From contig QHVT01000017.1 of assembly GCA_003223645.1 (NCBI GenBank), forward strand, positions 1 through 64,000: DNA of 64,000 nucleotides. The letters run 5' to 3'. The DNA is from Acidobacteriota bacterium (GTDB lineage Bacteria; Acidobacteriota; Thermoanaerobaculia; Gp7-AA8). The notes beneath the pieces are model-generated. The model was not told the DNA's origin, made no database searches, and saw only the letters and a program-made list of their open reading frames with translations. Below, piece by piece: positions 1 to 64,000 of the stretch (its first letter is position 1; every line of letters begins with the position of its first letter). The translations under genes were made by a program, and so were the position numbers.

Positions 1-219
1 CTGCGACGGAAGACTGTACCGCCCACCCAGAAGCATCCGCGATCGTCCTCTTCGGGTCGGAAGGAGCTGATTGCAAAGGAAAAGACCGAAAAGCAATCAG
101 TGAGGAAGAGAACCGTCCTTGACAATCGCTTTCATAGAACTCGAGCCATCACCTCTAAAACGCGACGGGCCTCTGCACGTGCTCGTCCCCTCCCGTGCTA
201 ACCTGATTCCCCTTCAGCA
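1..219. other. Intergenic region upstream of aroK; no gene seen
   Basis: No convincing coding frame is visible. A perfect -35-like TTGACA lies at 119-124 but no good -10 follows at 16-18 bp. A TAACCT hexamer at 199-204, 15 nt before the aroK start, is a possible -10 element. No Shine-Dalgarno precedes aroK. Confidence 0.4.
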
Positions 220-768
220 ATGAAACTCTACCTCGTCGGATTCATGGGCTCCGGCAAGACCACCGTCGGCCGGGAGCTGGCGATGCGTATCGATGTTCCT
301 TTCTTCGATCTCGATGATCTGATCGAGTCGTCGGAGAAGATGTCGATCCGCGAGATCTTCGCGCAGTTCGGCGAGCCATACTTTCGGAAGCGCGAGCGCG
401 AGATCCTTCGCTCCACGAAGCATCTCGAGGCGGCGGTCATCGCCACCGGCGGCGGGACGTTCACGTTCGAAGACAACATTCAGTTCATCCAGTCCGTCGG
501 GATGTCGATTTTTTTCTCGGCGCCGTATTCGCTGCTGCGCACGCGCATCGATACGAAAGGCGATCGTCCGCTGTTCCGAGACGATCTGGAGACGCACGAG
601 CTGTTCGCGAATCGCATCCGCTACTACCGCATGTCCGATCTGACCCTGGAGATCCGCGAGGACGAGACGCCCGGGGAGATCGCCGAGCGCCTGTTGCTGG
701 AGCTGCCGAAGAGCGTGCTCGATGCCGCGCGCAAGTCGGCATGGCGCGCGGGCGGGAGGCGGGCGTGA
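220..768 (+). CDS. aroK: Shikimate kinase
   Basis: Cytoplasmic kinase of 182 aa that phosphorylates shikimate at the 3-hydroxyl with ATP, the fifth step of the chorismate (aromatic amino acid) pathway. The N-terminus carries the P-loop GFMGSGKT (about residues 7-14). It is followed by the shikimate-binding acidic segment FFDLDDLIE (about 30-38), the FRKREREIL segment, the glycine-rich ATGGGTF motif (about 75-81) and the lid arginine region near DRPLF. Length is normal for the family (about 170-180 aa). The ATG at 220 gives the canonical start MKLYLVGFMGSGKT. The stop overlaps the GTG start of the next gene (GTGA), so the two are probably co-transcribed. No other aro genes are in the window. 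Confidence 0.95.
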   Translation: MKLYLVGFMGSGKTTVGRELAMRIDVPFFDLDDLIESSEKMSIREIFAQFGEPYFRKREREILRSTKHLEAAVIATGGGTFTFEDNIQFIQSVGMSIFFSAPYSLLRTRIDTKGDRPLFRDDLETHELFANRIRYYRMSDLTLEIREDETPGEIAERLLLELPKSVLDAARKSAWRAGGRRA

Positions 769-1505
769 GAGCGCTCGTCGTCAGCGACCTGCACTCGAAC
801 GCGGAAGCGCTGCGCGCGGTGCTGAATCACGTCCGCCGCAAGAAGTTCGACACCGTGATCTGCCTCGGCGATTTCGTCGGCTACGGCGCGCAGCCGAATC
901 AGGTGCTCGACACCATGCGCACGTTGCGCGGACGGAAGATCTACATCCGCGGCAATCACGATCGGGTGGCGTCGGGACTCGATGACGCGAACGGATTCAA
1001 TCACGCCGCGAAAGCCGCCGCGCTCTGGACGCGCGATCATCTCAGTCCGATCAATCGCCGATTCCTGCGCGACCTCGTCGTCGGACCGACGCTCGCCGGC
1101 GGCGTTTTGATTTGCCACGGCTCGCCGTACGACGAAGACGAGTACGTCTTCAACGTCCATCACGCCGCGCAGGTGCTCGCGCTGTACGAAGCGCCGTTCA
1201 TCCTCTTCGGCCACACGCACCTTCCCGCCGTCTTCTCGATCGACGGTGAGCGCGCCGTCAAGGGCTTCGCCGTGCGTGGCGAAGCGACCGTCCGCCTCGA
1301 GCCGAACGAGCGTTATCTCATCAATCCCGGCTCCGTCGGACAGCCGCGCGATCGCAACCCGAGCTCGGCCTGCATCATCTTCGATTCCGATAAAAGAACA
1401 GTTCAGTTCTTCCGCGTCGAGTACGACGTCGGCCGCGCGCAGGCCTCGATTCTCAAGGCCGGTCTGCCGGATGTTCTCGCGCAGCGGCTGAGGTATGGAA
1501 CGTAA
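765..1505 (+). CDS. Metallophosphoesterase (YfcE/MJ0936-like)
   Basis: Calcineurin-like phosphoesterase of about 246 aa. The metal-ligand blocks appear in order: SDLHSN (DxH), LGDFVGYG (GD), RGNHD, CHGSP and FGHTHLP (GHTH). This is the small-phosphodiesterase subfamily whose members hydrolyse phosphodiester bonds such as cyclic nucleotides with two divalent metals; the natural substrate here is unknown. I prefer GTG at 765, giving a 4-bp GTGA overlap with aroK and a GGGAGGCGGG ribosome-binding sequence just upstream. An in-frame ATG at 741 would add eight residues without homology. No signal peptide is seen, so a cytoplasmic location is likely. Confidence 0.88.
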   Translation: MRALVVSDLHSNAEALRAVLNHVRRKKFDTVICLGDFVGYGAQPNQVLDTMRTLRGRKIYIRGNHDRVASGLDDANGFNHAAKAAALWTRDHLSPINRRFLRDLVVGPTLAGGVLICHGSPYDEDEYVFNVHHAAQVLALYEAPFILFGHTHLPAVFSIDGERAVKGFAVRGEATVRLEPNERYLINPGSVGQPRDRNPSSACIIFDSDKRTVQFFRVEYDVGRAQASILKAGLPDVLAQRLRYGT

Positions 1506-1506
1506 C

Positions 1507-1596
1507 GGATGGCAGATGGCAGACGGCAGATGGCGGCTGCGCTGATGGCCACGTCCGCCGTCTTCTGCCATCTGCCATCCGCCATCTGCCATCTGC
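1507..1596. repeat. Palindromic element, GGCAGATGGC family
   Basis: The left arm is built of GGCAGATGGCAGACGGC-like units and the right arm is the reverse complement (CATCTGCCATCCGCCATC), so the RNA would fold into one long hairpin. The same family recurs at 21119-21199, inside hisZ, and at 46763-46841. Most of the gap between 1506 and 1737 is this element; the remainder holds no gene. Confidence 0.85.
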
Positions 1597-1737
1597 TCAG
1601 GACGTGACCTCATCGAATGAGGACAATGACCGGCCGGGCGCAGCAGCGAAGTCATTGAAAACAAAGGTGGAATGCTCGACCGTGGCTGGCATGTGCGCCG
1701 CAACCGAGCGTGACCGGTTCTGCAGGAGAAGGTCCTC

Positions 1738-4086
1738 ATGAAAAAAGGCTTGCTGCTCACGCTTCTCACCATCGCGATCGCGGTTCCCCTCCGCGCCGAT
1801 CGCGAACGCCATCAGTCGTACATCTCCTACGATGAAGGCGGCACGGTCATCCGTTCCGGCGAGGACGGAAAAGAAATCGACGCCCAGCGCAACGTCCCGG
1901 TCTATCCCGGCGACGAGATCATCACCGCGCGGCGCGGCCGCACGGAGATTCATCTCTCCGACGGCAACATCGTCGGCGTCGATCGCGCGACGTCGGTCCG
2001 CTTCCGCTCGATCCTCGATAGCTACGACGGCGCGGACAACGAGACGATCACGGAGCTGAAGTACGGCAAGGTTGCCGTGCAGCGCACCGACATCGGCCGC
2101 GATCACATCCGCCTCGACACCGACAACGCGAGCTACGTCGCCAGTAACGAGGCGATCTACTCCGTCGAGACGGACACGCGCGGACAAGACCGCGTCGTCG
2201 TCTTCGCCGGCTCCGTCGAAGTGCGCACGCAGCAGCGCTCGAGCCGTTTACGCGCGGGCGAGTCGGCCTCGGTCGATGCGCGCGGCCCGTACGATCTGGT
2301 CGGTGATCAGCGCTACGCCGCCGACGACTTCGAGCGCTGGTTCCTTAAACGCGCCGAGCGCTTGGGCTCCTACTCGAGCCGCTACATGGATCGCCGGCTC
2401 TCCTACTACAACGATGATCTCGACGACTACGGCCGCTGGGTCAGCGTAGCGGGCATCGGCTGGTCCTGGCGTCCGTACGTCAGCGTCGGCTGGCGTCCGT
2501 ACTACAACGGCTATTGGTACAGCCGCCACGGCTGCCTGACCTGGGTCTCGTACGATCCGTGGGGCTGGGGCACGTTCCACTACGGCCGCTGGGCGTACGA
2601 CCCGCTGTACGGGTGGGTGTGGGTGCCTGGTTCCGGGTATTCGCCCGCGTGGGTGTACTGGTGGCACGGACCGAGTTACGTCGGCTGGGCGCCGGCAGGC
2701 TGGTGGGATTGTCACCGCGGCTACTACGACTGGGCGTATCGCCCGTACCGCAACGCGTCGATCGGCTTCGGCTTCTACGGCCGCGTGCGCGTGCGCGACA
2801 TGGACCTGCGTCCCTGGACGTTCATCGACAACAACACGATTCATTCGAACCGCATCGACCGCGCCGCGCTCACGACCGACGCGATCAAGCAGCGCCTCGG
2901 ACGCGGCGGCAATGACGGCTACGCGACGATCTCCGGCAGTCCCGCGCGCTTCGTCAACGAGAAGCTCCAGGATCCGGCCGAAAACGTTCGCCGTCACAGC
3001 CTCGGCGGCGACGCCGGCATCGAAGCGGGCACTCCCGCGGACCTGACCGGCTTCTTCCGCCGCGACCCGCAGGTCGCCGGCAACATTCGCGACCGCATCG
3101 TGCGCGGACGCGGTGAAGGCTCGACGTCCGGCTCGTCGACTCCCTCGCGTGCAATCGGCGGCGGAGGCGTTGCGCCAATTGGCGGAGGCAGCGTCGCCCC
3201 GGTCGGCGGAGGCAGTGTTGCTCCGATCGGCGGCGGAAGCGTCGCGCCGATCACCGGCGGCGACAGCAATCGCGAGCGCGGCGGACGCGTCAACCGCGGC
3301 GACACGGGCAGCGCCGGAACATGGCGCAGCGGAAGCGGAAGCGGTAGCAGCGGATCGAGCGGCAGCGACCGCGGACCGACGGTGCGCACGATCGGCGGCG
3401 GCGAAGGCCGTGATCGCAATCCGTCCGGCGACGTCAACAGCGGCGACAGCAGCAACAGCGGCAGCGATCGTTCGCCGTCGGTCTGGCGCAATCGCCGCGG
3501 CAGTGAGCCGAGCGAGCCGTCGACCGGCGCCGAGCGTCCGTCGACCGTCGCGCCGTCCGAGCCTTCGACGCAGACGCCCGAGCCGTCGCGCGACAACTCG
3601 TGGCGGCGCCGCGCGCGCGAGCCGGAAGGCTCGACTACGGCCGAACCGCCGCCGGCGAGCTCGAACGATTCCTCTTCGCACGGCAGTGACGTTCCGCGCC
3701 GCGTGATCGACCGCATCGGCGGCGCGCGCATCTATCCGCGCGACGGCGCCGACAGCGGCTCCTCCACGGGCGACAGTACGCCGCGCAGCACCGAGCCGTC
3801 GCGCGACAGCGGATCGACGACGCGCAGCAGCGAGCCGCGCGACAGCGGGCGCTCGCGCGACGCCGGCTCACGCGACAGCGGTTCCCGCGACAGCGGTTCC
3901 CGCGACAGCGGCTCCCGTGACAGTGGCTCCCGCGACAGCGGCTCACACGACAGTGGCGACCACGGACATTCCGCGGACAGCGGCCGTTCCAGCTCCCCGC
4001 CGCCGCCTCCTCCGCCGCAGCGCAGCAACGATTCCGGCGATCATGGCAACCGCGAAAGCGGCGGCCACGTCAAACGGGATCACTAA
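1738..4086 (+). CDS. Exported FecR/DUF6600-type protein with low-complexity tail
   Basis: Exported protein of 782 aa. Residues 1-20 form a signal peptide (MKKGLLLTLLTIAIAVPLRA). Residues about 40-170 resemble a FecR domain (VYPGDEIITARRGRTEIHLSDG). Residues about 230-330 are rich in Trp, Tyr and Gly (GWSWRPYVSVGWRPYYNGYW, YGWVWVPG), typical of the DUF6600 region. From about residue 450 the chain is low complexity: GGGSVAPIGG repeats, then Ser/Asp/Arg-rich sequence ending in RDSGS repeats and a proline run. The ATG at 1738 has a GGAGAAGG ribosome-binding site. Function is unknown; an envelope or extracellular matrix role is inferred. It stands alone between two palindromic elements. Confidence 0.8.
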   Translation: MKKGLLLTLLTIAIAVPLRADRERHQSYISYDEGGTVIRSGEDGKEIDAQRNVPVYPGDEIITARRGRTEIHLSDGNIVGVDRATSVRFRSILDSYDGADNETITELKYGKVAVQRTDIGRDHIRLDTDNASYVASNEAIYSVETDTRGQDRVVVFAGSVEVRTQQRSSRLRAGESASVDARGPYDLVGDQRYAADDFERWFLKRAERLGSYSSRYMDRRLSYYNDDLDDYGRWVSVAGIGWSWRPYVSVGWRPYYNGYWYSRHGCLTWVSYDPWGWGTFHYGRWAYDPLYGWVWVPGSGYSPAWVYWWHGPSYVGWAPAGWWDCHRGYYDWAYRPYRNASIGFGFYGRVRVRDMDLRPWTFIDNNTIHSNRIDRAALTTDAIKQRLGRGGNDGYATISGSPARFVNEKLQDPAENVRRHSLGGDAGIEAGTPADLTGFFRRDPQVAGNIRDRIVRGRGEGSTSGSSTPSRAIGGGGVAPIGGGSVAPVGGGSVAPIGGGSVAPITGGDSNRERGGRVNRGDTGSAGTWRSGSGSGSSGSSGSDRGPTVRTIGGGEGRDRNPSGDVNSGDSSNSGSDRSPSVWRNRRGSEPSEPSTGAERPSTVAPSEPSTQTPEPSRDNSWRRRAREPEGSTTAEPPPASSNDSSSHGSDVPRRVIDRIGGARIYPRDGADSGSSTGDSTPRSTEPSRDSGSTTRSSEPRDSGRSRDAGSRDSGSRDSGSRDSGSRDSGSRDSGSHDSGDHGHSADSGRSSSPPPPPPPQRSNDSGDHGNRESGGHVKRDH
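3871..3955 (+). repeat. 15-bp coding tandem repeat (RDSGS)
   Basis: About six imperfect copies of a 15-bp unit (cgcgacagcggttcc) encode consecutive RDSGS pentapeptides near the C-terminus of the DUF6600 protein. The period is a multiple of three, so copy-number change would not break the frame. The segment is probably disordered. Confidence 0.85.
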
Positions 4087-4180
4087 AGCAGAAATCAAAA
4101 GCAGAAAGCAGAAATAAGCAAAGCAGAGAGCAGACAGGCCGAACGCCGTCTGCTTTCTGCTTTTTGCTTTCTGCTTTCTT
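4087..4180. repeat. Palindromic element, GCAGAAAGC family
   Basis: Units of AGCAGAAA on the left are mirrored by TTTCTGCTTTCTGC units on the right, giving a long hairpin between the DUF6600 gene and the next one. It is a relative of the GCAGAAGGC family seen at 5826, 13275, 24364 and 25703. Confidence 0.8.
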
Positions 4181-4181
4181 T

Positions 4182-4187
4182 TACAAT
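4182..4187 (+). promoter_or_regulatory. Putative -10 element of a leaderless promoter
   Basis: TACAAT lies 12 nt before the ATG at 4200 and no Shine-Dalgarno is present. The same arrangement recurs before several genes in this window. Confidence 0.35.
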
Positions 4188-4199
4188 CGCCCGCGCCGA

Positions 4200-4445
4200 A
4201 TGTCGCTGCCGCTCTTTTTCGCCCTCTACTGCATCGAGGCCGGTCTCTTTTTCACCATCGTGCCGTGGACGCGCGTGTGGGCGGTGAATCCGTGGCTGCA
4301 CGGCAGCGCGGTCATGGCGATGTACGCGGACAATCCGTTCCTGCGCGGCTTCATCTCCGGCTTCGGCCTCGTCCACCTGCTCGTCGGCTCGCGTGATCTC
4401 GTGCGCCTGCTGCGCGCGCGCCGCGAAAGAGGTGGCGCGCAATGA
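4200..4445 (+). CDS. Small hypothetical membrane protein
   Basis: 81-aa protein with two predicted hydrophobic segments (about residues 1-20 and 45-65) and an Arg-rich C-terminal tail. I recognise no family. ATG 4200 is chosen because it follows the TACAAT hexamer directly; an in-frame upstream start at 4164 would lie inside the palindromic element. Its TGA overlaps the ATG of the MscS gene (ATGA), so the two are probably made together and the protein may be membrane-associated with the channel. No catalytic motif is visible. Confidence 0.6.
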   Translation: MSLPLFFALYCIEAGLFFTIVPWTRVWAVNPWLHGSAVMAMYADNPFLRGFISGFGLVHLLVGSRDLVRLLRARRERGGAQ

Positions 4446-5824
4446 AGCGCGGCTCGCAGCTCGTCATCCCGGCGTTCTTCAGCGTCGCGCTGTTCCTCCT
4501 CTGGGAATTCGCGGGCCGCAACCGCGCGCTCATCGTCTATCCGTGGAAGGCCGACAACGTCCTGCACTTCCTTCTGTTCGCAGCGTGCCTGTCGGTCATC
4601 GTCTTCGCCGTCCGCCTCATCGACCTCTTCGTGTTCGATGTCTTCGCCTCGCGACGCCGCAACGTACGCGCGCCGCAGCTCCTGCGCGAGATCGTCTCGA
4701 TCGTGCTCTACGCCGTGCTCGTCGCCTGGGCGCTGTCCACGATCTTCGATTACCAAGTCACCGCCTTCCTGGCCACCGGCACCGTCGTCGCCGCCGTTCT
4801 CGGTCTCGCTCTCCAGGAAACTCTCGGCAATCTCTTCGCCGGCATCGCGCTGCATCTCGAAGACTCCTTCGGCGTCGGCGACGTCATCAAAACCGGCGAA
4901 ACCCTCGGCGTCATCGAAGCCGTGCGCTGGCGCGGCACGCAGTTGCGGACCTTTCAGAACCACATCGTCGTCGTGCCGAACTCGATGCTCGCGCGCGACC
5001 GCCTGGAAGTGTTCCCGCGCAACAATCTCAATGCGCGCGTGCTGCAGATCGGCGTCGACTACAACGTGCCGCCGGCCACCGTGATCGCGGTGCTCACGCA
5101 GGCGGCGGCGAACGTCGACGGTGTGTCGCGCGACATCCCGTGCTTCGCGCGCGTCGGCGGCTTCGCGGAGTCGGGGCTGACGTACGAGATCAAATACTTT
5201 ACGAATGATTACTCGCAACGCGACCGCATCGACGCCGACATCCGCAAGGCCGTGTGGTACGCGTTCCGCCGCACCGGCATTTCGATTCCGTATCCGATGC
5301 GCGTCTTTCAGCGCTACACGGCGCCGGACGCGAAGCATCATCCCGATACGCCGAAGATCCTCGAGCGCCTGCGCAACGTCGACATCCTCTCGCCGCTGAC
5401 GCGCGAGGCGCAGGCGACGATCGCCGAGACGGCGAACGTGCGCGTGTTCTCGCAGGGCGAGACGATCATCCGCCGCGGCGGCGCCGGCGACTCGATGTTC
5501 ATCGTGCACCAGGGCACGGTGTCGGTGCGCGTCGACGGCAACGAAGTGGCGCAGCTCGGCGACGGCGAGTTCGTCGGCGAGATGGCGCTCCTCACCGGCG
5601 AGACGCGCGCGGCCGACGTCGTGGCATTGACCGACGTCGTCGCCGTCGAGATCACGAAAGCCGCGCTGCAGCCGGTGCTGCTCAATCATCCGGAGCTCGC
5701 GACGGCGATCTCCGCGAAAGTGATGTCGCGCCGCGACGCGCTCGACTCGTTCCGCGACGACGCGAGCCGCGATGAGGAAGAGAAGACGATTTTGTCGCGG
5801 ATACGGTCGTATTTTGGGCTATGA
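4442..5824 (+). CDS. MscS-family mechanosensitive channel with cyclic-nucleotide-binding domain
   Basis: 460-aa inner-membrane protein. The N-terminal third holds four or so hydrophobic segments. The pore-lining helix and beta domain of MscS are clear at about residues 100-190, with the Ala/Gly-rich TVVAAVLGLALQ, then NLFAGIALHLE, GDVI and the conserved VVPNSML. After the MscS C-terminal region, residues about 320-440 form a cNMP-binding beta-roll with the phosphate-binding cassette GEFVGEMALLTGETRAADV. In the bCNG class of MscS relatives this domain is proposed to gate the channel with cAMP or cGMP. Small-solute release on hypo-osmotic shock is the family role; ligand gating here is inferred. 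The start is fixed by a 4-bp overlap with the preceding small membrane protein. Confidence 0.92.
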   Translation: MKRGSQLVIPAFFSVALFLLWEFAGRNRALIVYPWKADNVLHFLLFAACLSVIVFAVRLIDLFVFDVFASRRRNVRAPQLLREIVSIVLYAVLVAWALSTIFDYQVTAFLATGTVVAAVLGLALQETLGNLFAGIALHLEDSFGVGDVIKTGETLGVIEAVRWRGTQLRTFQNHIVVVPNSMLARDRLEVFPRNNLNARVLQIGVDYNVPPATVIAVLTQAAANVDGVSRDIPCFARVGGFAESGLTYEIKYFTNDYSQRDRIDADIRKAVWYAFRRTGISIPYPMRVFQRYTAPDAKHHPDTPKILERLRNVDILSPLTREAQATIAETANVRVFSQGETIIRRGGAGDSMFIVHQGTVSVRVDGNEVAQLGDGEFVGEMALLTGETRAADVVALTDVVAVEITKAALQPVLLNHPELATAISAKVMSRRDALDSFRDDASRDEEEKTILSRIRSYFGL

Positions 5825-5825
5825 G

Positions 5826-5927
5826 ATGAAGGCAGAAGGCAGAAGGCAGAAAGCAGAAGTAAGAAGTAGGTATGTGGCCGCGGTCTTTTCTCACTTCTGC
5901 CTTCTGCCTTCTGCCTTCTGCCTTCAT
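5826..5927. repeat. Palindromic element, GCAGAAGGC family
   Basis: ATGAAGGCAGAAGGCAG-type left arm and its reverse complement CTGCCTTCTGCCTTCAT on the right, with a spacer of about 30 bp. It ends 8 bp before the start of the next gene, so it occupies the whole 5' leader of that gene. Confidence 0.9.
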
Positions 5928-5935
5928 GTTTCGCC

Positions 5936-7111
5936 ATGAAACGCCTCCTCATCGTCGAAGACAAAGAGTCGCTTGCGCAAATGTTGCGCGAGAGCGCGGA
6001 GGCTGACGGTCTCGAGGCGGACGTTGCGTCGACGGGGACGGAGGCGATTCGTTGGCTCGCCGAGGGACGGCGGTACGTCGCGGTGCTGACGGACTTGCGG
6101 CTGCCGGGCGCGGACGGAATCGCGGTATTGCGACAGTCTAGGGAGAACGATCCCGATTGTCCGGTGATCGTGATGACAGCGTTCGGGACGATCGAGAACG
6201 CGGTCGAGGCGATGAAGCTCGGCGCGTATGACTTCATTCAGAAGCCGATTGACGTCGATCATCTCTCGCTGCTGCTGCGCCGCTGCCGCGAGCATCGCGA
6301 GCTGCGCTACGAGAACCTGCTGCTGAAGGAAGAGTTTCAAAAGCGCTATCGACTGCCGGCGATCGTCGGCGACTCGCCGCCGATCGTCGAAGTGGGACAG
6401 GCGATCCAGCGCGTCGCGCAGACCGACTCGACGGTGCTGCTGCAGGGGGAGTCGGGGACGGGGAAAGAGCTGTTCGCGCGCGCGATCCATCAGCTCTCCC
6501 CGCGCCGCGACCGGCCGTTCGTCGCGATCAACTGCGCGGCGATTCCGGAGACGCTCATCGAGAATGAACTGTTCGGACATGAGAAGGGCGCGTTTACCGG
6601 CGCGACGTCGCGGCAGCTCGGAAAGTTCGAGCTTGCCGACATGGGAACGATTTTTCTCGACGAGATCGGCGAGCTCGGATTCGGCGTGCAGTCGAAGATC
6701 CTGCGCGTGCTGCAGGAGCGGCGCTTCGAGCGCATCGGCGGCACGGCGACGATCGATGTCGACGTGCGCGTGATCTGCGCGACGAACCGCAACGTCGAAG
6801 AAGCGGTCAAGAGCGGCGCGTTCCGCGAAGACCTCTTCTTCCGCATCAACGTCTTCCCGGTCACGATCCCGCCGCTTCGCGAGCGCCGGCAGGACATTGG
6901 CGCGCTCACGGACTTTTCGCTCGCGCGCTTCGCGCACGAGCTGAACCGCCCCGGCCTGCGCATGACCGACGACGCCCGCGCCGCGCTGTACGACTATGAC
7001 TGGCCGGGCAACATCCGCGAGCTGCAGAACTGCATCGAGCGCGCTGCGATCCTCTGCGACCGCAACCTCATCCAGCTGCGCGACCTCAGCATCGTTCCGC
7101 AGAAAAAATGA
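5936..7111 (+). CDS. Sigma-54-dependent response regulator (NtrC type) without HTH domain
   Basis: 391-aa protein. A receiver domain (1-120) has the phosphoacceptor Asp at about 53 (LTDLRLPG) and the conserved Lys in FIQKPID. A sigma-54 AAA+ domain (about 145-375) has Walker A GESGTGKE, the sigma-54 contact loop GAFTGA, Walker B IFLDEIGEL and the arginine-finger segment FREDLFFRINV. The chain stops about 15 residues after the WPGNIRELQN sensor II motif, so the usual Fis-type helix-turn-helix of NtrC-family activators is absent. It may act from solution, or bind through a partner. No histidine kinase lies next to it, so it is an orphan here. Confidence 0.93.
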   Translation: MKRLLIVEDKESLAQMLRESAEADGLEADVASTGTEAIRWLAEGRRYVAVLTDLRLPGADGIAVLRQSRENDPDCPVIVMTAFGTIENAVEAMKLGAYDFIQKPIDVDHLSLLLRRCREHRELRYENLLLKEEFQKRYRLPAIVGDSPPIVEVGQAIQRVAQTDSTVLLQGESGTGKELFARAIHQLSPRRDRPFVAINCAAIPETLIENELFGHEKGAFTGATSRQLGKFELADMGTIFLDEIGELGFGVQSKILRVLQERRFERIGGTATIDVDVRVICATNRNVEEAVKSGAFREDLFFRINVFPVTIPPLRERRQDIGALTDFSLARFAHELNRPGLRMTDDARAALYDYDWPGNIRELQNCIERAAILCDRNLIQLRDLSIVPQKK

Positions 7112-7116
7112 TCCGT

Positions 7117-7209
7117 GTCATCCTGAGCCGCGAAGACGGCGAAGGATCCCCCGCCGACGAAGCGCCAAGCGTTCTTGCGCCGGGGATCCCTCGCTGCGCT
7201 CGGGATGAC
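7117..7209. repeat. Palindromic element, GTCATCCTGAGC family
   Basis: Begins GTCATCCTGAGCCGCGAAG and ends with CGGGATGAC in the inverted sense. Internal GGATCC-containing arms also pair. Related copies are at 35244-35338 and 57583-57683. Confidence 0.88.
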
Positions 7210-7234
7210 ACTATTGTTTTTACAGCCTCTCATC

Positions 7235-7486
7235 ATGACGAACATCCCCACATCGAAAGACGTCATCGCCTTTCTCAACGAGCGCCTCGCCGCGCGCGGG
7301 TTGCCGCATCGTGTCGACTCGATCGAGGTCCTGCCGTATGTGAATCCGATGTGGCTCTCGAATTGGAACGTGCCGCAGCTCGCGAACGTGCTCGCTCGGG
7401 AGGGCGACATCGACATCCAGGAGATCATCGAGGAAGAGATTCGCGAGGCGCGCTGGCGGTTTCCGCAAGTACTCGACGAGTTCTGA
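7235..7486 (+). CDS. Small hypothetical protein
   Basis: 83-aa soluble, acidic protein with no recognised family. The N-terminal half contains KDVIAFLNERLAARG and the C-terminus is an amphipathic helix rich in Glu (IQEIIEEEIREARW). ATG 7235 is preferred over an upstream in-frame start that would fall in the palindromic element. It converges with the following minus-strand membrane protein and the two coding frames overlap by about 62 bp, so one 3' end may be mis-set. A real gene is likely but not certain. Confidence 0.5.
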   Translation: MTNIPTSKDVIAFLNERLAARGLPHRVDSIEVLPYVNPMWLSNWNVPQLANVLAREGDIDIQEIIEEEIREARWRFPQVLDEF

Positions 7487-9278
7487 AGACGACATCGCTG
7501 CCGAAGCGGCGCAGGGGGATGAGCTTCTGCAGCATCGGGCCGAGGGCAGCTTTACGTTCCGGCGTGAGACGCGCTTCGTGCACGATGACGATCGCGCAGT
7601 CCGCATCGATCGCCGCTTTCAAAAACGCGTCGTCGTACTCGAGCTTGTCCTCTTTCGTGCGAAGGAATCCGTGCAGCGGCGTCTCCCATCCCGACGCGCC
7701 GTTGATGAGCGGCACGCGATGGATGGTATTGGCGAGGATGTACTCGTACGGCACGCCGTGCGCGAGGATCGGCAGCTCCAGCACCACGCCGGGCTTCGTT
7801 TGCGCGAGCCACGTGTACACCGGCGCGATGCGCGGATCGAGCTGGTCCCAGCGAATGCGCGGAACCGTTTCGACAATCGCGAGTGCGATCACGATCGAGG
7901 CGACGAGCCGCTTCCGCTTCGTCCGCTCCATCAACGCGACGAATCCCATCGCTGCCCACACCGCGAGCCCCATGTACACGATCACCGCCCACCGCGCCGG
8001 CGTGCGCGTTGCGCGAAACGGCGTGAGCACGCGAAAGAGAAACGGATGCAGGAACGCGTTCCAGCCGAGGGAGGCGACGAAGCCGACGAGAATCCACACG
8101 CCGGCGGCACGCTCTTCCGCGTTGAAGCGAGAGCTGTTCTTCCATCGCGGATAGAGGCGCGCGAGGATCAGCGCGACGGTGATCGTCGCGGGCACGTCGG
8201 AGCCTGCGAAGGAGAAGTGGCCGATCGTGATGCGGTCTTGCACCGTCGTCAGGTAGGTGAGGACGCCGAAGACGACAATCGCGATATCAAGAGGCATTGT
8301 GGAGCGGCGGCCGCTCTCGGCCGCCGGCCTCTCGCGAGAATCCGGCGGCCGAAGCGGCCGCCGCTCCACGAGACCGACGATTGCCAGGAAAATCACCAGC
8401 AAGCCCGGAAACAACTCCCGCTCATCCCGATGCCACTGCGGGTCCGCCAGCGGCCCATACAGCGCGTTGCGCGACGACGGCGCGAGCCAGTCGATGAATG
8501 ACGCCGATCCGCCGCGGGACTCGCCGGTGGTGCGCGCCGCGCCGTAGGTACGTGCGACGATTTGATACGGGATGAGAAACGGCGTGAGGATCACGCCCGC
8601 GACGACGAGCGAAGCGAAGAGGCGCATCCAGAACGCGCGGTCGCGCCGCGGGTCGGCGACAGCGAGAAACGCGATCGTCACGACGATCATGAAGCCGCCG
8701 AACATCAGCCAGTAGACGTTCGTCAGTCCGTTCATCACGAACGCGCCGCAAAGGAGCGCGGCGTGTTTGGTCGTCGGCGTGCGCCAGTAGACGAAAAGCG
8801 CCGCGAACGTCAGCGGCAGCCAGCCGCTCCAGACGATCTGGATGTGCTGGACGTGCGCGACCATGAAAGAGCCGAAGGCGAACGCGATCGCGGCGACGAT
8901 CGACGCGAGCGTGTGTCGCGTGATGAGTCGCGCCAGCACGAACATGCCGTAGGCGGAGAAGGCGTAGCCGAGGATCAGCGCGATGTTCTGGATCGTGAGC
9001 GGTGAGAGGCCAAGGAGGTGCAGCGGCAGCATCAGCACGGCGAGGCCGACGAGGTTCTCGCTGTACGCAAGCGGGTAAATCCCGGGGTGGTAAATCGGCG
9101 CGCTGTAGAGATGCAGCGGCGCGTGCGTGAGCGAGTAGTCGACCCAGTCGAGGATCCACGCGGTGAGCAGCGGATCGCCGCGATCGGCGGCCGCGGTGTC
9201 GAGATGCAGGGCGAGCGGCCAGGTGAATGCGATCGCCAGCGTAAGGAACAACGCGAAGATCGCGAAGTCGCGTCTCAC
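7425..9278 (-). CDS. Polytopic membrane protein, putative GT-C-type glycosyltransferase
   Basis: About 617 aa with roughly ten to twelve hydrophobic segments over residues 1-490, then a soluble C-terminal part. The segment FTWPLALHL...RGDPLLTAWILDW early in the chain, with an acidic residue in the first extracytoplasmic loop, is like GT-C glycosyltransferases that use lipid-linked sugars. The substrate is unknown. It is a paralogue of the gene just upstream (9275-11608). The GTG at 9278 gives a GTGA overlap with that gene; a GTG at 9293 is also possible. Residues about 304-326 are encoded by a palindromic element read in frame. Confidence 0.72.
   Translation of the reverse strand: MRRDFAIFALFLTLAIAFTWPLALHLDTAAADRGDPLLTAWILDWVDYSLTHAPLHLYSAPIYHPGIYPLAYSENLVGLAVLMLPLHLLGLSPLTIQNIALILGYAFSAYGMFVLARLITRHTLASIVAAIAFAFGSFMVAHVQHIQIVWSGWLPLTFAALFVYWRTPTTKHAALLCGAFVMNGLTNVYWLMFGGFMIVVTIAFLAVADPRRDRAFWMRLFASLVVAGVILTPFLIPYQIVARTYGAARTTGESRGGSASFIDWLAPSSRNALYGPLADPQWHRDERELFPGLLVIFLAIVGLVERRPLRPPDSRERPAAESGRRSTMPLDIAIVVFGVLTYLTTVQDRITIGHFSFAGSDVPATITVALILARLYPRWKNSSRFNAEERAAGVWILVGFVASLGWNAFLHPFLFRVLTPFRATRTPARWAVIVYMGLAVWAAMGFVALMERTKRKRLVASIVIALAIVETVPRIRWDQLDPRIAPVYTWLAQTKPGVVLELPILAHGVPYEYILANTIHRVPLINGASGWETPLHGFLRTKEDKLEYDDAFLKAAIDADCAIVIVHEARLTPERKAALGPMLQKLIPLRRFGSDVVFRTRRVLAETASAPRESLPR
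8299..8369. repeat. Palindromic element, GGAGCGGCGG family, inside a gene
   Basis: The left arm GTGGAGCGGCGGCCGCT is mirrored by AGCGGCCGCCGCTCCAC, and the inner arms pair as well. It is read through in frame in the GT-C-like gene and encodes an Arg/Pro-rich loop (VERRPLRPPDSRERP). A relative lies between genes at 23058-23124. Confidence 0.88.
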
Positions 9279-11608
9279 TGCGTGCGCTCCCACGTGAGAA
9301 CGACGTCCGGCGTCCGCATCACGCGCCCGCTTTCGTCTTCGACTTCGATCTGCAGATCGGTCGCGCGGTGGATGCCGCCCGGGCGCTCGGGAATGATCAG
9401 CTCGAAGCCGGGGCGCGCGACGAAGTAGTACCAGAAGTACTTCTGCTTCACGTCGGGGCGCTCGTCGACGAGCGGCGCGTCGACGCGCACTTTGCCGAGG
9501 CCGAGGAGTGCCGTGACGCGCGTGACGCGGAAGGGCGAGAGCGTCCAGCCGCGCACGTGCAGCGGTCCGCGCACGAGCTCTCCGTACTGCGGCGACTCGA
9601 TGACCGTCGTGATCGCGTTGCTGTGCGTCGACTCGCCGGCAAGCATGCGTGCGACTCTCTGCGCGGGCAGATGTCCCGCGCCGTCGGGAACGTCCGGCTC
9701 TTTCTCGCCGCGGTAGTTCTTCGTCAGGCCGAACACGAAGTCGCCTCCCAGCTCATGATCGAAGCTACGCAGGTATTCGAGGCGGTGATCGGCGAGGTGC
9801 TGTGCGAGCCATGCGCGGACGGCGCTCGACTTGTCGCCGAGTGCGTGTACGTGGACGATGATCAGCCTGCAGCCGTTCTTCTCGAGGAGCGAGAGGAACT
9901 CGTCGTCGAACTGCAGCGCGTCGTTTTTCTCGCGCAGCCGCGCGTACACGGGAGAGCTGAATGGCTCGATGCCGTTGAACTGCGGCAGATGATGCACGAT
10001 CGAGCCGTACAGATATTGGAACTCCGAGCCGCCCGACAGCGGCAGTTCCACGAGCGGCGCAACACGCGCGTGCGCGAGCCAGCGATAGACGGGCGCAGGT
10101 GTCGGAACCGCGGCTTCCCATCGAATCGACGGCCAGAGATCGACCGCTGCGAGCGCGATCAACACGATCGCCGGAACTCTGCGGCGCATCAGCGCGAGCG
10201 CGCCGAGAGCGGCGAAGACGGCGATGCCAGCGTAGGCGATGATCGCCCATCGCACCGGCGCGCGGATCGCCGCGAAGATGTGGACGCGGCGATAGAGAAA
10301 CTGATGAAAGAACGCGTTCATCCCGAACGAGCCGATCACGCCGATCACGACCCACAGCGCCGCCGCCCATCGCTCCGGCTGTTCGGAGCGGACGTGACGA
10401 AAGCGAATCACGAGCAGCGTCACGAGCAGCGTCGCCGGAACGTCCGCGCTGTTGAACGAAAGGATGCGGTGGCCGAAGAGCGACCACTCGATGCGGTCGG
10501 TGATGATGGCGAGCCAGGTGAAGATGGCGGTGAGGGCGATGAGCGCCGTCAGAAGAGTGCTGGGTGCTGAGTGCTGAGTGCTGAGAGGTTTTTGCCCGGC
10601 ACTCTGCACCCAGCACCCAGCACCGATGACGGCCAGGATCAGCGCAACCAACCCCGGAAACAGTTGCATCTCATGCCGGTGCAACTCCTGCGGTCCGAGC
10701 TTGCCGTAGAGGATGTTGTTCGGCGTCGTGACGAGCCACGCTTTCGCGGGCGCGGAGCCGCTGCGCGCTTCGCCTTCGGTGCGAACGAGTCCGTACTCTT
10801 TCGACACGATGCGATATGGCAGGAGGAACGGCGCGAGGACGATTCCACCGATCACGAATGCGGCGATGAGCGTCGTCCAGAATTTTCGGTCGCGCCACGG
10901 ATCGAGGATGGCGTACGCGACGATCGTCAGCGCCGCGGTCAACGATGCGAACAGGAAGTAGTAGACGTTCGTGAGCCCGTTCATCACCAGCGCGGCGGCG
11001 ATGCAGGCGGCGAGTTTTTTCGACGGCGCGCGCCAGTACGCGATCACGGCGGCGAGGAGCAGCGGGATCCAGCCGCTCCAGATCAGCTGAAGGTGCGAGA
11101 CGTGATCGAACTTGAACGGCACGAATGCGAAGAAGACGCCGGCGACGAGCGAGGCCGGGGCCGACTTCGTGATGACGCGCGCGAGGACGAACGCGCCATA
11201 GCCGGAGAGCGCGAAGCCGAGGAGCATCGCGATGTTGTAGAGCGTGATCGGCGGGACGCCGGCGAGGTGAAAGGGCAGCACGAGCAGTGCGATGCCGACG
11301 AGGTTCTCGCTCAACGCGAGGGAAAGATGGCCGGGGTAGTACGTCGGCGCGTCGTAGAGATGCAGCGGCGCGTGCGTGAGCGCGTGGCAGACCCAGTCGA
11401 GGATCCAGGTATTGACGAGCGGATCGCCGAGGTCGGCGACGGCGGTGCCGAGGTGCGACGCGAGCGGCCACGTCATCGCGATCGCGAGCGCGAGAAAAAA
11501 GACGAAGACCGCGGCTTCGCGGATATACGACGACGGAGTGGTGCGCGCGTCCACGCGCGCCTCCGAAGGCGCGCCGGAGGCGCGCACCACTCCATGGCGC
11601 TTGATCAT
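9275..11608 (-). CDS. Polytopic membrane protein, putative GT-C-type glycosyltransferase, with extra C-terminal domain
   Basis: 777-aa paralogue of the preceding entry, sharing the pattern MTWPLASHL...LGDPLVNTWILDW, the SENLVG segment and a similar set of membrane helices. Beyond the common part it has about 160 extra C-terminal residues, predicted beta-rich (VIESPQYGELVRGPLHVRGW), resembling an Ig-like module. Two different palindromic elements are read in frame: one codes for residues about 6-24 (11535-11593), the other for about 329-351 (10555-10624). The first lies before the first membrane helix, so the true start could be internal, but ATG 11608 overlaps the upstream stop by 4 bp. Function is inferred only. 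Confidence 0.72.
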   Translation of the reverse strand: MIKRHGVVRASGAPSEARVDARTTPSSYIREAAVFVFFLALAIAMTWPLASHLGTAVADLGDPLVNTWILDWVCHALTHAPLHLYDAPTYYPGHLSLALSENLVGIALLVLPFHLAGVPPITLYNIAMLLGFALSGYGAFVLARVITKSAPASLVAGVFFAFVPFKFDHVSHLQLIWSGWIPLLLAAVIAYWRAPSKKLAACIAAALVMNGLTNVYYFLFASLTAALTIVAYAILDPWRDRKFWTTLIAAFVIGGIVLAPFLLPYRIVSKEYGLVRTEGEARSGSAPAKAWLVTTPNNILYGKLGPQELHRHEMQLFPGLVALILAVIGAGCWVQSAGQKPLSTQHSAPSTLLTALIALTAIFTWLAIITDRIEWSLFGHRILSFNSADVPATLLVTLLVIRFRHVRSEQPERWAAALWVVIGVIGSFGMNAFFHQFLYRRVHIFAAIRAPVRWAIIAYAGIAVFAALGALALMRRRVPAIVLIALAAVDLWPSIRWEAAVPTPAPVYRWLAHARVAPLVELPLSGGSEFQYLYGSIVHHLPQFNGIEPFSSPVYARLREKNDALQFDDEFLSLLEKNGCRLIIVHVHALGDKSSAVRAWLAQHLADHRLEYLRSFDHELGGDFVFGLTKNYRGEKEPDVPDGAGHLPAQRVARMLAGESTHSNAITTVIESPQYGELVRGPLHVRGWTLSPFRVTRVTALLGLGKVRVDAPLVDERPDVKQKYFWYYFVARPGFELIIPERPGGIHRATDLQIEVEDESGRVMRTPDVVLTWERTQ
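10555..10624. repeat. Palindromic element, TGCTGGGTGCTGAG family, inside a gene
   Basis: AGAGTGCTGGGTGCTGAG on the left pairs with CTGCACCCAGCACCCAGCAC on the right. It is in frame in the GT-C-like gene and encodes a polar Ser/Gln/Thr-rich loop (VQSAGQKPLSTQHSAPSTLL). Confidence 0.85.
11535..11593. repeat. Palindromic element, GGAGTGGTGCGCGC family, in gene 5' end
   Basis: GGAGTGGTGCGCGC opens the element and GCGCGCACCACTCC closes it. It encodes residues 6-24 of the GT-C-like protein before its first membrane helix. A second copy is at 38861-38931, inside a glycosyltransferase gene. Confidence 0.9.
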
Positions 11609-13374
11609 TCGGCAGCCGAAGGCGCGCGGATGCCGAGCAGCTGCGAGACGAAGCGCGCGATGCGCGTCTGGGAGATTTCGCCCTGCGGCCCGTTCGGAGC
11701 TCCCGCGCCGGTGGCGAAGAGTACCGTATGCAGCTCGCGATGCGTGTTCAACCCGCCGTGATTGCCCGCCGAGGGCGGCGCTTGGCCGATCGCCGGCACG
11801 TCGCTCGACGGCGTGAGCTGCACGTTCAGCTTCGCGTACGCGACGACGTCGCCGCTGTTGCGATTGTGGCTACCGCTGACCTCAGCGGTCGCGGTGCCGC
11901 TGAGGGCAGCGGCACCCACAAACTTCTTCGTGATTTGTTCGAACAATCCGGTCGCGTTCAGCATCGCGACGATCGCATCCGGATCTTCGTTCCCGTACAA
12001 GTGCGCGACGTGGCCCGACGCAAACGCGCGCCACGGTTTTCCGGCCAGCAGCGCGTTCACGTGCACCTCGGTGTCGATCGGCACGAGTCCGTGATCGCCG
12101 GTGATGATCAGCGCGTCGCGAGTCGGATCGAGCGAAGCGCGAATCGCCGCGACGGCGTGATCGGCATCGACGAATGCGTCGCGCACGATCGCCGCATCGC
12201 CGATGTGCGTGTGCGACGCGGTGTCGACGTCGGGTTGATAGGCGAGCAACAGATCGAACGGCATCCGCTGGATCGTCAGCGTCTGCGCGCGCGTCATGAA
12301 GTCGGCGAGGCGATTCATCTGATCGGTGAAGATCGACGGATCGAGGCCGCGCCGCTCATCGGCGACGCCGGGCCAGAAGCCGATCTCGCTGTCGAGCAGC
12401 GTTTGGAACGACGCCGGCCACGCGTCGGTGCGCGAGATCGCTCCCCAATAAATCGCAACGTCGTTCAGCTTCGCGTCCGCGCTCAGGATCTTCGACCACG
12501 AGCCGTACAGCGCTTCGCTGGTTTGCGCGGAGATTGCGAACCAGCCGCGCGCATCCGTCGCGATCTCTCGATTTGCACTCTCGATTGCAAACACGTCGTA
12601 GTTCTCCATTGCGTCGTTCGTCGTGTCGTATGCGACGACGTCGACGTCCGCCTGCGTCTTCTGCGGCACGCTCCACTCGATGCGCGCGCGCATGACCGGG
12701 CTATATGACGCTCGGCGCTGCGGACGCGCGCTCCACGTCGGCGGCACCCATTCGCGATGAAAGTCCGTGCGCGCCAGATGAATCATGCGCGGCATCGTTG
12801 CCGAGGCGGTCCACGCGAATCCGAAGTCGCTCGTGCGCGACGATGTGCGCGCGTCGACGGTCGGAAACGGCACGCTGCCGACACGCTTGCCTTGCGCGCG
12901 CGCCGCTTCGACGAGCGTTTCGACTTCGATCGGCACTTCGAGTCCGCGCGCGGTTTCGTCCCACGGCGTACCGGCGACGTGAAAGCGATTCGCGATGACG
13001 CCGTGCACTTCCGGCTGCGCGCCGGTGAGGATCGTGACGTGGGCGCACGACGTCGCGGTCGGCGTGACCGGGATGATGCGCGCGGACGCGCCGTCGCGCG
13101 CCAGCGCTTCGAACGCCGGCAAGTCGGTTTGCGACGCGAGCGCGTCGGCGCCGAGGCCGTCGAAGGAGACGAGGATGACGCGGCGTGCGGTGGCCGTCGC
13201 GGTGAGCGGGGGCGGAGGGGCCGGGGTGGTGCGCGGTGGGGGTGGGGGCGCGCAGGCGAAGAAGAAGAGAGCGAATGAAGGCAGAAGGCAGAAGGCAGAA
13301 GGCAGAAGTGAGAAGTGACTGATCCGCTTCGTCGTTCTTACTTCTGCCTTCTGCTTTCTGCCTTCTGCCTTCAT
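11605..13374 (-). CDS. Alkaline-phosphatase-superfamily phosphodiesterase, probable lipoprotein
   Basis: Type I phosphodiesterase/nucleotide pyrophosphatase-like protein, 589 aa. Metal and nucleophile blocks are visible: ILVSFDGLGAD (Asp), TATSCAHVTILTG (Thr/Ser nucleophile region), PDVDTASHTH (Asp and His), ITGDHGLVP (Asp-His) and GNHGGLNTH (His). The natural substrate is unknown. The N-terminus is odd: residues 1-33 come from a GCAGAAGGC-family palindrome, and the hydrophobic stretch LLPSAFCLLPSFALFFFAC with its lipobox-like end is partly made by that element. A run of prolines follows. The start codon lies next to the amidohydrolase stop codon, and its own stop overlaps the downstream gene by 4 bp, so these genes look like one operon. 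Confidence 0.82.
   Translation of the reverse strand: MKAEGRKQKAEVRTTKRISHFSLLPSAFCLLPSFALFFFACAPPPPPRTTPAPPPPLTATATARRVILVSFDGLGADALASQTDLPAFEALARDGASARIIPVTPTATSCAHVTILTGAQPEVHGVIANRFHVAGTPWDETARGLEVPIEVETLVEAARAQGKRVGSVPFPTVDARTSSRTSDFGFAWTASATMPRMIHLARTDFHREWVPPTWSARPQRRASYSPVMRARIEWSVPQKTQADVDVVAYDTTNDAMENYDVFAIESANREIATDARGWFAISAQTSEALYGSWSKILSADAKLNDVAIYWGAISRTDAWPASFQTLLDSEIGFWPGVADERRGLDPSIFTDQMNRLADFMTRAQTLTIQRMPFDLLLAYQPDVDTASHTHIGDAAIVRDAFVDADHAVAAIRASLDPTRDALIITGDHGLVPIDTEVHVNALLAGKPWRAFASGHVAHLYGNEDPDAIVAMLNATGLFEQITKKFVGAAALSGTATAEVSGSHNRNSGDVVAYAKLNVQLTPSSDVPAIGQAPPSAGNHGGLNTHRELHTVLFATGAGAPNGPQGEISQTRIARFVSQLLGIRAPSAAE
13275..13374. repeat. Palindromic element, GCAGAAGGC family, forming a gene start
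   Basis: Both ends read ATGAAGGCAGAAGGCAG inward. The right-hand terminal ATG is the start codon of the phosphodiesterase on the minus strand, so the element supplies the signal-like N-terminus of that protein. Confidence 0.88.
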
Positions 13375-14754
13375 TTATTTCTTCAGCGAGGCCAGTACCT
13401 TCTGGCGGTACTCCTTCGCCTTCGCAATCGCCTGCTTCTCGTCGACGGTCAGCACTTTTCCGTGGCGGAGCAGGATTTTGCCGTCGCAGATGGTCGTCAC
13501 GACCGAGCTCCCCGAGGCGGCGTAGACGATCGCGGACTCGACGGAGTACACCGGCTGCGTTTTCGCCTGTTGCAAGTCGATGATCGCGAGGTCGGCGCGT
13601 TTGCCGCACTCGATCGTGCCGATCTTGTCGGCGAGTCCGAGTGCAGTCGCGCCGCCGATCGTCGCGAGGCGCAGCAGCTCGCGCGCGGTGATCGCTTTCG
13701 GATCGCCCTTCGTCACTTTCTGCAAACGCGACGCGCTGGCCATCTCCTCGACCATGTCGAGGTTGTTGTTCGAGCCCGCGGGACCGTCCGTGCCGAGGCC
13801 GAGCTCGACGCCGGCCTGGATCATGTCGATGACCGGCGCGACGCCGGAGGCGAGCATCATGTTGCTTTCGGGGCAATGCGCGACGCCGACTTTCTTCGCG
13901 GCGAAAAGCTTGATCTCGCCGGGTGTGAGCCAGACGCCGTGCGCGGCGACGACGTCATCGCCGAGGAAACCGAGCGAGTCGAGATACGCGCCGGGCGTCA
14001 TGTTGTCGTGCGCCTTCGCGACCTGCTCGAGCTCGTTCTTCGTTTCGGAGACGTGAATGAGGATCGGCACGCCGAGCTCCGTCGCCAGCGCGCGGACCTG
14101 CTTCAGGTGATCGGCGGAGACGGTGTACGGCGCGTGCGGCGCGAGCGCGGGCGTGATCATCGGATCGCCCTTCCACTGCTTCGCATACGCGCGCATGTAG
14201 GCGATCATCGCGTCCCACGTCTTGTTATCGGGCGCGGGAAAATCGATGAACGTGTTGCCGAGGATGCCGCGCAGTCCGGCCGCTTTCGCTTCGCGCGCGA
14301 CGTCGGACTCGAAGTAGTACATGTCGCAGAACGTCGTCGTGCCGCTGCGGATCATCTCCGCCGCGCCGAGCCGCATCCCCCACTTCACGAACTCGCGGTC
14401 GACGTTCTTCGCCTCGGCCGGGAAGATGTAGTTCTGCAGCCAGTCCATGAGACCGCGATCGTCCGCGATCCCGCGGAAGAGCGTCATCGGCACATGCGTG
14501 TGCGCGTTCACGAACCCCGGCACCACCGCCATCCCGCCCGCACGGATGACAGTCTTCGCACTGAATTGCTTGTCGATTTCCGTCGACGGACCGACCGCGA
14601 TGATCTCGCCGTTGCGGATCGCGATCGAGCCGTTCTCGATGTTGGGTCCGGCCATCGTGATGATCGTGCCGCCGGTGATGAGGATGTCGGCGGGGGCGGC
14701 GAACGCGCGAAGCGCGACGACGGTTGCGACGAGAAGGACAGCGCGTTTCAACAT
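13375..14754 (-). CDS. Exported amidohydrolase, MTA/SAH-deaminase-like
   Basis: 459-aa metal-dependent hydrolase. After a cleavable-looking signal peptide (about 1-19, LKRAVLLVATVVALRAFAA) come the amidohydrolase blocks: NAHTHVPM (HxH metal ligands), FRGI, SGTTTF, HVSETKNE, HGVWLT, AHCPESNMML and LGTDGPAGSNNNLDM (metal Asp). The last blocks match the TRZ/ATZ group that contains S-adenosylhomocysteine and 5'-methylthioadenosine deaminases. Those enzymes are normally cytoplasmic, so export suggests a different or scavenging substrate. ATG 14754 is preceded by CCCCTC, with no ribosome-binding site, and by a TAACTT hexamer 7 nt upstream. It begins a new unit after hisIE. Confidence 0.87.
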   Translation of the reverse strand: MLKRAVLLVATVVALRAFAAPADILITGGTIITMAGPNIENGSIAIRNGEIIAVGPSTEIDKQFSAKTVIRAGGMAVVPGFVNAHTHVPMTLFRGIADDRGLMDWLQNYIFPAEAKNVDREFVKWGMRLGAAEMIRSGTTTFCDMYYFESDVAREAKAAGLRGILGNTFIDFPAPDNKTWDAMIAYMRAYAKQWKGDPMITPALAPHAPYTVSADHLKQVRALATELGVPILIHVSETKNELEQVAKAHDNMTPGAYLDSLGFLGDDVVAAHGVWLTPGEIKLFAAKKVGVAHCPESNMMLASGVAPVIDMIQAGVELGLGTDGPAGSNNNLDMVEEMASASRLQKVTKGDPKAITARELLRLATIGGATALGLADKIGTIECGKRADLAIIDLQQAKTQPVYSVESAIVYAASGSSVVTTICDGKILLRHGKVLTVDEKQAIAKAKEYRQKVLASLKK

Positions 14755-14761
14755 GAGGGGA

Positions 14762-14767
14762 AAGTTA
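14762..14767 (-). promoter_or_regulatory. Putative -10 element of a leaderless promoter
   Basis: On the minus strand, TAACTT is followed by 7 pyrimidine-rich bases and then ATG 14754. It lies in the 22-bp gap after hisIE, giving the amidohydrolase its own possible promoter. Confidence 0.4.
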
Positions 14768-14776
14768 GCACACGCA

Positions 14777-15358
14777 TCAACGTTCGCGCGTCTTCAACTC
14801 GTCGGCAACATCGCCCCACCCAATCCCCTCATCCACCATCAACACCGAAACATGAAACACGAGATCGGCGATCTCGCTGATCATCCTCTCCCGTCCCTGT
14901 CCTTTCGCCGCGATCACGACCTCGGTCGCTTCTTCGCCGATCTTCTTGAGAATCTTGTCGCGTCCTTCGTTGAACAGTCTCGCCGAGTACGATCCCTCGG
15001 GGCGCTTTGCTTTCCGATCGCGCAGGACGTTCATCAATCGATCGAGAAATGCCGGCGGGACATCCGCGAAGCAGGAGTCGGCGCCGGTGTGACATGCGGG
15101 GCCGTTCGGCTCGACGGTGACGACGATGGCGTCGCGGTCGCAGTCAGGAGCGATGTGCACGACTTTCTGCGTGTGGCCGGAGGTCGCGCCTTTGTGCCAC
15201 AACTCGTTGCGGCTGCGGCTCCAGAACCAGGTCTCGCCGCTGTCGATGGTTTTCTGCAGCGACTCTTCGTTCATGTAGGCGAGCGTGAGGATTGCGCCGT
15301 CTCGCGCGTCGCGCACGATCACGGGGATGAGGCCGTTCGTGAATTTCAAATCAGTCAT
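14777..15358 (-). CDS. hisIE: Bifunctional phosphoribosyl-AMP cyclohydrolase / phosphoribosyl-ATP diphosphatase
   Basis: 193-aa fused enzyme for histidine steps 2 and 3. The HisI part (about 1-105) has [24 protein letters not shown] and the Zn-site segments DCDRDA and CHTGADSCF. The HisE part (about 110-193) has the MazG-like helices with [15 protein letters not shown] and [13 protein letters not shown]. Length is usual for the fusion. The ATG at 15358 overlaps the stop of hisAF by 4 bp. An upstream extension in the same frame is antisense-like and not used. This is the last gene of the his operon. Confidence 0.95.
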
Positions 15359-16797
15359 CGCACGGGGATTCCTTCTGCTTCGAGGTGGCGTTTGACGTCG
15401 CCGACGGTGAGGACGCGGTCGTGAAAGAGTGACGCGGCGAGGACGGCACGCGCTCCGCCGGCTTCGATCGCGTCGCGGAAGTGATCGAGCGTGCCCGCGC
15501 CGCCGGAGGCGATGACGCCGATTTTCAGGACGCTCGTGGCGGCGCGGAGGAGCTCGATGTCGAAGCCGGAGTTCGTGCCGTCGCGATCGACGCTCGTCAG
15601 GAGAATCTCTCCCGCGCCGAGTTGCTCTCCGCGTTTGCACCATTCGATCGCGTCGAAGTTCGTCACTTCTTTGCCGCCGTGAACGGCGCACTGTCCGCCT
15701 TTCGCGTCGACGGAGAGGACGACGGCCTGCACGCCGAATTCGCGCGAGCATTCGGCGATGAGCTCGGGGCGGTGGAGGGCGGCGGTGTTGATGGCGACGC
15801 GGTCGGCGCCGGCGCGGAGCGTGTCGCGAAAGTCTTCGACGCTGCGGATGCCGCCGCCGACGGTGAGCGGGATGAAGATCGATTCGGCGACGCGGCGGAC
15901 GGTGTCGATCGATGAGCGGTCGCCGGCAATGTCGAGAATCACCAGCTCGTCCGCGCCTTCTTCTTCATAGCGCATGGCGCATTCGACCGGATCTCCGGCG
16001 TCACGGATGTTGACGAAAGAGACGCCTTTGACGACGCGGCCGGCGCGGACGTCGAGGCAGGGGATGACGCGCTCGGGGACGGCGTTCGATGCGGCGAGAC
16101 GCGCGCGCGCTTCATGCAAGTCGACGCGACGTTCGAGCAGCGCCTTGCCGATGACGCAGCCGCTCACGTTGCCGAGTCGCGCGAGCGAGATGACGTCGCT
16201 CGTTTGCGACACGCCGCCGGAGGCAATGATCTTCACGCGTGTCATCGCGTTGAGTTGACGGTAGAGCGCGAACGACGGACCGCGCAACGCGCCGTCTTTG
16301 GATATGTCGGTGACAAGCGCTTCGGGGATCGCGAGCGATTCGACGCGCGCGAAGATTTCGCGCATCGTGATGTTGGACTCGCGCGTCCAGCCGTCGGTGC
16401 GCACGACTCCGTCGCGCACGTCGATCGCAGGGACGATACGTTGCGGACCGAACGTCGTGACGAGTAGATCGAGGAGCGATGACGTTGCAGCAGTGCCGAC
16501 GACGATCCGCTCTGCTCCGCAATCAAGCCAGCGCTTCGCGTCGTCGAGCGAGCGGATCCCACCTCCGACCTGCACGATGAGATCGCGTCGCGCGAGGCGC
16601 CGCACGATGTCAGTCTCGATCGGCTTGCCGCTGCGCGACGCCTCGAGGTCGACGACGTGCAGTCGCGTGCCGCGCGGCACGTCGAGCGCGTCGAGCACTT
16701 CTTCCGCGTCCCCGTAGACCTTCGCCGTCGCGAAGTCGCCGTGCGTCAATCGCACGACGCGGCCGTGCAGCAGGTCGAGCGAGGGGATCAGTTCCAT
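15355..16797 (-). CDS. hisAF: Natural HisA-HisF fusion: ProFAR isomerase joined to IGP synthase cyclase subunit
   Basis: 480-aa single chain with two TIM barrels. Residues 1-236 are HisA: PSLDLLHG (catalytic Asp8), [19 protein letters not shown] (Asp126), VTDISKDG and IIASGGVS. Residues 243-480 are His[17 protein letters not shown] (Asp249), [26 protein letters not shown] (Asp364), [10 protein letters not shown] and VIASGGAG. Each half has near-normal length and all four catalytic Asp residues, so both reactions should work. Only about six residues separate the barrels, and there is no stop and no ATG or GTG at the junction (near 16071). HisH is separate and directly upstream. HisA and HisF are ancient duplicates, but they are normally separate proteins. 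Confidence 0.95.
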
Positions 16798-17420
16798 GCG
16801 ACGAAGTTCCGCAGCACGCGCAGTCCGGCGCGCGATGATTTCTCGGGGTGGAACTGCACGCCGAACACACGTCCCTGTTGCACGGCGGCGGTGAAGCGGC
16901 CGTTGTATTCGGCGGACGCGATCTCGCTCGCGGCGTCGCGCGCGGCGTAGGAGTTGACGAAGTAGAATGCAGTACCTTCATCGATGCCTTCGAACAGTGG
17001 AGGACAGGCAATCTTGCCTGTCCGGACAGGCAGGATTGCCTGTCCTCCGCTGACGCGATTCCATCCGATCTGTGGCACCGGCAGCGGACCTTCGAAGCGA
17101 TGCACTTCGCCGCGCAGGAGGCCGAGGCCGGGCGTGGTTCCCATCTCGTGCGAGGCATCGAAGAGGAGTTGGTGGCCGACGCAGATGCCGAGGAGCGACG
17201 CGCCGTTCGCGACGGCGGTGCGAATCGCGTGATCGATGCGCGTCTCGATCAGCCACGACATCGCGGCGCCGAAGCTGCCGACGCCGGGGAGCACGAGCTT
17301 CGATGCGCGCGCGATTGCATCCGCGTCACGCGTCACGTCGAGCGAAGCGCCGGTCGCGCGCAGCGCGCGCGCGATGTTCGCGACGTTGGCGACCGGCGAG
17401 TCGATGAGCGTCGTGTTCAC
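16788..17420 (-). CDS. hisH: Imidazole glycerol phosphate synthase glutaminase subunit
   Basis: 210-aa glutamine amidotransferase subunit that feeds ammonia to HisF. It has the PGVGSF motif, the nucleophile motif GICVGHQLL (Cys), and the catalytic His/Glu in GVQFHPEKSS. Starts with GTG at 17420, overlapping the hisB stop as GTGA, and its own end overlaps the hisAF start by 10 bp. Between PVPQIGWNRV and LFEGIDEG a palindromic element (16999-17048) adds about 17 residues (GGQAILPVRTGKIACPP) in frame. The position is an interdomain loop in the family, so the enzyme is probably still active. Confidence 0.94.
   Translation of the reverse strand: MNTTLIDSPVANVANIARALRATGASLDVTRDADAIARASKLVLPGVGSFGAAMSWLIETRIDHAIRTAVANGASLLGICVGHQLLFDASHEMGTTPGLGLLRGEVHRFEGPLPVPQIGWNRVSGGQAILPVRTGKIACPPLFEGIDEGTAFYFVNSYAARDAASEIASAEYNGRFTAAVQQGRVFGVQFHPEKSSRAGLRVLRNFVAWN
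16999..17048. repeat. Palindromic element, GGAGGACAGGCAATC family, inside hisH
   Basis: A near-perfect 50-bp palindrome: GGAGGACAGGCAATC at one end, GATTGCCTGTCCTCC at the other, and TTGCCTGTCCGGACAGGCAG in the middle. It is translated in frame in hisH. Confidence 0.92.
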
Positions 17421-18004
17421 AGCACGCCTTTCGTCGAAGGCACGTCACTCGTCACGATCTGTTTCGCTTCGCGCACCGCGATCGCGAATGCCTTGAAGAT
17501 TGCCTCGGCGGCGTGATGTCCGTTGCGTCCGCGAATGAGATCGATGTGGATGTTGCACGCGCACTTGTTCGCGAACGACTTGAAAAATTCTTCGACCAGT
17601 ACGAACGGAAAGTCTTTGTGGATGAGCAGCATCTCGCGATCCATCGGCACGTCGAAGACGAGATACGGGCGGCCGGCGAAGTCGACGACGACGCGGGCGA
17701 GCGCTTCGTCGAGAGGGACGTAGGCGTGGCCGAAGCGGCGGATGCCGCGCTTGTCGCCGAGTGCGGCGGCGAAGACTTCGCCGAAGACCAGGCCGACGTC
17801 TTCGACGGTGTGGTGATAGTCGATGAACGTGTCACCGGCGGCGCTGACGTCGAGATCGAGCTGGCCGTGGCGCGCAATCGCGTCGAGCATGTGCGAGAGG
17901 AAACCGATCGGCGTGTCGATCTCGGCGCGGCCGGTGCCGTCAACGTTGACCGTGATCTCGACGGAGGTTTCTTTCGTGGTGCGTGCGAGCGTGGCGGTTC
18001 TCAT
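17417..18004 (-). CDS. hisB: Imidazoleglycerol-phosphate dehydratase
   Basis: 195-aa monofunctional IGPD (no HisN phosphatase part), histidine step 6. The Mn-binding His/Glu motifs are present: GFLSHMLDAIARHG, DYHHTVEDVG, and RNGHHAAEAIFKAFA. The sequence begins MRTATLARTTKETSVEITVNVDG, as is usual. The start at 18004 overlaps the hisC stop by 4 bp. No insertion element is present. Residues DFPFVLVEEFFKSFA fit the family trimer core. Confidence 0.95.
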   Translation of the reverse strand: MRTATLARTTKETSVEITVNVDGTGRAEIDTPIGFLSHMLDAIARHGQLDLDVSAAGDTFIDYHHTVEDVGLVFGEVFAAALGDKRGIRRFGHAYVPLDEALARVVVDFAGRPYLVFDVPMDREMLLIHKDFPFVLVEEFFKSFANKCACNIHIDLIRGRNGHHAAEAIFKAFAIAVREAKQIVTSDVPSTKGVL

Positions 18005-19122
18005 TTCGTCTCCTGGAGTGCGGGCGTCTCGCCCGCCGCGGTCGGGCATCCTGGCCGGCCGCTGTCTTCGGCGCGTTTCTGGTCGCCGGGCGAGACGCCC
18101 GACGACTTGCGGGCGGGACGCCCGCACTCCTCCAATGCGGCGAGGAATGCGTCGTTCTCTTCGCGCGTGCCGATCGACACGCGGAGGAATGTCGCGTATT
18201 TGCGGATGAGGATTCCGCGCTCGAGAAAATCCTCGAACGCGGCGTTGCTGCGGAAGGCGATGAAGTTCGAGCGCGACGGAAACGCGGTCACGTGTTTCAT
18301 CGCGCGCATCGCGGCGAAGACGCGCTCGCGCTCGGCGATCAGGAACGCGACGTTCGTGTCGCGGTACGCGCGGTTCTCCAGCGCGAGCGCGGCGACGGTC
18401 TCGCTGATCACGTTGAGCGAGTAGGGGAGTTTCACTTTGCGAATCTCGCGGCACGTGGCGGCGGTCGACGCGAGCCAGCCGACGCGCAGCGCGGCGAGTC
18501 CCCACGCTTTCGAGAACGTGGAGAACGTGACGAGGCCATCGTGCAGCGGCGGCAGCTCGTCTTCGGCAAAGTCGCCGTACGCGCGGTCGAACAACACCGT
18601 TGCGCCGGTCGCGAGGAGTTGTGTGATGCCGTCGTCGGGCAGCACGCCGCCGGTCGGATTGTTCGGCGAGCAGACAATGACGACGGCGCCGCGCAGCGTC
18701 GACAACGCGTTCAGCATTTCGTCGAGCGGAAGCAGACCGGCGAGTGGATCGATGTCGATCGGGACGGGAAGTCCGCCGGCGACGGTGACGAGCTTCTCGT
18801 ACAGCGCGAACGTCGGCTTCGGGAAAACGACCGGCGTGCCGGGGCCGACGAACGTGCTGACCGTCGCGGCGAGCAGTTCGTTCGAGCCGTTGCCGACGAG
18901 GATGTTGTCCGCGGTGTAGCCGTACGCGCGCGCGAGCGTTTCGCGCAGCGTCGACGACTCGAAGTCGGGATAGCGATTCCATGCGCGCGCGGCCACGCGC
19001 GCGAGCGCTTCTTCCTTGAACGGAAAATCGAATGGCGACTCGTTCTGATTGAGCTTGTGCTCCGCCTCGCGCAGCTCGAGCGTGTATGCCGTCATCGCCG
19101 CAATCGTCGCGCGCGCGGTCAT
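18001..19122 (-). CDS. hisC: Histidinol-phosphate aminotransferase
   Basis: 373-aa PLP-dependent aminotransferase, histidine step 7. It shows KLNQNESPF, VGNGSNELL, CSPNNPTGG, the cofactor Lys in FSKAWGLAALRVGW, and the phosphate-binding LRVSIGTREEND. The normal fold ends near ALEECG; the last 40 or so residues (from about 331) are encoded by a palindromic element (18015-18130) and look unrelated to the family. The start ATG 19122 overlaps the hisD stop by 4 bp. Confidence 0.94.
   Translation of the reverse strand: MTARATIAAMTAYTLELREAEHKLNQNESPFDFPFKEEALARVAARAWNRYPDFESSTLRETLARAYGYTADNILVGNGSNELLAATVSTFVGPGTPVVFPKPTFALYEKLVTVAGGLPVPIDIDPLAGLLPLDEMLNALSTLRGAVVIVCSPNNPTGGVLPDDGITQLLATGATVLFDRAYGDFAEDELPPLHDGLVTFSTFSKAWGLAALRVGWLASTAATCREIRKVKLPYSLNVISETVAALALENRAYRDTNVAFLIAERERVFAAMRAMKHVTAFPSRSNFIAFRSNAAFEDFLERGILIRKYATFLRVSIGTREENDAFLAALEECGRPARKSSGVSPGDQKRAEDSGRPGCPTAAGETPALQETK
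18015..18130. repeat. Palindromic element, GGAGTGCGGGCGTC family, at hisC 3' end
   Basis: GGAGTGCGGGCGTCTCGCCC on one side and GGGCGGGACGCCCGCACTCC on the other, with further inner pairing. It is related to the GGAGAGCGGGCGTCCCGCCC family. It supplies the C-terminal tail of HisC. Confidence 0.88.
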
Positions 19123-20300
19123 GCGATCACCCCCACTCTCGCCTCGATCGACTTCGCGTGGTTCGGCAAGCCCTCGAAGTACGCGATGCGTGCGGCGGAC
19201 GCCCCGATCTCCTGCAGCGTCTCATCCGTCAGCGTGATGATGTTCGTGCGCTTGACGAAGTCGTAGACGCCGAGCGGCGAAAAGAAACGCGCGCTGCCCC
19301 CGGTCGGGAGCACGTGATTCGATCCCACCACATAGTCGCCCGCGGCTGCGGGCGACGACGGTCCGCAGTAAATCGCGCCGGCGTTGTTCACGCGATCCGC
19401 GATCGATGCCGCATCGCGCGCGTGAATCGACAAATGCTCGGGTGCGATTCGATCGGTGATCGCGACCGCCTCGTCGATCGTGTCGACGAGGTACATCTGC
19501 GACGCGCGCACATCGATGCGTGTGCCGATGCAGATGCACGTCACGACCGAGTCGGGGCCGTGCTCCTGCTGTGCGTCGAGATCCGCTTGAATGAAGTCGA
19601 CGTTCGCGGTGTCGTCGGCGATGACGACGAGCTCCGTCGGACCGGCCGTCATGTCGATGCCGACTTCGCCGACGAGGCGCGCCTTCGCCGCGGTCACGTA
19701 GGCGTTGCCGGGGCCGGCGATCTTATCGACGCGCGCGAGCGTGCTCGTGCCGAGGGCCATCGCCGCGATCGCCTGCGCGCCGCCGCTTTGATAAATCTCG
19801 CGGATGCCGAGGCGATTGCAGACGTAGTGCAGCTCATCGCGGGCGGCGACGGCGGGCGTCGTCGCGACGACGATCTCTTCGACGCCGGCGATGCGCGCGG
19901 GGACGGCGCACATGATCAGCGTCGAGACGTACACCGCGCGTCCACCGGGTACGTAGATGCCGACGCGTTTGAGCGGACGCACGCGATGCTGCACGCCCTG
20001 CCATTCGTACGACGACGGCATTTGCGGCCGGTGAAACGCGGTGACGCGCTCGATTGCGAGATCGAGTGCGCGCGCGAGAGGAGAGCGGGCGTCCCGCCCG
20101 CCCCCGGGAGGCGGGCATGATGCCCGCTCTCCTGCGATCTCGCGTGGCTCGATCAGAATCGCGTTCGGTGCGATGCGCACTCCGTCGAACCGCTCGATCT
20201 GTTCCGCCACGAACGCGTCTCCGCGCGCGCGAACGCCGGCGATCATTTCATCGGCCGTTGCAAAAACGGCATCTTCAGGCGATGGATTGGAGCTCGGCAT
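19119..20300 (-). CDS. hisD: Histidinol dehydrogenase
   Basis: 393-aa Zn- and NAD-dependent enzyme oxidising histidinol to histidine (last two steps). Motifs: VGIYVPGGRA, SGGAQAIAA, KIAGPGNAYV, TAGPTELVV, the Zn ligands in QQEHGPDS, APEHLSIH, AGDYVVGSNH and GLPNHAKS. The N-terminus is about 30 residues shorter than typical 430-aa enzymes. A palindromic element (20080-20132) is read in frame between EPREIA and ARALDLAIERV, coding for residues about 57-74. The ATG at 20300 lies inside the end of hisG (26-bp overlap). Confidence 0.95.
   Translation of the reverse strand: MPSSNPSPEDAVFATADEMIAGVRARGDAFVAEQIERFDGVRIAPNAILIEPREIAGERASCPPPGGGRDARSPLARALDLAIERVTAFHRPQMPSSYEWQGVQHRVRPLKRVGIYVPGGRAVYVSTLIMCAVPARIAGVEEIVVATTPAVAARDELHYVCNRLGIREIYQSGGAQAIAAMALGTSTLARVDKIAGPGNAYVTAAKARLVGEVGIDMTAGPTELVVIADDTANVDFIQADLDAQQEHGPDSVVTCICIGTRIDVRASQMYLVDTIDEAVAITDRIAPEHLSIHARDAASIADRVNNAGAIYCGPSSPAAAGDYVVGSNHVLPTGGSARFFSPLGVYDFVKRTNIITLTDETLQEIGASAARIAYFEGLPNHAKSIEARVGVIA
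20080..20132. repeat. Palindromic element, GGAGAGCGGGCGTCCC family, inside hisD
   Basis: GGAGAGCGGGCGTCCCGCCC at one end and its reverse complement at the other, 53 bp in total. Other copies are at 38201-38254 and 56146-56198, and all three are almost identical. Translated as GERASCPPPGGGRDARSP. Confidence 0.93.
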
Positions 20301-20907
20301 TTTTCGCTTCCTCGATGCGCGCGATCAGCGCGCGGATCTGCTGGTTGTTCGTGCGATAGACGTTCTTCGAGACAATGAGCCGCGGCGTGATCTCCGCGAC
20401 GAAGTCCTGCATCTCCAGCTTGTGCACCCGCGCCGTCTCGCCGGTCTCGACGAGATCGATCACATGCGTCGTGAGATTGAGGACCGCCGCCAATTCGACG
20501 GAGCCGCCGAGGGGGATGATCTCGGCGCGAAGGCCGCGCGAGTCGAGAAACTGGCGCGAGACGCGCGGATACTTTGTGGCGATGCGCGCGTCGTTCGCGA
20601 GCCGCGGCGCACCGGGCGCGCCGATGACCATCATCCGGCAGCGTCCGTACGGCAGCTCGACCGGCTGATACGCGCTGCATTCATGCTCCAGGATTTGATC
20701 GAGTCCCGCGACTCCCGCGTCGGCGGCGCCGTGCTCGACGTACACCGGCACGTCGCAGTCCTTCACGAAAATCCACTCGATGCCGCCGCGCGTGAACACG
20801 AGCTTGCGCGTGTGCAGGTCCGCATCGTCCGGCACTTCGTAGCCCGCGGTGGCGAACGTCGCGAGCACTTTGTCCTGCAGTCGCCCTTTTGGAATTGCGA
20901 TTCGCAT
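20275..20907 (-). CDS. hisG: ATP phosphoribosyltransferase, short form
   Basis: 210-aa HisG_S catalytic subunit that joins ATP and PRPP in the first histidine step. It begins MRIAIPKGRL and has DAGVAGLDQILE, the PRPP-binding region near IIPLGGSVELA and VIDLVETGETAR. The C-terminal ACT-like regulatory domain of long HisG is absent, so it needs HisZ for activity and feedback control; hisZ is directly upstream with a 2-bp gap. No palindrome interrupts this gene. Confidence 0.95.
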   Translation of the reverse strand: MRIAIPKGRLQDKVLATFATAGYEVPDDADLHTRKLVFTRGGIEWIFVKDCDVPVYVEHGAADAGVAGLDQILEHECSAYQPVELPYGRCRMMVIGAPGAPRLANDARIATKYPRVSRQFLDSRGLRAEIIPLGGSVELAAVLNLTTHVIDLVETGETARVHKLEMQDFVAEITPRLIVSKNVYRTNNQQIRALIARIEEAKNAELQSIA

Positions 20908-20909
20908 AG

Positions 20910-21677
20910 TTAGTCCAGATCGTCGATGGTGAAGGTGAAACCGATCGCGGGTGCGTCGGCTCCGAAGCGTGAATACAGGGAGTCGTAGCGCCCGCCTTGC
21001 GCAATCGGCTTGCGGCGGTCGTCGCCGTACACCCAGAAGCGCAGGCCGGTGTAGTAGCTGCTTGGGTCGGCTTCGTCCTGTTCGTGGTAGACGAAGCGCG
21101 CGTCATTTTCGAGAAGAGATGGCAGATGGCGGACGGCGGATGGCGGAGACGAGTCGGCATCGGCACTTTTGCCATCTGCCATCTGCCATCCGCCATCCGT
21201 GTAAACGACCAACGCGTTCTCGAAAAACTCCGACGCAATTGCGGCTGCGAGTCGCAGCATCGCGATGTCCGCTTCGCTCGACGCATCGCCGATGATCTCC
21301 GCGCCGATCTGGAACATCTCGCGATTCGCACCGAGTCGCGTCGCGTCGCAGCGGATCACATCGCCGCGATAGAAGACGCGCAGCGGCAGTTCGCTCTCAG
21401 GCAGCGCGGGAGCGAGTGCGCGCGCAACCATCGGCGTGAAGTCGGATCGGATCGCGACCAGCTCTCCTTCGCGATCGGTGAATCGATAGCTTTGCCGCGC
21501 CGACTCCCGTCCCGTTACTCCCGCGTACGGCTCGGCGAAGTCGATGATCGGCAATACGACTTCGGCGAAGCCGTTGCCTTCGAGCAGCGCGACGAAGCGC
21601 GACTCGATGCGCCTCCGCCGCGCCGTCTCTTCAATGAGCAGCGGCCTCGCTCCGGTTGGATATCTCGTTTTTCCCAT
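20910..21677 (-). CDS. hisZ: ATP phosphoribosyltransferase regulatory subunit
   Basis: 255-aa class II aminoacyl-tRNA-synthetase paralogue that activates and regulates short HisG. Visible blocks: LPIIDFAEPY, RSDFTPMVAR, PLRVFYRGDVIR (motif 2), YYTGLRFWVY and QGGRYDSLYSRFG. It is shorter than typical HisZ (about 320-390 aa) and lacks most of the C-terminal region. A palindromic element (21119-21199) is read in frame after LVVYTDGG, coding for residues about 160-186. Its start codon follows a terminator hairpin that also contains the GGGAAGAGG ribosome-binding sequence. Confidence 0.9.
   Translation of the reverse strand: MGKTRYPTGARPLLIEETARRRRIESRFVALLEGNGFAEVVLPIIDFAEPYAGVTGRESARQSYRFTDREGELVAIRSDFTPMVARALAPALPESELPLRVFYRGDVIRCDATRLGANREMFQIGAEIIGDASSEADIAMLRLAAAIASEFFENALVVYTDGGWQMADGKSADADSSPPSAVRHLPSLLENDARFVYHEQDEADPSSYYTGLRFWVYGDDRRKPIAQGGRYDSLYSRFGADAPAIGFTFTIDDLD
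21119..21199. repeat. Palindromic element, GGCAGATGGC family, inside hisZ
   Basis: GATGGCAGATGGCGGACGGC on one side, GCCATCTGCCATCCGCCATC on the other. It is translated in frame as a His/Ser/Pro-rich loop in HisZ. The two other copies (1507, 46763) lie between genes. Confidence 0.9.
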
Positions 21678-21683
21678 AAAGCC

Positions 21684-21713
21684 AAAAACCTCTTCCCGCT
21701 GGAGGAAGAGGCT
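21684..21713 (-). terminator. his attenuator terminator hairpin
   Basis: On the minus strand CCTCTTCC (21711-21704) pairs with GGAAGAGG (21696-21689) and is followed by TTTTT. It lies between the His-rich leader peptide and hisZ. A second hairpin, with GCGCCCC and GGGGCGC arms, lies upstream at about 21736-21767 and could be the pause or competing structure. GGGAAGAGG in the 3' arm is also the only ribosome-binding sequence before hisZ. Confidence 0.8.
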
Positions 21714-21778
21714 TCGACTTCTCGCGCGATTCGTCGTGCGCCCCTTCCTTTCGGCGGGGCGCGTGTGGACCTACACCC

Positions 21779-21829
21779 CTACCGTTGATGGTGGTGGTGA
21801 TGGTGCCGGTGCGCGCGGGTAATGTTCAT
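21779..21829 (-). CDS. hisL: his operon leader peptide
   Basis: A 16-residue peptide, MNITRAHRHHHHHHQR, ending in TAG, with seven His codons of which six are consecutive. It lies 100 nt before hisZ and is followed by a hairpin and then a U-tracted terminator. This is the architecture of classical histidine attenuation: shortage of charged tRNA-His stalls the ribosome in the His run and prevents the terminator. The gene is far too short for ordinary gene finders. The ATG at 21829 follows a TAGACT hexamer by 10 nt and has no Shine-Dalgarno. The match to the established enterobacterial mechanism is by architecture, not by sequence identity. Confidence 0.88.
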   Translation of the reverse strand: MNITRAHRHHHHHHQR

Positions 21830-21839
21830 TTGCGTGTGC

Positions 21840-21845
21840 AGTCTA
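21840..21845 (-). promoter_or_regulatory. Putative -10 element for the his operon
   Basis: Minus-strand TAGACT, 10 nt before the hisL ATG. It lies only 3 bp from the tyrS -10-like element on the other strand, so the two promoters would overlap back to back. Confidence 0.45.
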
Positions 21846-21848
21846 GCA

Positions 21849-21854
21849 GATAAT
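21849..21854 (+). promoter_or_regulatory. Putative -10 element of tyrS (leaderless)
   Basis: GATAAT followed by 8 bases (CGCCCGCC) and the tyrS ATG, with no Shine-Dalgarno. The -35 would fall inside the hisL region (weak TTCATT at 21825-21830). Confidence 0.45.
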
Positions 21855-21862
21855 CGCCCGCC

Positions 21863-23053
21863 ATGACTCTCGACGAGCAACTGGCCTACCTCGCCAAAGG
21901 CGCGGTCGACCTCATCGAAAAGAACGATCTCAAAACGAAAATTTCCCGCGGCAAGCCGCTCACGATCAAGGTCGGATTCGATCCGACCGCGCCCGACATC
22001 CACCTCGGACACACGGTCCTGATGCGCAAGATGCGTCATTTCCAGCAGCTCGGGCATCGCGTGATTTTTCTGATCGGCGACTTCACCGGTCTGATCGGCG
22101 ATCCCACCGGCAAGAAGACGACGCGTCCCGCGCTGACGAAAGAGGAAGTGCTGCAGAACGCGGAGACGTACCGCAAGCAGGTCTACAAAATTCTCGATCC
22201 CGTGAAGACGGAGATCCGCTTCAACTCCGAATGGCTCGGCGCCCTCGGAGCGGAAGGAATGGTGCGCCTCGCGGCGAAGTACACGCTCGCGCGCATGCTC
22301 GAGCGCGACGATTTCAAGAAGCGCTTTCAGTCGCAGCAGCCGATCGCGATTCACGAGCTGCTCTATCCGCTCGCGCAGGCCTACGACTCCGTCGCGCTGC
22401 AGTGCGACGTCGAGCTGGGCGGCACCGATCAGCTGTTCAATCTGCTCGTCGGACGCGATCTCATGCGCGAGTACGGACTCGAGCCGCAGTGCGTGCTGAC
22501 GACGCCGCTCCTCGAAGGACTCGACGGCGTCGAGAAGATGTCGAAGTCCCTCGGCAATTACATCGGCATCAACGAAGAGCCGTCGCAGATTTTCGGCAAG
22601 GTGATGTCGATCTCGGACGACTTGATGTGGAAGTACTACCTGCTCTGCACCGACCTCGCGCCGTCGGAAATCGAGAGCATCAAAACGTCATCGCATCCGA
22701 TGGATGCGAAGAAACAACTCGCGAAAACGATCATCCGCGACTTTCACGGCGATGAAGCCGCGGACGCGGCGGAGGCGGAGTTCCGGCGCGTGTTCAGCGA
22801 GCGGCAAATACCGACGGATCTCGAAGAGAAGTCATTGCCCGCTTCTCATGAACCGCAGTTGCTGGCCAAAGTGATCACGCTCGCAGGACTCGCGGAGTCG
22901 AACAAAGACGCGCAGCGCTTGATCGCGCAAGGCGGCGTGCTGGTGGATGACGTGAAGGTCGATTCGACGCGGCACGCGCTCGACGCGAGCGCGGGGCGGA
23001 GCTATCTGTTGAAGGTGGGGAAGCGGCGGTTCGCGAAAATTACGTTTGCGTAG
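21863..23053 (+). CDS. tyrS: Tyrosyl-tRNA synthetase
   Basis: 396-aa class I aminoacyl-tRNA synthetase. The HIGH-type signature is DIHLGHTVLMRK, the KMSKS loop is EKMSKSLGNYIG, and the tyrosine-binding region includes LYPLAQAYDSVALQCDVELGGTDQ. The C-terminal S4-like RNA-binding domain (about 335-396) has AQRLIAQGGVLVDD. Length and domain order fit the TyrZ-like bacterial subgroup. It is divergent from the his operon with only 33 bp between the hisL start and its own start. Confidence 0.97.
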   Translation: MTLDEQLAYLAKGAVDLIEKNDLKTKISRGKPLTIKVGFDPTAPDIHLGHTVLMRKMRHFQQLGHRVIFLIGDFTGLIGDPTGKKTTRPALTKEEVLQNAETYRKQVYKILDPVKTEIRFNSEWLGALGAEGMVRLAAKYTLARMLERDDFKKRFQSQQPIAIHELLYPLAQAYDSVALQCDVELGGTDQLFNLLVGRDLMREYGLEPQCVLTTPLLEGLDGVEKMSKSLGNYIGINEEPSQIFGKVMSISDDLMWKYYLLCTDLAPSEIESIKTSSHPMDAKKQLAKTIIRDFHGDEAADAAEAEFRRVFSERQIPTDLEEKSLPASHEPQLLAKVITLAGLAESNKDAQRLIAQGGVLVDDVKVDSTRHALDASAGRSYLLKVGKRRFAKITFA

Positions 23054-23057
23054 AAAT

Positions 23058-23124
23058 GGAGCGGCGGGCTCTTAGCCCGCCGACTCGTCGCGAGGAAACG
23101 GCGGGCTAAGAGCCCGCCGCTCCA
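23058..23124. repeat. Palindromic element, GGAGCGGCGGGC family
   Basis: TGGAGCGGCGGGCTCTTAGC on one side, GCTAAGAGCCCGCCGCTCCA on the other, with about 25 bp between. It lies between the convergent tyrS and the following exported protein. Confidence 0.92.
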
Positions 23125-23143
23125 CAGAAGCAGAAGCAACGTC

Positions 23144-24220
23144 TTACCGGTACCGCACGGGAATCGTGAGCAGGGACGTCTGTCCGTTGACCGTTGCCTT
23201 CACGATCATCTCGCCGGTCTGGCCGCGCAGACCTTCGTTCGCGCCGGTCTGCAGCGTGCCGATCGCGTCGACGAAGCGTGCGTCGGACGGGGAGGAGACG
23301 AGCTCGAGGTTCACGGTCTCGCCGAACTCGCCCTTCGCGACCACGCGGAAGAAGATCGGGAAGCCGGTGCCGGTGAAGATGTCGACCGCTCCGTCGAGGA
23401 CTCCGTCATGGTTGGCGTCGTTGAGGTCGATCGTGCCGTCTTCATTCGCGTCGACGCCGAACTGGATCAGGATGTCGTCGCGCGTCGGAATGGCCGGGAC
23501 GAACGTCGGGTCGCCGGTGTTGTTGATCGCGCTGCCGTAGAAGATCGCGCTGCCGCTCGAGATGCGCGCGTACACCGCGTCGTTGTTCTGCGGCTCGACC
23601 CCGAAGACGGTGTTGACGCCGAGGTTGTACTGCACGTGCTGGCCGGCGGCGTAGGTCGCGTTGGCGGAGCCGGCGACCGTGCCGTTGGCGCGCACGAGCT
23701 CCCACTTCAGCGTCGTCGCGGTGACGGCGTAGAGACCGAAGTTGAAGCGCGTGGAGCCGACGGACGAGGGAGCGTTGAGCGTCGCGATCTGTCCGGCCGC
23801 GACGGCGTCGGCGCTCTTCACCGCGGGCACGTCCTGTCCGAACTCCGAGCCGTCCGGCGCGCGGTTGAACGTGCGCGACGTAATGGCGAGGTAGCGCTCA
23901 TCGCGATCGTCGACGGTGAGAACGATCGCGCCGGTGGCGGCGTCAAGACCGAACTTCGACTTCGCGATGTCGGCGATGGAGACGGTCTCCTTCGCGCCGA
24001 GGGCGACGCTGACGGGGCCGAGAACAGTGGTGCCCTGATGGAACGCGAGGGAAACGGAGAGAGCGCGCGGCGCGGAGCTGTGCAGCGTCAGCTCGGACTG
24101 CCATTGACTGAGATTTGCGCCCGGACCCGTGCCGGCCGCCGGAACGACGAGCGTCGCCGCGCCCGCGGCGACGGGCAGCAGCGCGATTGCGGCTGCGGAG
24201 AGAAAGTTACGGAATTTCAT
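23144..24220 (-). CDS. Exported protein with dockerin-like calcium loop
   Basis: 358-aa secreted protein of unknown function. Signal peptide at 1-21 (FLSAAAIALLPVAAGAA). The body is beta-rich with two repeats of the kind found in exported Acidobacteria-like proteins (TLVVPAAGTGPGANLSQWQ near the start). Residues about 255-275 contain DANEDGTIDLNDANHDG, an EF-hand/dockerin-type calcium loop. The C-terminus is an Ig-like strand pattern ending IPVRYR. The start ATG has an ideal ribosome-binding site (GGAGG, 7 nt away), but that site is buried in a 9-bp stem. Confidence 0.75.
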   Translation of the reverse strand: MKFRNFLSAAAIALLPVAAGAATLVVPAAGTGPGANLSQWQSELTLHSSAPRALSVSLAFHQGTTVLGPVSVALGAKETVSIADIAKSKFGLDAATGAIVLTVDDRDERYLAITSRTFNRAPDGSEFGQDVPAVKSADAVAAGQIATLNAPSSVGSTRFNFGLYAVTATTLKWELVRANGTVAGSANATYAAGQHVQYNLGVNTVFGVEPQNNDAVYARISSGSAIFYGSAINNTGDPTFVPAIPTRDDILIQFGVDANEDGTIDLNDANHDGVLDGAVDIFTGTGFPIFFRVVAKGEFGETVNLELVSSPSDARFVDAIGTLQTGANEGLRGQTGEMIVKATVNGQTSLLTIPVRYR

Positions 24221-24223
24221 GTT

Positions 24224-24264
24224 GATGCCTCCTTGGCTAAGTTGCCGAGTGATACGGAGGCATC
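24224..24264 (-). promoter_or_regulatory. RNA hairpin covering the ribosome-binding site
   Basis: On the minus strand GATGCCTCC (24264-24256) is perfectly complementary to GGAGGCATC (24232-24224), with a 23-nt loop. The GGAGG of the second arm is the Shine-Dalgarno of the exported protein at 24220. Translation may depend on opening this stem by temperature, ligand or a factor. Confidence 0.6.
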
Positions 24265-24363
24265 TTGTTATTTGTCTATGGGAAAGGTGGTTGTTTAATT
24301 GGTGTGGAAAATGAGGATGGTGCGGCGTGAGTTGATACGGAGCAGCGCTGTGGAGCGTCTAGC

Positions 24364-24490
24364 GTGCACTGCCCGGGAATGCAGAACGCAGAATGCAGAA
24401 GGCAGAATTTAGAAGCCCGCCTGCAGATACATGCGCTCTCCGGCGGATTCTCACTTCTGCCTTCTGCCTTCTGCCTTCCTGGGCAGTGCG
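24364..24490. repeat. Palindromic element, GCAGAAGGC family with GTGCACTGCCC ends
   Basis: Outer arms GTGCACTGCCCGGGAATGC and CTGGGCAGTGCGC enclose GCAGAATGCAGAAGGCAG / CTGCCTTCTGCC inner arms. It fills most of the 24221-24557 gap; the rest holds the putative promoter of the next gene. Confidence 0.85.
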
Positions 24491-24541
24491 CGATGATTCC
24501 TCCGACAAGCGCTGCGCGTGCGATCACCGAGAACCGTGCAG

Positions 24542-24547
24542 TAAACT
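24542..24547 (+). promoter_or_regulatory. Putative -10 element of a leaderless promoter
   Basis: TAAACT, then 10 GC-rich bases, then ATG 24558; no Shine-Dalgarno. Confidence 0.35.
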
Positions 24548-24557
24548 CCCGCGCGCA

Positions 24558-25676
24558 ATGGCCATCCCTCTTCTCGACCTTAAAAAACAGTACGCCACCA
24601 TCCGCGACGAAGCACTGCGCGTGACCGCGGAGGTCTATGAATCGCAGCTCTTCATCCTCGGCAAGCGCGTCGATGATTTCGAGCGCGACTTCGCCGCGTA
24701 CTGCCACACGAAGTACGCGATCGGTGTCTCGTCCGGCACAGATGCGCTACTCGAGGCGCTCATGGTTCTCGGCGTCGGTGCGGGCGATGAGGTGATCGTT
24801 CCCGCGCATTCGTTTTTCGCGACTGCCGGAGTCGTCGCGCGGCTCGGCGCGACGCCGGTGTTCGTCGACATCGATCTCGCCGACTACAACGTCGACGTCA
24901 CGCTGATCGAAGAGAAGCTCACGCCGCGCACGAAGGCGATCATTCCGGTGCACATCTACGGACAGGTCGCGGATATGGACGCGATTCTCGCGATTGCGCA
25001 GAAGCACAAGCTCCCTGTCATCGAAGACGCGGCGCAAGCGGTGGGTGCCGACTACAACGGCAAGCGCGCCGGCTCGATGGGTCTCATGGGTTGCTTCTCA
25101 TTCTTCCCCTCCAAAAACCTCGGCGCGTTCGGCGATGCGGGCGCGATCACGACCAACGGCGAAGCGCTCGCGGAGCAGCTGATCGACTTCCGCGTGCACG
25201 GCATGCGTCCGAAATACTTTCACCACTCGGTGGGCGGAAACTTCCGCATCGATGCGCTGCAGGCCGCGATGCTGCACGTCAAGATGCCGCATCTCGAGTC
25301 GTGGCACGAAGGACGCCGCCGCAACGCGGACCTCTATCGGCGACTCTTCGCCGGAACCGACGGCATCGTCATGCCGGCCGAACTTCCGGGACGCCGCCAC
25401 ATCTATCACCAGTTCGTCGTCCGCTTCCCGGCAGGACGCGAAACGCGCGATCGCGTGATGGCGCATCTCAAAAGCGTCAGCATCGGCTGCGAGGTGTATT
25501 ACCCGCTGACGCTCCCGCAGCAGGAATGCTTCCGTGACTTGCCGAGTGCGAAGGAGCAGTACCCGAACGCCGAGGCGGCGGCGGAAACGACGCTGGCGAT
25601 ACCGATCTATCCGGAGCTTTCCGAAGAGCAGATCGGAGAAGTCGTTCGCGAGATACGGCACGCGTTGTGCGGCTGA
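24558..25676 (+). CDS. DegT/DnrJ/EryC1-family sugar aminotransferase
   Basis: 372-aa PLP enzyme that transfers an amino group to a keto-sugar nucleotide. It has MAIPLLDLKKQY at the N-terminus, SSGTDALLEAL, PAHSFFATAG, VHIYGQVADM, IEDAAQAVGA and the cofactor Lys in FFPSKNLGAFGDAG. The C-terminal VYYPLTLPQQ and AIPIYPELSEEQ match UDP-sugar aminotransferases of the WbpE/DegT group. ATG 24558 is used because it follows TAAACT and gives the canonical start; a longer frame would run through the palindrome. It opens the surface-polysaccharide region and probably makes an aminosugar. Confidence 0.92.
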   Translation: MAIPLLDLKKQYATIRDEALRVTAEVYESQLFILGKRVDDFERDFAAYCHTKYAIGVSSGTDALLEALMVLGVGAGDEVIVPAHSFFATAGVVARLGATPVFVDIDLADYNVDVTLIEEKLTPRTKAIIPVHIYGQVADMDAILAIAQKHKLPVIEDAAQAVGADYNGKRAGSMGLMGCFSFFPSKNLGAFGDAGAITTNGEALAEQLIDFRVHGMRPKYFHHSVGGNFRIDALQAAMLHVKMPHLESWHEGRRRNADLYRRLFAGTDGIVMPAELPGRRHIYHQFVVRFPAGRETRDRVMAHLKSVSIGCEVYYPLTLPQQECFRDLPSAKEQYPNAEAAAETTLAIPIYPELSEEQIGEVVREIRHALCG

Positions 25677-25702
25677 GCGCGCGGCGGCACTGGTCCGATC
25701 GG

Positions 25703-25846
25703 CGCGCACTGCACCGGAATGCAGAATGCAGAAGGCAGAAGGCAGAATGAAGAAGCCCGCCCACGCTCCGCGTAAGTCTCGGGTGTGGGTGTGCTTCTCA
25801 ATTCTGCATTCTGCATTCTGCCTTCTGCATTCCCAGCTCGTGCGCG
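25703..25846. repeat. Palindromic element, GCAGAAGGC family with GCGCACTGC ends
   Basis: GCAGAATGCAGAAGGCAG on the left, CATTCTGCCTTCTGCATT on the right, with outer sequence GCGCACTGCACCGGAATGC resembling the element at 24364. It lies between the aminotransferase and the rhomboid gene. Confidence 0.85.
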
Positions 25847-25898
25847 ACGAGTGTGCCACGAGCACCGCCCGCGACGAGCCGCAACACGTGCCCGAAAT

Positions 25899-26600
25899 AT
25901 GATCCCGCTCCGCACCACCCTCGAACGCAAAAAGCCTCCCATCGTCAACGGCGCGCTGGTCGCGGCGAACGTCCTCGTGTTCATCGCGCAGCTCTTCATG
26001 GGTGAGCACACGGAGCGCGTGATTCAGACGTTCGGGTTTTTACCGGCGCGGTTGGTCGATCCGGCCGCGTTTCATTACGCGCCGTGGGAAGTGGGGATCA
26101 CGCTCGTCACCTCGCTCTTTCTGCACGGCGGGTTCGTGCATCTGATCGGCAATCTCATTTATCTCTGGGTGTTCGGCGGGGCGGTGGAGGAGGTGCTGGG
26201 GCACGGGCGCTTCCTTCTTCTGTACATCTCGTGCGGCGCGCTCGGGAGTCTGACGCACACGCTGCTCTTTCCGCAGTCGACGGTGCCGTCGATCGGCGCC
26301 TCGGGCAGCATCGCCGGTATCCTCGGCGCCTTCCTCGTGCTCCTGCCGCACGCGCGGATCGTCACGCTTTTTCCGCTCGTCGTGTATTGGGCGATGGCGG
26401 AGATTCCGGCGGTGCTGTTTCTGCCGATCTGGTTCGGCATGCAGTTCTTCAACGGCTTCCTCTCGCTGCAGGCGGCGCGGCGCGCGTTCGAGGTCGTGGG
26501 CATCGCCTGGTGGGCACACGTCGGCGGGTTCCTGTTCGGCGCGCTGATGTCGGTCGTCTTCCGCGCGATGCGAAGAAACGCGACAATGCGCGCGACATGA
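25899..26600 (+). CDS. Rhomboid-family intramembrane serine protease
   Basis: 233-aa protein with six predicted membrane helices. Active-site features: the conserved Asn in HLIGNLIYLWVFG, the catalytic Ser in IGASGSIAGILG (GxSG) and the catalytic His in WWAHVGGFLFG. It cleaves membrane-protein helices within the bilayer; the substrate is unknown. ATG 25899 is chosen as the start of the family N-terminus (MIPLRTTLERKK). The stop overlaps the next ATG by 4 bp, so it is co-transcribed with the epimerase. Confidence 0.92.
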   Translation: MIPLRTTLERKKPPIVNGALVAANVLVFIAQLFMGEHTERVIQTFGFLPARLVDPAAFHYAPWEVGITLVTSLFLHGGFVHLIGNLIYLWVFGGAVEEVLGHGRFLLLYISCGALGSLTHTLLFPQSTVPSIGASGSIAGILGAFLVLLPHARIVTLFPLVVYWAMAEIPAVLFLPIWFGMQFFNGFLSLQAARRAFEVVGIAWWAHVGGFLFGALMSVVFRAMRRNATMRAT

Positions 26601-27544
26601 ACCGGCGGCACATCCTCGTCACCGGCGGCGCGGGCTTCATCGGCTCGCACATCGCCGACGCGTTCCTCGAGCGCGGCTGGCGCGTGAGCATCATCGACAA
26701 TCTCTCGACGGGCACACGCGACAACGTCGACCCGCGCGCGACGCTCATCGAAGCGGACCTGCGCGACGAGAAGACGTTCGCGCTCGTAGACGAACTGCAA
26801 CCCGAGGTGGTGTGTCATGAGGCCGCGCAAGTCGATGTACGGACGTCGGTGCGCGATCCGGCGGCGGACGCGGAGATCAATGTGATCGCGAGTCTGCGCC
26901 TGCTGCAGAAATCGCATGATGTTGGCGTGAAGCGATTTCTCTTCGCGTCGACCGGCGGCGCAATTTACGGCGATCCCGTCGAAGTGCCGCAGAGCGAGGA
27001 CCATCCGCGCATGCCGCTCTCGCCGTACGGCTGCGCGAAGCTCGCCGTCGAGCACTACCTCGACTACTACCGTAAAGTGCACGGCCTGGCGACCGTCGCG
27101 CTGCGCTACGCGAATGTGTACGGACCGCGCCAGAACGCGCACGGCGAAGCGGGGGTCGTGGCGATCTTCGCGCGAAAAATGCTGCGCGGCGAAGACGTCA
27201 CGATCAACGGCAACGGCGAGCAGACGCGCGACTACGTGTATGTCGCCGATGTCGTCGCCGCGAACGTCGCCGCGGTCGAGCGATCGCTCACCGGCGCGTA
27301 CAACGTCGGTACCGGCGTCGAGACGAGCGTCAACGAATTGCACGCGCGGCTCGCCGACACCGCGGGCACGGCGCGCAAACCGTTGCATGGCCCGGCGAAA
27401 ACCGGCGAGCAGATGCGCAGCGTCCTCGACGGCCGCGCGCTGCGCGAGCTCGCGCACCTCCCGCCGCCTGTCCCGCTGTACCAAGGACTAACCCTCACGA
27501 TGGAGTGGTTTCGGCAGGCGCAACCCGATGGGACGCGTCGCTAA
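26597..27544 (+). CDS. NAD-dependent sugar epimerase/dehydratase
   Basis: 315-aa extended short-chain dehydrogenase. Rossmann motif TGGAGFIGSHIA at the N-terminus, STGGAIYGDP with the active-site Ser/Thr, and the YxxxK pair in SPYGCAKLAVEHY. YANVYGPRQ and NGNGEQTRDYVYVADV fit the UDP-glucose 4-epimerase-like group. The exact nucleotide sugar cannot be told. It overlaps the rhomboid gene (4 bp) and the methyltransferase (17 bp). Confidence 0.9.
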   Translation: MNRRHILVTGGAGFIGSHIADAFLERGWRVSIIDNLSTGTRDNVDPRATLIEADLRDEKTFALVDELQPEVVCHEAAQVDVRTSVRDPAADAEINVIASLRLLQKSHDVGVKRFLFASTGGAIYGDPVEVPQSEDHPRMPLSPYGCAKLAVEHYLDYYRKVHGLATVALRYANVYGPRQNAHGEAGVVAIFARKMLRGEDVTINGNGEQTRDYVYVADVVAANVAAVERSLTGAYNVGTGVETSVNELHARLADTAGTARKPLHGPAKTGEQMRSVLDGRALRELAHLPPPVPLYQGLTLTMEWFRQAQPDGTRR

Positions 27545-28424
27545 GAACGTCGTTGCCGGCACCTTGCGAGAGCGGCCGGTGGTGCGCGTGTTCCGCGCCG
27601 CCTTTCGCGCATGGCCCTTTCTGCACGGGCGCGGCTGGATTCTGCGCGCGGCGCGCGCGGTGCTGCGCGACGATCCGGTCGCGATCGACATCGGCGGCGC
27701 GTTCATCGAAGGAACGCTCGATGACTGGATGGTGCTCTGGACATTCATGGTGGAGCACGAGCGCGACGCGCCGTTCCAACGCTCGCTCGCGCTCCTGCGT
27801 CCCCACGACGTCGCGTTCGACGTCGGCGGAAACCTCGGCATCTGGTCGCTGCTCGCCGCCGTCCGCGGAAGCCGCGTGGTCGCGTTCGAGCCCGTACCGC
27901 AGATGGTCGAGCGCTTCCGCGCGCACGTGCGGCTCAACGGCCGCGAGGACATCGTCCTGAATCCGTTCGCGCTCGGCGCCGAAGAAGGATCGCTGCCATT
28001 CTTCGCTGACGCGCACGGGAACAGCGGCGCGTCGTCCTTCGTCCGCCGTTCCGATTCCGACATCGAGATTCGGGTGCCGGTAAAAACACTCGACGCGTAC
28101 ATCGGCGAGCATGGAGTCGAGCGCGTCGATCTCCTGAAGATCGACGTCGAAGGGGCTGAGTTGCAAGTCTTTCGCGGCGCGCAACGCTTGTTGTCCTCCG
28201 ATCGCGCGCCGATCATTTTTTTCGAGGCGAGCGCGAAACATGCGGCGCGCTTCGGCGACTCGATTCGCGGCGTGAAGGATTTCCTCGCCGGCTGCGGCTA
28301 CAGGATCTTTCGATGGGATGGCCGCGTGTGGACCGATGTCACCGCGGATGAGCCGCGGCGGCACGAGGACTTGTTTGCGATGAAGCCGCACCACGAGCCG
28401 CGCATGACGGAAGTGCGCCGTTGA
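27528..28424 (+). CDS. FkbM-family methyltransferase
   Basis: 298-aa SAM-dependent methyltransferase. The SAM-binding motif is VAFDVGGNLGIWSLLAA, followed by VVAFEPVPQM and the FkbM hallmark LLKIDVEGAELQVFRGA. Such enzymes O-methylate sugars or polyketides; here the setting points to methylation of a surface glycan. The start overlaps the epimerase end and the stop overlaps the next gene's TTG start. Confidence 0.9.
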   Translation: MGRVAKNVVAGTLRERPVVRVFRAAFRAWPFLHGRGWILRAARAVLRDDPVAIDIGGAFIEGTLDDWMVLWTFMVEHERDAPFQRSLALLRPHDVAFDVGGNLGIWSLLAAVRGSRVVAFEPVPQMVERFRAHVRLNGREDIVLNPFALGAEEGSLPFFADAHGNSGASSFVRRSDSDIEIRVPVKTLDAYIGEHGVERVDLLKIDVEGAELQVFRGAQRLLSSDRAPIIFFEASAKHAARFGDSIRGVKDFLAGCGYRIFRWDGRVWTDVTADEPRRHEDLFAMKPHHEPRMTEVRR

Positions 28425-29296
28425 AGACAGTCTCGGTCGTCATTCCGACGTACAACCACGCCGCGTACATTCGCGAGGCCATCGAGAGCGCGCTGGCGCA
28501 AACGTACACGCCACTCGAGGTGATCGTGGTCGACGACGGCTCGACGGATGATACGCCGCGTGTGCTGGCCGGGTTCGGCGATCGGATCCGCGCTCTGCAC
28601 CAACAAAATGCCGGCGTCGGCGCCGCGCGCAACCGCGGCGGACGCGAGGCGCGCGGTGAATATCTCGCGTTTCTCGACTCGGACGACATCTGGCTGCCGG
28701 ACAAGCTCGCATTGCAGATGGCCGAGCTCGAGCGCGATCCGGCGCTCGGGCTCGTCCATTGTGCAATGCAGTCGTTCGATCCGGACGGACGGGTCATCGA
28801 CGCCCATCTCGGCGGCACGGGCGGATGGATCGCCGTCGACATGCTGCGCTACGGCCAGGCGATCTCCGGCAGCAAGATGGTCGTCCCGAAACGTGTGTTC
28901 GAAGAAGTCGGCGGATTCGATCCGACATTGCCGCCGTCCGAGGATTGGGACTTCTGTTATCGCATCGCCACGCGATATCCGGTCGGATATGTCGATCGCG
29001 TGCTGCTTCGCTACCGCTTACACGGCGGAGGGATTCACTTGAACATCCCGAGGCTGGCCAGCGGCATGCTCCGCGCGCTCGACAAGGCATTCGCGGCGCC
29101 GGATCCGGTCATTCAATCGCATCGCCGCTACTCGTACGGCCGCGTCCACATGATCATCGCCGGCTGCTACTACCAAAACCGCGATCTGCCCGGGTTTTTT
29201 CGGCATCTCATGAAAAGCCTTCGGTACGATCCACGAAACATTACGCATGTAGCAGGTTATCCGGTGCGGCTGATGTTGCGTGCAATCTCTCGATAA
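28421..29296 (+). CDS. Family 2 glycosyltransferase
   Basis: 291-aa GT-A fold transferase. It opens KTVSVVIPTYNHAAYIREAIESAL, has VVDDGSTDDTP, and a DSDDIW metal motif (DxD equivalent), followed by the acceptor-side ASP-ED motif PPSEDWDF. It begins with TTG at 28421, overlapping the preceding stop as TTGA. Donor and acceptor are unknown. It ends 1 bp before the convergent FkbM gene. Confidence 0.9.
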   Translation: MKTVSVVIPTYNHAAYIREAIESALAQTYTPLEVIVVDDGSTDDTPRVLAGFGDRIRALHQQNAGVGAARNRGGREARGEYLAFLDSDDIWLPDKLALQMAELERDPALGLVHCAMQSFDPDGRVIDAHLGGTGGWIAVDMLRYGQAISGSKMVVPKRVFEEVGGFDPTLPPSEDWDFCYRIATRYPVGYVDRVLLRYRLHGGGIHLNIPRLASGMLRALDKAFAAPDPVIQSHRRYSYGRVHMIIAGCYYQNRDLPGFFRHLMKSLRYDPRNITHVAGYPVRLMLRAISR

Positions 29297-29297
29297 T

Positions 29298-30299
29298 CTA
29301 TCGCCGCGCCACCCCGAAGGCGATCGTCTCCTCGGCGTGAATCGTCGCGTGCTCGATGTAGACGTCGTAGTCGAGTTGCTGCAGCAGCTGCGGGATCGTC
29401 AGGAGGTCGTCGATGCTGTGGTAGATCGACACCGCCAGCTTCGGTGCAAAGGTGCGGATCGTGTTTCGCGCGCCGTGCAACACCGGGATTTCCGCTCCTT
29501 CGACGTCGAGCTTGATGAAGTCGATCCGGCCCGCCTGTGAGGCGAAGTCGTCGATCGAGATCGACTCGGCCGCGATCGATCCGGCGCCGATTTTCGTTGC
29601 GGGACCCGCGTCAGAGAACCGCAGCTCTTCTCCTGATTTGCTCCACAGCGCCTTTTCCACGACCTCGATCCGCTCCGCGAGCCGCGGATTGCGCGCGAGG
29701 TTGCGTCGCAGCACTTCGAGGTTGTGCGCTTCGAACTCGAACACGAACACTTTTCCCGTCGGCGCGCGGTCGGCGAAGTAAAGCGCGGTGTCGCCCCAGC
29801 ATCCGCCGCCGTCGATCACGACATCGTGTTCGCCTGCATCGACGACGACGCCGGAGCGATCGAATCGATACTCGCGGATGAAGAATGAATTGAGGATGTT
29901 CATCGGATGCGCTTCGAGCTCGATCGTGCCGCTCGCGCCCGGAAGTCGATAGAGATCGAGCTCGTAGTCGCCCGCGCGCGAGACTCCGCGCTCGACGAGC
30001 GCGTCGCGCTGCACGGACTCGACGCACTGCCAGAAAAACGCGTCGTTGCGCGGCAGGCGATAGTGGCGGCCGCCGAGGATACGGAACGCGCAGAGATCGA
30101 GCAGCAGGCGGGAGGATGCGGGATCGCTCAACGCCGGACCGGCGGTGCGAAGCATTGCGAGCAGCGCGCGCGCCGACGTACGGACGCCGATCCGATCGGG
30201 TCGTCTCTTGCCCGGGAATCGAAAAGGATCGACGTTCTTCGCGACGCTCGCATGAAAACCGCTGACGAGTTTGCGGAGCAACTGGATGCGGTCAGGCAT
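29298..30299 (-). CDS. FkbM-family methyltransferase (second)
   Basis: 333-aa SAM-dependent methyltransferase. A variable N-terminal region of about 150 residues precedes DVVIDGGGCWGDTALYFA, FVFEFEAHNLEV and the FkbM block FIKLDVEGAEIPVLHGA. The divergence from the other FkbM protein (27528) suggests a different sugar or position. It is the last gene of a five-gene minus-strand unit that begins at 33722. Confidence 0.88.
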   Translation of the reverse strand: MPDRIQLLRKLVSGFHASVAKNVDPFRFPGKRRPDRIGVRTSARALLAMLRTAGPALSDPASSRLLLDLCAFRILGGRHYRLPRNDAFFWQCVESVQRDALVERGVSRAGDYELDLYRLPGASGTIELEAHPMNILNSFFIREYRFDRSGVVVDAGEHDVVIDGGGCWGDTALYFADRAPTGKVFVFEFEAHNLEVLRRNLARNPRLAERIEVVEKALWSKSGEELRFSDAGPATKIGAGSIAAESISIDDFASQAGRIDFIKLDVEGAEIPVLHGARNTIRTFAPKLAVSIYHSIDDLLTIPQLLQQLDYDVYIEHATIHAEETIAFGVARR

Positions 30300-31017
30300 G
30301 ACTTCGCACCACCGCGATGATCGATCCGCGATTCTGCTCTTCGCGCACGATGTCGAGATGATTTCGCATCAGTTGCTCGCGCAGGATCGACGGCGTGTAT
30401 TCGCGCACGTGATCGGCGTCCGCATAGAAACGGCAGCCGAGTTGATGGCGGACGGCGTTGAGCGCATCGGCTTCGAAATTCGGCACTTCGATGATGAGCG
30501 TGTCCGCGGCGCGGGCCATCATTTGCAGAAAAGAATCGACGTCCTCGATGTGCTCGAGGACGTGCACGAGCAGCGCCACGTCGAAATGGCGCTGTCCGAT
30601 CACGTTCACGAGATTGCCGGCGATGTACTCGACGTTCGTCTCCGTCGTCTCGCGCAGCGCTTCGCGAATCGCATCGGCGTTCGTGTCGACGCCGGTGACG
30701 CGCGACGCATACCGCGCCGCGATGCGCGTCCAGCGTCCTGGTCCGCAGCCCGCGTCGAGAACAGTTGCGCCGGGCGAGACGAATTCGCGCAACAGCTCTT
30801 CCGGAATTCCGCGCGCGTCCGTTTGAAATTTTCGACCCAACACGTCACTCGCGAGCTCGAACGCGAGGCGCCACGCGAGCCATGCGACGTTGAGAAAGAA
30901 GCGAAGAACGAACTTCGCGCCGAACACGAACCGCGCGGCGCGCATCAATCGATAGGCGATCGAGATTGCGAGCGAGCGCGGTTTGCGACGCGCCATCGCG
31001 AGGTCGGCTTCGTTCAT
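30292..31017 (-). CDS. Class I SAM-dependent methyltransferase
   Basis: 241-aa protein with ATVLDAGCGPGRWTRIAA (motif I), TGVDTNADAI, and ALLVHVLEHIEDVDSFL. A basic, hydrophobic N-terminal segment of about 60 residues precedes the domain and may sit at the membrane. ATG 31017 overlaps the upstream stop by 4 bp. The target is unknown; glycan or lipid modification is inferred from the context. Confidence 0.85.
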   Translation of the reverse strand: MNEADLAMARRKPRSLAISIAYRLMRAARFVFGAKFVLRFFLNVAWLAWRLAFELASDVLGRKFQTDARGIPEELLREFVSPGATVLDAGCGPGRWTRIAARYASRVTGVDTNADAIREALRETTETNVEYIAGNLVNVIGQRHFDVALLVHVLEHIEDVDSFLQMMARAADTLIIEVPNFEADALNAVRHQLGCRFYADADHVREYTPSILREQLMRNHLDIVREEQNRGSIIAVVRSHA

Positions 31018-31937
31018 CCCACAACCCTTCGGATCATGCGTACGAGCGGTGGCGCGAACGCCATCATGCCGGCCATCCAGCGCTGGCGATTCCATGGCGG
31101 CGCGGCGAAGCGGATGCGCGCGAGTTTGCGCGCGCCGGCGCTGTCGCCGCTGTTGTAGCGCTCGACCGCTTCCCAGTAACTCTGAATTCCGCGGATCGTC
31201 TTGTCGAAGCGGTGGTCGAGATAGTCGTTGATGTGCGAGTACATCTGCACGACCGCGCGCACGCGGTCGGCGTTCGCGATCATGCTGAAGACGCCGCCGG
31301 GATGCAGGCGATAGACGGCCATGACGCGATCGATGAGCGCGATGTCGCCGTGCCGCGCGTTGATCACGTGCAGCGGCAGGTCGGCGATGCGGAGCCCGGA
31401 ATACCAGTCAGGAAACCCTTCGTCCGCCCGATTGCGAAACATCACGCTCGCTGTCGGAATGTACGTTCCACGCTCGATGAGATCGACGAGCGAAGTGCGC
31501 CGCGGAATGCGGCCGCGCGGCGAGCGATACGCCTCCGCACTTCCTTCGCGTACGGCGCGCACGGGATGAAAACAGATCGCGTACTCGCGCTGCGTCTCGA
31601 GAAGATCGTGCTGCAGCTGCAGCTTCTGTTCGTCGATCCAATAGTCGTCGCCTTCCAGCAGCGCGATGTATTTGCCGCGGCACTCGAGCAATGTGGCGGC
31701 GAGATTGCCGCCGACGCCGAGGTTGTGCGGGCGGCGGTGCACGCGCAGTCGCGGAGCGTGTGCGCGCTCGAGCTCCGCGAGAATTTGCGAGGTCGCATCC
31801 GTCGACGCATCGTCGCCGACGACGATCTCGTAGTCGAACGTCGTCGTCTGCGCGAGCGCGCTCTCCACCGCCTGCCGGATGAACTGCTCGTGATTGAACG
31901 TGATGATGCAGACGCTGACCGCGGGCGGCGAGGGCAT
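31014..31937 (-). CDS. Family 2 glycosyltransferase
   Basis: 307-aa GT-A enzyme with VSVCIITFNHEQFIRQAVESAL, VGDDASTDAT and the LLEGDDYW acidic motif. The acceptor region contains PTASVMFRN and the C-terminus is amphipathic. It belongs to the same minus-strand unit as its neighbours (4-bp overlap downstream, 4-bp gap upstream). Confidence 0.88.
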   Translation of the reverse strand: MPSPPAVSVCIITFNHEQFIRQAVESALAQTTTFDYEIVVGDDASTDATSQILAELERAHAPRLRVHRRPHNLGVGGNLAATLLECRGKYIALLEGDDYWIDEQKLQLQHDLLETQREYAICFHPVRAVREGSAEAYRSPRGRIPRRTSLVDLIERGTYIPTASVMFRNRADEGFPDWYSGLRIADLPLHVINARHGDIALIDRVMAVYRLHPGGVFSMIANADRVRAVVQMYSHINDYLDHRFDKTIRGIQSYWEAVERYNSGDSAGARKLARIRFAAPPWNRQRWMAGMMAFAPPLVRMIRRVVG

Positions 31938-31941
31938 GCGA

Positions 31942-33081
31942 TCAGGTTCCGGTCACGGCCGCGCGCAGGAAGCCGCAGATGAAATCGATATCGTCTTCGC
32001 TGACCGCGGTGCCGGTCGGGAGGACGAGCGTGCGCTGCACGAGATCTTCGGTGCGCGGCAGCAGCAGTTGGTTGTGTGGCGCGAGCGATCGATACGGCTC
32101 CATGCGATGGCAACCGGGATAGAAATAGCGCCGCGCGTAGATGTCCTGCTTCCAGAGCGCGTCGACGATCGCGTCGCGCGACGACGCGGAGCGCTCGTTG
32201 TCGATCTCGACGACGATGTATTGATAGTTCGTCCGGTCGCGATCGTCGTACTCGAGCATGCAAATCGCCGGAATGCCGGCGAGTCCGGCGCGGTAGCGCT
32301 CGTAGTTCGCGCGGTTCACGTCGATGAACTGCTGGATGCTCTCGAGGTTCGTGATCCCCATCGCCGCGGCGATCTCGCTCATCTTCCCGTTCGTGCCGAT
32401 CGAGACGACGTCGTCGTAGCCGGCGAACCCGAAGTTCGTCATCAGCCGCATCTTCCGCGCGAGCGTCGCGTCATTCGTAGCGATCGCGCCGCCTTCGAAC
32501 GTGTTGAAGAACTTCGTTGCGTGAAAGCTGAAGACCTCCGCCGTGCCGAAGTTGCCGACCATCACGCCGCCGCGCGAGCAGCCGAATGCGTGCGCCGCGT
32601 CGAAGAGCAACGCGAGCTCGTGACGCTCCGCAACGCGCGTCAGCGCCTCGACGTCGCACGTCCGTCCCCACAAATGCACGCCCATGATGCCGGTCGTGCG
32701 CGGCGTGATGCGCATCTCAACCTCTTCCGCGTCGAGCATGTGGGTGTGCGGATCGATGTCGCAGAAGACCGGCGTGATCTCCTGCCATTGCAGCGCGTGC
32801 GCGGTGGCGACGAACGTGAACGACGGCACGATCACTTCGCCGCACAGCTCCAGCGCCTTGATCGCGATCTCCAGCGCGACCGTCGCGTTGCAGACGGCGA
32901 CGACGTGCTGCACGCCGAGCCAGGCGGCGAGTCTTTGTTCGAGCTCGTTGACGAACGGACCGGAATTCGTGAGCCAGCGGCGATCGAGCAGATCGTTGAA
33001 GCGCGCCATCAGAGCATCGCGATCGCCGATGTTCGGACGTCCGACGTGCAGCTTTTCTTTCGACGCGCGCACGAGCGTCAC
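31942..33081 (-). CDS. DegT-family sugar aminotransferase (dTDP/UDP-sugar type)
   Basis: 379-aa PLP enzyme. It has NATVALEIAI, PSFTFVATAHAL, VHLWGR, LLFDAAHAFG and the cofactor Lys in FSFHATKFFNTFEGGAI. The HATK-FNTFEGG form is typical of enzymes aminating 4-keto-6-deoxy dTDP- or UDP-sugars. It starts with GTG at 33081, overlapping the acetyltransferase stop as GTGA. The pair resembles PglE-PglD or VioA-VioB couples that make N-acylated amino sugars. Confidence 0.91.
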   Translation of the reverse strand: MTLVRASKEKLHVGRPNIGDRDALMARFNDLLDRRWLTNSGPFVNELEQRLAAWLGVQHVVAVCNATVALEIAIKALELCGEVIVPSFTFVATAHALQWQEITPVFCDIDPHTHMLDAEEVEMRITPRTTGIMGVHLWGRTCDVEALTRVAERHELALLFDAAHAFGCSRGGVMVGNFGTAEVFSFHATKFFNTFEGGAIATNDATLARKMRLMTNFGFAGYDDVVSIGTNGKMSEIAAAMGITNLESIQQFIDVNRANYERYRAGLAGIPAICMLEYDDRDRTNYQYIVVEIDNERSASSRDAIVDALWKQDIYARRYFYPGCHRMEPYRSLAPHNQLLLPRTEDLVQRTLVLPTGTAVSEDDIDFICGFLRAAVTGT

Positions 33082-33722
33082 TCGTTCCTCCTGATGACGC
33101 GCGCCGGAACGCCGTACGCGATCACGTCCGAGGGGATGTCGTCGACGACGACCGCGCCGGCGCCGATGATCGTGTTGCTGCCGACGCTGCATCCGTCGAT
33201 GATCGTCGCGCCGGCGCCGATCCACGACGCCGCACCGACGCGCACGCGGCCGGAGAGGTGCGCGCCGGGCGCGATATGTACTCCCTCATCGATCGCGCAG
33301 TCGTGATCGACGCTCGCGCTGGTGTTGATGATCGCGTTCTCGCCGATCGTCGCGTACGGATTAACGACCGCGTTCGCGGCGATGACGCTGCCGGCGCCGA
33401 CGCGCGTACTTGCGGCGATGACGGCGCTTGGATGAATCGCCGTCGCGAGCATGAAGCCTGCGCCGGTGGCGAAGCGCGCGGCCTCCAATCGGCCCGCGCA
33501 ATGTCCGAATGCCACGACGAGATGCGCGATGCCGCGCGCGCGCTGCGCGGCGAGACATTCGCGTCCGCCGAGGATCGTTGCGCCTTCGAATTGATGGCCG
33601 GAGTGCTCGGGATGTTGATCATCGAGGAAGCCGGCGATCTCGTATGTGCCGGCGACGCGAATGATGTCCGCGACCACGCGTGCGTGTCCCGACGCACCCC
33701 AAATGATCAGCTTCGACGGCAT
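33078..33722 (-). CDS. NeuD/PglD-type sugar O- or N-acyltransferase
   Basis: 214-aa left-handed beta-helix acyltransferase. The N-terminal mini-Rossmann part reads KLIIWGASGHARVVADI; the rest is hexapeptide repeats (HPSAVIAAST, VNPYATIGEN, VHIAPGAHLSG, IIGAGAVVVDD). The His in SVDHDCAI matches the catalytic base. It likely acylates the amino sugar made by its partner aminotransferase. Confidence 0.9.
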   Translation of the reverse strand: MPSKLIIWGASGHARVVADIIRVAGTYEIAGFLDDQHPEHSGHQFEGATILGGRECLAAQRARGIAHLVVAFGHCAGRLEAARFATGAGFMLATAIHPSAVIAASTRVGAGSVIAANAVVNPYATIGENAIINTSASVDHDCAIDEGVHIAPGAHLSGRVRVGAASWIGAGATIIDGCSVGSNTIIGAGAVVVDDIPSDVIAYGVPARVIRRNE

Positions 33723-33837
33723 TCCTGCCTTGTAACAGATCGCGTGCGAGAATACGACTCTGGCCAGTCTACCGAGCGATCCGATCGAATCGCGCCGCAG
33801 TCACGAATGGGATCTCGCCGCCGGCGCGACGAATTAT

Positions 33838-35253
33838 GTGGTTCTCATCGGCGGTCACGTCCTCGGCATCCTCTGTTCTCTTCTCTCCGCCTGGATCGCC
33901 ACGCGCTTCCTCGGGCCCGCCGGATACGGACACGTTGCGCTGCTCATCGCGGCATCGCTGTTCCTGATGGTGACGACGAACTGGACGGCGACGGCGGTTG
34001 TGCGTTTCGGCGTGCGTGAGTTCGTCGACACCGGACGCATCGCCGGCGTCTTCTGGACGCGCGGGCTCATCCTCTTCATCAACCTCTTGGTCATCCTCGC
34101 GACGTCGCCGCTTTGGCTGCGTCCCCTCACGTCCGCGATGCGCGTTCCATCCGAGCTCGCGCCGTTGCTCCTGTTTCATCTCACCGCGTCGGTGATCTGG
34201 TATCACATGCAGCAGTCGCTGATGGCGGTGAAGCTGCCGAAGCTCGGCGCGACACTGCTGACGTTCGAGCGCGTCGTCATCGTCGTCTCACTGCTGGCGA
34301 TGGTGACGCTGGGCATGACGTCGTTGCGCGCGGTCGTCGCCGCGTACATCGTCGCGCCGTTTTTCTGCATCGCCATCGCGTTCGTGATCCTGCGGCGAAT
34401 GATTTTTCCGTGGACGCGCGTCGCGCCGGAGCGCGTGCGTGAGTTGCTCCGTTTCTCCGTGCCGTTGCTGCCGACGGCGTTCGTGTCGTACTTCTCGTCG
34501 AGCTATCTCGACTCGTTCCTGATCGCGCGATTCATGGACGTGGCGGCGGTCGGCGTCTATGCGGTCGGCTATCAATTCGCGGGCGCGAGCATGATGCTGA
34601 TCGTCCTCGCGGGCTCGCTGCTGCAGCCGTTCTTCGTCAGCGTCGCGCCGGAGATGCAGGAGCAGCGGATCCGTTTGTACGCGACGCGCGTGCTGCCCGT
34701 CATCACGCTGGTCTGGTCGCTCGCGACCGTGACCGGGGCCGCGATCGGCGGCCCGCTGCTGCTCGCCGTATTCGGCGCGCGCTACGCGGCGATCGTGCCG
34801 GTGTTGTGGCCGATGATGGCGAGCCTCGCGATCAGCGGACCGGCGGTGGCCGGGTATTTCCAAATCGCCTACGCAACGAACCGCACGCACATCGTCGCGA
34901 TCAACGCGATGGTCGGCGCGCCACTGAACATCGTGTTCGATCTCCTTCTCATCCCGCGCTACGGCCTCGTCGGCTGCGCGTGGGGAACCGTGCTCACATA
35001 CGCCGTCTGCGTGATCGTGACGACGTCGCTCTCCGACCGCGCGATGAACGCGAGCACCTGGTGGAACGCGATCTCGACCCTGCCCGCGATTGCGGCCGCG
35101 CTCGTGGCATTGCTGTACGGACCGCTGTTCGCAATTTGCGCCGCGCTCGTTGTTGCCGCGGTGATCATCGCGATGCGGCGGGCGGAGGTGGGGGAGGGAA
35201 CGAGGATATTGTCGCGCGTGTTGCGCTGGCGAAGAGCTCCTTTGTCATCCTGA
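33838..35253 (+). CDS. Polysaccharide flippase (Wzx/MATE-like)
   Basis: About 471 aa with 12 predicted membrane helices and no soluble domain, like the polysaccharide transport family (Wzx) that flips undecaprenyl-linked repeat units across the inner membrane. Typical features are the N-terminal SLLSAWIATRFLGPAGYGHVALL and the SFLIARFMDVAAVGVYAVGYQ segment. GTG 33838 is a minimal start; the frame stays open upstream to a possible CTG at about 33760, and the added sequence (LASLPSDPIESRRSHEWDLA) looks coding. The stop codon lies within a palindromic element. Confidence 0.82.
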   Translation: MVLIGGHVLGILCSLLSAWIATRFLGPAGYGHVALLIAASLFLMVTTNWTATAVVRFGVREFVDTGRIAGVFWTRGLILFINLLVILATSPLWLRPLTSAMRVPSELAPLLLFHLTASVIWYHMQQSLMAVKLPKLGATLLTFERVVIVVSLLAMVTLGMTSLRAVVAAYIVAPFFCIAIAFVILRRMIFPWTRVAPERVRELLRFSVPLLPTAFVSYFSSSYLDSFLIARFMDVAAVGVYAVGYQFAGASMMLIVLAGSLLQPFFVSVAPEMQEQRIRLYATRVLPVITLVWSLATVTGAAIGGPLLLAVFGARYAAIVPVLWPMMASLAISGPAVAGYFQIAYATNRTHIVAINAMVGAPLNIVFDLLLIPRYGLVGCAWGTVLTYAVCVIVTTSLSDRAMNASTWWNAISTLPAIAAALVALLYGPLFAICAALVVAAVIIAMRRAEVGEGTRILSRVLRWRRAPLSS

Positions 35254-35338
35254 GGCGCGAAGACGCCGAAGGATCTCGAAAATGCGACGGCCTTGTATTC
35301 GGAGATCCTTCGCCGCGCTGCGCCGGCTCAGGATGACG
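35244..35338. repeat. Palindromic element, GTCATCCTGAGGC family
   Basis: Opens TGTCATCCTGAGGCGCGAAG and closes with the inverse GGCTCAGGATGAC. Its 5' end supplies the stop codon of the flippase (TGA within CCTGAGG). Related to 7117 and 57583. Confidence 0.9.
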
Positions 35339-35381
35339 TGGAGTTTTTCTCCCTCCTGAGCGTTCATTATCATCATCAATC

Positions 35382-37337
35382 ATGTGCGGCCTCGCGGGTT
35401 TTCTCGGCGGACGTCTGAGCGGCGACGAGCGGCGTGCAACCGTCGTCGCGATGACGGATCGCATCGCGCATCGCGGTCCCGACGACACCGGTCAATTTTT
35501 TGACGACCGCGACGGGCTCGCGCTCGGCTTTCGCCGCCTCTCGATCGTCGATCTCTCGCCGGCCGGACATCAGCCGATGGTGTCGGCGAGCGGGCGCTAC
35601 GTCCTCGCGTTCAACGGCGAGGTCTACAACTTCGAGTCGATCCGGCGCGATCTGATCGACACCGGCAACGCGCCGGCGTTTCGCGGTCACTCCGACACGG
35701 AAGTGATGCTCGCCGCGATCGAAGCGTGGGGCGTGGAGAGCGCGGTGCGGCGCTTCGTCGGCATGTTCGCGATCGCACTGTGGGATCGCGAGGAGCGCAC
35801 GCTGTTTCTCATCCGCGACCGCGTCGGTGTGAAGCCCTTCTATTACGGCTCGACCAACGGCACGTTTTTCTTCGCCTCGGAGCTGAAAGCGCTGCACGCG
35901 CATCCGGAGTTCGAGCCGGAGATCGACCGCGACGCGCTCGCGCTCTACTTCCGCTACACGAATGTCCCAGCGCCATTCACCATCTATCGCGGCATCCGCA
36001 AGGTGATGCCGGGCACGATCGTCGCCGTCAACGCGCGCGGCGAAACGCGCGAGATCACGTACTGGTCCGCTGCCGCGGTCGCCGAGCACGGCGCGACGCA
36101 TCGATTCGCCGGCAGCGAAGACGAAGCAGCCGATCGACTCGACGCCTTGCTGCGCGACGCCGTCGGACTGCGCATGATCGCCGACGTGCCGCTCGGCGTG
36201 TTTCTCTCCGGCGGCATCGACTCGTCGATCGTGACGGCGATGATGCAGGCGCAGAGCAGCGCGCCGGTGAAGACGTTCTCGATCGGATTCGCGGAAGAAG
36301 ACTTCAACGAGGCTGTGCACGCGGCGCGAGTCGCGAAGCACCTCGGCACGCAACACACCGAGATGTACGTCACCGCGAGCGAAGCGCTCGCGGTCATTCC
36401 GAAACTCCCGTCGATGTACGACGAGCCGTTTGCCGACTCCTCGCAGATCCCGACGCATCTCGTGTCCGCGCTGGCGCGGCGACACGTGACCGTCAGCCTC
36501 TCCGGCGACGGCGGCGACGAGTTGTTCGGCGGCTACTACCGCTACTTCCTCGGGCAAAAAGCGTTCAAGAAAATCTCGATCGTTCCGCGTCGGCTGCGCC
36601 GCGTCGCCGGCCGCGCGATCACGTCGATTCCGAAAAAGGCGTGGGACCGCGCGCTGTGGACCCAGAACCGCGCCGGCGACCGCATTTACAAGCTCGCACG
36701 GATCATGGAGACGACCGACGAAGACGCGATGTACTTCGAGCTCGTCACGCACTGGCGCGACGTCGTCGCCGGCGCGCGCGAGCACGATATCCCGCTGACC
36801 GACCGCACGCGCTGGCCGCAGCTGAACGATCCGATCGAGCGGATGATGTTCTTCGACCTGATCTCGTATCTGCCCGACGACATCCTCACGAAAGTCGATC
36901 GCGCGAGCATGGCCGTCAGCCTCGAGGCGCGCGAGCCGCTCCTCGATCACCGGCTCATCGAGTTCGCCTGGTCGCTGCCGCTGCGCATGAAAGTGCGCGA
37001 CGGCAAAGGCAAGTGGCTCTTGCGCAAAGTGCTGTACCGCTACGTGCCCGAGGCGCTCATCGAGCGGCCGAAGATGGGCTTCGGCGTTCCGGTCGGCGCA
37101 TGGACGCGCGGCCCGCTGCGCGAGTGGGCCGAGTCGCTGCTCGACGCGCGTCGCTTACGCGAAGACGGATTGCTCGACGTCGACCGCATCCGCGGCATCT
37201 GGCGCGCGCACGTCAATGGCCAAGGCGACTGGCAATATCACCTCTGGACCGTGCTGATGTTCCAGGCGTGGCACGAAGAGTGGCGCGCCGGCGCGCCGCA
37301 CGTGCCGCAGACTCTCGTCGCAGGCGGTCGCGGCTGA
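35382..37337 (+). CDS. asnB: Asparagine synthetase-type glutamine amidotransferase
   Basis: 651-aa class II amidotransferase. The N-terminal glutaminase uses Cys2 (MCGLAGFLGG) with HRGPDDTG and FNGEVYN. The ATP-pyrophosphatase half has the P-loop SLSGGIDSS (GVFLSGGIDSSIV) and SLSGDGGDELFGGYYRY. The ligase could make asparagine, but AsnB homologues in glycan clusters often amidate a uronic acid or amino sugar; that alternative is inferred from location. Length and both active sites are normal. Confidence 0.92.
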   Translation: MCGLAGFLGGRLSGDERRATVVAMTDRIAHRGPDDTGQFFDDRDGLALGFRRLSIVDLSPAGHQPMVSASGRYVLAFNGEVYNFESIRRDLIDTGNAPAFRGHSDTEVMLAAIEAWGVESAVRRFVGMFAIALWDREERTLFLIRDRVGVKPFYYGSTNGTFFFASELKALHAHPEFEPEIDRDALALYFRYTNVPAPFTIYRGIRKVMPGTIVAVNARGETREITYWSAAAVAEHGATHRFAGSEDEAADRLDALLRDAVGLRMIADVPLGVFLSGGIDSSIVTAMMQAQSSAPVKTFSIGFAEEDFNEAVHAARVAKHLGTQHTEMYVTASEALAVIPKLPSMYDEPFADSSQIPTHLVSALARRHVTVSLSGDGGDELFGGYYRYFLGQKAFKKISIVPRRLRRVAGRAITSIPKKAWDRALWTQNRAGDRIYKLARIMETTDEDAMYFELVTHWRDVVAGAREHDIPLTDRTRWPQLNDPIERMMFFDLISYLPDDILTKVDRASMAVSLEAREPLLDHRLIEFAWSLPLRMKVRDGKGKWLLRKVLYRYVPEALIERPKMGFGVPVGAWTRGPLREWAESLLDARRLREDGLLDVDRIRGIWRAHVNGQGDWQYHLWTVLMFQAWHEEWRAGAPHVPQTLVAGGRG

Positions 37338-38149
37338 ACATCACCAGACGCGCGGCCGGTTCCTGGCTCGAGAGTGCGGCGCGGCTGGGTTATGCCGCGA
37401 AGGGCGTGACCTACGGAATCGCCGGATTGCTCACCACGGCTGCGGGCCTTCACAAAGGCGGCACCACCGCCGACCGCCGCGATGCGATTCGGTTCATCGC
37501 AGGCGCACCGTTCGGACGCATGATGCTGTTCCTCATTGCGATTGGACTCATCGGATACGCGATCTGGCGCGTGGTGAGCGCGATCAGCGATGCGGAGCAT
37601 CACGGCGCGGATGCGAAGGGCGTGTTGCTTCGTGCCGGCAGCTTTGTACGCGGAGTCTTCTATGCCGCGTTTGCGTACAGCGTCGTGCAACTCCTTCTTC
37701 GCCGCGGAAATGGCGGCCAGGGGAGTGACACTGCCAGCAGGCACTGGACGTCCCGTGCCATGGGTTGGAATGGACCGTGGCTGGTGGCGATCGCCGGACT
37801 CGTGCTGATCGGCTATGCAGCGTGGCAGTGCTATCGCGCCGCGAGTGACAAAGTCACCGAACGATTAGACCTCGCGCGGGTCGAACATCGGGCGCGTACA
37901 GTGCTGGTGACCTTGTCCCGCTTCGGCGTTGCCGCGCGGGGGTTGATCGTCGGCGTGATCGGAGTCTCTCTGGTCCGGGCATCGCTGGATCGAAATCCCC
38001 ATGAAGCGCGAGGAATGTCCGGAGCCCTTCGCCAACTGCGCGCCCTTCCGCTGGGAAGTTGGATCCTGGTGATCGTCGGACTCGGCCTCGTGTCCTACGG
38101 CGTCCATGCGTTCATCAACGCCCGCTATCGGCGGATTCGTGCGGCGTAG
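37334..38149 (+). CDS. DUF1206 membrane protein
   Basis: About 271 aa composed of three similar membrane-helix pairs, the pattern of DUF1206: RLGYAAKGVTYGIAGLL, GWNGPWLVAIAGLVLIGY and RFGVAARGLIVGVIGVSL are the starts of the repeats. Function is unknown. The start is unsure: CTG at 37334 gives a CTGA overlap with the preceding stop, while in-frame GTG codons lie about 55-70 bp upstream inside the amidotransferase gene. Confidence 0.8.
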   Translation: MNITRRAAGSWLESAARLGYAAKGVTYGIAGLLTTAAGLHKGGTTADRRDAIRFIAGAPFGRMMLFLIAIGLIGYAIWRVVSAISDAEHHGADAKGVLLRAGSFVRGVFYAAFAYSVVQLLLRRGNGGQGSDTASRHWTSRAMGWNGPWLVAIAGLVLIGYAAWQCYRAASDKVTERLDLARVEHRARTVLVTLSRFGVAARGLIVGVIGVSLVRASLDRNPHEARGMSGALRQLRALPLGSWILVIVGLGLVSYGVHAFINARYRRIRAA

Positions 38150-38200
38150 ACTCATGACAGAGCCCCTCATCCGGCCTTCGGCACCTTCTCGCCGCACGGA

Positions 38201-38254
38201 GGAGAGCGGGCGTCCCGCCCGCCCCCCGGGAGGCGGGCAGGATGCCCGCTCTCC
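38201..38254. repeat. Palindromic element, GGAGAGCGGGCGTCCC family, nested
   Basis: Almost identical to 20080-20132 and 56146-56198. It sits inside a second, looser element whose outer arms begin CCCCTCATCCGG at 38164, as at 56118-56251, so one mobile palindrome seems to have entered another. Confidence 0.88.
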
Positions 38255-38278
38255 TCGGCAAGGGGCGAGAACCTGCGC

Positions 38279-39490
38279 ATGACGCGATCCCTCTACATCT
38301 GCTACTTCGGCCTGCGCGAGCCGCTCGTGCAGACGCAGGTGCTGCCGTATTTGCGCGAGCTCGCGAAGTCGGGCGCGGCGATTTTTCTGCTGACGTTCGA
38401 GGCGCAGCGTTGGGATCAGGCACAGGCGCGTGAGCAGTTGCGCGCGGATGGCATCGAATGGTTCGCATCGCGCTATCACAAGCGGCCGACGGTGCCGGCG
38501 ACGTTGTTCGACATCCTCGCCGGCGCCCTGCGCGCGATCTGGATCGTGCGGCGCAACGGCATCGGCATCATTCACGCGCGGAGTCACGTGCCGGCGCTGA
38601 TGGGCGCGATCGCGAAACGGTTCACGCGCGCGAAGCTGCTGTTCGACATTCGCGGACTGATGGCCGACGAGTATGCAGAGTCGGGGAACTGGCGCGCGGA
38701 CGGTTGGCTGTATCGCGTCGCGAAGCGCGTCGAGCGATTTCTGCTGCGCACGTCCGACGCGTTCGTGGTGCTGACCGATCGCGCGCGCGCGGAGTTGTTC
38801 GCGAATGAGGCGAAGCCGGTCGCAGTGATTCCGTGCTGCATCGATCCGGCGCGCTTCGCGGGAGTGGTGCGCGCCTCCGGCTCGCCTGCGGGCGGCGGAT
38901 CGGAAGGCGCGCCGGAGGCGCGCACCACGCCGATCGTGATCGTCTATGTCGGCTCCCTCGGCCACACGTACATGCCGCGCGAGATGGCGGAGTTTTTCGC
39001 GGCGGCGAAAGCGGCCGACGCGCGCGTGTTTCCGCTCATCCTCACGCAGAGCCGTCCCGAGCTCATTCGCGAGCATCTCGCCGCCTTTGGCTTCGCATCG
39101 GACGAGTATCGCGTCGGCTTCGCCAGCGCCGCCGAGCTGCCTTCGCATCTCGCGGCGAGCGACATCGCGATCTCGTTTGTGCGGCCCGGCTATTCGAAGC
39201 TCGCCAGCTCGCCGACGAAATTCGCCGAGTATCTCGCCTGCGGTTTGCCGGTGATCTCGACGCGCGGCATCGGCGATCTGGACGCGCAAATCGCGAATGC
39301 GCGCGCCGGCGTGCTGCTCGACGGCCTCGATCGCGCGAGTTATCGACGCGCATTCGAAGCCGTCCAGGAGTTGCGCCGCGACGAAGCGCTGCCGCGCCGC
39401 TGCCGCGCGCTGGCGATGAGCGAGTACGATCTGCACGCGGTTGGCGGCGCGCGATACGCGCGCATCTACGCACGCCTGCAGGAACGATGA
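38279..39490 (+). CDS. Family 4 glycosyltransferase
   Basis: 403-aa GT-B enzyme. N-terminal acceptor domain RSLYICYFGLREPLVQTQ; IGIIHARSHVPALMG; LLFDIRGLMADEY; C-terminal donor domain with YVGSLG, IAISFVRPGYSKLASSPTKFAEYLACGLPVI (EX7E-like region). A palindromic element at 38861-38931 is read in frame between RFAGV and TTPIVIVYVG and adds about 24 residues at the linker between the two Rossmann domains. Donor and acceptor are unknown. The stop overlaps the next gene by 4 bp. Confidence 0.88.
   Translation: MTRSLYICYFGLREPLVQTQVLPYLRELAKSGAAIFLLTFEAQRWDQAQAREQLRADGIEWFASRYHKRPTVPATLFDILAGALRAIWIVRRNGIGIIHARSHVPALMGAIAKRFTRAKLLFDIRGLMADEYAESGNWRADGWLYRVAKRVERFLLRTSDAFVVLTDRARAELFANEAKPVAVIPCCIDPARFAGVVRASGSPAGGGSEGAPEARTTPIVIVYVGSLGHTYMPREMAEFFAAAKAADARVFPLILTQSRPELIREHLAAFGFASDEYRVGFASAAELPSHLAASDIAISFVRPGYSKLASSPTKFAEYLACGLPVISTRGIGDLDAQIANARAGVLLDGLDRASYRRAFEAVQELRRDEALPRRCRALAMSEYDLHAVGGARYARIYARLQER
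38861..38931. repeat. Palindromic element, GGAGTGGTGCGCGC family, inside a glycosyltransferase
   Basis: GGGAGTGGTGCGCGCCTCCG on one side, CGGAGGCGCGCACCAC on the other. It is read in frame as an Ala/Gly/Ser-rich linker. Copy two of the family found at 11535. Confidence 0.9.
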
Positions 39491-40581
39491 GTGAACGATT
39501 GCGCGTCCTCGCGCTGGCGACGTATCCGGTCGAAGCCGCCGCTTCGCGCTATCGCATCGTGCAGTTCATCGACGCGCTGGCCGCGCGCGGCATCGACGTC
39601 ACGTTCTCGCCGTTTCTCGACCGCGAGCTGTTCGACGCGCTCTACACGCCGCGAAAGCTCGTTCTCCGCTCGCCGCGATTCGCGTTCCGTCTCGCGCGCC
39701 GCGTCGCCGACGTGATCCGCGCAACGCGCGCCGACGTCGTGTGGCTGCAGCGCGAGGCGATGCTCTTCGGACCGCCGGTCGTCGAGCGCATCGTGCGCGC
39801 CCTCGGTCGCCCGATCGTGCTCGATCTCGACGACGCGACGTATCTCGCGAGCGACAGCCCGGTGTACGGACGGCTCGCGTCGTGGTTGAAGTGGCCGAGC
39901 AAGAATGAACAGCTCATCCGCTGGTCGTCGGCGGTGATTGCGGGCAATGAAACGATCGCGGCATATGTCGAGAGCGTTGGGAAGCCGGCGGTGATCGTGC
40001 CGACGATCGTCGATTTGAACGTGTTCACGCCGTGTGAATCCGATCGCGCGACTCCGGTCATCGGCTGGATCGGCACGCACTCGACGTACAAATTTCTCCA
40101 GCCGCTGCTGCCGGTGCTGTCCGAGCTCGGACGCGAGCATGAGCTTTCGCTGCGCATCGTCGGCTCGGGATTCGAGCGGATCGAGATCCCGCACGTGCAG
40201 GTTGAAGCAAAACGCTGGCAGCTCGAAGAGGAAGTATCGGACTTCCAATCGCTCGACATCGGGCTCTATCCGCTCGATGACGACGCGTTCACGCGCGGCA
40301 AGTCGGGATTCAAGGCGATCCAGTACATGGCCGCGGGCGTGCCGTTCGTGATGAGCCCCGTCGGTGTCTGCGCGACGATGGGCATCGACGGACGCACGCA
40401 CCTTCTCGCGCGCGACGCGGATGAATGGCGCGGGCACCTCGCAACACTCCTGCGCGACCGCGAGCTGCGGCGGGCGATGGGACGCGCGGGGCGCGCGTAC
40501 GCCGAGGAAAACTATCGGTTGGAGGAGCAGGTGGAGAAGATTGCGGACGTGCTGCGAGGCGCCGCAAAGCGTTTTGCATGA
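39487..40581 (+). CDS. Family 4-type glycosyltransferase
   Basis: 364-aa GT-B enzyme. It begins MSERLRVLALATYPVEAAASRYR; the donor domain has VIGWIGTHSTYKFL, LRIVGSG, DIGLYPLDDDAFTRGKSGFKAIQYMAAGVPFV (a typical EX-type donor motif) and GRAGRAYAEENY. It starts with an ATGA overlap with the previous glycosyltransferase, so the two likely act in the same glycan. No insertion element is seen. Confidence 0.88.
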   Translation: MSERLRVLALATYPVEAAASRYRIVQFIDALAARGIDVTFSPFLDRELFDALYTPRKLVLRSPRFAFRLARRVADVIRATRADVVWLQREAMLFGPPVVERIVRALGRPIVLDLDDATYLASDSPVYGRLASWLKWPSKNEQLIRWSSAVIAGNETIAAYVESVGKPAVIVPTIVDLNVFTPCESDRATPVIGWIGTHSTYKFLQPLLPVLSELGREHELSLRIVGSGFERIEIPHVQVEAKRWQLEEEVSDFQSLDIGLYPLDDDAFTRGKSGFKAIQYMAAGVPFVMSPVGVCATMGIDGRTHLLARDADEWRGHLATLLRDRELRRAMGRAGRAYAEENYRLEEQVEKIADVLRGAAKRFA

Positions 40582-40666
40582 GACGCAAAATTTGTGCGGT
40601 TGAGGCGGCTTGACGGAAGAGCATCCCCATCCGTAACCTGTTGCCTAACTTTCCTCGGAGGTGTGC

Positions 40667-42604
40667 GTGTTCCTGGTCGCCGCTCAGACGTTTGCGACGG
40701 CATTGGCCTGTTACGGGCTGTGGCGGCTGCTGCGCATCATCAGCGGATCAGGACGCATCCCCGCGCTCATCGTCGCCCTTGGCTTCTCCGCGCGTGCGCT
40801 TCTCTCGGTTGCGCTTTTCTGGGTCTCGTACCTCCGCCTGCCGCTCGGCCGCTCGCTGCAGCTCGGCCGCGGCTTCTGGTTCTACGGCGTCGATGCCGAG
40901 TATTACTTCGGCTATGCGCTCGAGACTCTGAGCCGCGGAGCCACGGCGATCCTCCATGTGTCGCCGAGCTACCCGGCGCGTGTATTCGTGCAGGTGATCG
41001 CGGTGGCGGTCCAACTCTTCGGACCGATTCCGTCAGTCGGCATTCTCATCAACTGCTTTACCTACCTCGGCCTCTGTCTGCTCATCGCGCGCCTCGGCAC
41101 ACAGGACGCGCGCATCACGCCGGTGACGACCGCCGCGCTTGCGGCGATCAGCTTCGCCCCCGCCTCGATCCTGAACTCGACGCAGATGCTGAAAGATCCG
41201 TTCTTTCACTTTCTGCTCGTCGTCGCGCTCGTCGTCTCGCTGAAATGGCACGACCTCTGGACATCCGCCGACGCGAGCGGACGCCGGCGCGTCGCCGGAC
41301 TTTTTGGTTGCGCGCTGCTGCTGCTGCTCTGCGCGTACGCGATCACGACGATCCGCTGGTACTTCGGGATTCTGCTGCTCGTCTCCTGCGCGGTCCTGTT
41401 CCTGTGGCAAATGATCACCGCGCGGCAACGAGTCGCCGCGATCGTCGTGAACCTCGCGATGCTGGTGCTGCTCGCGCGCGTCGCCGACGCCGGCGGCCTC
41501 GATGACATTCCGGACTACGTGCGCGACATCCTTCGCATGCGCGCCGCACCACGCACGATCGCCTCACTGCCGAAGTCAGTCGTCAGCAACGTCGAAAACG
41601 TGCGCGTCGGCTTCGAGCGAACACCTGGCGCGACGAACATCAAGCCGGGTGGCGTAGTCGCGACCACGACCGCTGCACCACCACCACCACCACCTCCCGT
41701 CGAAACGGTGCCTCCGGCCGTCACGTCCGCCTCCGTCATCGACAGTGGAGCGGCGACCGCCTCCGTCGCCGAGGCGAAGCCAAAGCCCGAACCCGTCATC
41801 ACAAAACCGCCCGTCGTGCCGCAGGAAACGAAGCCCGTCGTGCCGCAGGAAACGAAGCCGGTCGCAACGACGGCGATCGCAACCAAGAAGAGGATCGCAC
41901 CCACGAAGACGATCGCACCCACGAAGACGATCACAACCACGACGACCACGCCTCCGCCCGCGACGACGTCCATCGCGGAGCCCGCGCCGCCGCCACCGCA
42001 AACACAAACCGCGATTGCGCAAGCAACACCGGCAGAGAAGCCGAAGAAACCGCGCCCGCGAAAGAAACCGGCTGCTCCCGCGAAGTCGGTCGTCGTCGCG
42101 GAAAAGGCACCCGCACCTGTCGTTGCGAAACCAGCGGTGCAGCCCGCGCCGCCTCCCGTCAACCCCGCACCCTCAAACCCGACTCCCTCCTTCGATCCCT
42201 CGCAGAACGTGAAACAACGCTTCCTCTCCAGCGTCGCCGCCACGTTCGTTCCGCGCGCGATCGCGCAGAGGCTCGGATGGATCCGCATGGGCGGAGGCCG
42301 TGGCTTCTGGTTCTTCGCGGACATCGACACGATCGTCTTCGACATCGTGCTGCTGTTCGCCCTCATCACCTGCGCGCGCCAACTGCTGCGCAGTCGCGGG
42401 CGCATGACGCCGATGTTCGTGATGGTCGTGCTGCTGTTCATGGTGGCCGCCGTGCCGCTGATCTACGCGATCGCGAATTTCGGCACGCTGTTCCGGCATC
42501 GCCAGATGATCTACCTCGGTCTCTGTCTGTTGCCGGTCGCGCTCGCGCATCGACAGCGGCAGCAGCAGAAGGAAGAGCAGCCGCCCGAACCGGCCGCGAT
42601 GTAG
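40667..42604 (+). CDS. Polytopic membrane protein with long proline-rich insertion
   Basis: About 645 aa. Residues 1-290 carry some eight hydrophobic segments (FATALACYGLWRLLRI, FTYLGLCLLIARL) with an acidic, aromatic region WFYGVDAEYYFGY. Residues about 320-500 are a Pro/Thr/Lys-rich, probably disordered segment (PPPPPPPVETVPP; KKPRPRKKPAAPAKS). Two or three more helices follow, ending GLCLLPVALAHR. GTG 40667 is chosen because GGAGG lies 5 nt upstream; a GTG at 40661 overlaps that site. It may be a polymerase or glycosyltransferase of the glycan locus, but no motif proves this. Confidence 0.6.
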   Translation: MFLVAAQTFATALACYGLWRLLRIISGSGRIPALIVALGFSARALLSVALFWVSYLRLPLGRSLQLGRGFWFYGVDAEYYFGYALETLSRGATAILHVSPSYPARVFVQVIAVAVQLFGPIPSVGILINCFTYLGLCLLIARLGTQDARITPVTTAALAAISFAPASILNSTQMLKDPFFHFLLVVALVVSLKWHDLWTSADASGRRRVAGLFGCALLLLLCAYAITTIRWYFGILLLVSCAVLFLWQMITARQRVAAIVVNLAMLVLLARVADAGGLDDIPDYVRDILRMRAAPRTIASLPKSVVSNVENVRVGFERTPGATNIKPGGVVATTTAAPPPPPPPVETVPPAVTSASVIDSGAATASVAEAKPKPEPVITKPPVVPQETKPVVPQETKPVATTAIATKKRIAPTKTIAPTKTITTTTTTPPPATTSIAEPAPPPPQTQTAIAQATPAEKPKKPRPRKKPAAPAKSVVVAEKAPAPVVAKPAVQPAPPPVNPAPSNPTPSFDPSQNVKQRFLSSVAATFVPRAIAQRLGWIRMGGGRGFWFFADIDTIVFDIVLLFALITCARQLLRSRGRMTPMFVMVVLLFMVAAVPLIYAIANFGTLFRHRQMIYLGLCLLPVALAHRQRQQQKEEQPPEPAAM

Positions 42605-42605
42605 A

Positions 42606-42611
42606 TAGAAT
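42606..42611 (+). promoter_or_regulatory. Putative -10 element of a leaderless promoter
   Basis: TAGAAT, 9 bases (CCGCGCCCG), then the rfbA ATG at 42621; no Shine-Dalgarno. Confidence 0.4.
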
Positions 42612-42620
42612 CCGCGCCCG

Positions 42621-43496
42621 ATGCGAAAAGGAATCATTCTGGCCGGCGGCTCGGGGACTCGTCTCTACCCGATCACGTCGGTGGTCTCGAAGCAACTGCT
42701 GCCGGTGTACGACAAGCCGATGATCTATTACCCGCTGACGACGCTCATGCTCGCCGGCATCACCGACTTCCTCGTCATCACCACGCCGCCGGACCAGGCG
42801 CTGTTCAAACATCTCCTCGGCGACGGCAGCCAGTGGGGGCTCTCGATCTCGTACGAAAAACAGGAAACGCCGCGCGGACTCGCCGACGCGTTCATTCTCG
42901 GACGCGATTTCGTCGGTGACGATCCGAGCTGCCTGATTCTCGGCGACAACATCTTCTATGGACACGGATTGACCGAGGCGCTGAAGCGCGCGACGGAGCG
43001 CAGCGAAGGCGCGACCGTATTCGCGTATCGCGTGCACGATCCGCAGCGCTACGGCGTCGTTGAGATCACGGAAAACGGACGCGCGGTCTCGATCGAAGAG
43101 AAACCTCCGGAGCCGAAGTCGAACCTCGCGGTGACGGGTCTCTATTTTTACGACAACGAAGTCGTCGACATCGCCGCGAATCTGAAACCGTCACGGCGCG
43201 GAGAGCTGGAGATCACGGACGTGAATCGCGTCTATCTCGAGCGCTCGAACTTGTACGTCGAGCAGTTGGGCCGAGGCTATGCGTGGTTCGATACCGGCAC
43301 GCAGGAGTCGCTGCTCGCGGCCGCGAATTTCGTCGGCGCGGTGGAGATGAGGCAGGGCTTGAAAATCGCCTGCCCGGAAGAAGTCGCGTTCCACACCGGC
43401 GCGATCGATGCGGCGCGCGTCCGCGCGCGCGCGTCGGAGCTCAAAAACAGCACGTATGGGCGGTACCTGCTCTCGATTGTCGAGGAGGACCGATAG
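42621..43496 (+). CDS. rfbA: Glucose-1-phosphate thymidylyltransferase
   Basis: 291-aa enzyme that makes dTDP-glucose, the entry to dTDP-rhamnose and related sugars. It begins [20 protein letters not shown], with [24 protein letters not shown] and [12 protein letters not shown], all typical of RmlA. No rmlB, rmlC or rmlD is seen in the window, so the product may feed other genes elsewhere or the aminotransferase pair at 31942-33722. It is followed by a short palindrome. Confidence 0.95.
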
Positions 43497-43560
43497 GACC
43501 AATAGGACAGATAAGACCTATAGGGTCCTATTCGTCCTATCGGTCCTATTAGTCCTATCG
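43486..43560. repeat. Palindromic element, GGACCGATAGGACC family
   Basis: AGGACCGATAGGACCAATAG on the left, CTATTCGTCCTATCGGTCCT on the right, centred on ACCTATAGGGT. The only AT-richer family in the window. It starts within the 3' end of rfbA, whose stop codon it contains. Confidence 0.85.
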
Positions 43561-43575
43561 CCCTCCGCCCTCGGA

Positions 43576-43581
43576 TAGAAT
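43576..43581 (+). promoter_or_regulatory. Putative -10 element of a leaderless promoter
   Basis: TAGAAT followed by 9 bases (CCCGCCGCC) and the TTG start at 43591, with no Shine-Dalgarno; a near copy of the arrangement before rfbA. Confidence 0.4.
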
Positions 43582-43590
43582 CCCGCCGCC

Positions 43591-44604
43591 TTGAAGATTC
43601 TCGTCACCGGCGCCGCGGGCTTCATCGGCTACCACGTCTCGCGCCGTCTGCTCGAGCGCGGCGACGACGTCGTCGGTATCGACAATCTCAACGACTACTA
43701 CGATCCGTCGCTCAAAGAAGCGCGCCTCGCAATGCTGCGCGAGTTTCCCCGCTTCGCGTTCGAGCGCATCAACATCCACGACGCGGACGCGATGGCGAAC
43801 TGCTTCGCGTCGCATCGTCCCGCGCGCGTCGTGAACCTCGCGGCGCAGGCGGGCGTGCGCTACTCGCTCACGAATCCGCACGCGTACGCCGACAGCAACA
43901 TCACCGGCTTCCTCAACGTCCTCGAAGGCTGCCGGCACAACGGTGTCGAGCATCTCGTGTACGCGTCGTCGAGCTCCGTCTACGGCGCGAACACGCAGCA
44001 GCCGTTCTCCGAACATCAGAACGTCGATCATCCGGTGTCGCTCTACGCCGCCACGAAAAAAGCGAACGAGCTGATGGCGCACACGTACGCGCATCTCTTC
44101 CAACTGCCGACCACGGGACTGCGCTTCTTCACCGTGTACGGACCGTGGGGACGGCCGGACATGGCGCTGTTCAAATTCACGCGCGGCATTCTGAGCGGCG
44201 AGCCGATCCCGGTGTTCAACGAAGGGAAGATGATCCGCGACTTCACGTACGTCGACGACGTCGCGGAAGGAGTCGTGCGCGTCGTCGATCGCGTCGCGGA
44301 AGGCGACGCGGATTGGAATTCGTCCGACCCCGATCCCGCGCGCAGCCGCGCGCCATATCGCGTCTTCAACATCGGCAACAACCAGCCCGTCCAGCTGCTG
44401 GAGTACATCGCCGTCCTCGAAGAGCAGCTCGGCAAAAAAGCGAAGATGGAGCTGCTGCCGATGCAGCCGGGCGACGTGCCGTCGACGATGGCGGACGTGA
44501 GCGAGCTCGAGGCCGCGGTCGGATTTCGTCCGAAGACGACGGTGCGCGACGGCATCGCCGCGTTCGTGAAGTGGTACAACGATTACTACAACGTGAACTC
44601 ATGA
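43591..44604 (+). CDS. UDP-glucuronate 4-epimerase-like NAD-dependent epimerase
   Basis: 337-aa extended SDR. It starts with TTG ([19 protein letters not shown]), has [14 protein letters not shown], the YxxxK pair [13 protein letters not shown] and the [14 protein letters not shown] segment characteristic of uronate 4-epimerases. It probably converts UDP-glucuronate to UDP-galacturonate. It overlaps the next gene (nucleotide-sugar dehydrogenase) by 4 bp, a natural partner for uronic acid synthesis. Confidence 0.92.
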
Positions 44605-45935
44605 CCACGGAAACCCAGGCTGCGGTGCTCGATCAATTCCTCGAAAAACTCGATGCGCGCACGCTGCGCGTCGGCGTCATCGGGCTCGGCTACGTCGGCC
44701 TTCCGCTCGTGCTGCTGTTCGAAGAAAACGGATTCCCGGTCACCGGCTTCGACGTCGATCCGCAGAAGGCAGAGATGCTCAACTCCGGCCACACCTACAT
44801 TCGACACATCGGCGAAGAGCGCGTCGCGAAAGCGTTCAGCAACGACCGCGCGGAAGCGACCACGAACTTCGACCGCCTCGCCGCCTGCGACGCGATCATC
44901 ATCTGCGTTCCCACGCCGTTAGGCGCGCATCGCGAGCCCGACCTCAAGTACATCCGCATGACCGCGGAGACGATCGCGAAGCATCTGCGCCGCGGACAGC
45001 TCATCGTGCTCGAGTCGACGACGTATCCCGGCACGACGCGCGAAGAGTTGCTGGCGCGCTTCGAGAAAACGGGCCTCGTCTGCGGCAACGATTTCTTCGT
45101 CGCGTTCTCGCCCGAGCGTGAAGATCCGGGCAACGAGCACTTCAACACGAAGACGATTCCGAAAGTCGTCGGCGGCGTCGATCCTGCCTCGCTGCGCGCC
45201 GCGACCGCGTTGTACGGCGCGGCGATCGACAGAGTCGTTCCCGTCTCGACAACCGACGTCGCCGAAGCGTCGAAGCTGCTCGAGAACATTTTCCGCGCCG
45301 TGAACATCGCGCTCGTGAACGAGATGAAAGTCGTCTTCGAGCGCATGGGCATCGACGTTTGGGAAGTGATCGAGGCGGCGAAGACGAAGCCGTTCGGCTT
45401 CATGGCCTTTTATCCCGGCCCGGGCCTCGGCGGTCACTGCATTCCGCTCGATCCGTTTTATCTCACCTGGCGCGCCGCGGAGTTCGGCACGTGGGCGCGC
45501 TTCATCGAGCTCGCCGGCGAAGTGAACACGGCGATGCCGCGCTACGTCGTCGACCGGATCGTGGAGGCGGTCAACCGCGACGGCAAGAGCATCTTCGGCG
45601 CGCGCGTCCTCGTCCTCGGCCTCTCGTACAAACCCGACATCGACGACGATCGCGAGTCGCCGTCGTTCGAGCTGATCGAGCTGCTGCAGGAGCGCGGCGC
45701 GATCGTGTCGTACTGCGATCCGTACGTTCCCGTCGCGCGCCGTGGCCGCAAGCACGACCTCGGGCTCGCGTCCGTTCCGTGCACGTCGGAAGAATTCGCG
45801 AGCCACGACGCGGTCGTCGTGTCGACGCCGCACTCGCAGTTCAAAGATCCGGCGCTCTACGCGAACGTGAAGCTCGTCGTCGACACGCGCAACATCGTCC
45901 CGCGCGAAGCCGCGCTCCGCGTCGTCCGCGCGTGA
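44601..45935 (+). CDS. UDP-sugar 6-dehydrogenase (WbpA/WecC type)
   Basis: 444-aa NAD-dependent enzyme that oxidises the 6-hydroxyl of a UDP-sugar to a uronate in two steps. N-terminal Rossmann motif [35 protein letters not shown], the catalytic Cys in [17 protein letters not shown] and the C-terminal domain [20 protein letters not shown]. The sequence fits the UDP-N-acetylglucosamine (WbpA) subgroup better than UDP-glucose dehydrogenases, but substrate is not proved. Confidence 0.92.
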
Positions 45936-46762
45936 TGAAGAACGCCGATGACGCCGTCGTGCGCGGATTCGGCGACGAATGGCAGCGCTTCGATCAGCAC
46001 GAGCTCTCGCGCGCCGAGCTGGAGTCGATGTTCGACTCGTACTTTCGCATCTTTCCGTGGAACCGATTGCCCGCGAACGCGGAAGGATTCGACGCCGGAT
46101 GCGGCAGCGGACGCTGGGCAAGCTTCGTCGCGCCGCGCGTCGGACGCCTGCACTGCGTCGACGCGAGCACGGACGCATTGGATGTCGCGCGAAAAAATCT
46201 CAGCGCGTTTTCGAATTGCACGTTCCACCACGCGACCGTCGGCGCGCTGCCGCTCGCCGATGCCTCGTGCGACTTCGGCTACTCCCTCGGCGTCCTGCAT
46301 CACGTTCCCGACACCGCCGCCGGCATCGCCGCATGCGTCGCCAAGCTCAAACCGCACGCGCCGTTCCTGCTCTATCTCTACTACGCGTTCGACAACCGCG
46401 CGCCGTGGTATCGCGCGCTCTGGAAACTCTCGGAGCTGTTGCGCGCCTTCCTATCGCGCGCGCCGCGTTTCGTGCGACACACCGGTACCGATGTCCTCGC
46501 TGCTCTTTTGTATTGGCCGCTCGCGCGATTCGCGAAGTTGCTCGAACGTGCCGGCATCAGCGTCGAGTCGCTCCCGCTCTCGTTCTATCGAAACCGCAGC
46601 TTCTACGTCATGCGCACCGACGCCCTCGACCGCTTCGGCACGCGCCTCGAAAAACGATTCACGCGCGCGGAGATCGCGTCGATGATGGAGCGCGCGGGGC
46701 TGCGCGAGATTGCATTCAGCGAACGAGCGCCGTTCTGGGTGGCGGTGGGGTTCAAGAATTAG
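45935..46762 (+). CDS. Class I SAM-dependent methyltransferase
   Basis: 275-aa methyltransferase with FDAGCGSGRWASFVA (motif I), CVDASTDALDVA and SLGVLHHVPDTAAGIA. The start ATG overlaps the previous stop by one base (TGATG). The last third contains a hydrophobic stretch (LAALLYWPLARF). It probably modifies a glycan precursor. Ends just before a GGCAGATGGC-family palindrome. Confidence 0.87.
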   Translation: MKNADDAVVRGFGDEWQRFDQHELSRAELESMFDSYFRIFPWNRLPANAEGFDAGCGSGRWASFVAPRVGRLHCVDASTDALDVARKNLSAFSNCTFHHATVGALPLADASCDFGYSLGVLHHVPDTAAGIAACVAKLKPHAPFLLYLYYAFDNRAPWYRALWKLSELLRAFLSRAPRFVRHTGTDVLAALLYWPLARFAKLLERAGISVESLPLSFYRNRSFYVMRTDALDRFGTRLEKRFTRAEIASMMERAGLREIAFSERAPFWVAVGFKN

Positions 46763-46841
46763 ATGGCGGACTGGATGGCGGATGGCAGATGGCTGATGGC
46801 GGGTCACTCGGCTTCTGCCATCCGCCATCCGCCATCCGCGT
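46763..46841. repeat. Palindromic element, GGCAGATGGC family
   Basis: GATGGCGGATGGCAGATGGC on one side, GCCATCCGCCATCCGCC on the other. It separates two convergent genes and may also act as a terminator-like hairpin. Confidence 0.85.
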
Positions 46842-48781
46842 CAATGATCCTTCGCCTTCCACGTCGCTGACGGGAGTCGCACCGGCTCGACCACCGGCGC
46901 CTGCGGCTTCGTGCGCGGCGCGATGATGCGCGCGGCGGGATCGACGAGATCGACGTCGGCGGCGGGAAGCACCCATCCGAGCTCGAGATCGGCGACGCGC
47001 TCGAGGTCGATCTTCATCCGCTTCACCGGCACGCCGACCAGCGCGCAGGACTCGACGATCTCGCGCAGGCGCAGCGGGGAGATCTTCGCCGTCGACAGTA
47101 CGACTTCTTCGATGCGCAGTTTCGTGCAGAGATCGGCGATCGGCTGATCGCCCGAGTAGACGCGCAGTCCGTGCATGAACTTGCCGAACTTGCGCGTGTC
47201 GTCGTCGATGAACGCGATGGGTGTGTATTGCAGCTCTCCGTTGTTGCGCAGCTCGCGGAACAGCAGTTCGCCGCCGTCGCCCGCGCCGAAGATCAGCACG
47301 CGGCGTCCCGTGCGCGCGTGCGGCGCTGGAAGGAGCCGGCGCATCACGCGGAACGCGAAGCGGCTGCCGGTGAGCAGCAGGAGCAGCACGACGCCGTCGA
47401 TGACGAACACCTTTCGCGAGAATCCTTCGAAGCGGAAGAGGAACAGCATCGCCAGGATCGTCGCGACCGAGCTCACGGCAACGGCCTTCACGTAGTCGAC
47501 GACGTTCGCGAGGCTCGCGTAGCGCCACAAGCCGCGATAGACGCCACCGGCGAGAAAGACGGTGAGCTTGACGAAGACGATGATCGGCAGCGTGTCGCGG
47601 AACAGCATCCAGTCGGGCGACGTCGCGGGCTGGTGGCCGAACACGACGGCGCACGCGGCGTAGTAGGCGAGGCCGATGAGAATGACGTCGAGCGCGACTT
47701 CGAAGATGCGCCGCTTGTAGGAGAGGTCGAGCAGGAACGAGACGATCGGTTTCTGCTTCGCGGCGTTGAGCTCTTCTTCGCTGTAGACGCGCACGCCCGC
47801 GAGATACACGCCGAGGATGCCGAGAATGATCGCAAACGCGGCGATGACGGCGAGACTCGCATCGACCGCCATCTTTCGCACGAAGATCGAGATGCCGCCG
47901 CCGAGGATGGCGAAGGCGTAGAGCATCCAGACGGCGTGACGTTCGGAGAGACCGAGGGCGACGAGGCGGTGCGACGTGTGATCGCGTCCGCCCTGCGACG
48001 CGGAGCGGCCGGCGAGCTTGCGCGCGAGCGTCACGAACGTCGTATCGAAGATCGGGATGCAGAGCACGAGCACCGGCACCGCGAGCACGGCGATGACGCT
48101 GCGCGACCGTCCGCCGCCCTGTCCGCTGAGGAGCGCGGTCGAGGCGAGAAAGAAGCCGACGAACATCGATCCGCAGTCGCCCATGAAGATCGATGCGGGG
48201 TTGTGGTTGTAGACGAGGAAGCCGGCCAGCGCGCCGAAGAACGTCGCCAGCATCAGCGCCTCATTGAGTTGTCCGTTCACCACGAAGTTGATGGCCAGCG
48301 AGAGTGACGCGATCGCCGCGACGCCCGCGGAAAGCCCGTCCATGTTGTCGAGCATGTTGACCGCGTTCGTCACGCCGACGAGCCAGAAGAACGTGATCAG
48401 CATGTTCAGCGGCGACGAGTCGGTCCACGGCAGGACGAGACCGAGGTACACCACCGCGGCGGCGGTGAGGACCTGGCCGCAGAGTTTCTGATACGGCTTG
48501 AGGCGGATGAAATCGTCGACGAGGCCGATGACAAAGAGCGCGGTCCCGCCGCCGATCACGACCCACAACTCACGGCTGGTGCGGACGCGCAGGAGCAGCG
48601 CGACGACGACCGCGACATAAATCGCGACGCCGCCCATCATCGCGGTCGGCGCCTGGTGCCAGCGATCCGCCTTCGGCTGCGCGACCGCGCCGATGCGGCG
48701 CGCGAAGGCGCGCACGAGCGGCGTCGCGATCAGCGTGAGCACAAGCCCCGCGGCGGCGTTGAGCAGCGCAGCGTTCAACAT
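46841..48781 (-). CDS. WecA-type GlcNAc-1-phosphate transferase fused to a CapD/PglF-like N-terminal domain
   Basis: 646-aa membrane protein with two units. Residues 1-about 340 are a MraY/WecA-like polyprenyl-phosphate sugar-1-phosphate transferase: IGLVDDFIRLKP (DD), NAVNMLDNMDGLSAG, FMGDCGSMFVGF and the DHTSHRL loop. Residues about 370-620 resemble the N-terminal part of CapD/PglF/WbpM: four membrane helices (FLAGGVYRGLWRYASL) then a Rossmann module (VLIFGAGDGGELLFREL), but the second, catalytic SDR domain of that family is missing. It may start glycan synthesis on undecaprenyl phosphate, the fused part being regulatory. Normally the two are separate genes. Confidence 0.88.
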   Translation of the reverse strand: MLNAALLNAAAGLVLTLIATPLVRAFARRIGAVAQPKADRWHQAPTAMMGGVAIYVAVVVALLLRVRTSRELWVVIGGGTALFVIGLVDDFIRLKPYQKLCGQVLTAAAVVYLGLVLPWTDSSPLNMLITFFWLVGVTNAVNMLDNMDGLSAGVAAIASLSLAINFVVNGQLNEALMLATFFGALAGFLVYNHNPASIFMGDCGSMFVGFFLASTALLSGQGGGRSRSVIAVLAVPVLVLCIPIFDTTFVTLARKLAGRSASQGGRDHTSHRLVALGLSERHAVWMLYAFAILGGGISIFVRKMAVDASLAVIAAFAIILGILGVYLAGVRVYSEEELNAAKQKPIVSFLLDLSYKRRIFEVALDVILIGLAYYAACAVVFGHQPATSPDWMLFRDTLPIIVFVKLTVFLAGGVYRGLWRYASLANVVDYVKAVAVSSVATILAMLFLFRFEGFSRKVFVIDGVVLLLLLTGSRFAFRVMRRLLPAPHARTGRRVLIFGAGDGGELLFRELRNNGELQYTPIAFIDDDTRKFGKFMHGLRVYSGDQPIADLCTKLRIEEVVLSTAKISPLRLREIVESCALVGVPVKRMKIDLERVADLELGWVLPAADVDLVDPAARIIAPRTKPQAPVVEPVRLPSATWKAKDH

Positions 48782-48815
48782 TCAGAATACTCGATAGTTA
48801 TTGGATTGTATGGGC

Positions 48816-48834
48816 ATTTGCGTCTGACGCAAAT
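48816..48834. promoter_or_regulatory. Perfect inverted repeat between divergent genes
   Basis: ATTTGCGT-CTG-ACGCAAAT, followed on the plus strand by CAGTTTTTTATTT. It could be an operator shared by the divergent genes or, on the plus strand, a weak terminator. It is unlike the palindromic element families and sits in an AT-rich gap. Confidence 0.5.
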
Positions 48835-48862
48835 CAGTTTTTTATTTGATGGTTGAGACCGG

Positions 48863-48891
48863 TTGCGGCTTCGCGTAAGGTTCACTACTGT
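48863..48891 (+). promoter_or_regulatory. Putative promoter of the GDP-fucose-synthase-like gene
   Basis: TTGCGG (48863-48868), 17 bp, TACTGT (48886-48891), then 8 bases and ATG 48900. No Shine-Dalgarno; a leaderless start is likely. Confidence 0.45.
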
Positions 48892-48899
48892 CGAAACCA

Positions 48900-49862
48900 A
48901 TGAGCTGGTGGAGTGATCGTCGCATTTTTTTGTCGGGGGGCGCGGGTTTCCTCGGCAGCATCATCCGCCGCAATCTCGAATCGAGACAACCCGCCGCGTT
49001 CTTCGCGCCGCCGTCGACCGAGCTCGATCTGCGCGACGCGCACGCCACGCGCGCGTACCTCGAGCAAGCGCGTCCGAATCTCGTCATTCACTGTGCGGCC
49101 GTCGTCGGCGGCATCGGCGCGAATCGCAGTCATCCCGGCCGCTTCTTTTACGAGAACGCGATCATGGGCATCCAGCTGATCGAGGAGTCGCGCCGCGTCG
49201 ATGTCGAGAAGTTCGTCTGCCTCGGCACGATCTGCGCCTACCCGAAATTCACTCCCGTCCCGTTTCACGAAGATGACTTGTGGAATGGATACCCCGAGGA
49301 GACGAACGCGCCGTACGGAATCGCCAAGAAAGCGCTGCTCGTGCAGCTGCAGGCGTATCGCGCCGAGTACGGATTCAACGGCATCTTTCTTTTGCCGGTG
49401 AACTTGTACGGCCCCGGCGACAACTTCGACCTCGAGTCGAGCCACGTCATTCCGGCGATGATCCGCAAATTCATCGACGCGACCGAGCGCGGCGACGACG
49501 AAGTCGTGCTGTGGGGCGACGGCACGCCGACGCGCGAGTTCCTCTTCGTCGAAGACGCCGCAGCCGCAGTCGTCGCCGCGACCGAACGTTACAACGGCGC
49601 CGCCCCCGTCAACCTCGGATCGGGCCGCGAGATCCCCATCCGCGAGCTCGCCGAACGCGTCGCGCGAGCCACCGGCTACCACGGCCGCGTCACCTGGGAT
49701 ACGACCAAGCCGAACGGACAGCCTCGCCGCGCGCTCGACGTCTCACGAGCGGAGCGCGAGTTCGGATTCCGCGCGGAGACGCCCTTCGAGGAGGGGTTGC
49801 GGCGGACGGTGGAGTGGTATCGGGGGCAGTCGCGTGGCATGAATCCCAGAATCCCGGCGTGA
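48900..49862 (+). CDS. GDP-L-fucose synthase-like epimerase/reductase
   Basis: 320-aa SDR. It has [15 protein letters not shown], the diagnostic [38 protein letters not shown] and the YxxxK pair [11 protein letters not shown], all as in GDP-4-keto-6-deoxymannose epimerase/reductase (Fcl/WcaG). No GDP-mannose dehydratase lies in the window, so its partner may be elsewhere, or the enzyme acts on a different GDP-sugar. It is followed by the 43-bp tandem array. Confidence 0.88.
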
Positions 49863-49889
49863 AACCACGTACGACAGGGCGTGCAGCAG

Positions 49890-50338
49890 TGCGTCACGGC
49901 ATGGACGCACGTGCAGCAGGGTCGCGCTGCAATGCGCCACGGCATGGGCGCACGTGCGGCAGGGTCGCGCTGCAATGCGCCACGGCATGGGCGCACGTGC
50001 AGCAGGGTCGCGCTGCAATGCGCCACGGCATGGGCGCACGTGCGGCAGGGTCGCGCTGCAATGCGCCACGGCATGGGCGCACGTGCAGCAGGGTCGCGCT
50101 GCAATGCGCCACGGCATGGGCGCACGTGCAGCAGGGTCGCGCTGCAATGCGTCGCGGCATGGGCGCACGTGCAGCAGGGTCGTGGTGCAATGCGTCGCGT
50201 CATGGGCGCACGTGCAGCAAGGTCGTGGTGCAATGCGTCGCGGCATGGACGCACGTGCGGCAGGGTCGTGCTGCAATGCGTCGCGGCATGGACGCACGTG
50301 CGGCAGGGTCGTGGTGCAATGCGTCGCGGCATGGACGA
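49890..50338. repeat. 43-bp tandem repeat array, ten full units plus partials
   Basis: Ten consecutive 43-bp units begin at 49890, 49933, 49976, 50019, 50062, 50105, 50148, 50191, 50234 and 50277; a partial unit starts at 50320 and a degenerate one precedes the array (49868-49889). Each unit has the form TGCGYCRCGGCATGGRCGCA followed by CGTGCRGCAGGGTCGYGSTGCAA and contains CACGTG in most copies. Hairpin arms TGCGCC/GGCGCA in the central units become TGCGTC/GACGCA in the outer units. The array contains no stop in any frame because the period is not a multiple of three; this is not a gene. No spacers are present, so it is not a CRISPR. It fills the 499-bp gap between the two genes. Confidence 0.95.
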
Positions 50339-50361
50339 GGGGCAATCGACCAGCCGGCTAT

Positions 50362-51285
50362 CTATTCGGGGCCTGCCGTCCTCGAGCCCTCTTCGCGGAG
50401 GCGGTTGATGTCTTTCGCCGGTGCGTTCCCGAAGAACCGGTTGTATTCGCGGCTGAACTGGGACGCGCTGCCGTAGCCGACGCGCCGGCCGGCACTGCCG
50501 GCATCGATCATCGTCGCCAGCATCAGCCGTCGCGCTTCCTGCAGCCGGAGCGTTTTCTGATACTGCAGTGGGCTCATCCCGGTGACGGCCTTGAATTGCC
50601 GGTGAAACGACGTGACGCTCATGTTCACCAGCCTGGCCAGCTCTTCGATGTTCACGGTCTGGTCGAAATTCGCGCGCAGCCGGGACACGGCGCTCGCGAT
50701 TCGCTGCACGCTCGATCCGGACCGGCCAATCTGGACGACGCGACTGCCGAGGGGACTGCGGAGCAGGCGGATCAGAATCTCATCCCGCACGAGAGGTGCG
50801 AGAAGTTCCGCATCGGCCGGCTGCGCCATGAGCTCGAGGAGTCTTGTCGCCGCGTCGACGATGTTCGTGTCCGCCTCGCCGACATACAGCGAGTGAGTGT
50901 CTCGCGGTTGCGGCACGCCGTGCGGGAACACTTTCGGAGCCAGCTCCGCGATCTTCTCCGCGTCGAGATCGAGCATCAGCAAGAGGTACGGTTCCGAGAC
51001 GCTGCCCCGCGTCACGCGACCAGCCATCGGGACGTCGATCGAGTACACGGCCATCTGGCCGGCCTCGTAGCTGTAGGTGTCACCGCCGATCATCACGATC
51101 TTTGCGCCCTGCGCCACGACGCACAACGTCGATCGCTGCACGTAGTGGATCGGTTCCTGATTCGTCTGCGACACCCTCGCAACGCGCACGCCGGGGACGC
51201 GGAGCTCGAACGTCCCCTCGAACGGGGCAAGCGCGGCGATCAACTTCGCCAGCGTCGCAAGGTCGGAGCTCTGCCTCAAACGCAT
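50362..51285 (-). CDS. AraC-family transcriptional regulator
   Basis: 307-aa protein. An N-terminal AraC_N-like domain (about 20-170) with GAKIVMIGGDTYSYEAGQM is followed by two helix-turn-helix units at the C-terminus (about 205-300): IEELARLVNMSVTSFHRQFKAVTGMSPLQYQKTLRL and GYGSASQFSREYNRFFG. It lies just downstream of the SDR gene (9-bp gap), and a direct repeat typical of AraC operators sits upstream of that gene. It most likely controls its own operon. The ligand is unknown. Confidence 0.92.
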   Translation of the reverse strand: MRLRQSSDLATLAKLIAALAPFEGTFELRVPGVRVARVSQTNQEPIHYVQRSTLCVVAQGAKIVMIGGDTYSYEAGQMAVYSIDVPMAGRVTRGSVSEPYLLLMLDLDAEKIAELAPKVFPHGVPQPRDTHSLYVGEADTNIVDAATRLLELMAQPADAELLAPLVRDEILIRLLRSPLGSRVVQIGRSGSSVQRIASAVSRLRANFDQTVNIEELARLVNMSVTSFHRQFKAVTGMSPLQYQKTLRLQEARRLMLATMIDAGSAGRRVGYGSASQFSREYNRFFGNAPAKDINRLREEGSRTAGPE

Positions 51286-51294
51286 GATCGTCTT

Positions 51295-52161
51295 CTACGT
51301 TGCCACCGCGCCTGGCTCGCGATCGAAATCGAGAGACGTCGACAGTTCACGATACGCCTCGATCTGCGCCTGAAGATCGGCGATCTTCTGTTCCGTCGTG
51401 GCGATGGCGTCGGCGCCTGCGATGAAGCGGCGCGGCGGTGGCTCCTCGCTGGAGATGGTGACGAGCGCTCGCGCGAGCTTCGCGGGATCCCCCGACTGTC
51501 GGCCGTTCTGGCTCTTCCAGTATTCGAGCAGCGGCCCTCTGCGTTCGTCGTAGTCCGCGACGGACGGCTCGGCGTAGTTCGTCGATCGCTCGGTGAGCAG
51601 CTCGGTGCGGAAGAATCCCGGATTGACGATCGTCGTGGTGATGCCGAACGGCGCGATCTCGGCATGCAGCGACTCCATCCAGCCTTCGAGCCCGAACTTC
51701 GACGCGGCGTAGGCGGAGACGAAGTCGAAGCCGGCGGCGAGACCTGCTGACGAGGAGATGGAGATGATGTGGCCCGAGCGCTGATGGCGCATCACGGGCA
51801 GGATCGCGCGGGTGACGTTCATCGGGCCGATGAGGCTCACCGCCAACTGCCGGTCGACCTGTTCCGGCGTCAGCTCCTCGAAATAGCCGGCGTAGAAGCT
51901 CGCGGCATTGTTGACCAGAACGTCGATGCGGCCAAAGCGGCTCACGGCAGCGAGCACCGCCGCTTCCGCGTCGGTGCGGCTCGTGACGTCCAGCTCGACC
52001 GGCAGCAGGTTCTCGGAGCGGCCAAGTGTTGCGGCGATGCGATCGGTGTCACGGCCTGTTGCCACAACCGCATGTCCGGCAGCGAGCACCGCCTGGGCGA
52101 TGTCAGCGCCCATTCCACGACCCGCGCCGGTGATGAACCAGACTTTCCTGTTGTCGTTCAT
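51295..52161 (-). CDS. Short-chain dehydrogenase/reductase
   Basis: 288-aa classical SDR, probably NADP- or NAD-dependent. Cofactor motif TGAGRGMGADIA, VLVNNAASF, the active-site Ser in ISISSSAGLAAG and the YxxxK pair SAYAASKFG. The substrate is unknown. Together with the AraC gene it forms a self-contained inducible unit placed inside the polysaccharide locus; such AraC-SDR pairs are widespread and easily transferred. Confidence 0.92.
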   Translation of the reverse strand: MNDNRKVWFITGAGRGMGADIAQAVLAAGHAVVATGRDTDRIAATLGRSENLLPVELDVTSRTDAEAAVLAAVSRFGRIDVLVNNAASFYAGYFEELTPEQVDRQLAVSLIGPMNVTRAILPVMRHQRSGHIISISSSAGLAAGFDFVSAYAASKFGLEGWMESLHAEIAPFGITTTIVNPGFFRTELLTERSTNYAEPSVADYDERRGPLLEYWKSQNGRQSGDPAKLARALVTISSEEPPPRRFIAGADAIATTEQKIADLQAQIEAYRELSTSLDFDREPGAVAT

Positions 52162-52223
52162 GAATCGTCCTTTCGTGTTTCACCAGCACCAGAGATAACG
52201 CCTCGGAGTGCTCGAACCGTTGG

Positions 52224-52255
52224 ACGATCCTTCCAATGTTTTGCACGATCCTTCC
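52224..52255 (-). promoter_or_regulatory. AraC-type operator: direct repeat with 21-bp spacing
   Basis: ACGATCCTTCC occurs at 52224-52234 and again at 52245-52255, two helical turns apart, each followed by a form of AATGT. It lies 63 bp before the SDR start on the opposite strand. Equal-phase direct half-sites are the usual form of AraC/XylS operators. Confidence 0.7.
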
Positions 52256-52294
52256 GAATGTGCGGCTGGATCATGCGCGAGATACTAAATTGCC

Positions 52295-52801
52295 GTGACG
52301 CATCGCGTTGACATCGAAGGTATAGAATCCAAATCGATGACTTCCGGAGTGCACAAGTGGCGAGCCGATTTTGTGGTTTTCGACGAGACGGGGAAGTTAG
52401 CCGCCGTTGCCGAAGCTAAGAAAAAACCTGGCGCTGACTTGCCGTGGGCCATTGCTTGGTTACGCAACTACTTAGCGCATGAGCATGGCGTGCCGCCACA
52501 ATTCGTTCTCCTTGCGACACCGGAGAGAGTGTATCTTTGGAAGCAGCCTGGGACGGCATCGCCAGACCCGACAGCTGTTGCTGACGCGCGTGGTCTTTTT
52601 TCTTCTTACCTGCATCGATCGAACGCTGACCCTGCGCACATATCCGGCCGTACGTTCGAATTCATCGTAGGTGCCTGGCTGAATGACCTGTCTCATCGCC
52701 TTTGGGAGCCATCGAATCCCGAGCAAGTCAGAGTGTTCGTCGATACCGGCCTGCTCGAAGCGATCGAGAACGGTCGTGTCGTTTCAGACATCGCCGCGTG
52801 A
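52295..52801 (+). CDS. PD-(D/E)XK-like nuclease-type protein (type I restriction HsdR-N-like)
   Basis: 168-aa protein. The segment ADFVVFDETG...AVAEAKKKPG has the Asp...Glu-X-Lys arrangement of restriction-type nucleases and resembles the N-terminal nuclease part of HsdR. The following WAIAWLRNYLAHEHGVPPQFVLLATPERVYLWKQ is also typical of that region. It is too short to be a full restriction enzyme. Start GTG 52295; a TACTAA hexamer lies 6 nt before it. Its stop overlaps the next gene's GTG. Base composition is lower in GC than the surroundings, suggesting recent gain. Confidence 0.6.
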   Translation: MTHRVDIEGIESKSMTSGVHKWRADFVVFDETGKLAAVAEAKKKPGADLPWAIAWLRNYLAHEHGVPPQFVLLATPERVYLWKQPGTASPDPTAVADARGLFSSYLHRSNADPAHISGRTFEFIVGAWLNDLSHRLWEPSNPEQVRVFVDTGLLEAIENGRVVSDIAA

Positions 52802-53415
52802 AAATATTTGTCGAGACCAACTTCGTCCTGGAGGTTGCGCTCGAGCAACAGGAATCTTCCGCATGCGAAAGACTCCTGGATCTCGCTGAACAGCGGATGA
52901 TTCAGTTACTGGTACCCGCCTATAGTCTCGTTGAACCGCACGAAACGCTCACGCGCAGACATCTCGATCGCGAGGCGCTGCGGTCGCGGATTTCAACCGA
53001 ATTAACACAACTCGGACGCAGTACACCGCTCGCTGAGCGCGTCCTGGCATCGCAGGAAGTGGTGAAGCTGATGGCAGATAGCGCGGAGTATGAAAGCAAG
53101 CGTATAGAGCAAGTGAAACAACGCATTTGCGCCATAGCAGAAATCCTACCGCTGGATGTGACTGTGCTTCGTGGCGCGGCCGAATATCAGGAGAGGTTCG
53201 ATTTGTCTCCACAGGATTCGGTCGTGTATGCCTCGATTCATGGCCATCTACAACCTGAACATGAGGCCACAAGTTGTTTCATCAGCAGGAATCCCGCCGA
53301 TTTCGACGACCCTGATTTGCGGCAGGAACTTGCAGCATTCAAATGCAAGTATTTCTCTTCCTTCGCCACAGCCCTTGAATACATCAATCATGCGTTGACG
53401 AAGCCGGGTGTCTAA
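52798..53415 (+). CDS. PIN-domain protein, probable RNase
   Basis: 205-aa protein that begins VKIFVETNFVLEVAL (PIN first block, with Glu instead of the usual Asp), then SLVEPHETL, LSPQDSVVYASI and SRNPADFDDPDL, which give the remaining acidic residues of a PIN active site. PIN proteins are usually toxins that cut RNA. Here the partner is the nuclease-like gene upstream (GTGA overlap) and not a recognised antitoxin. Function as a toxin or defence protein is inferred. Confidence 0.65.
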   Translation: MKIFVETNFVLEVALEQQESSACERLLDLAEQRMIQLLVPAYSLVEPHETLTRRHLDREALRSRISTELTQLGRSTPLAERVLASQEVVKLMADSAEYESKRIEQVKQRICAIAEILPLDVTVLRGAAEYQERFDLSPQDSVVYASIHGHLQPEHEATSCFISRNPADFDDPDLRQELAAFKCKYFSSFATALEYINHALTKPGV

Positions 53416-53426
53416 GCTCTGCCCGC

Positions 53427-54395
53427 CTACACCGCCACGCCCGCGTGATACGCGATCACCTCGCGCAGAATCCCATCCAGCGACGTCTTCGGACGGAATC
53501 CCACGAGCGCGCTGATTTTCGAAATGTCGGGCACGCGGCGCGGCATGTCTTCGAATCCTTCTTCGTACGCTTCGCTGTAGGGGACGAACACGATCTCTGA
53601 GGACGAGCCGGTGAGCTCGCGGATGCGCTCGGCGAGGGTGGCGATCGACACTTCTTCGTTCGAGCCGATGTTGAAGACCTGCCCGACCGCTTCTTCGCGA
53701 TCCATCAGTTTCACGAGCGCGTCGACGATGTCGCCGACGTAGCCGAAGCAGCGCGTCTGTTTTCCATCGCCGTAGACGGTGAGGGGGCGTCCGGCGAGCG
53801 CCTGTTTCACGAGCGTTGGGATCACCATTCCGTATTGGCCGGTCTGCCGCGGGCCGACGGTGTTGAAGAGGCGCACGACGATCGTCGGCAGTTTCTTCTC
53901 GCGCCAGTACGCGAGCGCGAGGAATTCGTCGATCGCCTTCGAGCAGGCGTAGCTCCAGCGTCCCTTCGTCGTCGCGCCCATGACGAGATTGCCGTCTTCA
54001 CGGAACGGGACCTGGTCGCTGAGTCCGTACACTTCCGACGTCGACGCGATCAGCACTTTTTTCTTTTTCTTGTTTGCCGCCGCGAGGACGACTTCGGTGC
54101 CGCGCACGTTCGTCTCGATCGTGCGCACGGGACTCTCGACGATCAGCTTCACGCCGACGGCGGCGGCGAGGTGGAAGACGACGTCGCAGCCGTCGACGAG
54201 CTCCGTGACGATCGGATAGTTCTGCACGCTGTCGATCGTGTAGTGAAAGCGCGGGTGTTTCTTGATGTGCTCGATGTTGTGGATGCTGCCGGTGGAGAGG
54301 TCGTCGATGATCGTGACCTCGTCGCCGCGGCCGAGGTAAGCGTCTGCGAGATGAGAACCGATGAACCCCGCGCCGCCCGTGATGAGAACTCGCAA
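53427..54395 (-). CDS. NAD-dependent sugar epimerase/dehydratase
   Basis: 322-aa SDR of the glycan locus. TTG start (LRVLITGGAGFIGSHLADAYL) with AAGGAG upstream; STSEVYGLSDQVPF, the YxxxK pair SYACSKAIDEF, and FNTVGPRQTGQYGMV. It resembles UDP-glucose 4-epimerase or UDP-glucuronate decarboxylase-like enzymes; the KKKKK run near residue 110 is unusual. It is first in a minus-strand unit together with the glycosyltransferase, after the palindrome. Confidence 0.88.
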   Translation of the reverse strand: MRVLITGGAGFIGSHLADAYLGRGDEVTIIDDLSTGSIHNIEHIKKHPRFHYTIDSVQNYPIVTELVDGCDVVFHLAAAVGVKLIVESPVRTIETNVRGTEVVLAAANKKKKKVLIASTSEVYGLSDQVPFREDGNLVMGATTKGRWSYACSKAIDEFLALAYWREKKLPTIVVRLFNTVGPRQTGQYGMVIPTLVKQALAGRPLTVYGDGKQTRCFGYVGDIVDALVKLMDREEAVGQVFNIGSNEEVSIATLAERIRELTGSSSEIVFVPYSEAYEEGFEDMPRRVPDISKISALVGFRPKTSLDGILREVIAYHAGVAV

Positions 54396-54405
54396 GATCG
54401 CTCCT

Positions 54406-54476
54406 TGGCCGGCCTCCGGACCTCCTGGCCTCCTGGCCTCCTAGGAGGCTGGGCGGCTGAGAGGCTGAGAGGCCAG
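54406..54476. repeat. Palindromic element, GGCCTCCTGGCC family
   Basis: GGCCGGCCTCCGGACCTCCTGG-type arm with an opposing CTCAGAGGCC arm centred on CCTAGG. It lies between the epimerase and the glycosyltransferase and codes for the last residues (SQPLSRPAS) and stop of the latter. Confidence 0.8.
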
Positions 54477-55619
54477 GTCGTCGTAGAGTCGGATGATATC
54501 CGCGATCAGGCGCTCTTTGGAGTACGTCGCGCGCGCGTAGTCGCGCGCGTGGTGTGCGAGCCAGCCACGCAGCGACTCGTCGGCGAGGAGGCGGCGCAGT
54601 CCGTTGGCGAATCCGGCGTCGTCATTTGACTTCGCGGTGATGCCGCGCTCGCGGACTTGGTAGCCGTCGGCGTTCATCTCGACGACGTCGCCGAGGAGAT
54701 CGACGACGCCCCCGACGGCGGTGCTGATGACGGGGATGCCGGCGGCCATCGCCTCGATGAGCGAGAGCGGCGTGCCTTCGTTGAGCGACGTCAGCGCGGC
54801 GATGGAAATTGACGAGTAGATTTCCGCGGCGGAGTGCGTGCCGGCGAGCGTGACGTTGTTCAACTGCGCGGCGCGCGCTTCGATGGTTGCGCGCTCGGCG
54901 CCGTCGCCGTAAATGACGAATTGCGTGTCGCGCAAACGCGCGGCGATGCGGAGGAACATGTCGTGATTTTTGATTGGCGCGAGGCGGCCGATGATCGCGA
55001 TTTGGGGGACAGGTTGGAAAACCTGTCCCACACCAAGCTCGTCGAGGTCGAGCCCTAACGGGATGATGTGAAACTGCTCGGACTTTCCGACGCCGAACGT
55101 CTCGTGGATCTCGCGCCGCTGCTGTTCGCTGAGCACGATGATCGCGTCGGTCATGCGCGCGAGCGTTCGCTCGATCATCAGGAACATTCGCGTTTTCAGG
55201 CGACCGTAGTAGCTGTGAAAGATGTGGCCGTGATACGTGTGGACGAACTTGACGCGGCGCCGCGTGAAGAGTCGATAGAGAAAACCGGCAGCGCGTCCCG
55301 CGGCTCCGGCTTTGGCGGTGTGGGTGTGAATGATGTCGGGGCGATAGCGGCGGAAGAAGCGAAAGAGCTTCCACACCGTGATGACGTCGCGCGGCGAGAT
55401 CTCGCGGCTCATCTCCGGAATCACGATCGGCGTGACGCCGTGCTCGATCGCGAACCGGCTCATGTCGTCTTCGCCCGGCGGCACGACGCCGGTGACGAGC
55501 GCGGTCTCGAGCTCGGCTGTGCTTCCACAAGGGCTCATCGCTTCTGCGAGCCACGTGACGTGCCGCGCCGGGCCGCCGACGTTGAGGCGCGCGATGATGC
55601 GCGCAACCTTTCGCGTCAC
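54441..55619 (-). CDS. Family 4 glycosyltransferase
   Basis: 392-aa GT-B enzyme. It begins with GTG (TRKVARIIARLNVGGPARHV), has IHTHTAKAGAAGRAAGF, FHSYYGRLKTR, then donor-domain motifs IAIIGRLAPIKNHDMFLR, VIYGDGAER and SLNEGTPLSLIEAMAAGIPVI (EX7E). A short palindrome (55003-55033) is read in frame at the domain linker (about residues 196-206), and another element gives the C-terminal end. The start overlaps the TPR gene stop as GTGA. Confidence 0.88.
   Translation of the reverse strand: MTRKVARIIARLNVGGPARHVTWLAEAMSPCGSTAELETALVTGVVPPGEDDMSRFAIEHGVTPIVIPEMSREISPRDVITVWKLFRFFRRYRPDIIHTHTAKAGAAGRAAGFLYRLFTRRRVKFVHTYHGHIFHSYYGRLKTRMFLMIERTLARMTDAIIVLSEQQRREIHETFGVGKSEQFHIIPLGLDLDELGVGQVFQPVPQIAIIGRLAPIKNHDMFLRIAARLRDTQFVIYGDGAERATIEARAAQLNNVTLAGTHSAAEIYSSISIAALTSLNEGTPLSLIEAMAAGIPVISTAVGGVVDLLGDVVEMNADGYQVRERGITAKSNDDAGFANGLRRLLADESLRGWLAHHARDYARATYSKERLIADIIRLYDDLASQPLSRPAS
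55003..55033. repeat. Short palindromic element, GGGGGACAGGTT family, inside a glycosyltransferase
   Basis: TGGGGGACAGGTT pairs with AACCTGTCCCACA. Read in frame it gives GVGQVFQPVP. The insertion is at the same place, the domain linker, as the larger element in the glycosyltransferase at 38279. Confidence 0.85.
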
Positions 55620-56104
55620 TTGCGCCGCAATCCCCGCATGCGCTCGCGCACGCGCCGCTGCGCCTCGGGACTCGGAATGTTCTCGACATCCTCCGGAAGC
55701 AGGCGCGCGGCCGTCACGTAGTTCTCGACCGCCTCGTCCATCCGTCCAAGCTCGACGAGCAGCGTGCCGACGTTGTGGTACAGCTCCGGGCGCTGATCGA
55801 TCGTGAGGCCGCGTCGCAGCGCGTCGATCGCCGCCTCCTTCCGCCCCAGCGCATCCTCGTTTTCCGCCTCGAACATGTAGAGCTGCACGTTCGTGCGGCA
55901 CGGACCCTCGAGCCGCCGCAACTGCTCGAGGTTCTGCCGCGCGAGAACAATGAGCTTGTAGCTGTCCCCGGTCTGGTCCGTCTGTTCCGTCCGCGCGCGC
56001 AAGTCGTTCAGCGACTGATTGCACGTCAACGGCGGCTTCACGAACGCGAACATCGCCCAGACGCAGAGCGCCGCGACGACGAGGACGATGAGGATGCGGA
56101 TCAT
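55616..56104 (-). CDS. Membrane-anchored TPR protein
   Basis: 162-aa protein with one N-terminal hydrophobic helix (ILIVLVVAALCVWAMFAFV) and two to three tetratricopeptide-like repeats (YHNVGTLLVELGRMDEAVENYVTAARLLPED). The TPR part faces the periplasm or outside by topology. It overlaps both neighbours by 4 bp, so it probably works with the O-antigen-ligase-like protein. No catalytic motif is seen. Confidence 0.82.
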   Translation of the reverse strand: MIRILIVLVVAALCVWAMFAFVKPPLTCNQSLNDLRARTEQTDQTGDSYKLIVLARQNLEQLRRLEGPCRTNVQLYMFEAENEDALGRKEAAIDALRRGLTIDQRPELYHNVGTLLVELGRMDEAVENYVTAARLLPEDVENIPSPEAQRRVRERMRGLRRK

Positions 56105-57537
56105 CGCGTTCTCCGTTGCCCCTCATCCGGTTCTCCCGTCGCCGAGGAGAGCGGGCGTCCCGCCCGCCCCCGGGAGGCGGGCAGGATGCCCGCTCTCCTC
56201 GGCGCGCGGGGTGTTTGCGGCGAGAGGGTGGCGCGAAGCGCCGGGTGAGGGGCCGCTCCCCATCCGAGAATCAGCGCGGACATCGTAACGAGGAGATGCC
56301 GTGTTGCCGCGATCTGCAGCGGAAAGAACGCGAGCGCCAGCACGGCGACGGTGATGACGAACGGGATCGCGAGCTGCGCGGCGAATTGTGCGCGCTCGTC
56401 GTCGCTTTCGCCTTTGCGACGCACGCGCAGCGCGATCACGACGCACGCGGCGACGAACAAGGCGTAGCCGGGCAGTCCCGTTTCGGCGAGGAGCTGCAAG
56501 TGATCGTTGTGCGCTTCGGCGAAGTTCACTCCCGCGCCGCGCATGAGCCGCGCGGAGTAAATCTCGCTCAAATGAATGCGATAGGACATGTAGAGGTACT
56601 TGTACGCGCCCGGTCCGACGCCGAGGAACGGATGATCGCGAAACATCCCGTACGCTGCGACGAAGGCGGGGAGGCGATCGGAAAAGAGCACGTCCCAGTC
56701 GCCGCGCATCAACTGCTCCGGAATGCGCGCGACGCGCGTGAACGCGGGCAGGTCGATGCGCGTCGCGACGACCAGCAGCGCGATCACGAGCAGCGTGACG
56801 ACCAGCGCCGTCTTCCACGATCGGCGAACTCCGATGAACGCCGCCGCGGCCGCGACGGTGATGACCGCGGTGCGCGACTGCGAGACGATCACGCCGGCCA
56901 GTGCCGCGAATGCGCCGATCGCCGCAATCCAGCGCAGGCGTCCGCGAAGAAACTCGCTCGCGCCGAAGAGAACGACCGCGCAGATGGCGAGATAGCCGCC
57001 GACGTCGTTCGGATTGCCGATCAGCGCGGAGGCCCGGAGATGCGCGGTCTGCAGCTCGGCGGCGCGGAAGTCGAACGGGTTCCAGATCGAGAATTCCTGC
57101 AGCGCCGCGAGGAGGGTGTTGACCACGACGATGGGCACGAGCACGAGCAGCGCGGCGACCGGGACGTCGCGCGCGACATACCAGACCGCGACGAACAGGA
57201 TGGCGGAGCACAGGATCGTCACGAGCGCCTGGATGCTCAGGATGCGCTGCTGCGACGTCAGCGTGGTGATGATCGACCAGAGCACTGCGCCGCCGAGGAT
57301 CGCGATGACGCCGCGCTCACGCAGCAGTTGGCGGATCCGTGACGTTCCGCCGTAGACAATCGCGACCGCGAGAGCGAATACGCTGATGATGGCCTGCGCA
57401 CGCATCGCCGCTTCCTTCGGCGCGCGGAACATGTCGAGTCCGGGCGCGAAGGCGACGCCGAGGAGAATCAGTCCGCCGGCGGCCGCGAAGACGAGAGCTC
57501 GTTCGGCGCGCGCGGCGACCGTGCTGTGGGAAGACAC
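56101..57537 (-). CDS. O-antigen ligase/polymerase (WaaL/Wzy)-like membrane protein
   Basis: About 478 aa with 10-12 membrane helices. The Wzy_C/O-antigen ligase hallmark is the large loop with RDHPFLGVGPGAYKYLY and AHNDHLQLLAETGLPGY. Such proteins join or polymerise lipid-linked glycans in the periplasmic face of the inner membrane. GTG 57537 is chosen because TACACT lies 6 nt upstream; a longer frame begins in a palindrome. The last 40 residues or so are coded by nested palindromic elements (56118-56251) and are not conserved in the family. Confidence 0.87.
   Translation of the reverse strand: MSSHSTVAARAERALVFAAAGGLILLGVAFAPGLDMFRAPKEAAMRAQAIISVFALAVAIVYGGTSRIRQLLRERGVIAILGGAVLWSIITTLTSQQRILSIQALVTILCSAILFVAVWYVARDVPVAALLVLVPIVVVNTLLAALQEFSIWNPFDFRAAELQTAHLRASALIGNPNDVGGYLAICAVVLFGASEFLRGRLRWIAAIGAFAALAGVIVSQSRTAVITVAAAAAFIGVRRSWKTALVVTLLVIALLVVATRIDLPAFTRVARIPEQLMRGDWDVLFSDRLPAFVAAYGMFRDHPFLGVGPGAYKYLYMSYRIHLSEIYSARLMRGAGVNFAEAHNDHLQLLAETGLPGYALFVAACVVIALRVRRKGESDDERAQFAAQLAIPFVITVAVLALAFFPLQIAATRHLLVTMSALILGWGAAPHPALRATLSPQTPRAPRRAGILPASRGRAGRPLSSATGEPDEGQRRTR
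56118..56251. repeat. Nested palindromic elements
   Basis: Outer arms GCCCCTCATCCGG (56118 onward) and CCGGGTGAGGGGC (ending near 56251) enclose a complete GGAGAGCGGGCGTCCC element at 56146-56198. The whole is read in frame at the 3' end of the O-antigen-ligase-like gene. The same nesting occurs near 38164-38254. Confidence 0.88.
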
Positions 57538-57543
57538 GCGCGG

Positions 57544-57549
57544 AGTGTA
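57544..57549 (-). promoter_or_regulatory. Putative -10 element of a leaderless promoter
   Basis: Minus-strand TACACT, 6 nt (CCGCGC) before the GTG at 57537, with no Shine-Dalgarno. Confidence 0.4.
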
Positions 57550-57582
57550 CCCGCGGTGCGTTAATGTTGTGAGAGAAGCAAG

Positions 57583-57683
57583 TGCCATCCTGAGCCGCGA
57601 CGACGGCGAAGGATCCCCGGCGACGGAGCGCTGGTCGTGCATCGTCAGGGGACTCCTCGCCGTCGATGCGGCTCGGAATGACA
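57583..57683. repeat. Palindromic element, CCATCCTGAGCC family
   Basis: GCCATCCTGAGCCGCGACG at one end and CGGCTCGGAATGACAC in the inverted sense at the other. It separates the divergent ligase and HEAT-like genes. Related to 7117 and 35244. Confidence 0.85.
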
Positions 57684-57692
57684 CGCGATCCG

Positions 57693-58433
57693 ATGAAATA
57701 CGAACGCATGCTTCGCTTGAAGCAGGCCAACGCCGACGAGCTGTCGGAGCTCGTCATCGAGCACGGGCCGGCGCTGCTGGAGGAAGAGGCGCTCGCCATC
57801 CTCGAGAATCCGTTCGTCACGCCGCAAATCGTCGGCCGCATCGCGCAGACGCAGCGCCTCGCGGCGTTCTACTCCGTCCGGCTCAAGCTCGTCGCGCACC
57901 GGCAGACGCCGCTGCCGCATTCGGTCAAGCTCATTCACTATCTCTACTGGTTCGATCTCTTGCGCCTCTCGATCGACGTGCGCGTGCCGGCGCCGGTGCG
58001 CCGCGCGATCGACACGCAACTGCTCGCGCGCGTGCCGAAGCTCACGATCGGCGAGCGCGTGGCGTCGGCGCACCGGTGCAGTCACGCGCTGATCAATTTT
58101 TTTCTCTTCGATCCGACTCCGCGCGTGTTCGCTTCGCTGCTCCTGAACAAGAAGCTGCGTGAAGAGGACCTGCTCGCGCTCGTCAACTCGCCGCGCGCGA
58201 CGGTCGAGCAGTTGCGCCTGCTCGCGGAAGACATGAAATGGTCGTATCGATACGCGATTCGCAAGGCGCTGGTGATGAATCCGCTCACGCCGCGCTCGGC
58301 GGCGGCGTCGCAGTTGCGATACCTCTCCGCGCGCGATCTCGCGCAGATTCACGCGCGTCCGGAGACTTCGGTGTATCTGCGCCGCTGCATCGAGCGGTTG
58401 AGATCGCGCAATACTTCGGTGGCTGCGGATTGA
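57693..58433 (+). CDS. HEAT-like/DUF2336-type alpha-helical repeat protein
   Basis: 246-aa helical protein of unknown function. Repeating pairs of helices such as LLEEEALAILENPFVTPQIVGRIAQT and VRRAIDTQLLARVPKLTIGERVASAH resemble the leucine-rich-variant/HEAT-type fold. A stretch NPFVTPQ and NPLTPRS recur. It shares this style with the protein at 59305, and both flank the RodZ-like gene. ATG 57693 (MKYERMLRLK) is used; upstream starts fall in the palindrome. Confidence 0.7.
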   Translation: MKYERMLRLKQANADELSELVIEHGPALLEEEALAILENPFVTPQIVGRIAQTQRLAAFYSVRLKLVAHRQTPLPHSVKLIHYLYWFDLLRLSIDVRVPAPVRRAIDTQLLARVPKLTIGERVASAHRCSHALINFFLFDPTPRVFASLLLNKKLREEDLLALVNSPRATVEQLRLLAEDMKWSYRYAIRKALVMNPLTPRSAAASQLRYLSARDLAQIHARPETSVYLRRCIERLRSRNTSVAAD

Positions 58434-58434
58434 C

Positions 58435-58440
58435 TACAAT
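58435..58440 (+). promoter_or_regulatory. Putative -10 element of a leaderless promoter
   Basis: TACAAT, 10 bases, then ATG 58451. An in-frame ATG at 58439 overlaps the hexamer. Confidence 0.35.
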
Positions 58441-58450
58441 GGCCGCCGGG

Positions 58451-59308
58451 ATGCCTGAACAGGAATCGCCCTCCCCGGGAGGCGCATCGCAGCTCGCCTC
58501 TTTCGGCGAGGAGCTTCGCCGCGAGCGTGAGATTCGAGGCATTTCGCTCAAGGAAATCTCCGACGCCACGAAGATCAGCAAGCGCTTCCTCGATGCGCTG
58601 GAGCGCAACGATCACCGCACCCTGCCGGCTCCCGTGTTCACGCGCGGATTCGTGCGCGAGTACGCGCGTTACGTCGGGCTGAACGCCGAGGACATGGTCA
58701 ACCGCTACAACTTCGCGGCGGCGACGGACGATCGCATCGAGAAGCCGCCGCAGATCGAGCGCTACGCGTCGTCGCTGCCGCGCGACATCACGCCGAGGCC
58801 GCAGCCGAAGCGCGGCATTCCGCACGCGCGCGTGAACCGCAACGCGATCGCCCTCGTCGTGATCGCGCTCGCGCTGGCGGGCGTTGCGTGGTGGGCGGTG
58901 CAGCACAGGCTCGCGGAGCACGACGTCGTTGCGGACAACACGCCGGTGACGACTGCGACGACGGCGAAGCCCGCGGTGGCGGTTCCTCGGCCGGTCGCAA
59001 CCACGCCGCCCGTCGACGACTCGAAGCTGCGTCTCGAAGTGCAGGCGACGGACAACTCGTGGATCTCGCTCAAGGCCGACGGCAAGTCCGTATACAACGA
59101 CGAGATGGCCCGCGGCGACCGGCGCGGCTTCGAGGCGACGGCGAGCTTTCGATTCGAGACGATCGGAAACGCGGCCGGAGTGACGCTGCGATTGAACGGC
59201 GTCGAAGTGCCGCAACTCGGAAAAGAAGGCAAGGTGCTGCACGGTGTCACCTTCAATCGCGAGTCCCTCGACCGCCTGCGCGCGGGCGAGCCGAAGGAAC
59301 GGCCATGA
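58451..59308 (+). CDS. RodZ-like helix-turn-helix membrane protein
   Basis: 285-aa bitopic protein. Residues about 18-90 form an XRE-type helix-turn-helix (FGEELRREREIRGISLKEISDATKIS). A single membrane helix (IALVVIALALAGVAWWAV, about 138-155) follows, then an extracytoplasmic DUF4115 domain (LRLEVQATDNSWISLKADGK). This is the layout of RodZ, the MreB-binding cell-shape protein. Starts at ATG 58451, or 12 bases earlier. The stop overlaps the next gene by 4 bp. Confidence 0.88.
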   Translation: MPEQESPSPGGASQLASFGEELRREREIRGISLKEISDATKISKRFLDALERNDHRTLPAPVFTRGFVREYARYVGLNAEDMVNRYNFAAATDDRIEKPPQIERYASSLPRDITPRPQPKRGIPHARVNRNAIALVVIALALAGVAWWAVQHRLAEHDVVADNTPVTTATTAKPAVAVPRPVATTPPVDDSKLRLEVQATDNSWISLKADGKSVYNDEMARGDRRGFEATASFRFETIGNAAGVTLRLNGVEVPQLGKEGKVLHGVTFNRESLDRLRAGEPKERP

Positions 59309-60387
59309 CCGCGTTCACGGGCGAGATGACCGCGGCCGCGGTCATCGAGTTGGTCGAGTCGGGGGCGTATCCGCGCGAAGTAGTGGCGACGATCGCGCGC
59401 GGCTTCATGCCGCTCGCGCAGGAGGACCTCGTCGTCGTGCTCGCCCACCTCGGCGCCAGCAACGATGCCGAGATCGCCGGACTCGCGCGCGCCGCGCTCG
59501 CGGAGCTGCCGCCGCGCATCGTCCTCGAGCTCGCGTCGGACGAGAGCGTTCCCGCGGACGTGCTGCTGCGCCTCGTGCGCGTCTCGGGCGACGCGCAGGT
59601 GCTCGAGGCGCTGATCCGCAATCGCACCGTGCCGGACAGCGCGATCATCGCGCTCGCGCGCACCGCCGAGCCGCAGGTGCAGGACGTCATCGTCATCAAT
59701 CAGGCGCGCATCCTTCGCGCGCCGGAGATCCTCGACGCGCTGCTCCAGAATCCGTCGCTCTCCGGCGACGCGCGCCGCCGCGCGTACGAGACGCGCGAAG
59801 AATTCTTCGAAAAGAAGGCGCGCATCGAAGCGTTCGCGGGAGAAGAGGAGCCGGAGGTCGTCGACATTCCGCTCGGCCCGATCGCCGATCTCCTCGAGCG
59901 CGCGGCGCAGGATCCCGGTCCGTCGGCGCCGATCGCCCTCACGGAGGTGGAAAAGAAGAACGTCAAGGCCAGCGCGGTCTGGGCGAAGCTCGCCTACCTG
60001 TCGATCTCGGAGAAAGTGCAACTGGCATTCAAGGGCGATCGCGTGCTGCGCATGCTGCTGGTACGCGAGCGCAACAAATTGGTCGCCAGCGCGGTCCTGC
60101 GCAATCCGCGGCTCAGCGAGCAGGAAATCGAGAACATCGCCGGCATGCGCAATGTCGAAGAGGAAGTTTTGCGCGTCATCGGTACGAATCGCGAGTGGTC
60201 GTCGAAGTACGTGATCATGTTGATTCTGTGCCGCAATCCGAAGACGCCCATAGGGGTTGTCCTGCCGTTCATCAATCGTTTAACCTTAAGAGATTTGAAA
60301 GGGTTGAAGGACGACAAAGGCGTCTCGCAGGTCGTTCGCGAGAGCGCCAAGAGATTCTATTTGTCGCGAACCCAGAAAACCGGATGA
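59305..60387 (+). CDS. HEAT-like/DUF2336-type alpha-helical repeat protein
   Basis: 360-aa helical protein, no known catalytic motif. N-terminal helices (EMTAAAVIELVESGAYPREVV) and repeated pairs such as VLEALIRNRTVPDSAIIALA, EILDALLQNPSLSGDARRRAYETRE and LVASAVLRNPRLSEQEIENIAG. It belongs to the same type as the protein at 57693. It overlaps the RodZ-like and DnaJ genes by 4 bp each, so it is part of a tight operon. A scaffold role is inferred only. Confidence 0.75.
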   Translation: MTAFTGEMTAAAVIELVESGAYPREVVATIARGFMPLAQEDLVVVLAHLGASNDAEIAGLARAALAELPPRIVLELASDESVPADVLLRLVRVSGDAQVLEALIRNRTVPDSAIIALARTAEPQVQDVIVINQARILRAPEILDALLQNPSLSGDARRRAYETREEFFEKKARIEAFAGEEEPEVVDIPLGPIADLLERAAQDPGPSAPIALTEVEKKNVKASAVWAKLAYLSISEKVQLAFKGDRVLRMLLVRERNKLVASAVLRNPRLSEQEIENIAGMRNVEEEVLRVIGTNREWSSKYVIMLILCRNPKTPIGVVLPFINRLTLRDLKGLKDDKGVSQVVRESAKRFYLSRTQKTG

Positions 60388-61025
60388 AGGTCAACTACTA
60401 CGAGATCCTGGGCGTCGAACGGTCGGCCAGCGACGAGGAAATCCGCGACCGATTCCGGAAACTCGCGCGGGAGAACCATCCCGATCGCTATCGTGGCGCG
60501 GACAAAGCCGACGCGGAGCGGAAGTTCCAGACGCTCACCGAGGCCGTCAACGTGTTGACCAATCCCGCCAAGCGCAAGCAGCACGACTCCGAGATCTCCG
60601 GCGGCGGAAAAGGGTCCGCCGATTTCGCGCAGGTGGCGAAGGCGTATCTTGCCAAAGGCGTGAAGGCATTCAAGGAAAACGATCCTCGCGGCGCCTACGA
60701 GAACTTCGACATGGCCGTGAAGCACAATCCGCAGGACGCGAAGGCGTTTCACTATCTCGCCCTCTCGGCCGCGCGCATCCCCGCGTACGCGCGGCAGTCG
60801 GTGCAGGCCATCGAGAGCGCCCTTCAGCGCGAGCCGATGAATCCATTGTTTCTGAAAGATGCAGGATTGATCTGCCGGCAGGCGGGCCTCGTAGCGAAAG
60901 CGGAACGATATTTAGAAGAAGCGTTGAAGTGGGACGCGTCCAACGTTGAGGTACAGATGGCTCTCGCGGAGCTGCGGCAAACGAAGGAGGCAAAGGGCGG
61001 CTTCTCGATTTTCGGGAAACGCTGA
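60384..61025 (+). CDS. DnaJ-domain TPR protein
   Basis: 213-aa protein. Residues 1-65 are a J domain with HPD (YYEILGVERSASDEEI, ARENHPDRY), which would stimulate a DnaK-type chaperone. The glycine/phenylalanine and zinc-finger parts of DnaJ are absent. The rest is TPR-like (AKAYLAKGVKAFKENDPRGAYENFDMAVKHNPQDAKAFHYLALS). It is co-transcribed with the gene before (4-bp overlap) and after. Confidence 0.9.
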   Translation: MKVNYYEILGVERSASDEEIRDRFRKLARENHPDRYRGADKADAERKFQTLTEAVNVLTNPAKRKQHDSEISGGGKGSADFAQVAKAYLAKGVKAFKENDPRGAYENFDMAVKHNPQDAKAFHYLALSAARIPAYARQSVQAIESALQREPMNPLFLKDAGLICRQAGLVAKAERYLEEALKWDASNVEVQMALAELRQTKEAKGGFSIFGKR

Positions 61026-61789
61026 TGCGAATGGATCTTTCCGCACACGGTCTTACCCATGTCGGCCGGCAACGGCAGCACAACGAGGACGCGTTTCTCG
61101 TCGAGAGCGGCGCGAAGTTGTTCCTCGTCGCCGACGGCATGGGCGGACACGCGGCGGGGGAGATCGCCTCGCGCATCGCCGTCGACTCCATCTCCGAGTT
61201 CATCCTCCACACGAAGGAAGACGACGGCACCTGGCCGCACGCCTACGACGAGCACTACACGCGCACGACGAATCGCCTGATGGCCGCACTGCGCATGGCC
61301 AATCAGCGCGTGCTCGAGGCGATGAAAAAGGACGCGCGTTTGCGCGGAATGGGCACGACCGTCGTGGCCTGCATGGCCGACGACGAGAAGATGTCGGTCG
61401 CGCACGTCGGCGACTCGCGCGCGTATCTCATCCGCGAGGGACAGCTCTCGCGCATCACCAACGATCACTCCTGGGTATTCGAGCAGGTGCAGGCCGGCAT
61501 GCTGACCGAGGCGGAGGCGGAGAAGCATCCGCTCCGCAACGTGATCACGCGTGCGTTGGGCGGCGCGCTGCAGGTGACGCCGGACGCATCGGAGATCTCG
61601 GCGCAGAAGGGCGACGTCTTCCTGCTCTGTTCGGATGGCCTCACTGGCATGGTTCCGGAAAATGAGATCCTGCGCGTCGTGACTGCGAACGCGTCCGATT
61701 TGCAGAAGGCGTGTCAGCAGCTCATCGATGCAGCGAATGAACGGGGCGGCCTCGACAACGTCACGGCCGTTCTGGTGAGGACGGTCTGA
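61025..61789 (+). CDS. PP2C-family Ser/Thr protein phosphatase
   Basis: 254-aa Mn/Mg-dependent phosphatase. Motifs: QHNEDAFLV, VADGMGGHAAGE, MGTTVVA, VAHVGDSRAYL, RITNDHS, LLCSDGLTGM and NERGGLDNVTAVLV, the full set of metal-binding Asp residues. The start overlaps the DnaJ-TPR stop by one base (TGATG). No matching kinase is in the window. The UGA-containing SelW-like gene begins 3 bp after its stop. Confidence 0.93.
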   Translation: MRMDLSAHGLTHVGRQRQHNEDAFLVESGAKLFLVADGMGGHAAGEIASRIAVDSISEFILHTKEDDGTWPHAYDEHYTRTTNRLMAALRMANQRVLEAMKKDARLRGMGTTVVACMADDEKMSVAHVGDSRAYLIREGQLSRITNDHSWVFEQVQAGMLTEAEAEKHPLRNVITRALGGALQVTPDASEISAQKGDVFLLCSDGLTGMVPENEILRVVTANASDLQKACQQLIDAANERGGLDNVTAVLVRTV

Positions 61790-61791
61790 AG

Positions 61792-62019
61792 TTGCGCGTT
61801 CGAATCGACTACTGCGGCGTTTGAAACTACCTTCCCCGGGCCTCCAGTCTGGCGGCCGCGATCAAGAAGAACCTCGGCATCGAGAGTGAGCTCGTGCGCG
61901 GCAGCGGCGGCATCTTCGTCGTCTCGCACGACAACAAAGTGCTCTTCTCGAAAAAGGAAGAAGGACGCTTTCCGACCGAGAACGAGATCATCGAGAAACT
62001 GCGCGCGGTTGCGGTGTAG
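61792..62019 (+). CDS. SelW/Rdx-family selenoprotein with in-frame UGA (CxxU)
   Basis: About 75 aa. Translating TGA at 61822-61824 as selenocysteine gives LRVRIDYCGVU, then NYLPRASSLAAAIKKNLGI and SELVRGSGGIFVVSHDNKV, then LFSKKEEGRFPTENEIIEKL. This is the Rdx fold of SelW/SelT/SelH with the redox motif CGVU at residues 8-11. The family is thought to be a thiol-redox protein of the cytoplasm. The most likely start is TTG 61792, 3 bp after the PP2C stop, as the family begins just before KVRIEYCG. The UGA lies where Cys-containing relatives have their second Cys. It cannot be called as one gene by programs that treat UGA only as a stop. Confidence 0.85.
61839..61857 (+). promoter_or_regulatory. 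Putative bacterial SECIS hairpin
   Basis: GGCC-T-CCA-GTC-TGG-C-GGCC: a 7-bp stem with one mismatch and a three-base apical loop that begins with G. The loop starts 22 nt after the UGA, within the 16-37 nt spacing described for bacterial SECIS elements, and a G at the first loop positions is expected. It is part of the coding sequence. Confidence 0.6.
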
Positions 62020-62041
62020 CGCCTGCACCACACGACAAAGC

Positions 62042-62080
62042 AAAAAAAGACCTCCGCGTTTCCGCGGAGGTCTTTCGTTT
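62042..62080. terminator. Intrinsic terminator hairpin
   Basis: AGACCTCCGCG-TTT-CCGCGGAGGTCT with a seven-base A tract on the left (a U tract for the minus strand) and TTTCGTTTTT on the right, so it can stop both the SelW-like gene and the beta-helix gene. Confidence 0.88.
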
Positions 62081-62101
62081 TTGGTGCGTTGAGATGGGCG
62101 A

Positions 62102-63034
62102 TTACGGGTGACCGAGCGTCACGACCGCGGTGCCGATGACGTCGCCGCCGGTGTTGTTGCCGAAGGCGTTGTTGCCGAAGCCGTTCACCGTGCTGCCGGT
62201 GTTGTTGATGCCGCCGGCGCCGTTGCCGAAGAACGAGCAGCCGTCGATGAACGTCGTCGCGCCGGAGGCATTCACAATGCCGGCCGCGCCGTTGTTGCTG
62301 AAGTCGCTATCGATGAAGGCCATCTGGATCGAGGTACCAAACACGTTCACGCCGTTGGCACCGTTCTGCTGGATCTGCGAGGACGTGACCGTGCCCTTCG
62401 TGTTGTTCTGAAGGCGCAGGCCGTCACCGGCCGACTGGCGCGAGCGGATGTCGTTCAGCGAGAGCGTGACGGTCTGAGCGGCGCCCGGAGCCGTGACGAT
62501 GCCGTGCTGCGTCGTGTGGCGGATGTCCACGTCGTTCATGAACACCTTCGTGCCGGTGTTGTTCGTCAGGATCTCGACGCCGCGCTGCTGATGCTGGATC
62601 TCCATATGCTCGAGATGGAGGCTGTGCGCGACCGTGCTGAGGTCCTTGACGCCGTCGACGCCGGGCGTGCTGAAGCCGTTGATGCCGATCCAGCGAAGGA
62701 TGACCGTGTTGCAGGCATCGCTGGCCGTCAGATTGACGATGATGCCGTTGAAGCCGGGGTTGGCGATGCCGGCAATCTGGCCGTAGCCGCTGATCGTGAT
62801 CGACTTCGTGATCGTGACGGTGCCGAAACCGCCCGGATCGAGCACGTCGATCTCGCCGCACGAGGCGGTCTTGCTGATCGCGCCCGCGAAGGTCTTGCAG
62901 GGCGCGGTGCGGCTGCACGGATTGGCATCGTCGCCGACGCCGGACACCCACGTACGCGTCGCCTGGGCACTCAGCGAAGTGGCGATGAACAGACAACAAA
63001 GGATTGCGAAAACGAACAGAACTCTATTCTTCAT
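62102..63034 (-). CDS. Exported right-handed beta-helix protein
   Basis: 310-aa exported protein. Signal peptide at 1-24 (VLFVFAILCCLFIATSLSAQA). The body is a parallel beta-helix of the pectate-lyase type with Asn ladders: TITKSITISGYGQIAGI, ILTNNTGTKVFMNDVDI, LRLQNNTKGTVTSSQIQQN, IDSDFSNNGAAGIVNAS. No clear catalytic carbohydrate site is seen. The start has AGGAGG about 10 nt upstream. A close paralogue begins at 64000 and is followed by the same terminator. Function unknown; surface attachment or glycan binding is a guess. Confidence 0.85.
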   Translation of the reverse strand: MKNRVLFVFAILCCLFIATSLSAQATRTWVSGVGDDANPCSRTAPCKTFAGAISKTASCGEIDVLDPGGFGTVTITKSITISGYGQIAGIANPGFNGIIVNLTASDACNTVILRWIGINGFSTPGVDGVKDLSTVAHSLHLEHMEIQHQQRGVEILTNNTGTKVFMNDVDIRHTTQHGIVTAPGAAQTVTLSLNDIRSRQSAGDGLRLQNNTKGTVTSSQIQQNGANGVNVFGTSIQMAFIDSDFSNNGAAGIVNASGATTFIDGCSFFGNGAGGINNTGSTVNGFGNNAFGNNTGGDVIGTAVVTLGHP

Positions 63035-63200
63035 GTGGAAACATCCTCCTAGCGGACACTGACGGGGCCTGCGCTCACTGACGCCGCTACGCGCGGCGTG
63101 ATCTCTCTGTTTGCTGAAAAGCGGGACTTGGAACGGGGATGATAGCACCTTTGCGTTCCCAGGGAAGTCCCGCCGGAGACGCGTTTCCGGAAGTACAAAA
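63035..63200. other. Upstream region of the beta-helix gene; no gene seen
   Basis: It should hold the promoter of the gene at 63034. A minus-strand TATCAT-like hexamer near 63140 is a weak -10 candidate. I see no other feature. Confidence 0.35.
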
Positions 63201-63230
63201 AAAGGCCTCCGCGTTTCCGCGGAGGCCTTT
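63195..63230. terminator. Intrinsic terminator hairpin, same stem as at 62042
   Basis: AAAGGCCTCCGCG-TTTC-CGCGGAGGCCTTT with seven As on the left, giving a U tract for the minus strand. It follows the second beta-helix gene and shares the CCTCCGCG-TTTC-CGCGGAGG core with the terminator after the first. Confidence 0.88.
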
Positions 63231-63255
63231 TGCGTGGGATGCGTGAGAGTTGCGG

Positions 63256-64000
63256 CTACGGGTGCGCGAGCGTGTTGACCGCGTTGCCGATGACGTCGCC
63301 GCCGGTGTTGTTGCCGAAGGCGTTGTTGGCGAAGCCGTTCATCGTGCTGCCGACGTTGTTGACGCCGCCGTTGCCGTTGCCGAAGAACGAGCAGCCGTCG
63401 ATGAACGTGGTGGCGCCCGAAGCGTTCACGAGTCCGGCCTGCGTGTTGTTGCTGAAGTCGGTGTCGACGAACGCCATCTGGACCGAGACTCCGAAGATGT
63501 TCGCGCCGTTTCCGGTGTTCCCCTGGAACTGCGAGTTGGTGACCGTGCCTTTTGCGTTGTTCTGCAGGCGCAGACCGTCGCCCGCCGACTGGCGCGAGCG
63601 GATGTCCTGCAGGTCCATCGTCACGGTCTGGCCGGCGGCCGGGCGAATGTCGATGCCCTGGACCGTCGTGTGACGGATGTCGACGTCTTTCATGAAGAGC
63701 TTCGTACCGGTGTTGTTGGTCGCCATGTCGACGCCGCGCTGCTGGTGCTGGATCTCCATGTGCTCGAGGTGCAGGCTGTGCGCGACCGTGCTGACGTCGC
63801 GAACGGCCGAGAGACCGATGGAGCCGGCGCCGTTGATGCCGAGCCAGCGCAGAATGACGGTATTGCAGGCGTCGCTCGCCGTCAGGTTGATGATGGCGCC
63901 GTTCACGAGCGCGTTCAGGATGCCGCCGCCCTGGCCATAGCCGTTGATCGTGATCGACTTCGTGATGGTGACGGCGCCGAAGCCGCCCGGATCGAGAACG
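63256..64000 (-). CDS. Exported right-handed beta-helix protein, 5' end beyond the window
   Basis: At least 248 aa are visible and the frame stays open to the window edge. The sequence is a close paralogue of the protein at 62102: VLDPGGFGAVTITKSITING, NAIINLTASDACNTVILRWLGING, HSLHLEHMEIQHQQRGVDM, and IDGCSFFGNGNGG. The signal peptide lies outside the window. An in-frame GTG at 63906 is inside the coding sequence and is not the real start. Tandem duplication is clear. Confidence 0.88.
   Translation of the reverse strand, partial: VLDPGGFGAVTITKSITINGYGQGGGILNALVNGAIINLTASDACNTVILRWLGINGAGSIGLSAVRDVSTVAHSLHLEHMEIQHQQRGVDMATNNTGTKLFMKDVDIRHTTVQGIDIRPAAGQTVTMDLQDIRSRQSAGDGLRLQNNAKGTVTNSQFQGNTGNGANIFGVSVQMAFVDTDFSNNTQAGLVNASGATTFIDGCSFFGNGNGGVNNVGSTMNGFANNAFGNNTGGDVIGNAVNTLAHP

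Follow-up and report, generated by a model that had tools for sequence, protein, structure and literature searches.

Upstream of a histidine operon headed by hisZ, the 64,000-nucleotide stretch of Acidobacteriota DNA analysed here (the window) carries a short His-rich open reading frame followed by GC-rich hairpins, raising the question of whether the two together form a histidine-responsive switch and, if so, whether it acts on transcription, on translation or on both. The operon consists of eight ORFs on the minus strand, the first of which is hisZ (20910–21677; 255 amino acids; TIGR00443, E 9e-49, below the curated cutoff), followed by hisG, hisD, hisC, hisB, hisH, a hisA–hisF fusion and hisIE (14777–20907). 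A 185-bp gap separates hisZ from the divergent tyrS gene (21863–23053, plus strand). Residues ~155–198 of HisZ are an in-frame insert matching a repeat that is present at about 30 places in the same genome. The fused hisA and hisF form a single 480-residue ORF (15355–16797, minus strand), with HisA at residues 3–229 and HisF at residues 242–480; in the relative L031, the hisA frame likewise continues into HisF sequence at the end of the locus. HisZ of L031, which apparently lies on the same contig as G015:C196, is 56% identical to the window HisZ over the best segment.

The leader ORF, MNITRAHRHHHHHHQR, occupies 21779–21829 of the minus strand and comprises 16 codons (ATG AAC ATT ACC CGC GCG CAC CGG CAC CAT CAC CAC CAC CAT CAA CGG TAG, read from 21829 to 21779). 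The seven His codons that the sequence-only reading had reported are there on direct reading, at positions 7 and 9–14. Among 707 ORFs of 8–40 codons scanned in the window, the runner-up has 5 His codons, and in Markov-shuffled windows (n = 20) the maximum per short ORF never exceeded 6; the scan itself took an in-frame upstream TTG start, and the leader ORF was scored there with 9 His. The seven-His leader is not a chance occurrence in this window. The RNA of the leader folds with a z-score of −5.5 relative to shuffled sequences.

Six segments, A to F, define the alternative pairings of the leader RNA, all on the minus strand. Segment A, the His-codon region of the leader, can pair with segment B (GGGGUGU, 21773–21779), which overlaps the final base of the stop codon and has segment C (GCGCCCC, 21756–21762) as its alternative, antiterminator partner. 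Segment D (GGAAGGGGCGC, 21738–21748) pairs either with C, in the terminator state, or with segment E (GCCUCUUCC, 21704–21712; GCCTCTTCC as DNA) through 9 bp in the antiterminator state. The 7-bp GC hairpin described earlier is accurate, with GCGCCCC at 21762–21756 and its partner GGGGCGC at 21744–21738. Segment E is the 5′ arm of the terminator and segment F (GGGAAGAGG, 21689–21697) its 3′ arm; the latter is also the sole Shine–Dalgarno (SD)-like sequence ahead of hisZ, in agreement with the earlier proposal that one arm serves as both terminator and ribosome-binding site. A tract of five T (21684–21688) follows directly, and then GGCTTTATG. Computed energies are −18.9 kcal/mol for the C:D hairpin (z −3.6 versus shuffles) and −24.4 kcal/mol for the terminator hairpin (z −5.3), which a pattern-based terminator scan did not list, probably because the stem reaches into the T-run through A–T and G–T pairs.

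The two sets of pairings, B:C with D:E (antiterminator) and C:D with E:F (terminator), are mutually exclusive and constitute the classical wiring of his attenuators. Folded alone, the window RNA from the stop codon to segment E adopts B:C and D:E. With B free, the computed energy is −40.0 kcal/mol for B:C and D:E versus −31.9 kcal/mol for C:D, favouring the antiterminator by 8.1 kcal/mol; with B covered, C:D (−24.6 kcal/mol) is ahead of D:E (−23.8 kcal/mol) by 0.8 kcal/mol and also forms first. The segments are placed such that a stalled ribosome could make this choice: with its 3′ edge set 12 nt beyond the A-site codon's first base, the established toeprint distance, a ribosome at His codons 7–13 leaves B free and one at codon 14 touches two B bases, and B is covered once the ribosome stands at the stop codon. 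When the D arm of the window was tested against foreign E arms, no foreign arm paired as well. The same swap across the class set gave means of −14.4 kcal/mol for D:E versus −12.2 kcal/mol for foreign arms, a modest separation attributable to GC-rich arms and to automatic misassignment of some E:F hairpins, and D:E pairing was not recovered by automatic folds in families f7, f8, f12, f13 and f18. Because the class-wide separation is modest, claims about the antiterminator are restricted to the family of the window (f1).

We consider it very probable that the locus is a ribosome-mediated, His-responsive attenuator of hisZ-G-D-C-B-H-AF-IE, with the six-segment wiring described above and a leaderless or near-leaderless leader ORF. 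With ample charged tRNA-His, the ribosome would reach the stop codon and its footprint would cover B; C:D and E:F would then pair, transcription would tend to end at the T-tract, and in any read-through message the SD-like segment F would be locked inside the hairpin. When charged tRNA-His is scarce, the ribosome would stall on His codons 7–13 with its 3′ edge short of B, and B:C and D:E would be paired before F is made, so that no terminator would form and F would be left largely free as the hisZ ribosome-binding site. In the computed folds, the GAGG of the SD has an unpaired probability of 0.71 when the antiterminator forms, compared with 0.00 when the terminator does. Counting against the model are the long 11-nt spacing between GAGG and the hisZ ATG (21677), a T-tract of only five T and a window promoter that has no −35 match, along with the modest class-wide D:E separation, the C:D fold of G012 and the missing leader of G006.

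Relatives, which the sequence-only reading had proposed to compare as a possible refutation, retain the His codons as well as the hairpins. A His-run leader with the window layout precedes hisZ in 10 of the 11 f1 genomes that have a complete hisZ upstream region; the leaders of the other nine include MNTTGSSRTHHHHHHVM, MNTDFAHTWHHHHHHVM and MSTNFVQQHHHHHI. The remaining genome, G006 (L171), lacks the leader, and there tyrS is not divergent but precedes hisZ in the same orientation. The final His codon lies 1–2 codons ahead of the stop codon, and CAC (40) and CAT (22) interchange while His itself is kept, which points to selection on codon meaning. TAGGGGTGC, covering the B region, GYGCCCC and GGGGCGC are almost invariant across the f1 his leaders, and the terminator stem varies by paired substitutions (CCTCTTC/GAAGAGG, CCCCTTC/GAAGGGG and CCTCCTC/GAGGAGG). 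Folded alone from the stop codon to E, nine of the ten leaders form B:C and nine form D:E (one of them partially); in G012 the fold retains C:D. All the comparative tests available show the attenuator to be real, and its mechanism is inferred; the earlier claim of His attenuation of a HisZ-type operon is thus strongly supported.

At which level the output hairpin acts can be approached from its T-run and its SD-like sequence. In the window, the T-tract is modest (TTTTTGGCTTT), with only five T and an interruption by GG, and T-runs are lost or shortened in f7 and f8 relatives, as would be expected if the leader governed access to the hisZ SD only and the T-tract terminated little. Such purely translational attenuation is nevertheless unlikely, as a run of 4–6 T is kept right after the stem in all ten his leaders of the window’s family, and an operon of eight ORFs would gain little from control of its first gene alone. 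Purely transcriptional attenuation, as in the enterobacterial his operon, would instead make the overlap of terminator and SD an economy of space that has no regulatory meaning; the hairpin and T-tract are present in the window, and in many other Acidobacteriota families, f25 among them, terminator and SD lie apart. We regard this second alternative as possible, though clearly the less probable reading beside attenuation at both levels, since the SD-in-terminator layout recurs in most class families examined despite quite different stems and several f7 and f8 loci retain an SD hairpin without a usable T-run. In f1, and in those families read in which aroDE and hisZ are joined, the final hairpin carries the SD-like sequence in its 3′ arm; the SD-bearing stems differ between class families (GAAGAGG, GAGGGGG, AAGGAGG and GGGGAGG), and the class-wide overlap was judged from individual loci rather than counted systematically. 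In the f1 his leaders, hisZ starts ~10–11 nt past the start of the T-run in nine of ten cases; in G004 (L011) it starts further downstream, and the overlap is lost there. Loci L084, L086, L087 and L097 of f8 and f7 have an SD-containing hairpin (for example ACCTCCTTCCGGATCGAAGGAGGT) that has no clear T-run, and are possibly a purely translational variant. The position of the SD in the terminator arm, together with T-run loss in relatives, favours an added translational layer. The suggestion of dual transcriptional and translational control made from the window alone thus gains from the computed SD accessibility and from SD hairpins with absent or short T-runs, and stays tentative.

The promoter of the leader bears on how the sensing ORF may be translated. 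A −10 element, TAGACT, preceded by TG (TGC TAGACT, an extended −10), lies at 21840–21845 on the minus strand, 10 nt short of the leader ATG. No −35 match was found upstream, where the start of tyrS occupies the expected site, and a sigma-70 consensus scan of the window returned no promoter, so we infer the strength of the window promoter. Relatives have TACACT or TAGACT at the same position, with TTGACA 17–18 nt further upstream; the general layout across the leaders is TTGACA, 16–18 nt (typically 17), TAnnnT and, usually after another 6–12 nt with a mode of 9, the start codon. In its strict TTGACA/TAnnnT form this layout was found in 43 of 74 leaders, compared with 11 of 14,800 shuffled sequences. 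If transcription starts 6–8 nt past the −10 element, the 5′ untranslated region would measure ~0–4 nt and leave no space for an SD, and the window leader transcript is probably leaderless or nearly so, a prediction resting on the distance from −10 element to start codon, which is 10 nt in the window and most often 9 nt in relatives. The layout is not universal, as in f7, f8, f12, f13, f16 and f18 the distance is longer or no promoter was recognised in the 110 nt examined.

A covariance model built from the ten f1 his leaders recovered, as second-tier matches within f1, Tyr/Phe-rich leaders and Trp leaders. In the window’s own genome, a Tyr/Phe leader (MFLRAYYYGFYT) that shares the hairpin layout lies at G000:C6:56450–56620 (L060). 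The genes behind the Tyr/Phe leader encode DAHP synthase (Pfam) and a protein read by eye as chorismate mutase. Trp leaders (MNAPRNSWWYRRA, WWWHGRR and, in a genome of the same order, MARPVPFTAHGWWNEL) precede aroDE, a dehydroquinase–shikimate dehydrogenase fusion (Pfam). As read from these loci, the repeated amino acid matches the product of the pathway, Tyr/Phe on DAHP synthase and Trp on aroDE. No aroDE attenuator was found in the window’s own genome by covariance-model search and inspection, and low-scoring matches there (L105–L107, L110 and L113) had no leader peptide by eye. Several matches outside f1 in the phylum were rejected as leaders, having the appearance of ordinary terminators, and loci cut off by contig ends (L054, L059 and L046) were left out.

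His-rich peptides can bind metals, and the ORF could in principle encode a functional peptide of that kind, or be coding by chance, rather than a leader peptide. This is very improbable: the repeated residue follows the downstream operon (His, Trp, Tyr/Phe or mixed), the position of the run is fixed relative to the stop codon and the hairpins, and the peptide sequence outside the run is not conserved among relatives. In the order of the window, his and aroDE form separate operons, the former with a His leader and the latter with a Trp-weighted one, whereas in sister families of the class hisZ lies directly behind aroDE, its start codon overlapping or adjoining the aroDE stop codon. Mixed Trp and His leaders precede the joined aroDE–hisZ genes (MFLTSWHWHWHHG, MRRFQVRWHWHHG, MILVSRHWHAHHN, WWHGVHHHGDF and MRIETRRHHHHWHWTVRR), and one, MNAMGYRTYGHWYWFHTPERR, holds Tyr and Phe besides Trp and His. 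Over the last 14 codons, joined-operon leaders average 3.3 His and 1.8 Trp, with both residues in 20 of 21, compared with 6.2 His and 0.3 Trp per leader for his-only leaders (f1) and 1.25 His and 2.25 Trp for aroDE-only leaders (four members). His is present in three of the four aroDE-only leaders and a single Trp in three of the ten his-only leaders; the split is therefore one of weighting rather than absolute. In f16, the leader lies directly before hisZ with no aroDE, and Trp is still present in one genome (L156).

Elsewhere in the phylum, a His-rich short ORF was found on the sense strand upstream of hisG in all 30 best-matching loci from other Acidobacteriota families (controls: antisense, 0 of 30; downstream, 1 of 30), although these loci are the best matches to a HisG query from another family, with f25 over-represented, and so are no survey of the whole phylum. 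Most of the 30 leaders show the same promoter spacing, and at these loci the terminator frequently lies apart from the SD. The His-leader switch apparently recurs in many Acidobacteriota families and has so far gone unannotated in the phylum. A probable leaderless start, siblings on aromatic operons, mixed Trp/His leaders and spread through the phylum would be what this comparison adds to the sequence-only reading.

A wider proposal, for and against which we hold the case to be evenly balanced, is that a phylum-wide set of leaderless leader-peptide attenuators exists, in which, within the class of the window, an interleaved Trp/His leader on a joined shikimate–histidine operon would turn both pathways on when either amino acid is short, separate operons would each carry a leader weighted to a single amino acid, and the output hairpin would serve, according to lineage, as a terminator, as an SD lock or in both roles. 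This would extend leader-peptide attenuation of amino-acid genes to a large phylum with no previously described example in the papers searched, and these leaders suggest a sensing ORF that can be leaderless as a rule. The natural series of mixed and single leaders, joined and separate operons, and terminators and SD locks could inform on how the sensor and output of attenuators evolve.

No Rfam family, RF00514 (His_leader) and T-box included, matched the window leader at gathering threshold, and the best match in a relaxed search was sub-threshold (Thr_leader, 28.3 bits versus a cutoff of 55). The open-access papers searched yielded no account of a His attenuator from Acidobacteriota or of leaders that combine Trp with His codons. 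In the enterobacterial hisL, a leader ORF with a His run lies just upstream of alternative A–F pairings and a terminator that precedes the his operon. The window resembles hisL (RF00514) in its His-run ORF, alternative A–F pairings, predicted terminator and downstream his operon, and differs in its probable leaderless start, the SD inside the terminator arm, hisZ as the first gene and the host phylum. Multivalent leaders, each of which senses several amino acids through its codons, are known from ilvGMEDA and thrABC; the joined-operon leaders would share this multi-amino-acid reading, here of Trp and His on a joined shikimate–histidine operon.

The earlier remark that His leader attenuation is best known in Gammaproteobacteria is right, and comparative work has already placed His leaders at hisZ and hisS* in bacilli (PMC2965389) and before the his operons of other Firmicutes (PMC9413887); these share with the window the His run before hisZ or his and differ in host phylum. 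The Sinorhizobium meliloti rnTrpL/trpL transcript starts at the ATG of the leader ORF and thus specifies a leaderless leader peptide (PMC7298713), a feature that the window would share, although trpL senses Trp and belongs to Alphaproteobacteria. In mycobacteria, a genus rich in leaderless transcripts, Cys-rich short ORFs are proposed attenuators (PMC4633059); a cluster of the sensed codon in a short ORF is common to both, with cysteine and Actinobacteria in their case. In attenuators that sequester the ribosome-binding site, the hairpin alternative to the antiterminator conceals that of the first gene (PMC9413887), whereas in the window a single hairpin might act as terminator and SD lock alike, and in some f7 and f8 relatives as an SD lock only.
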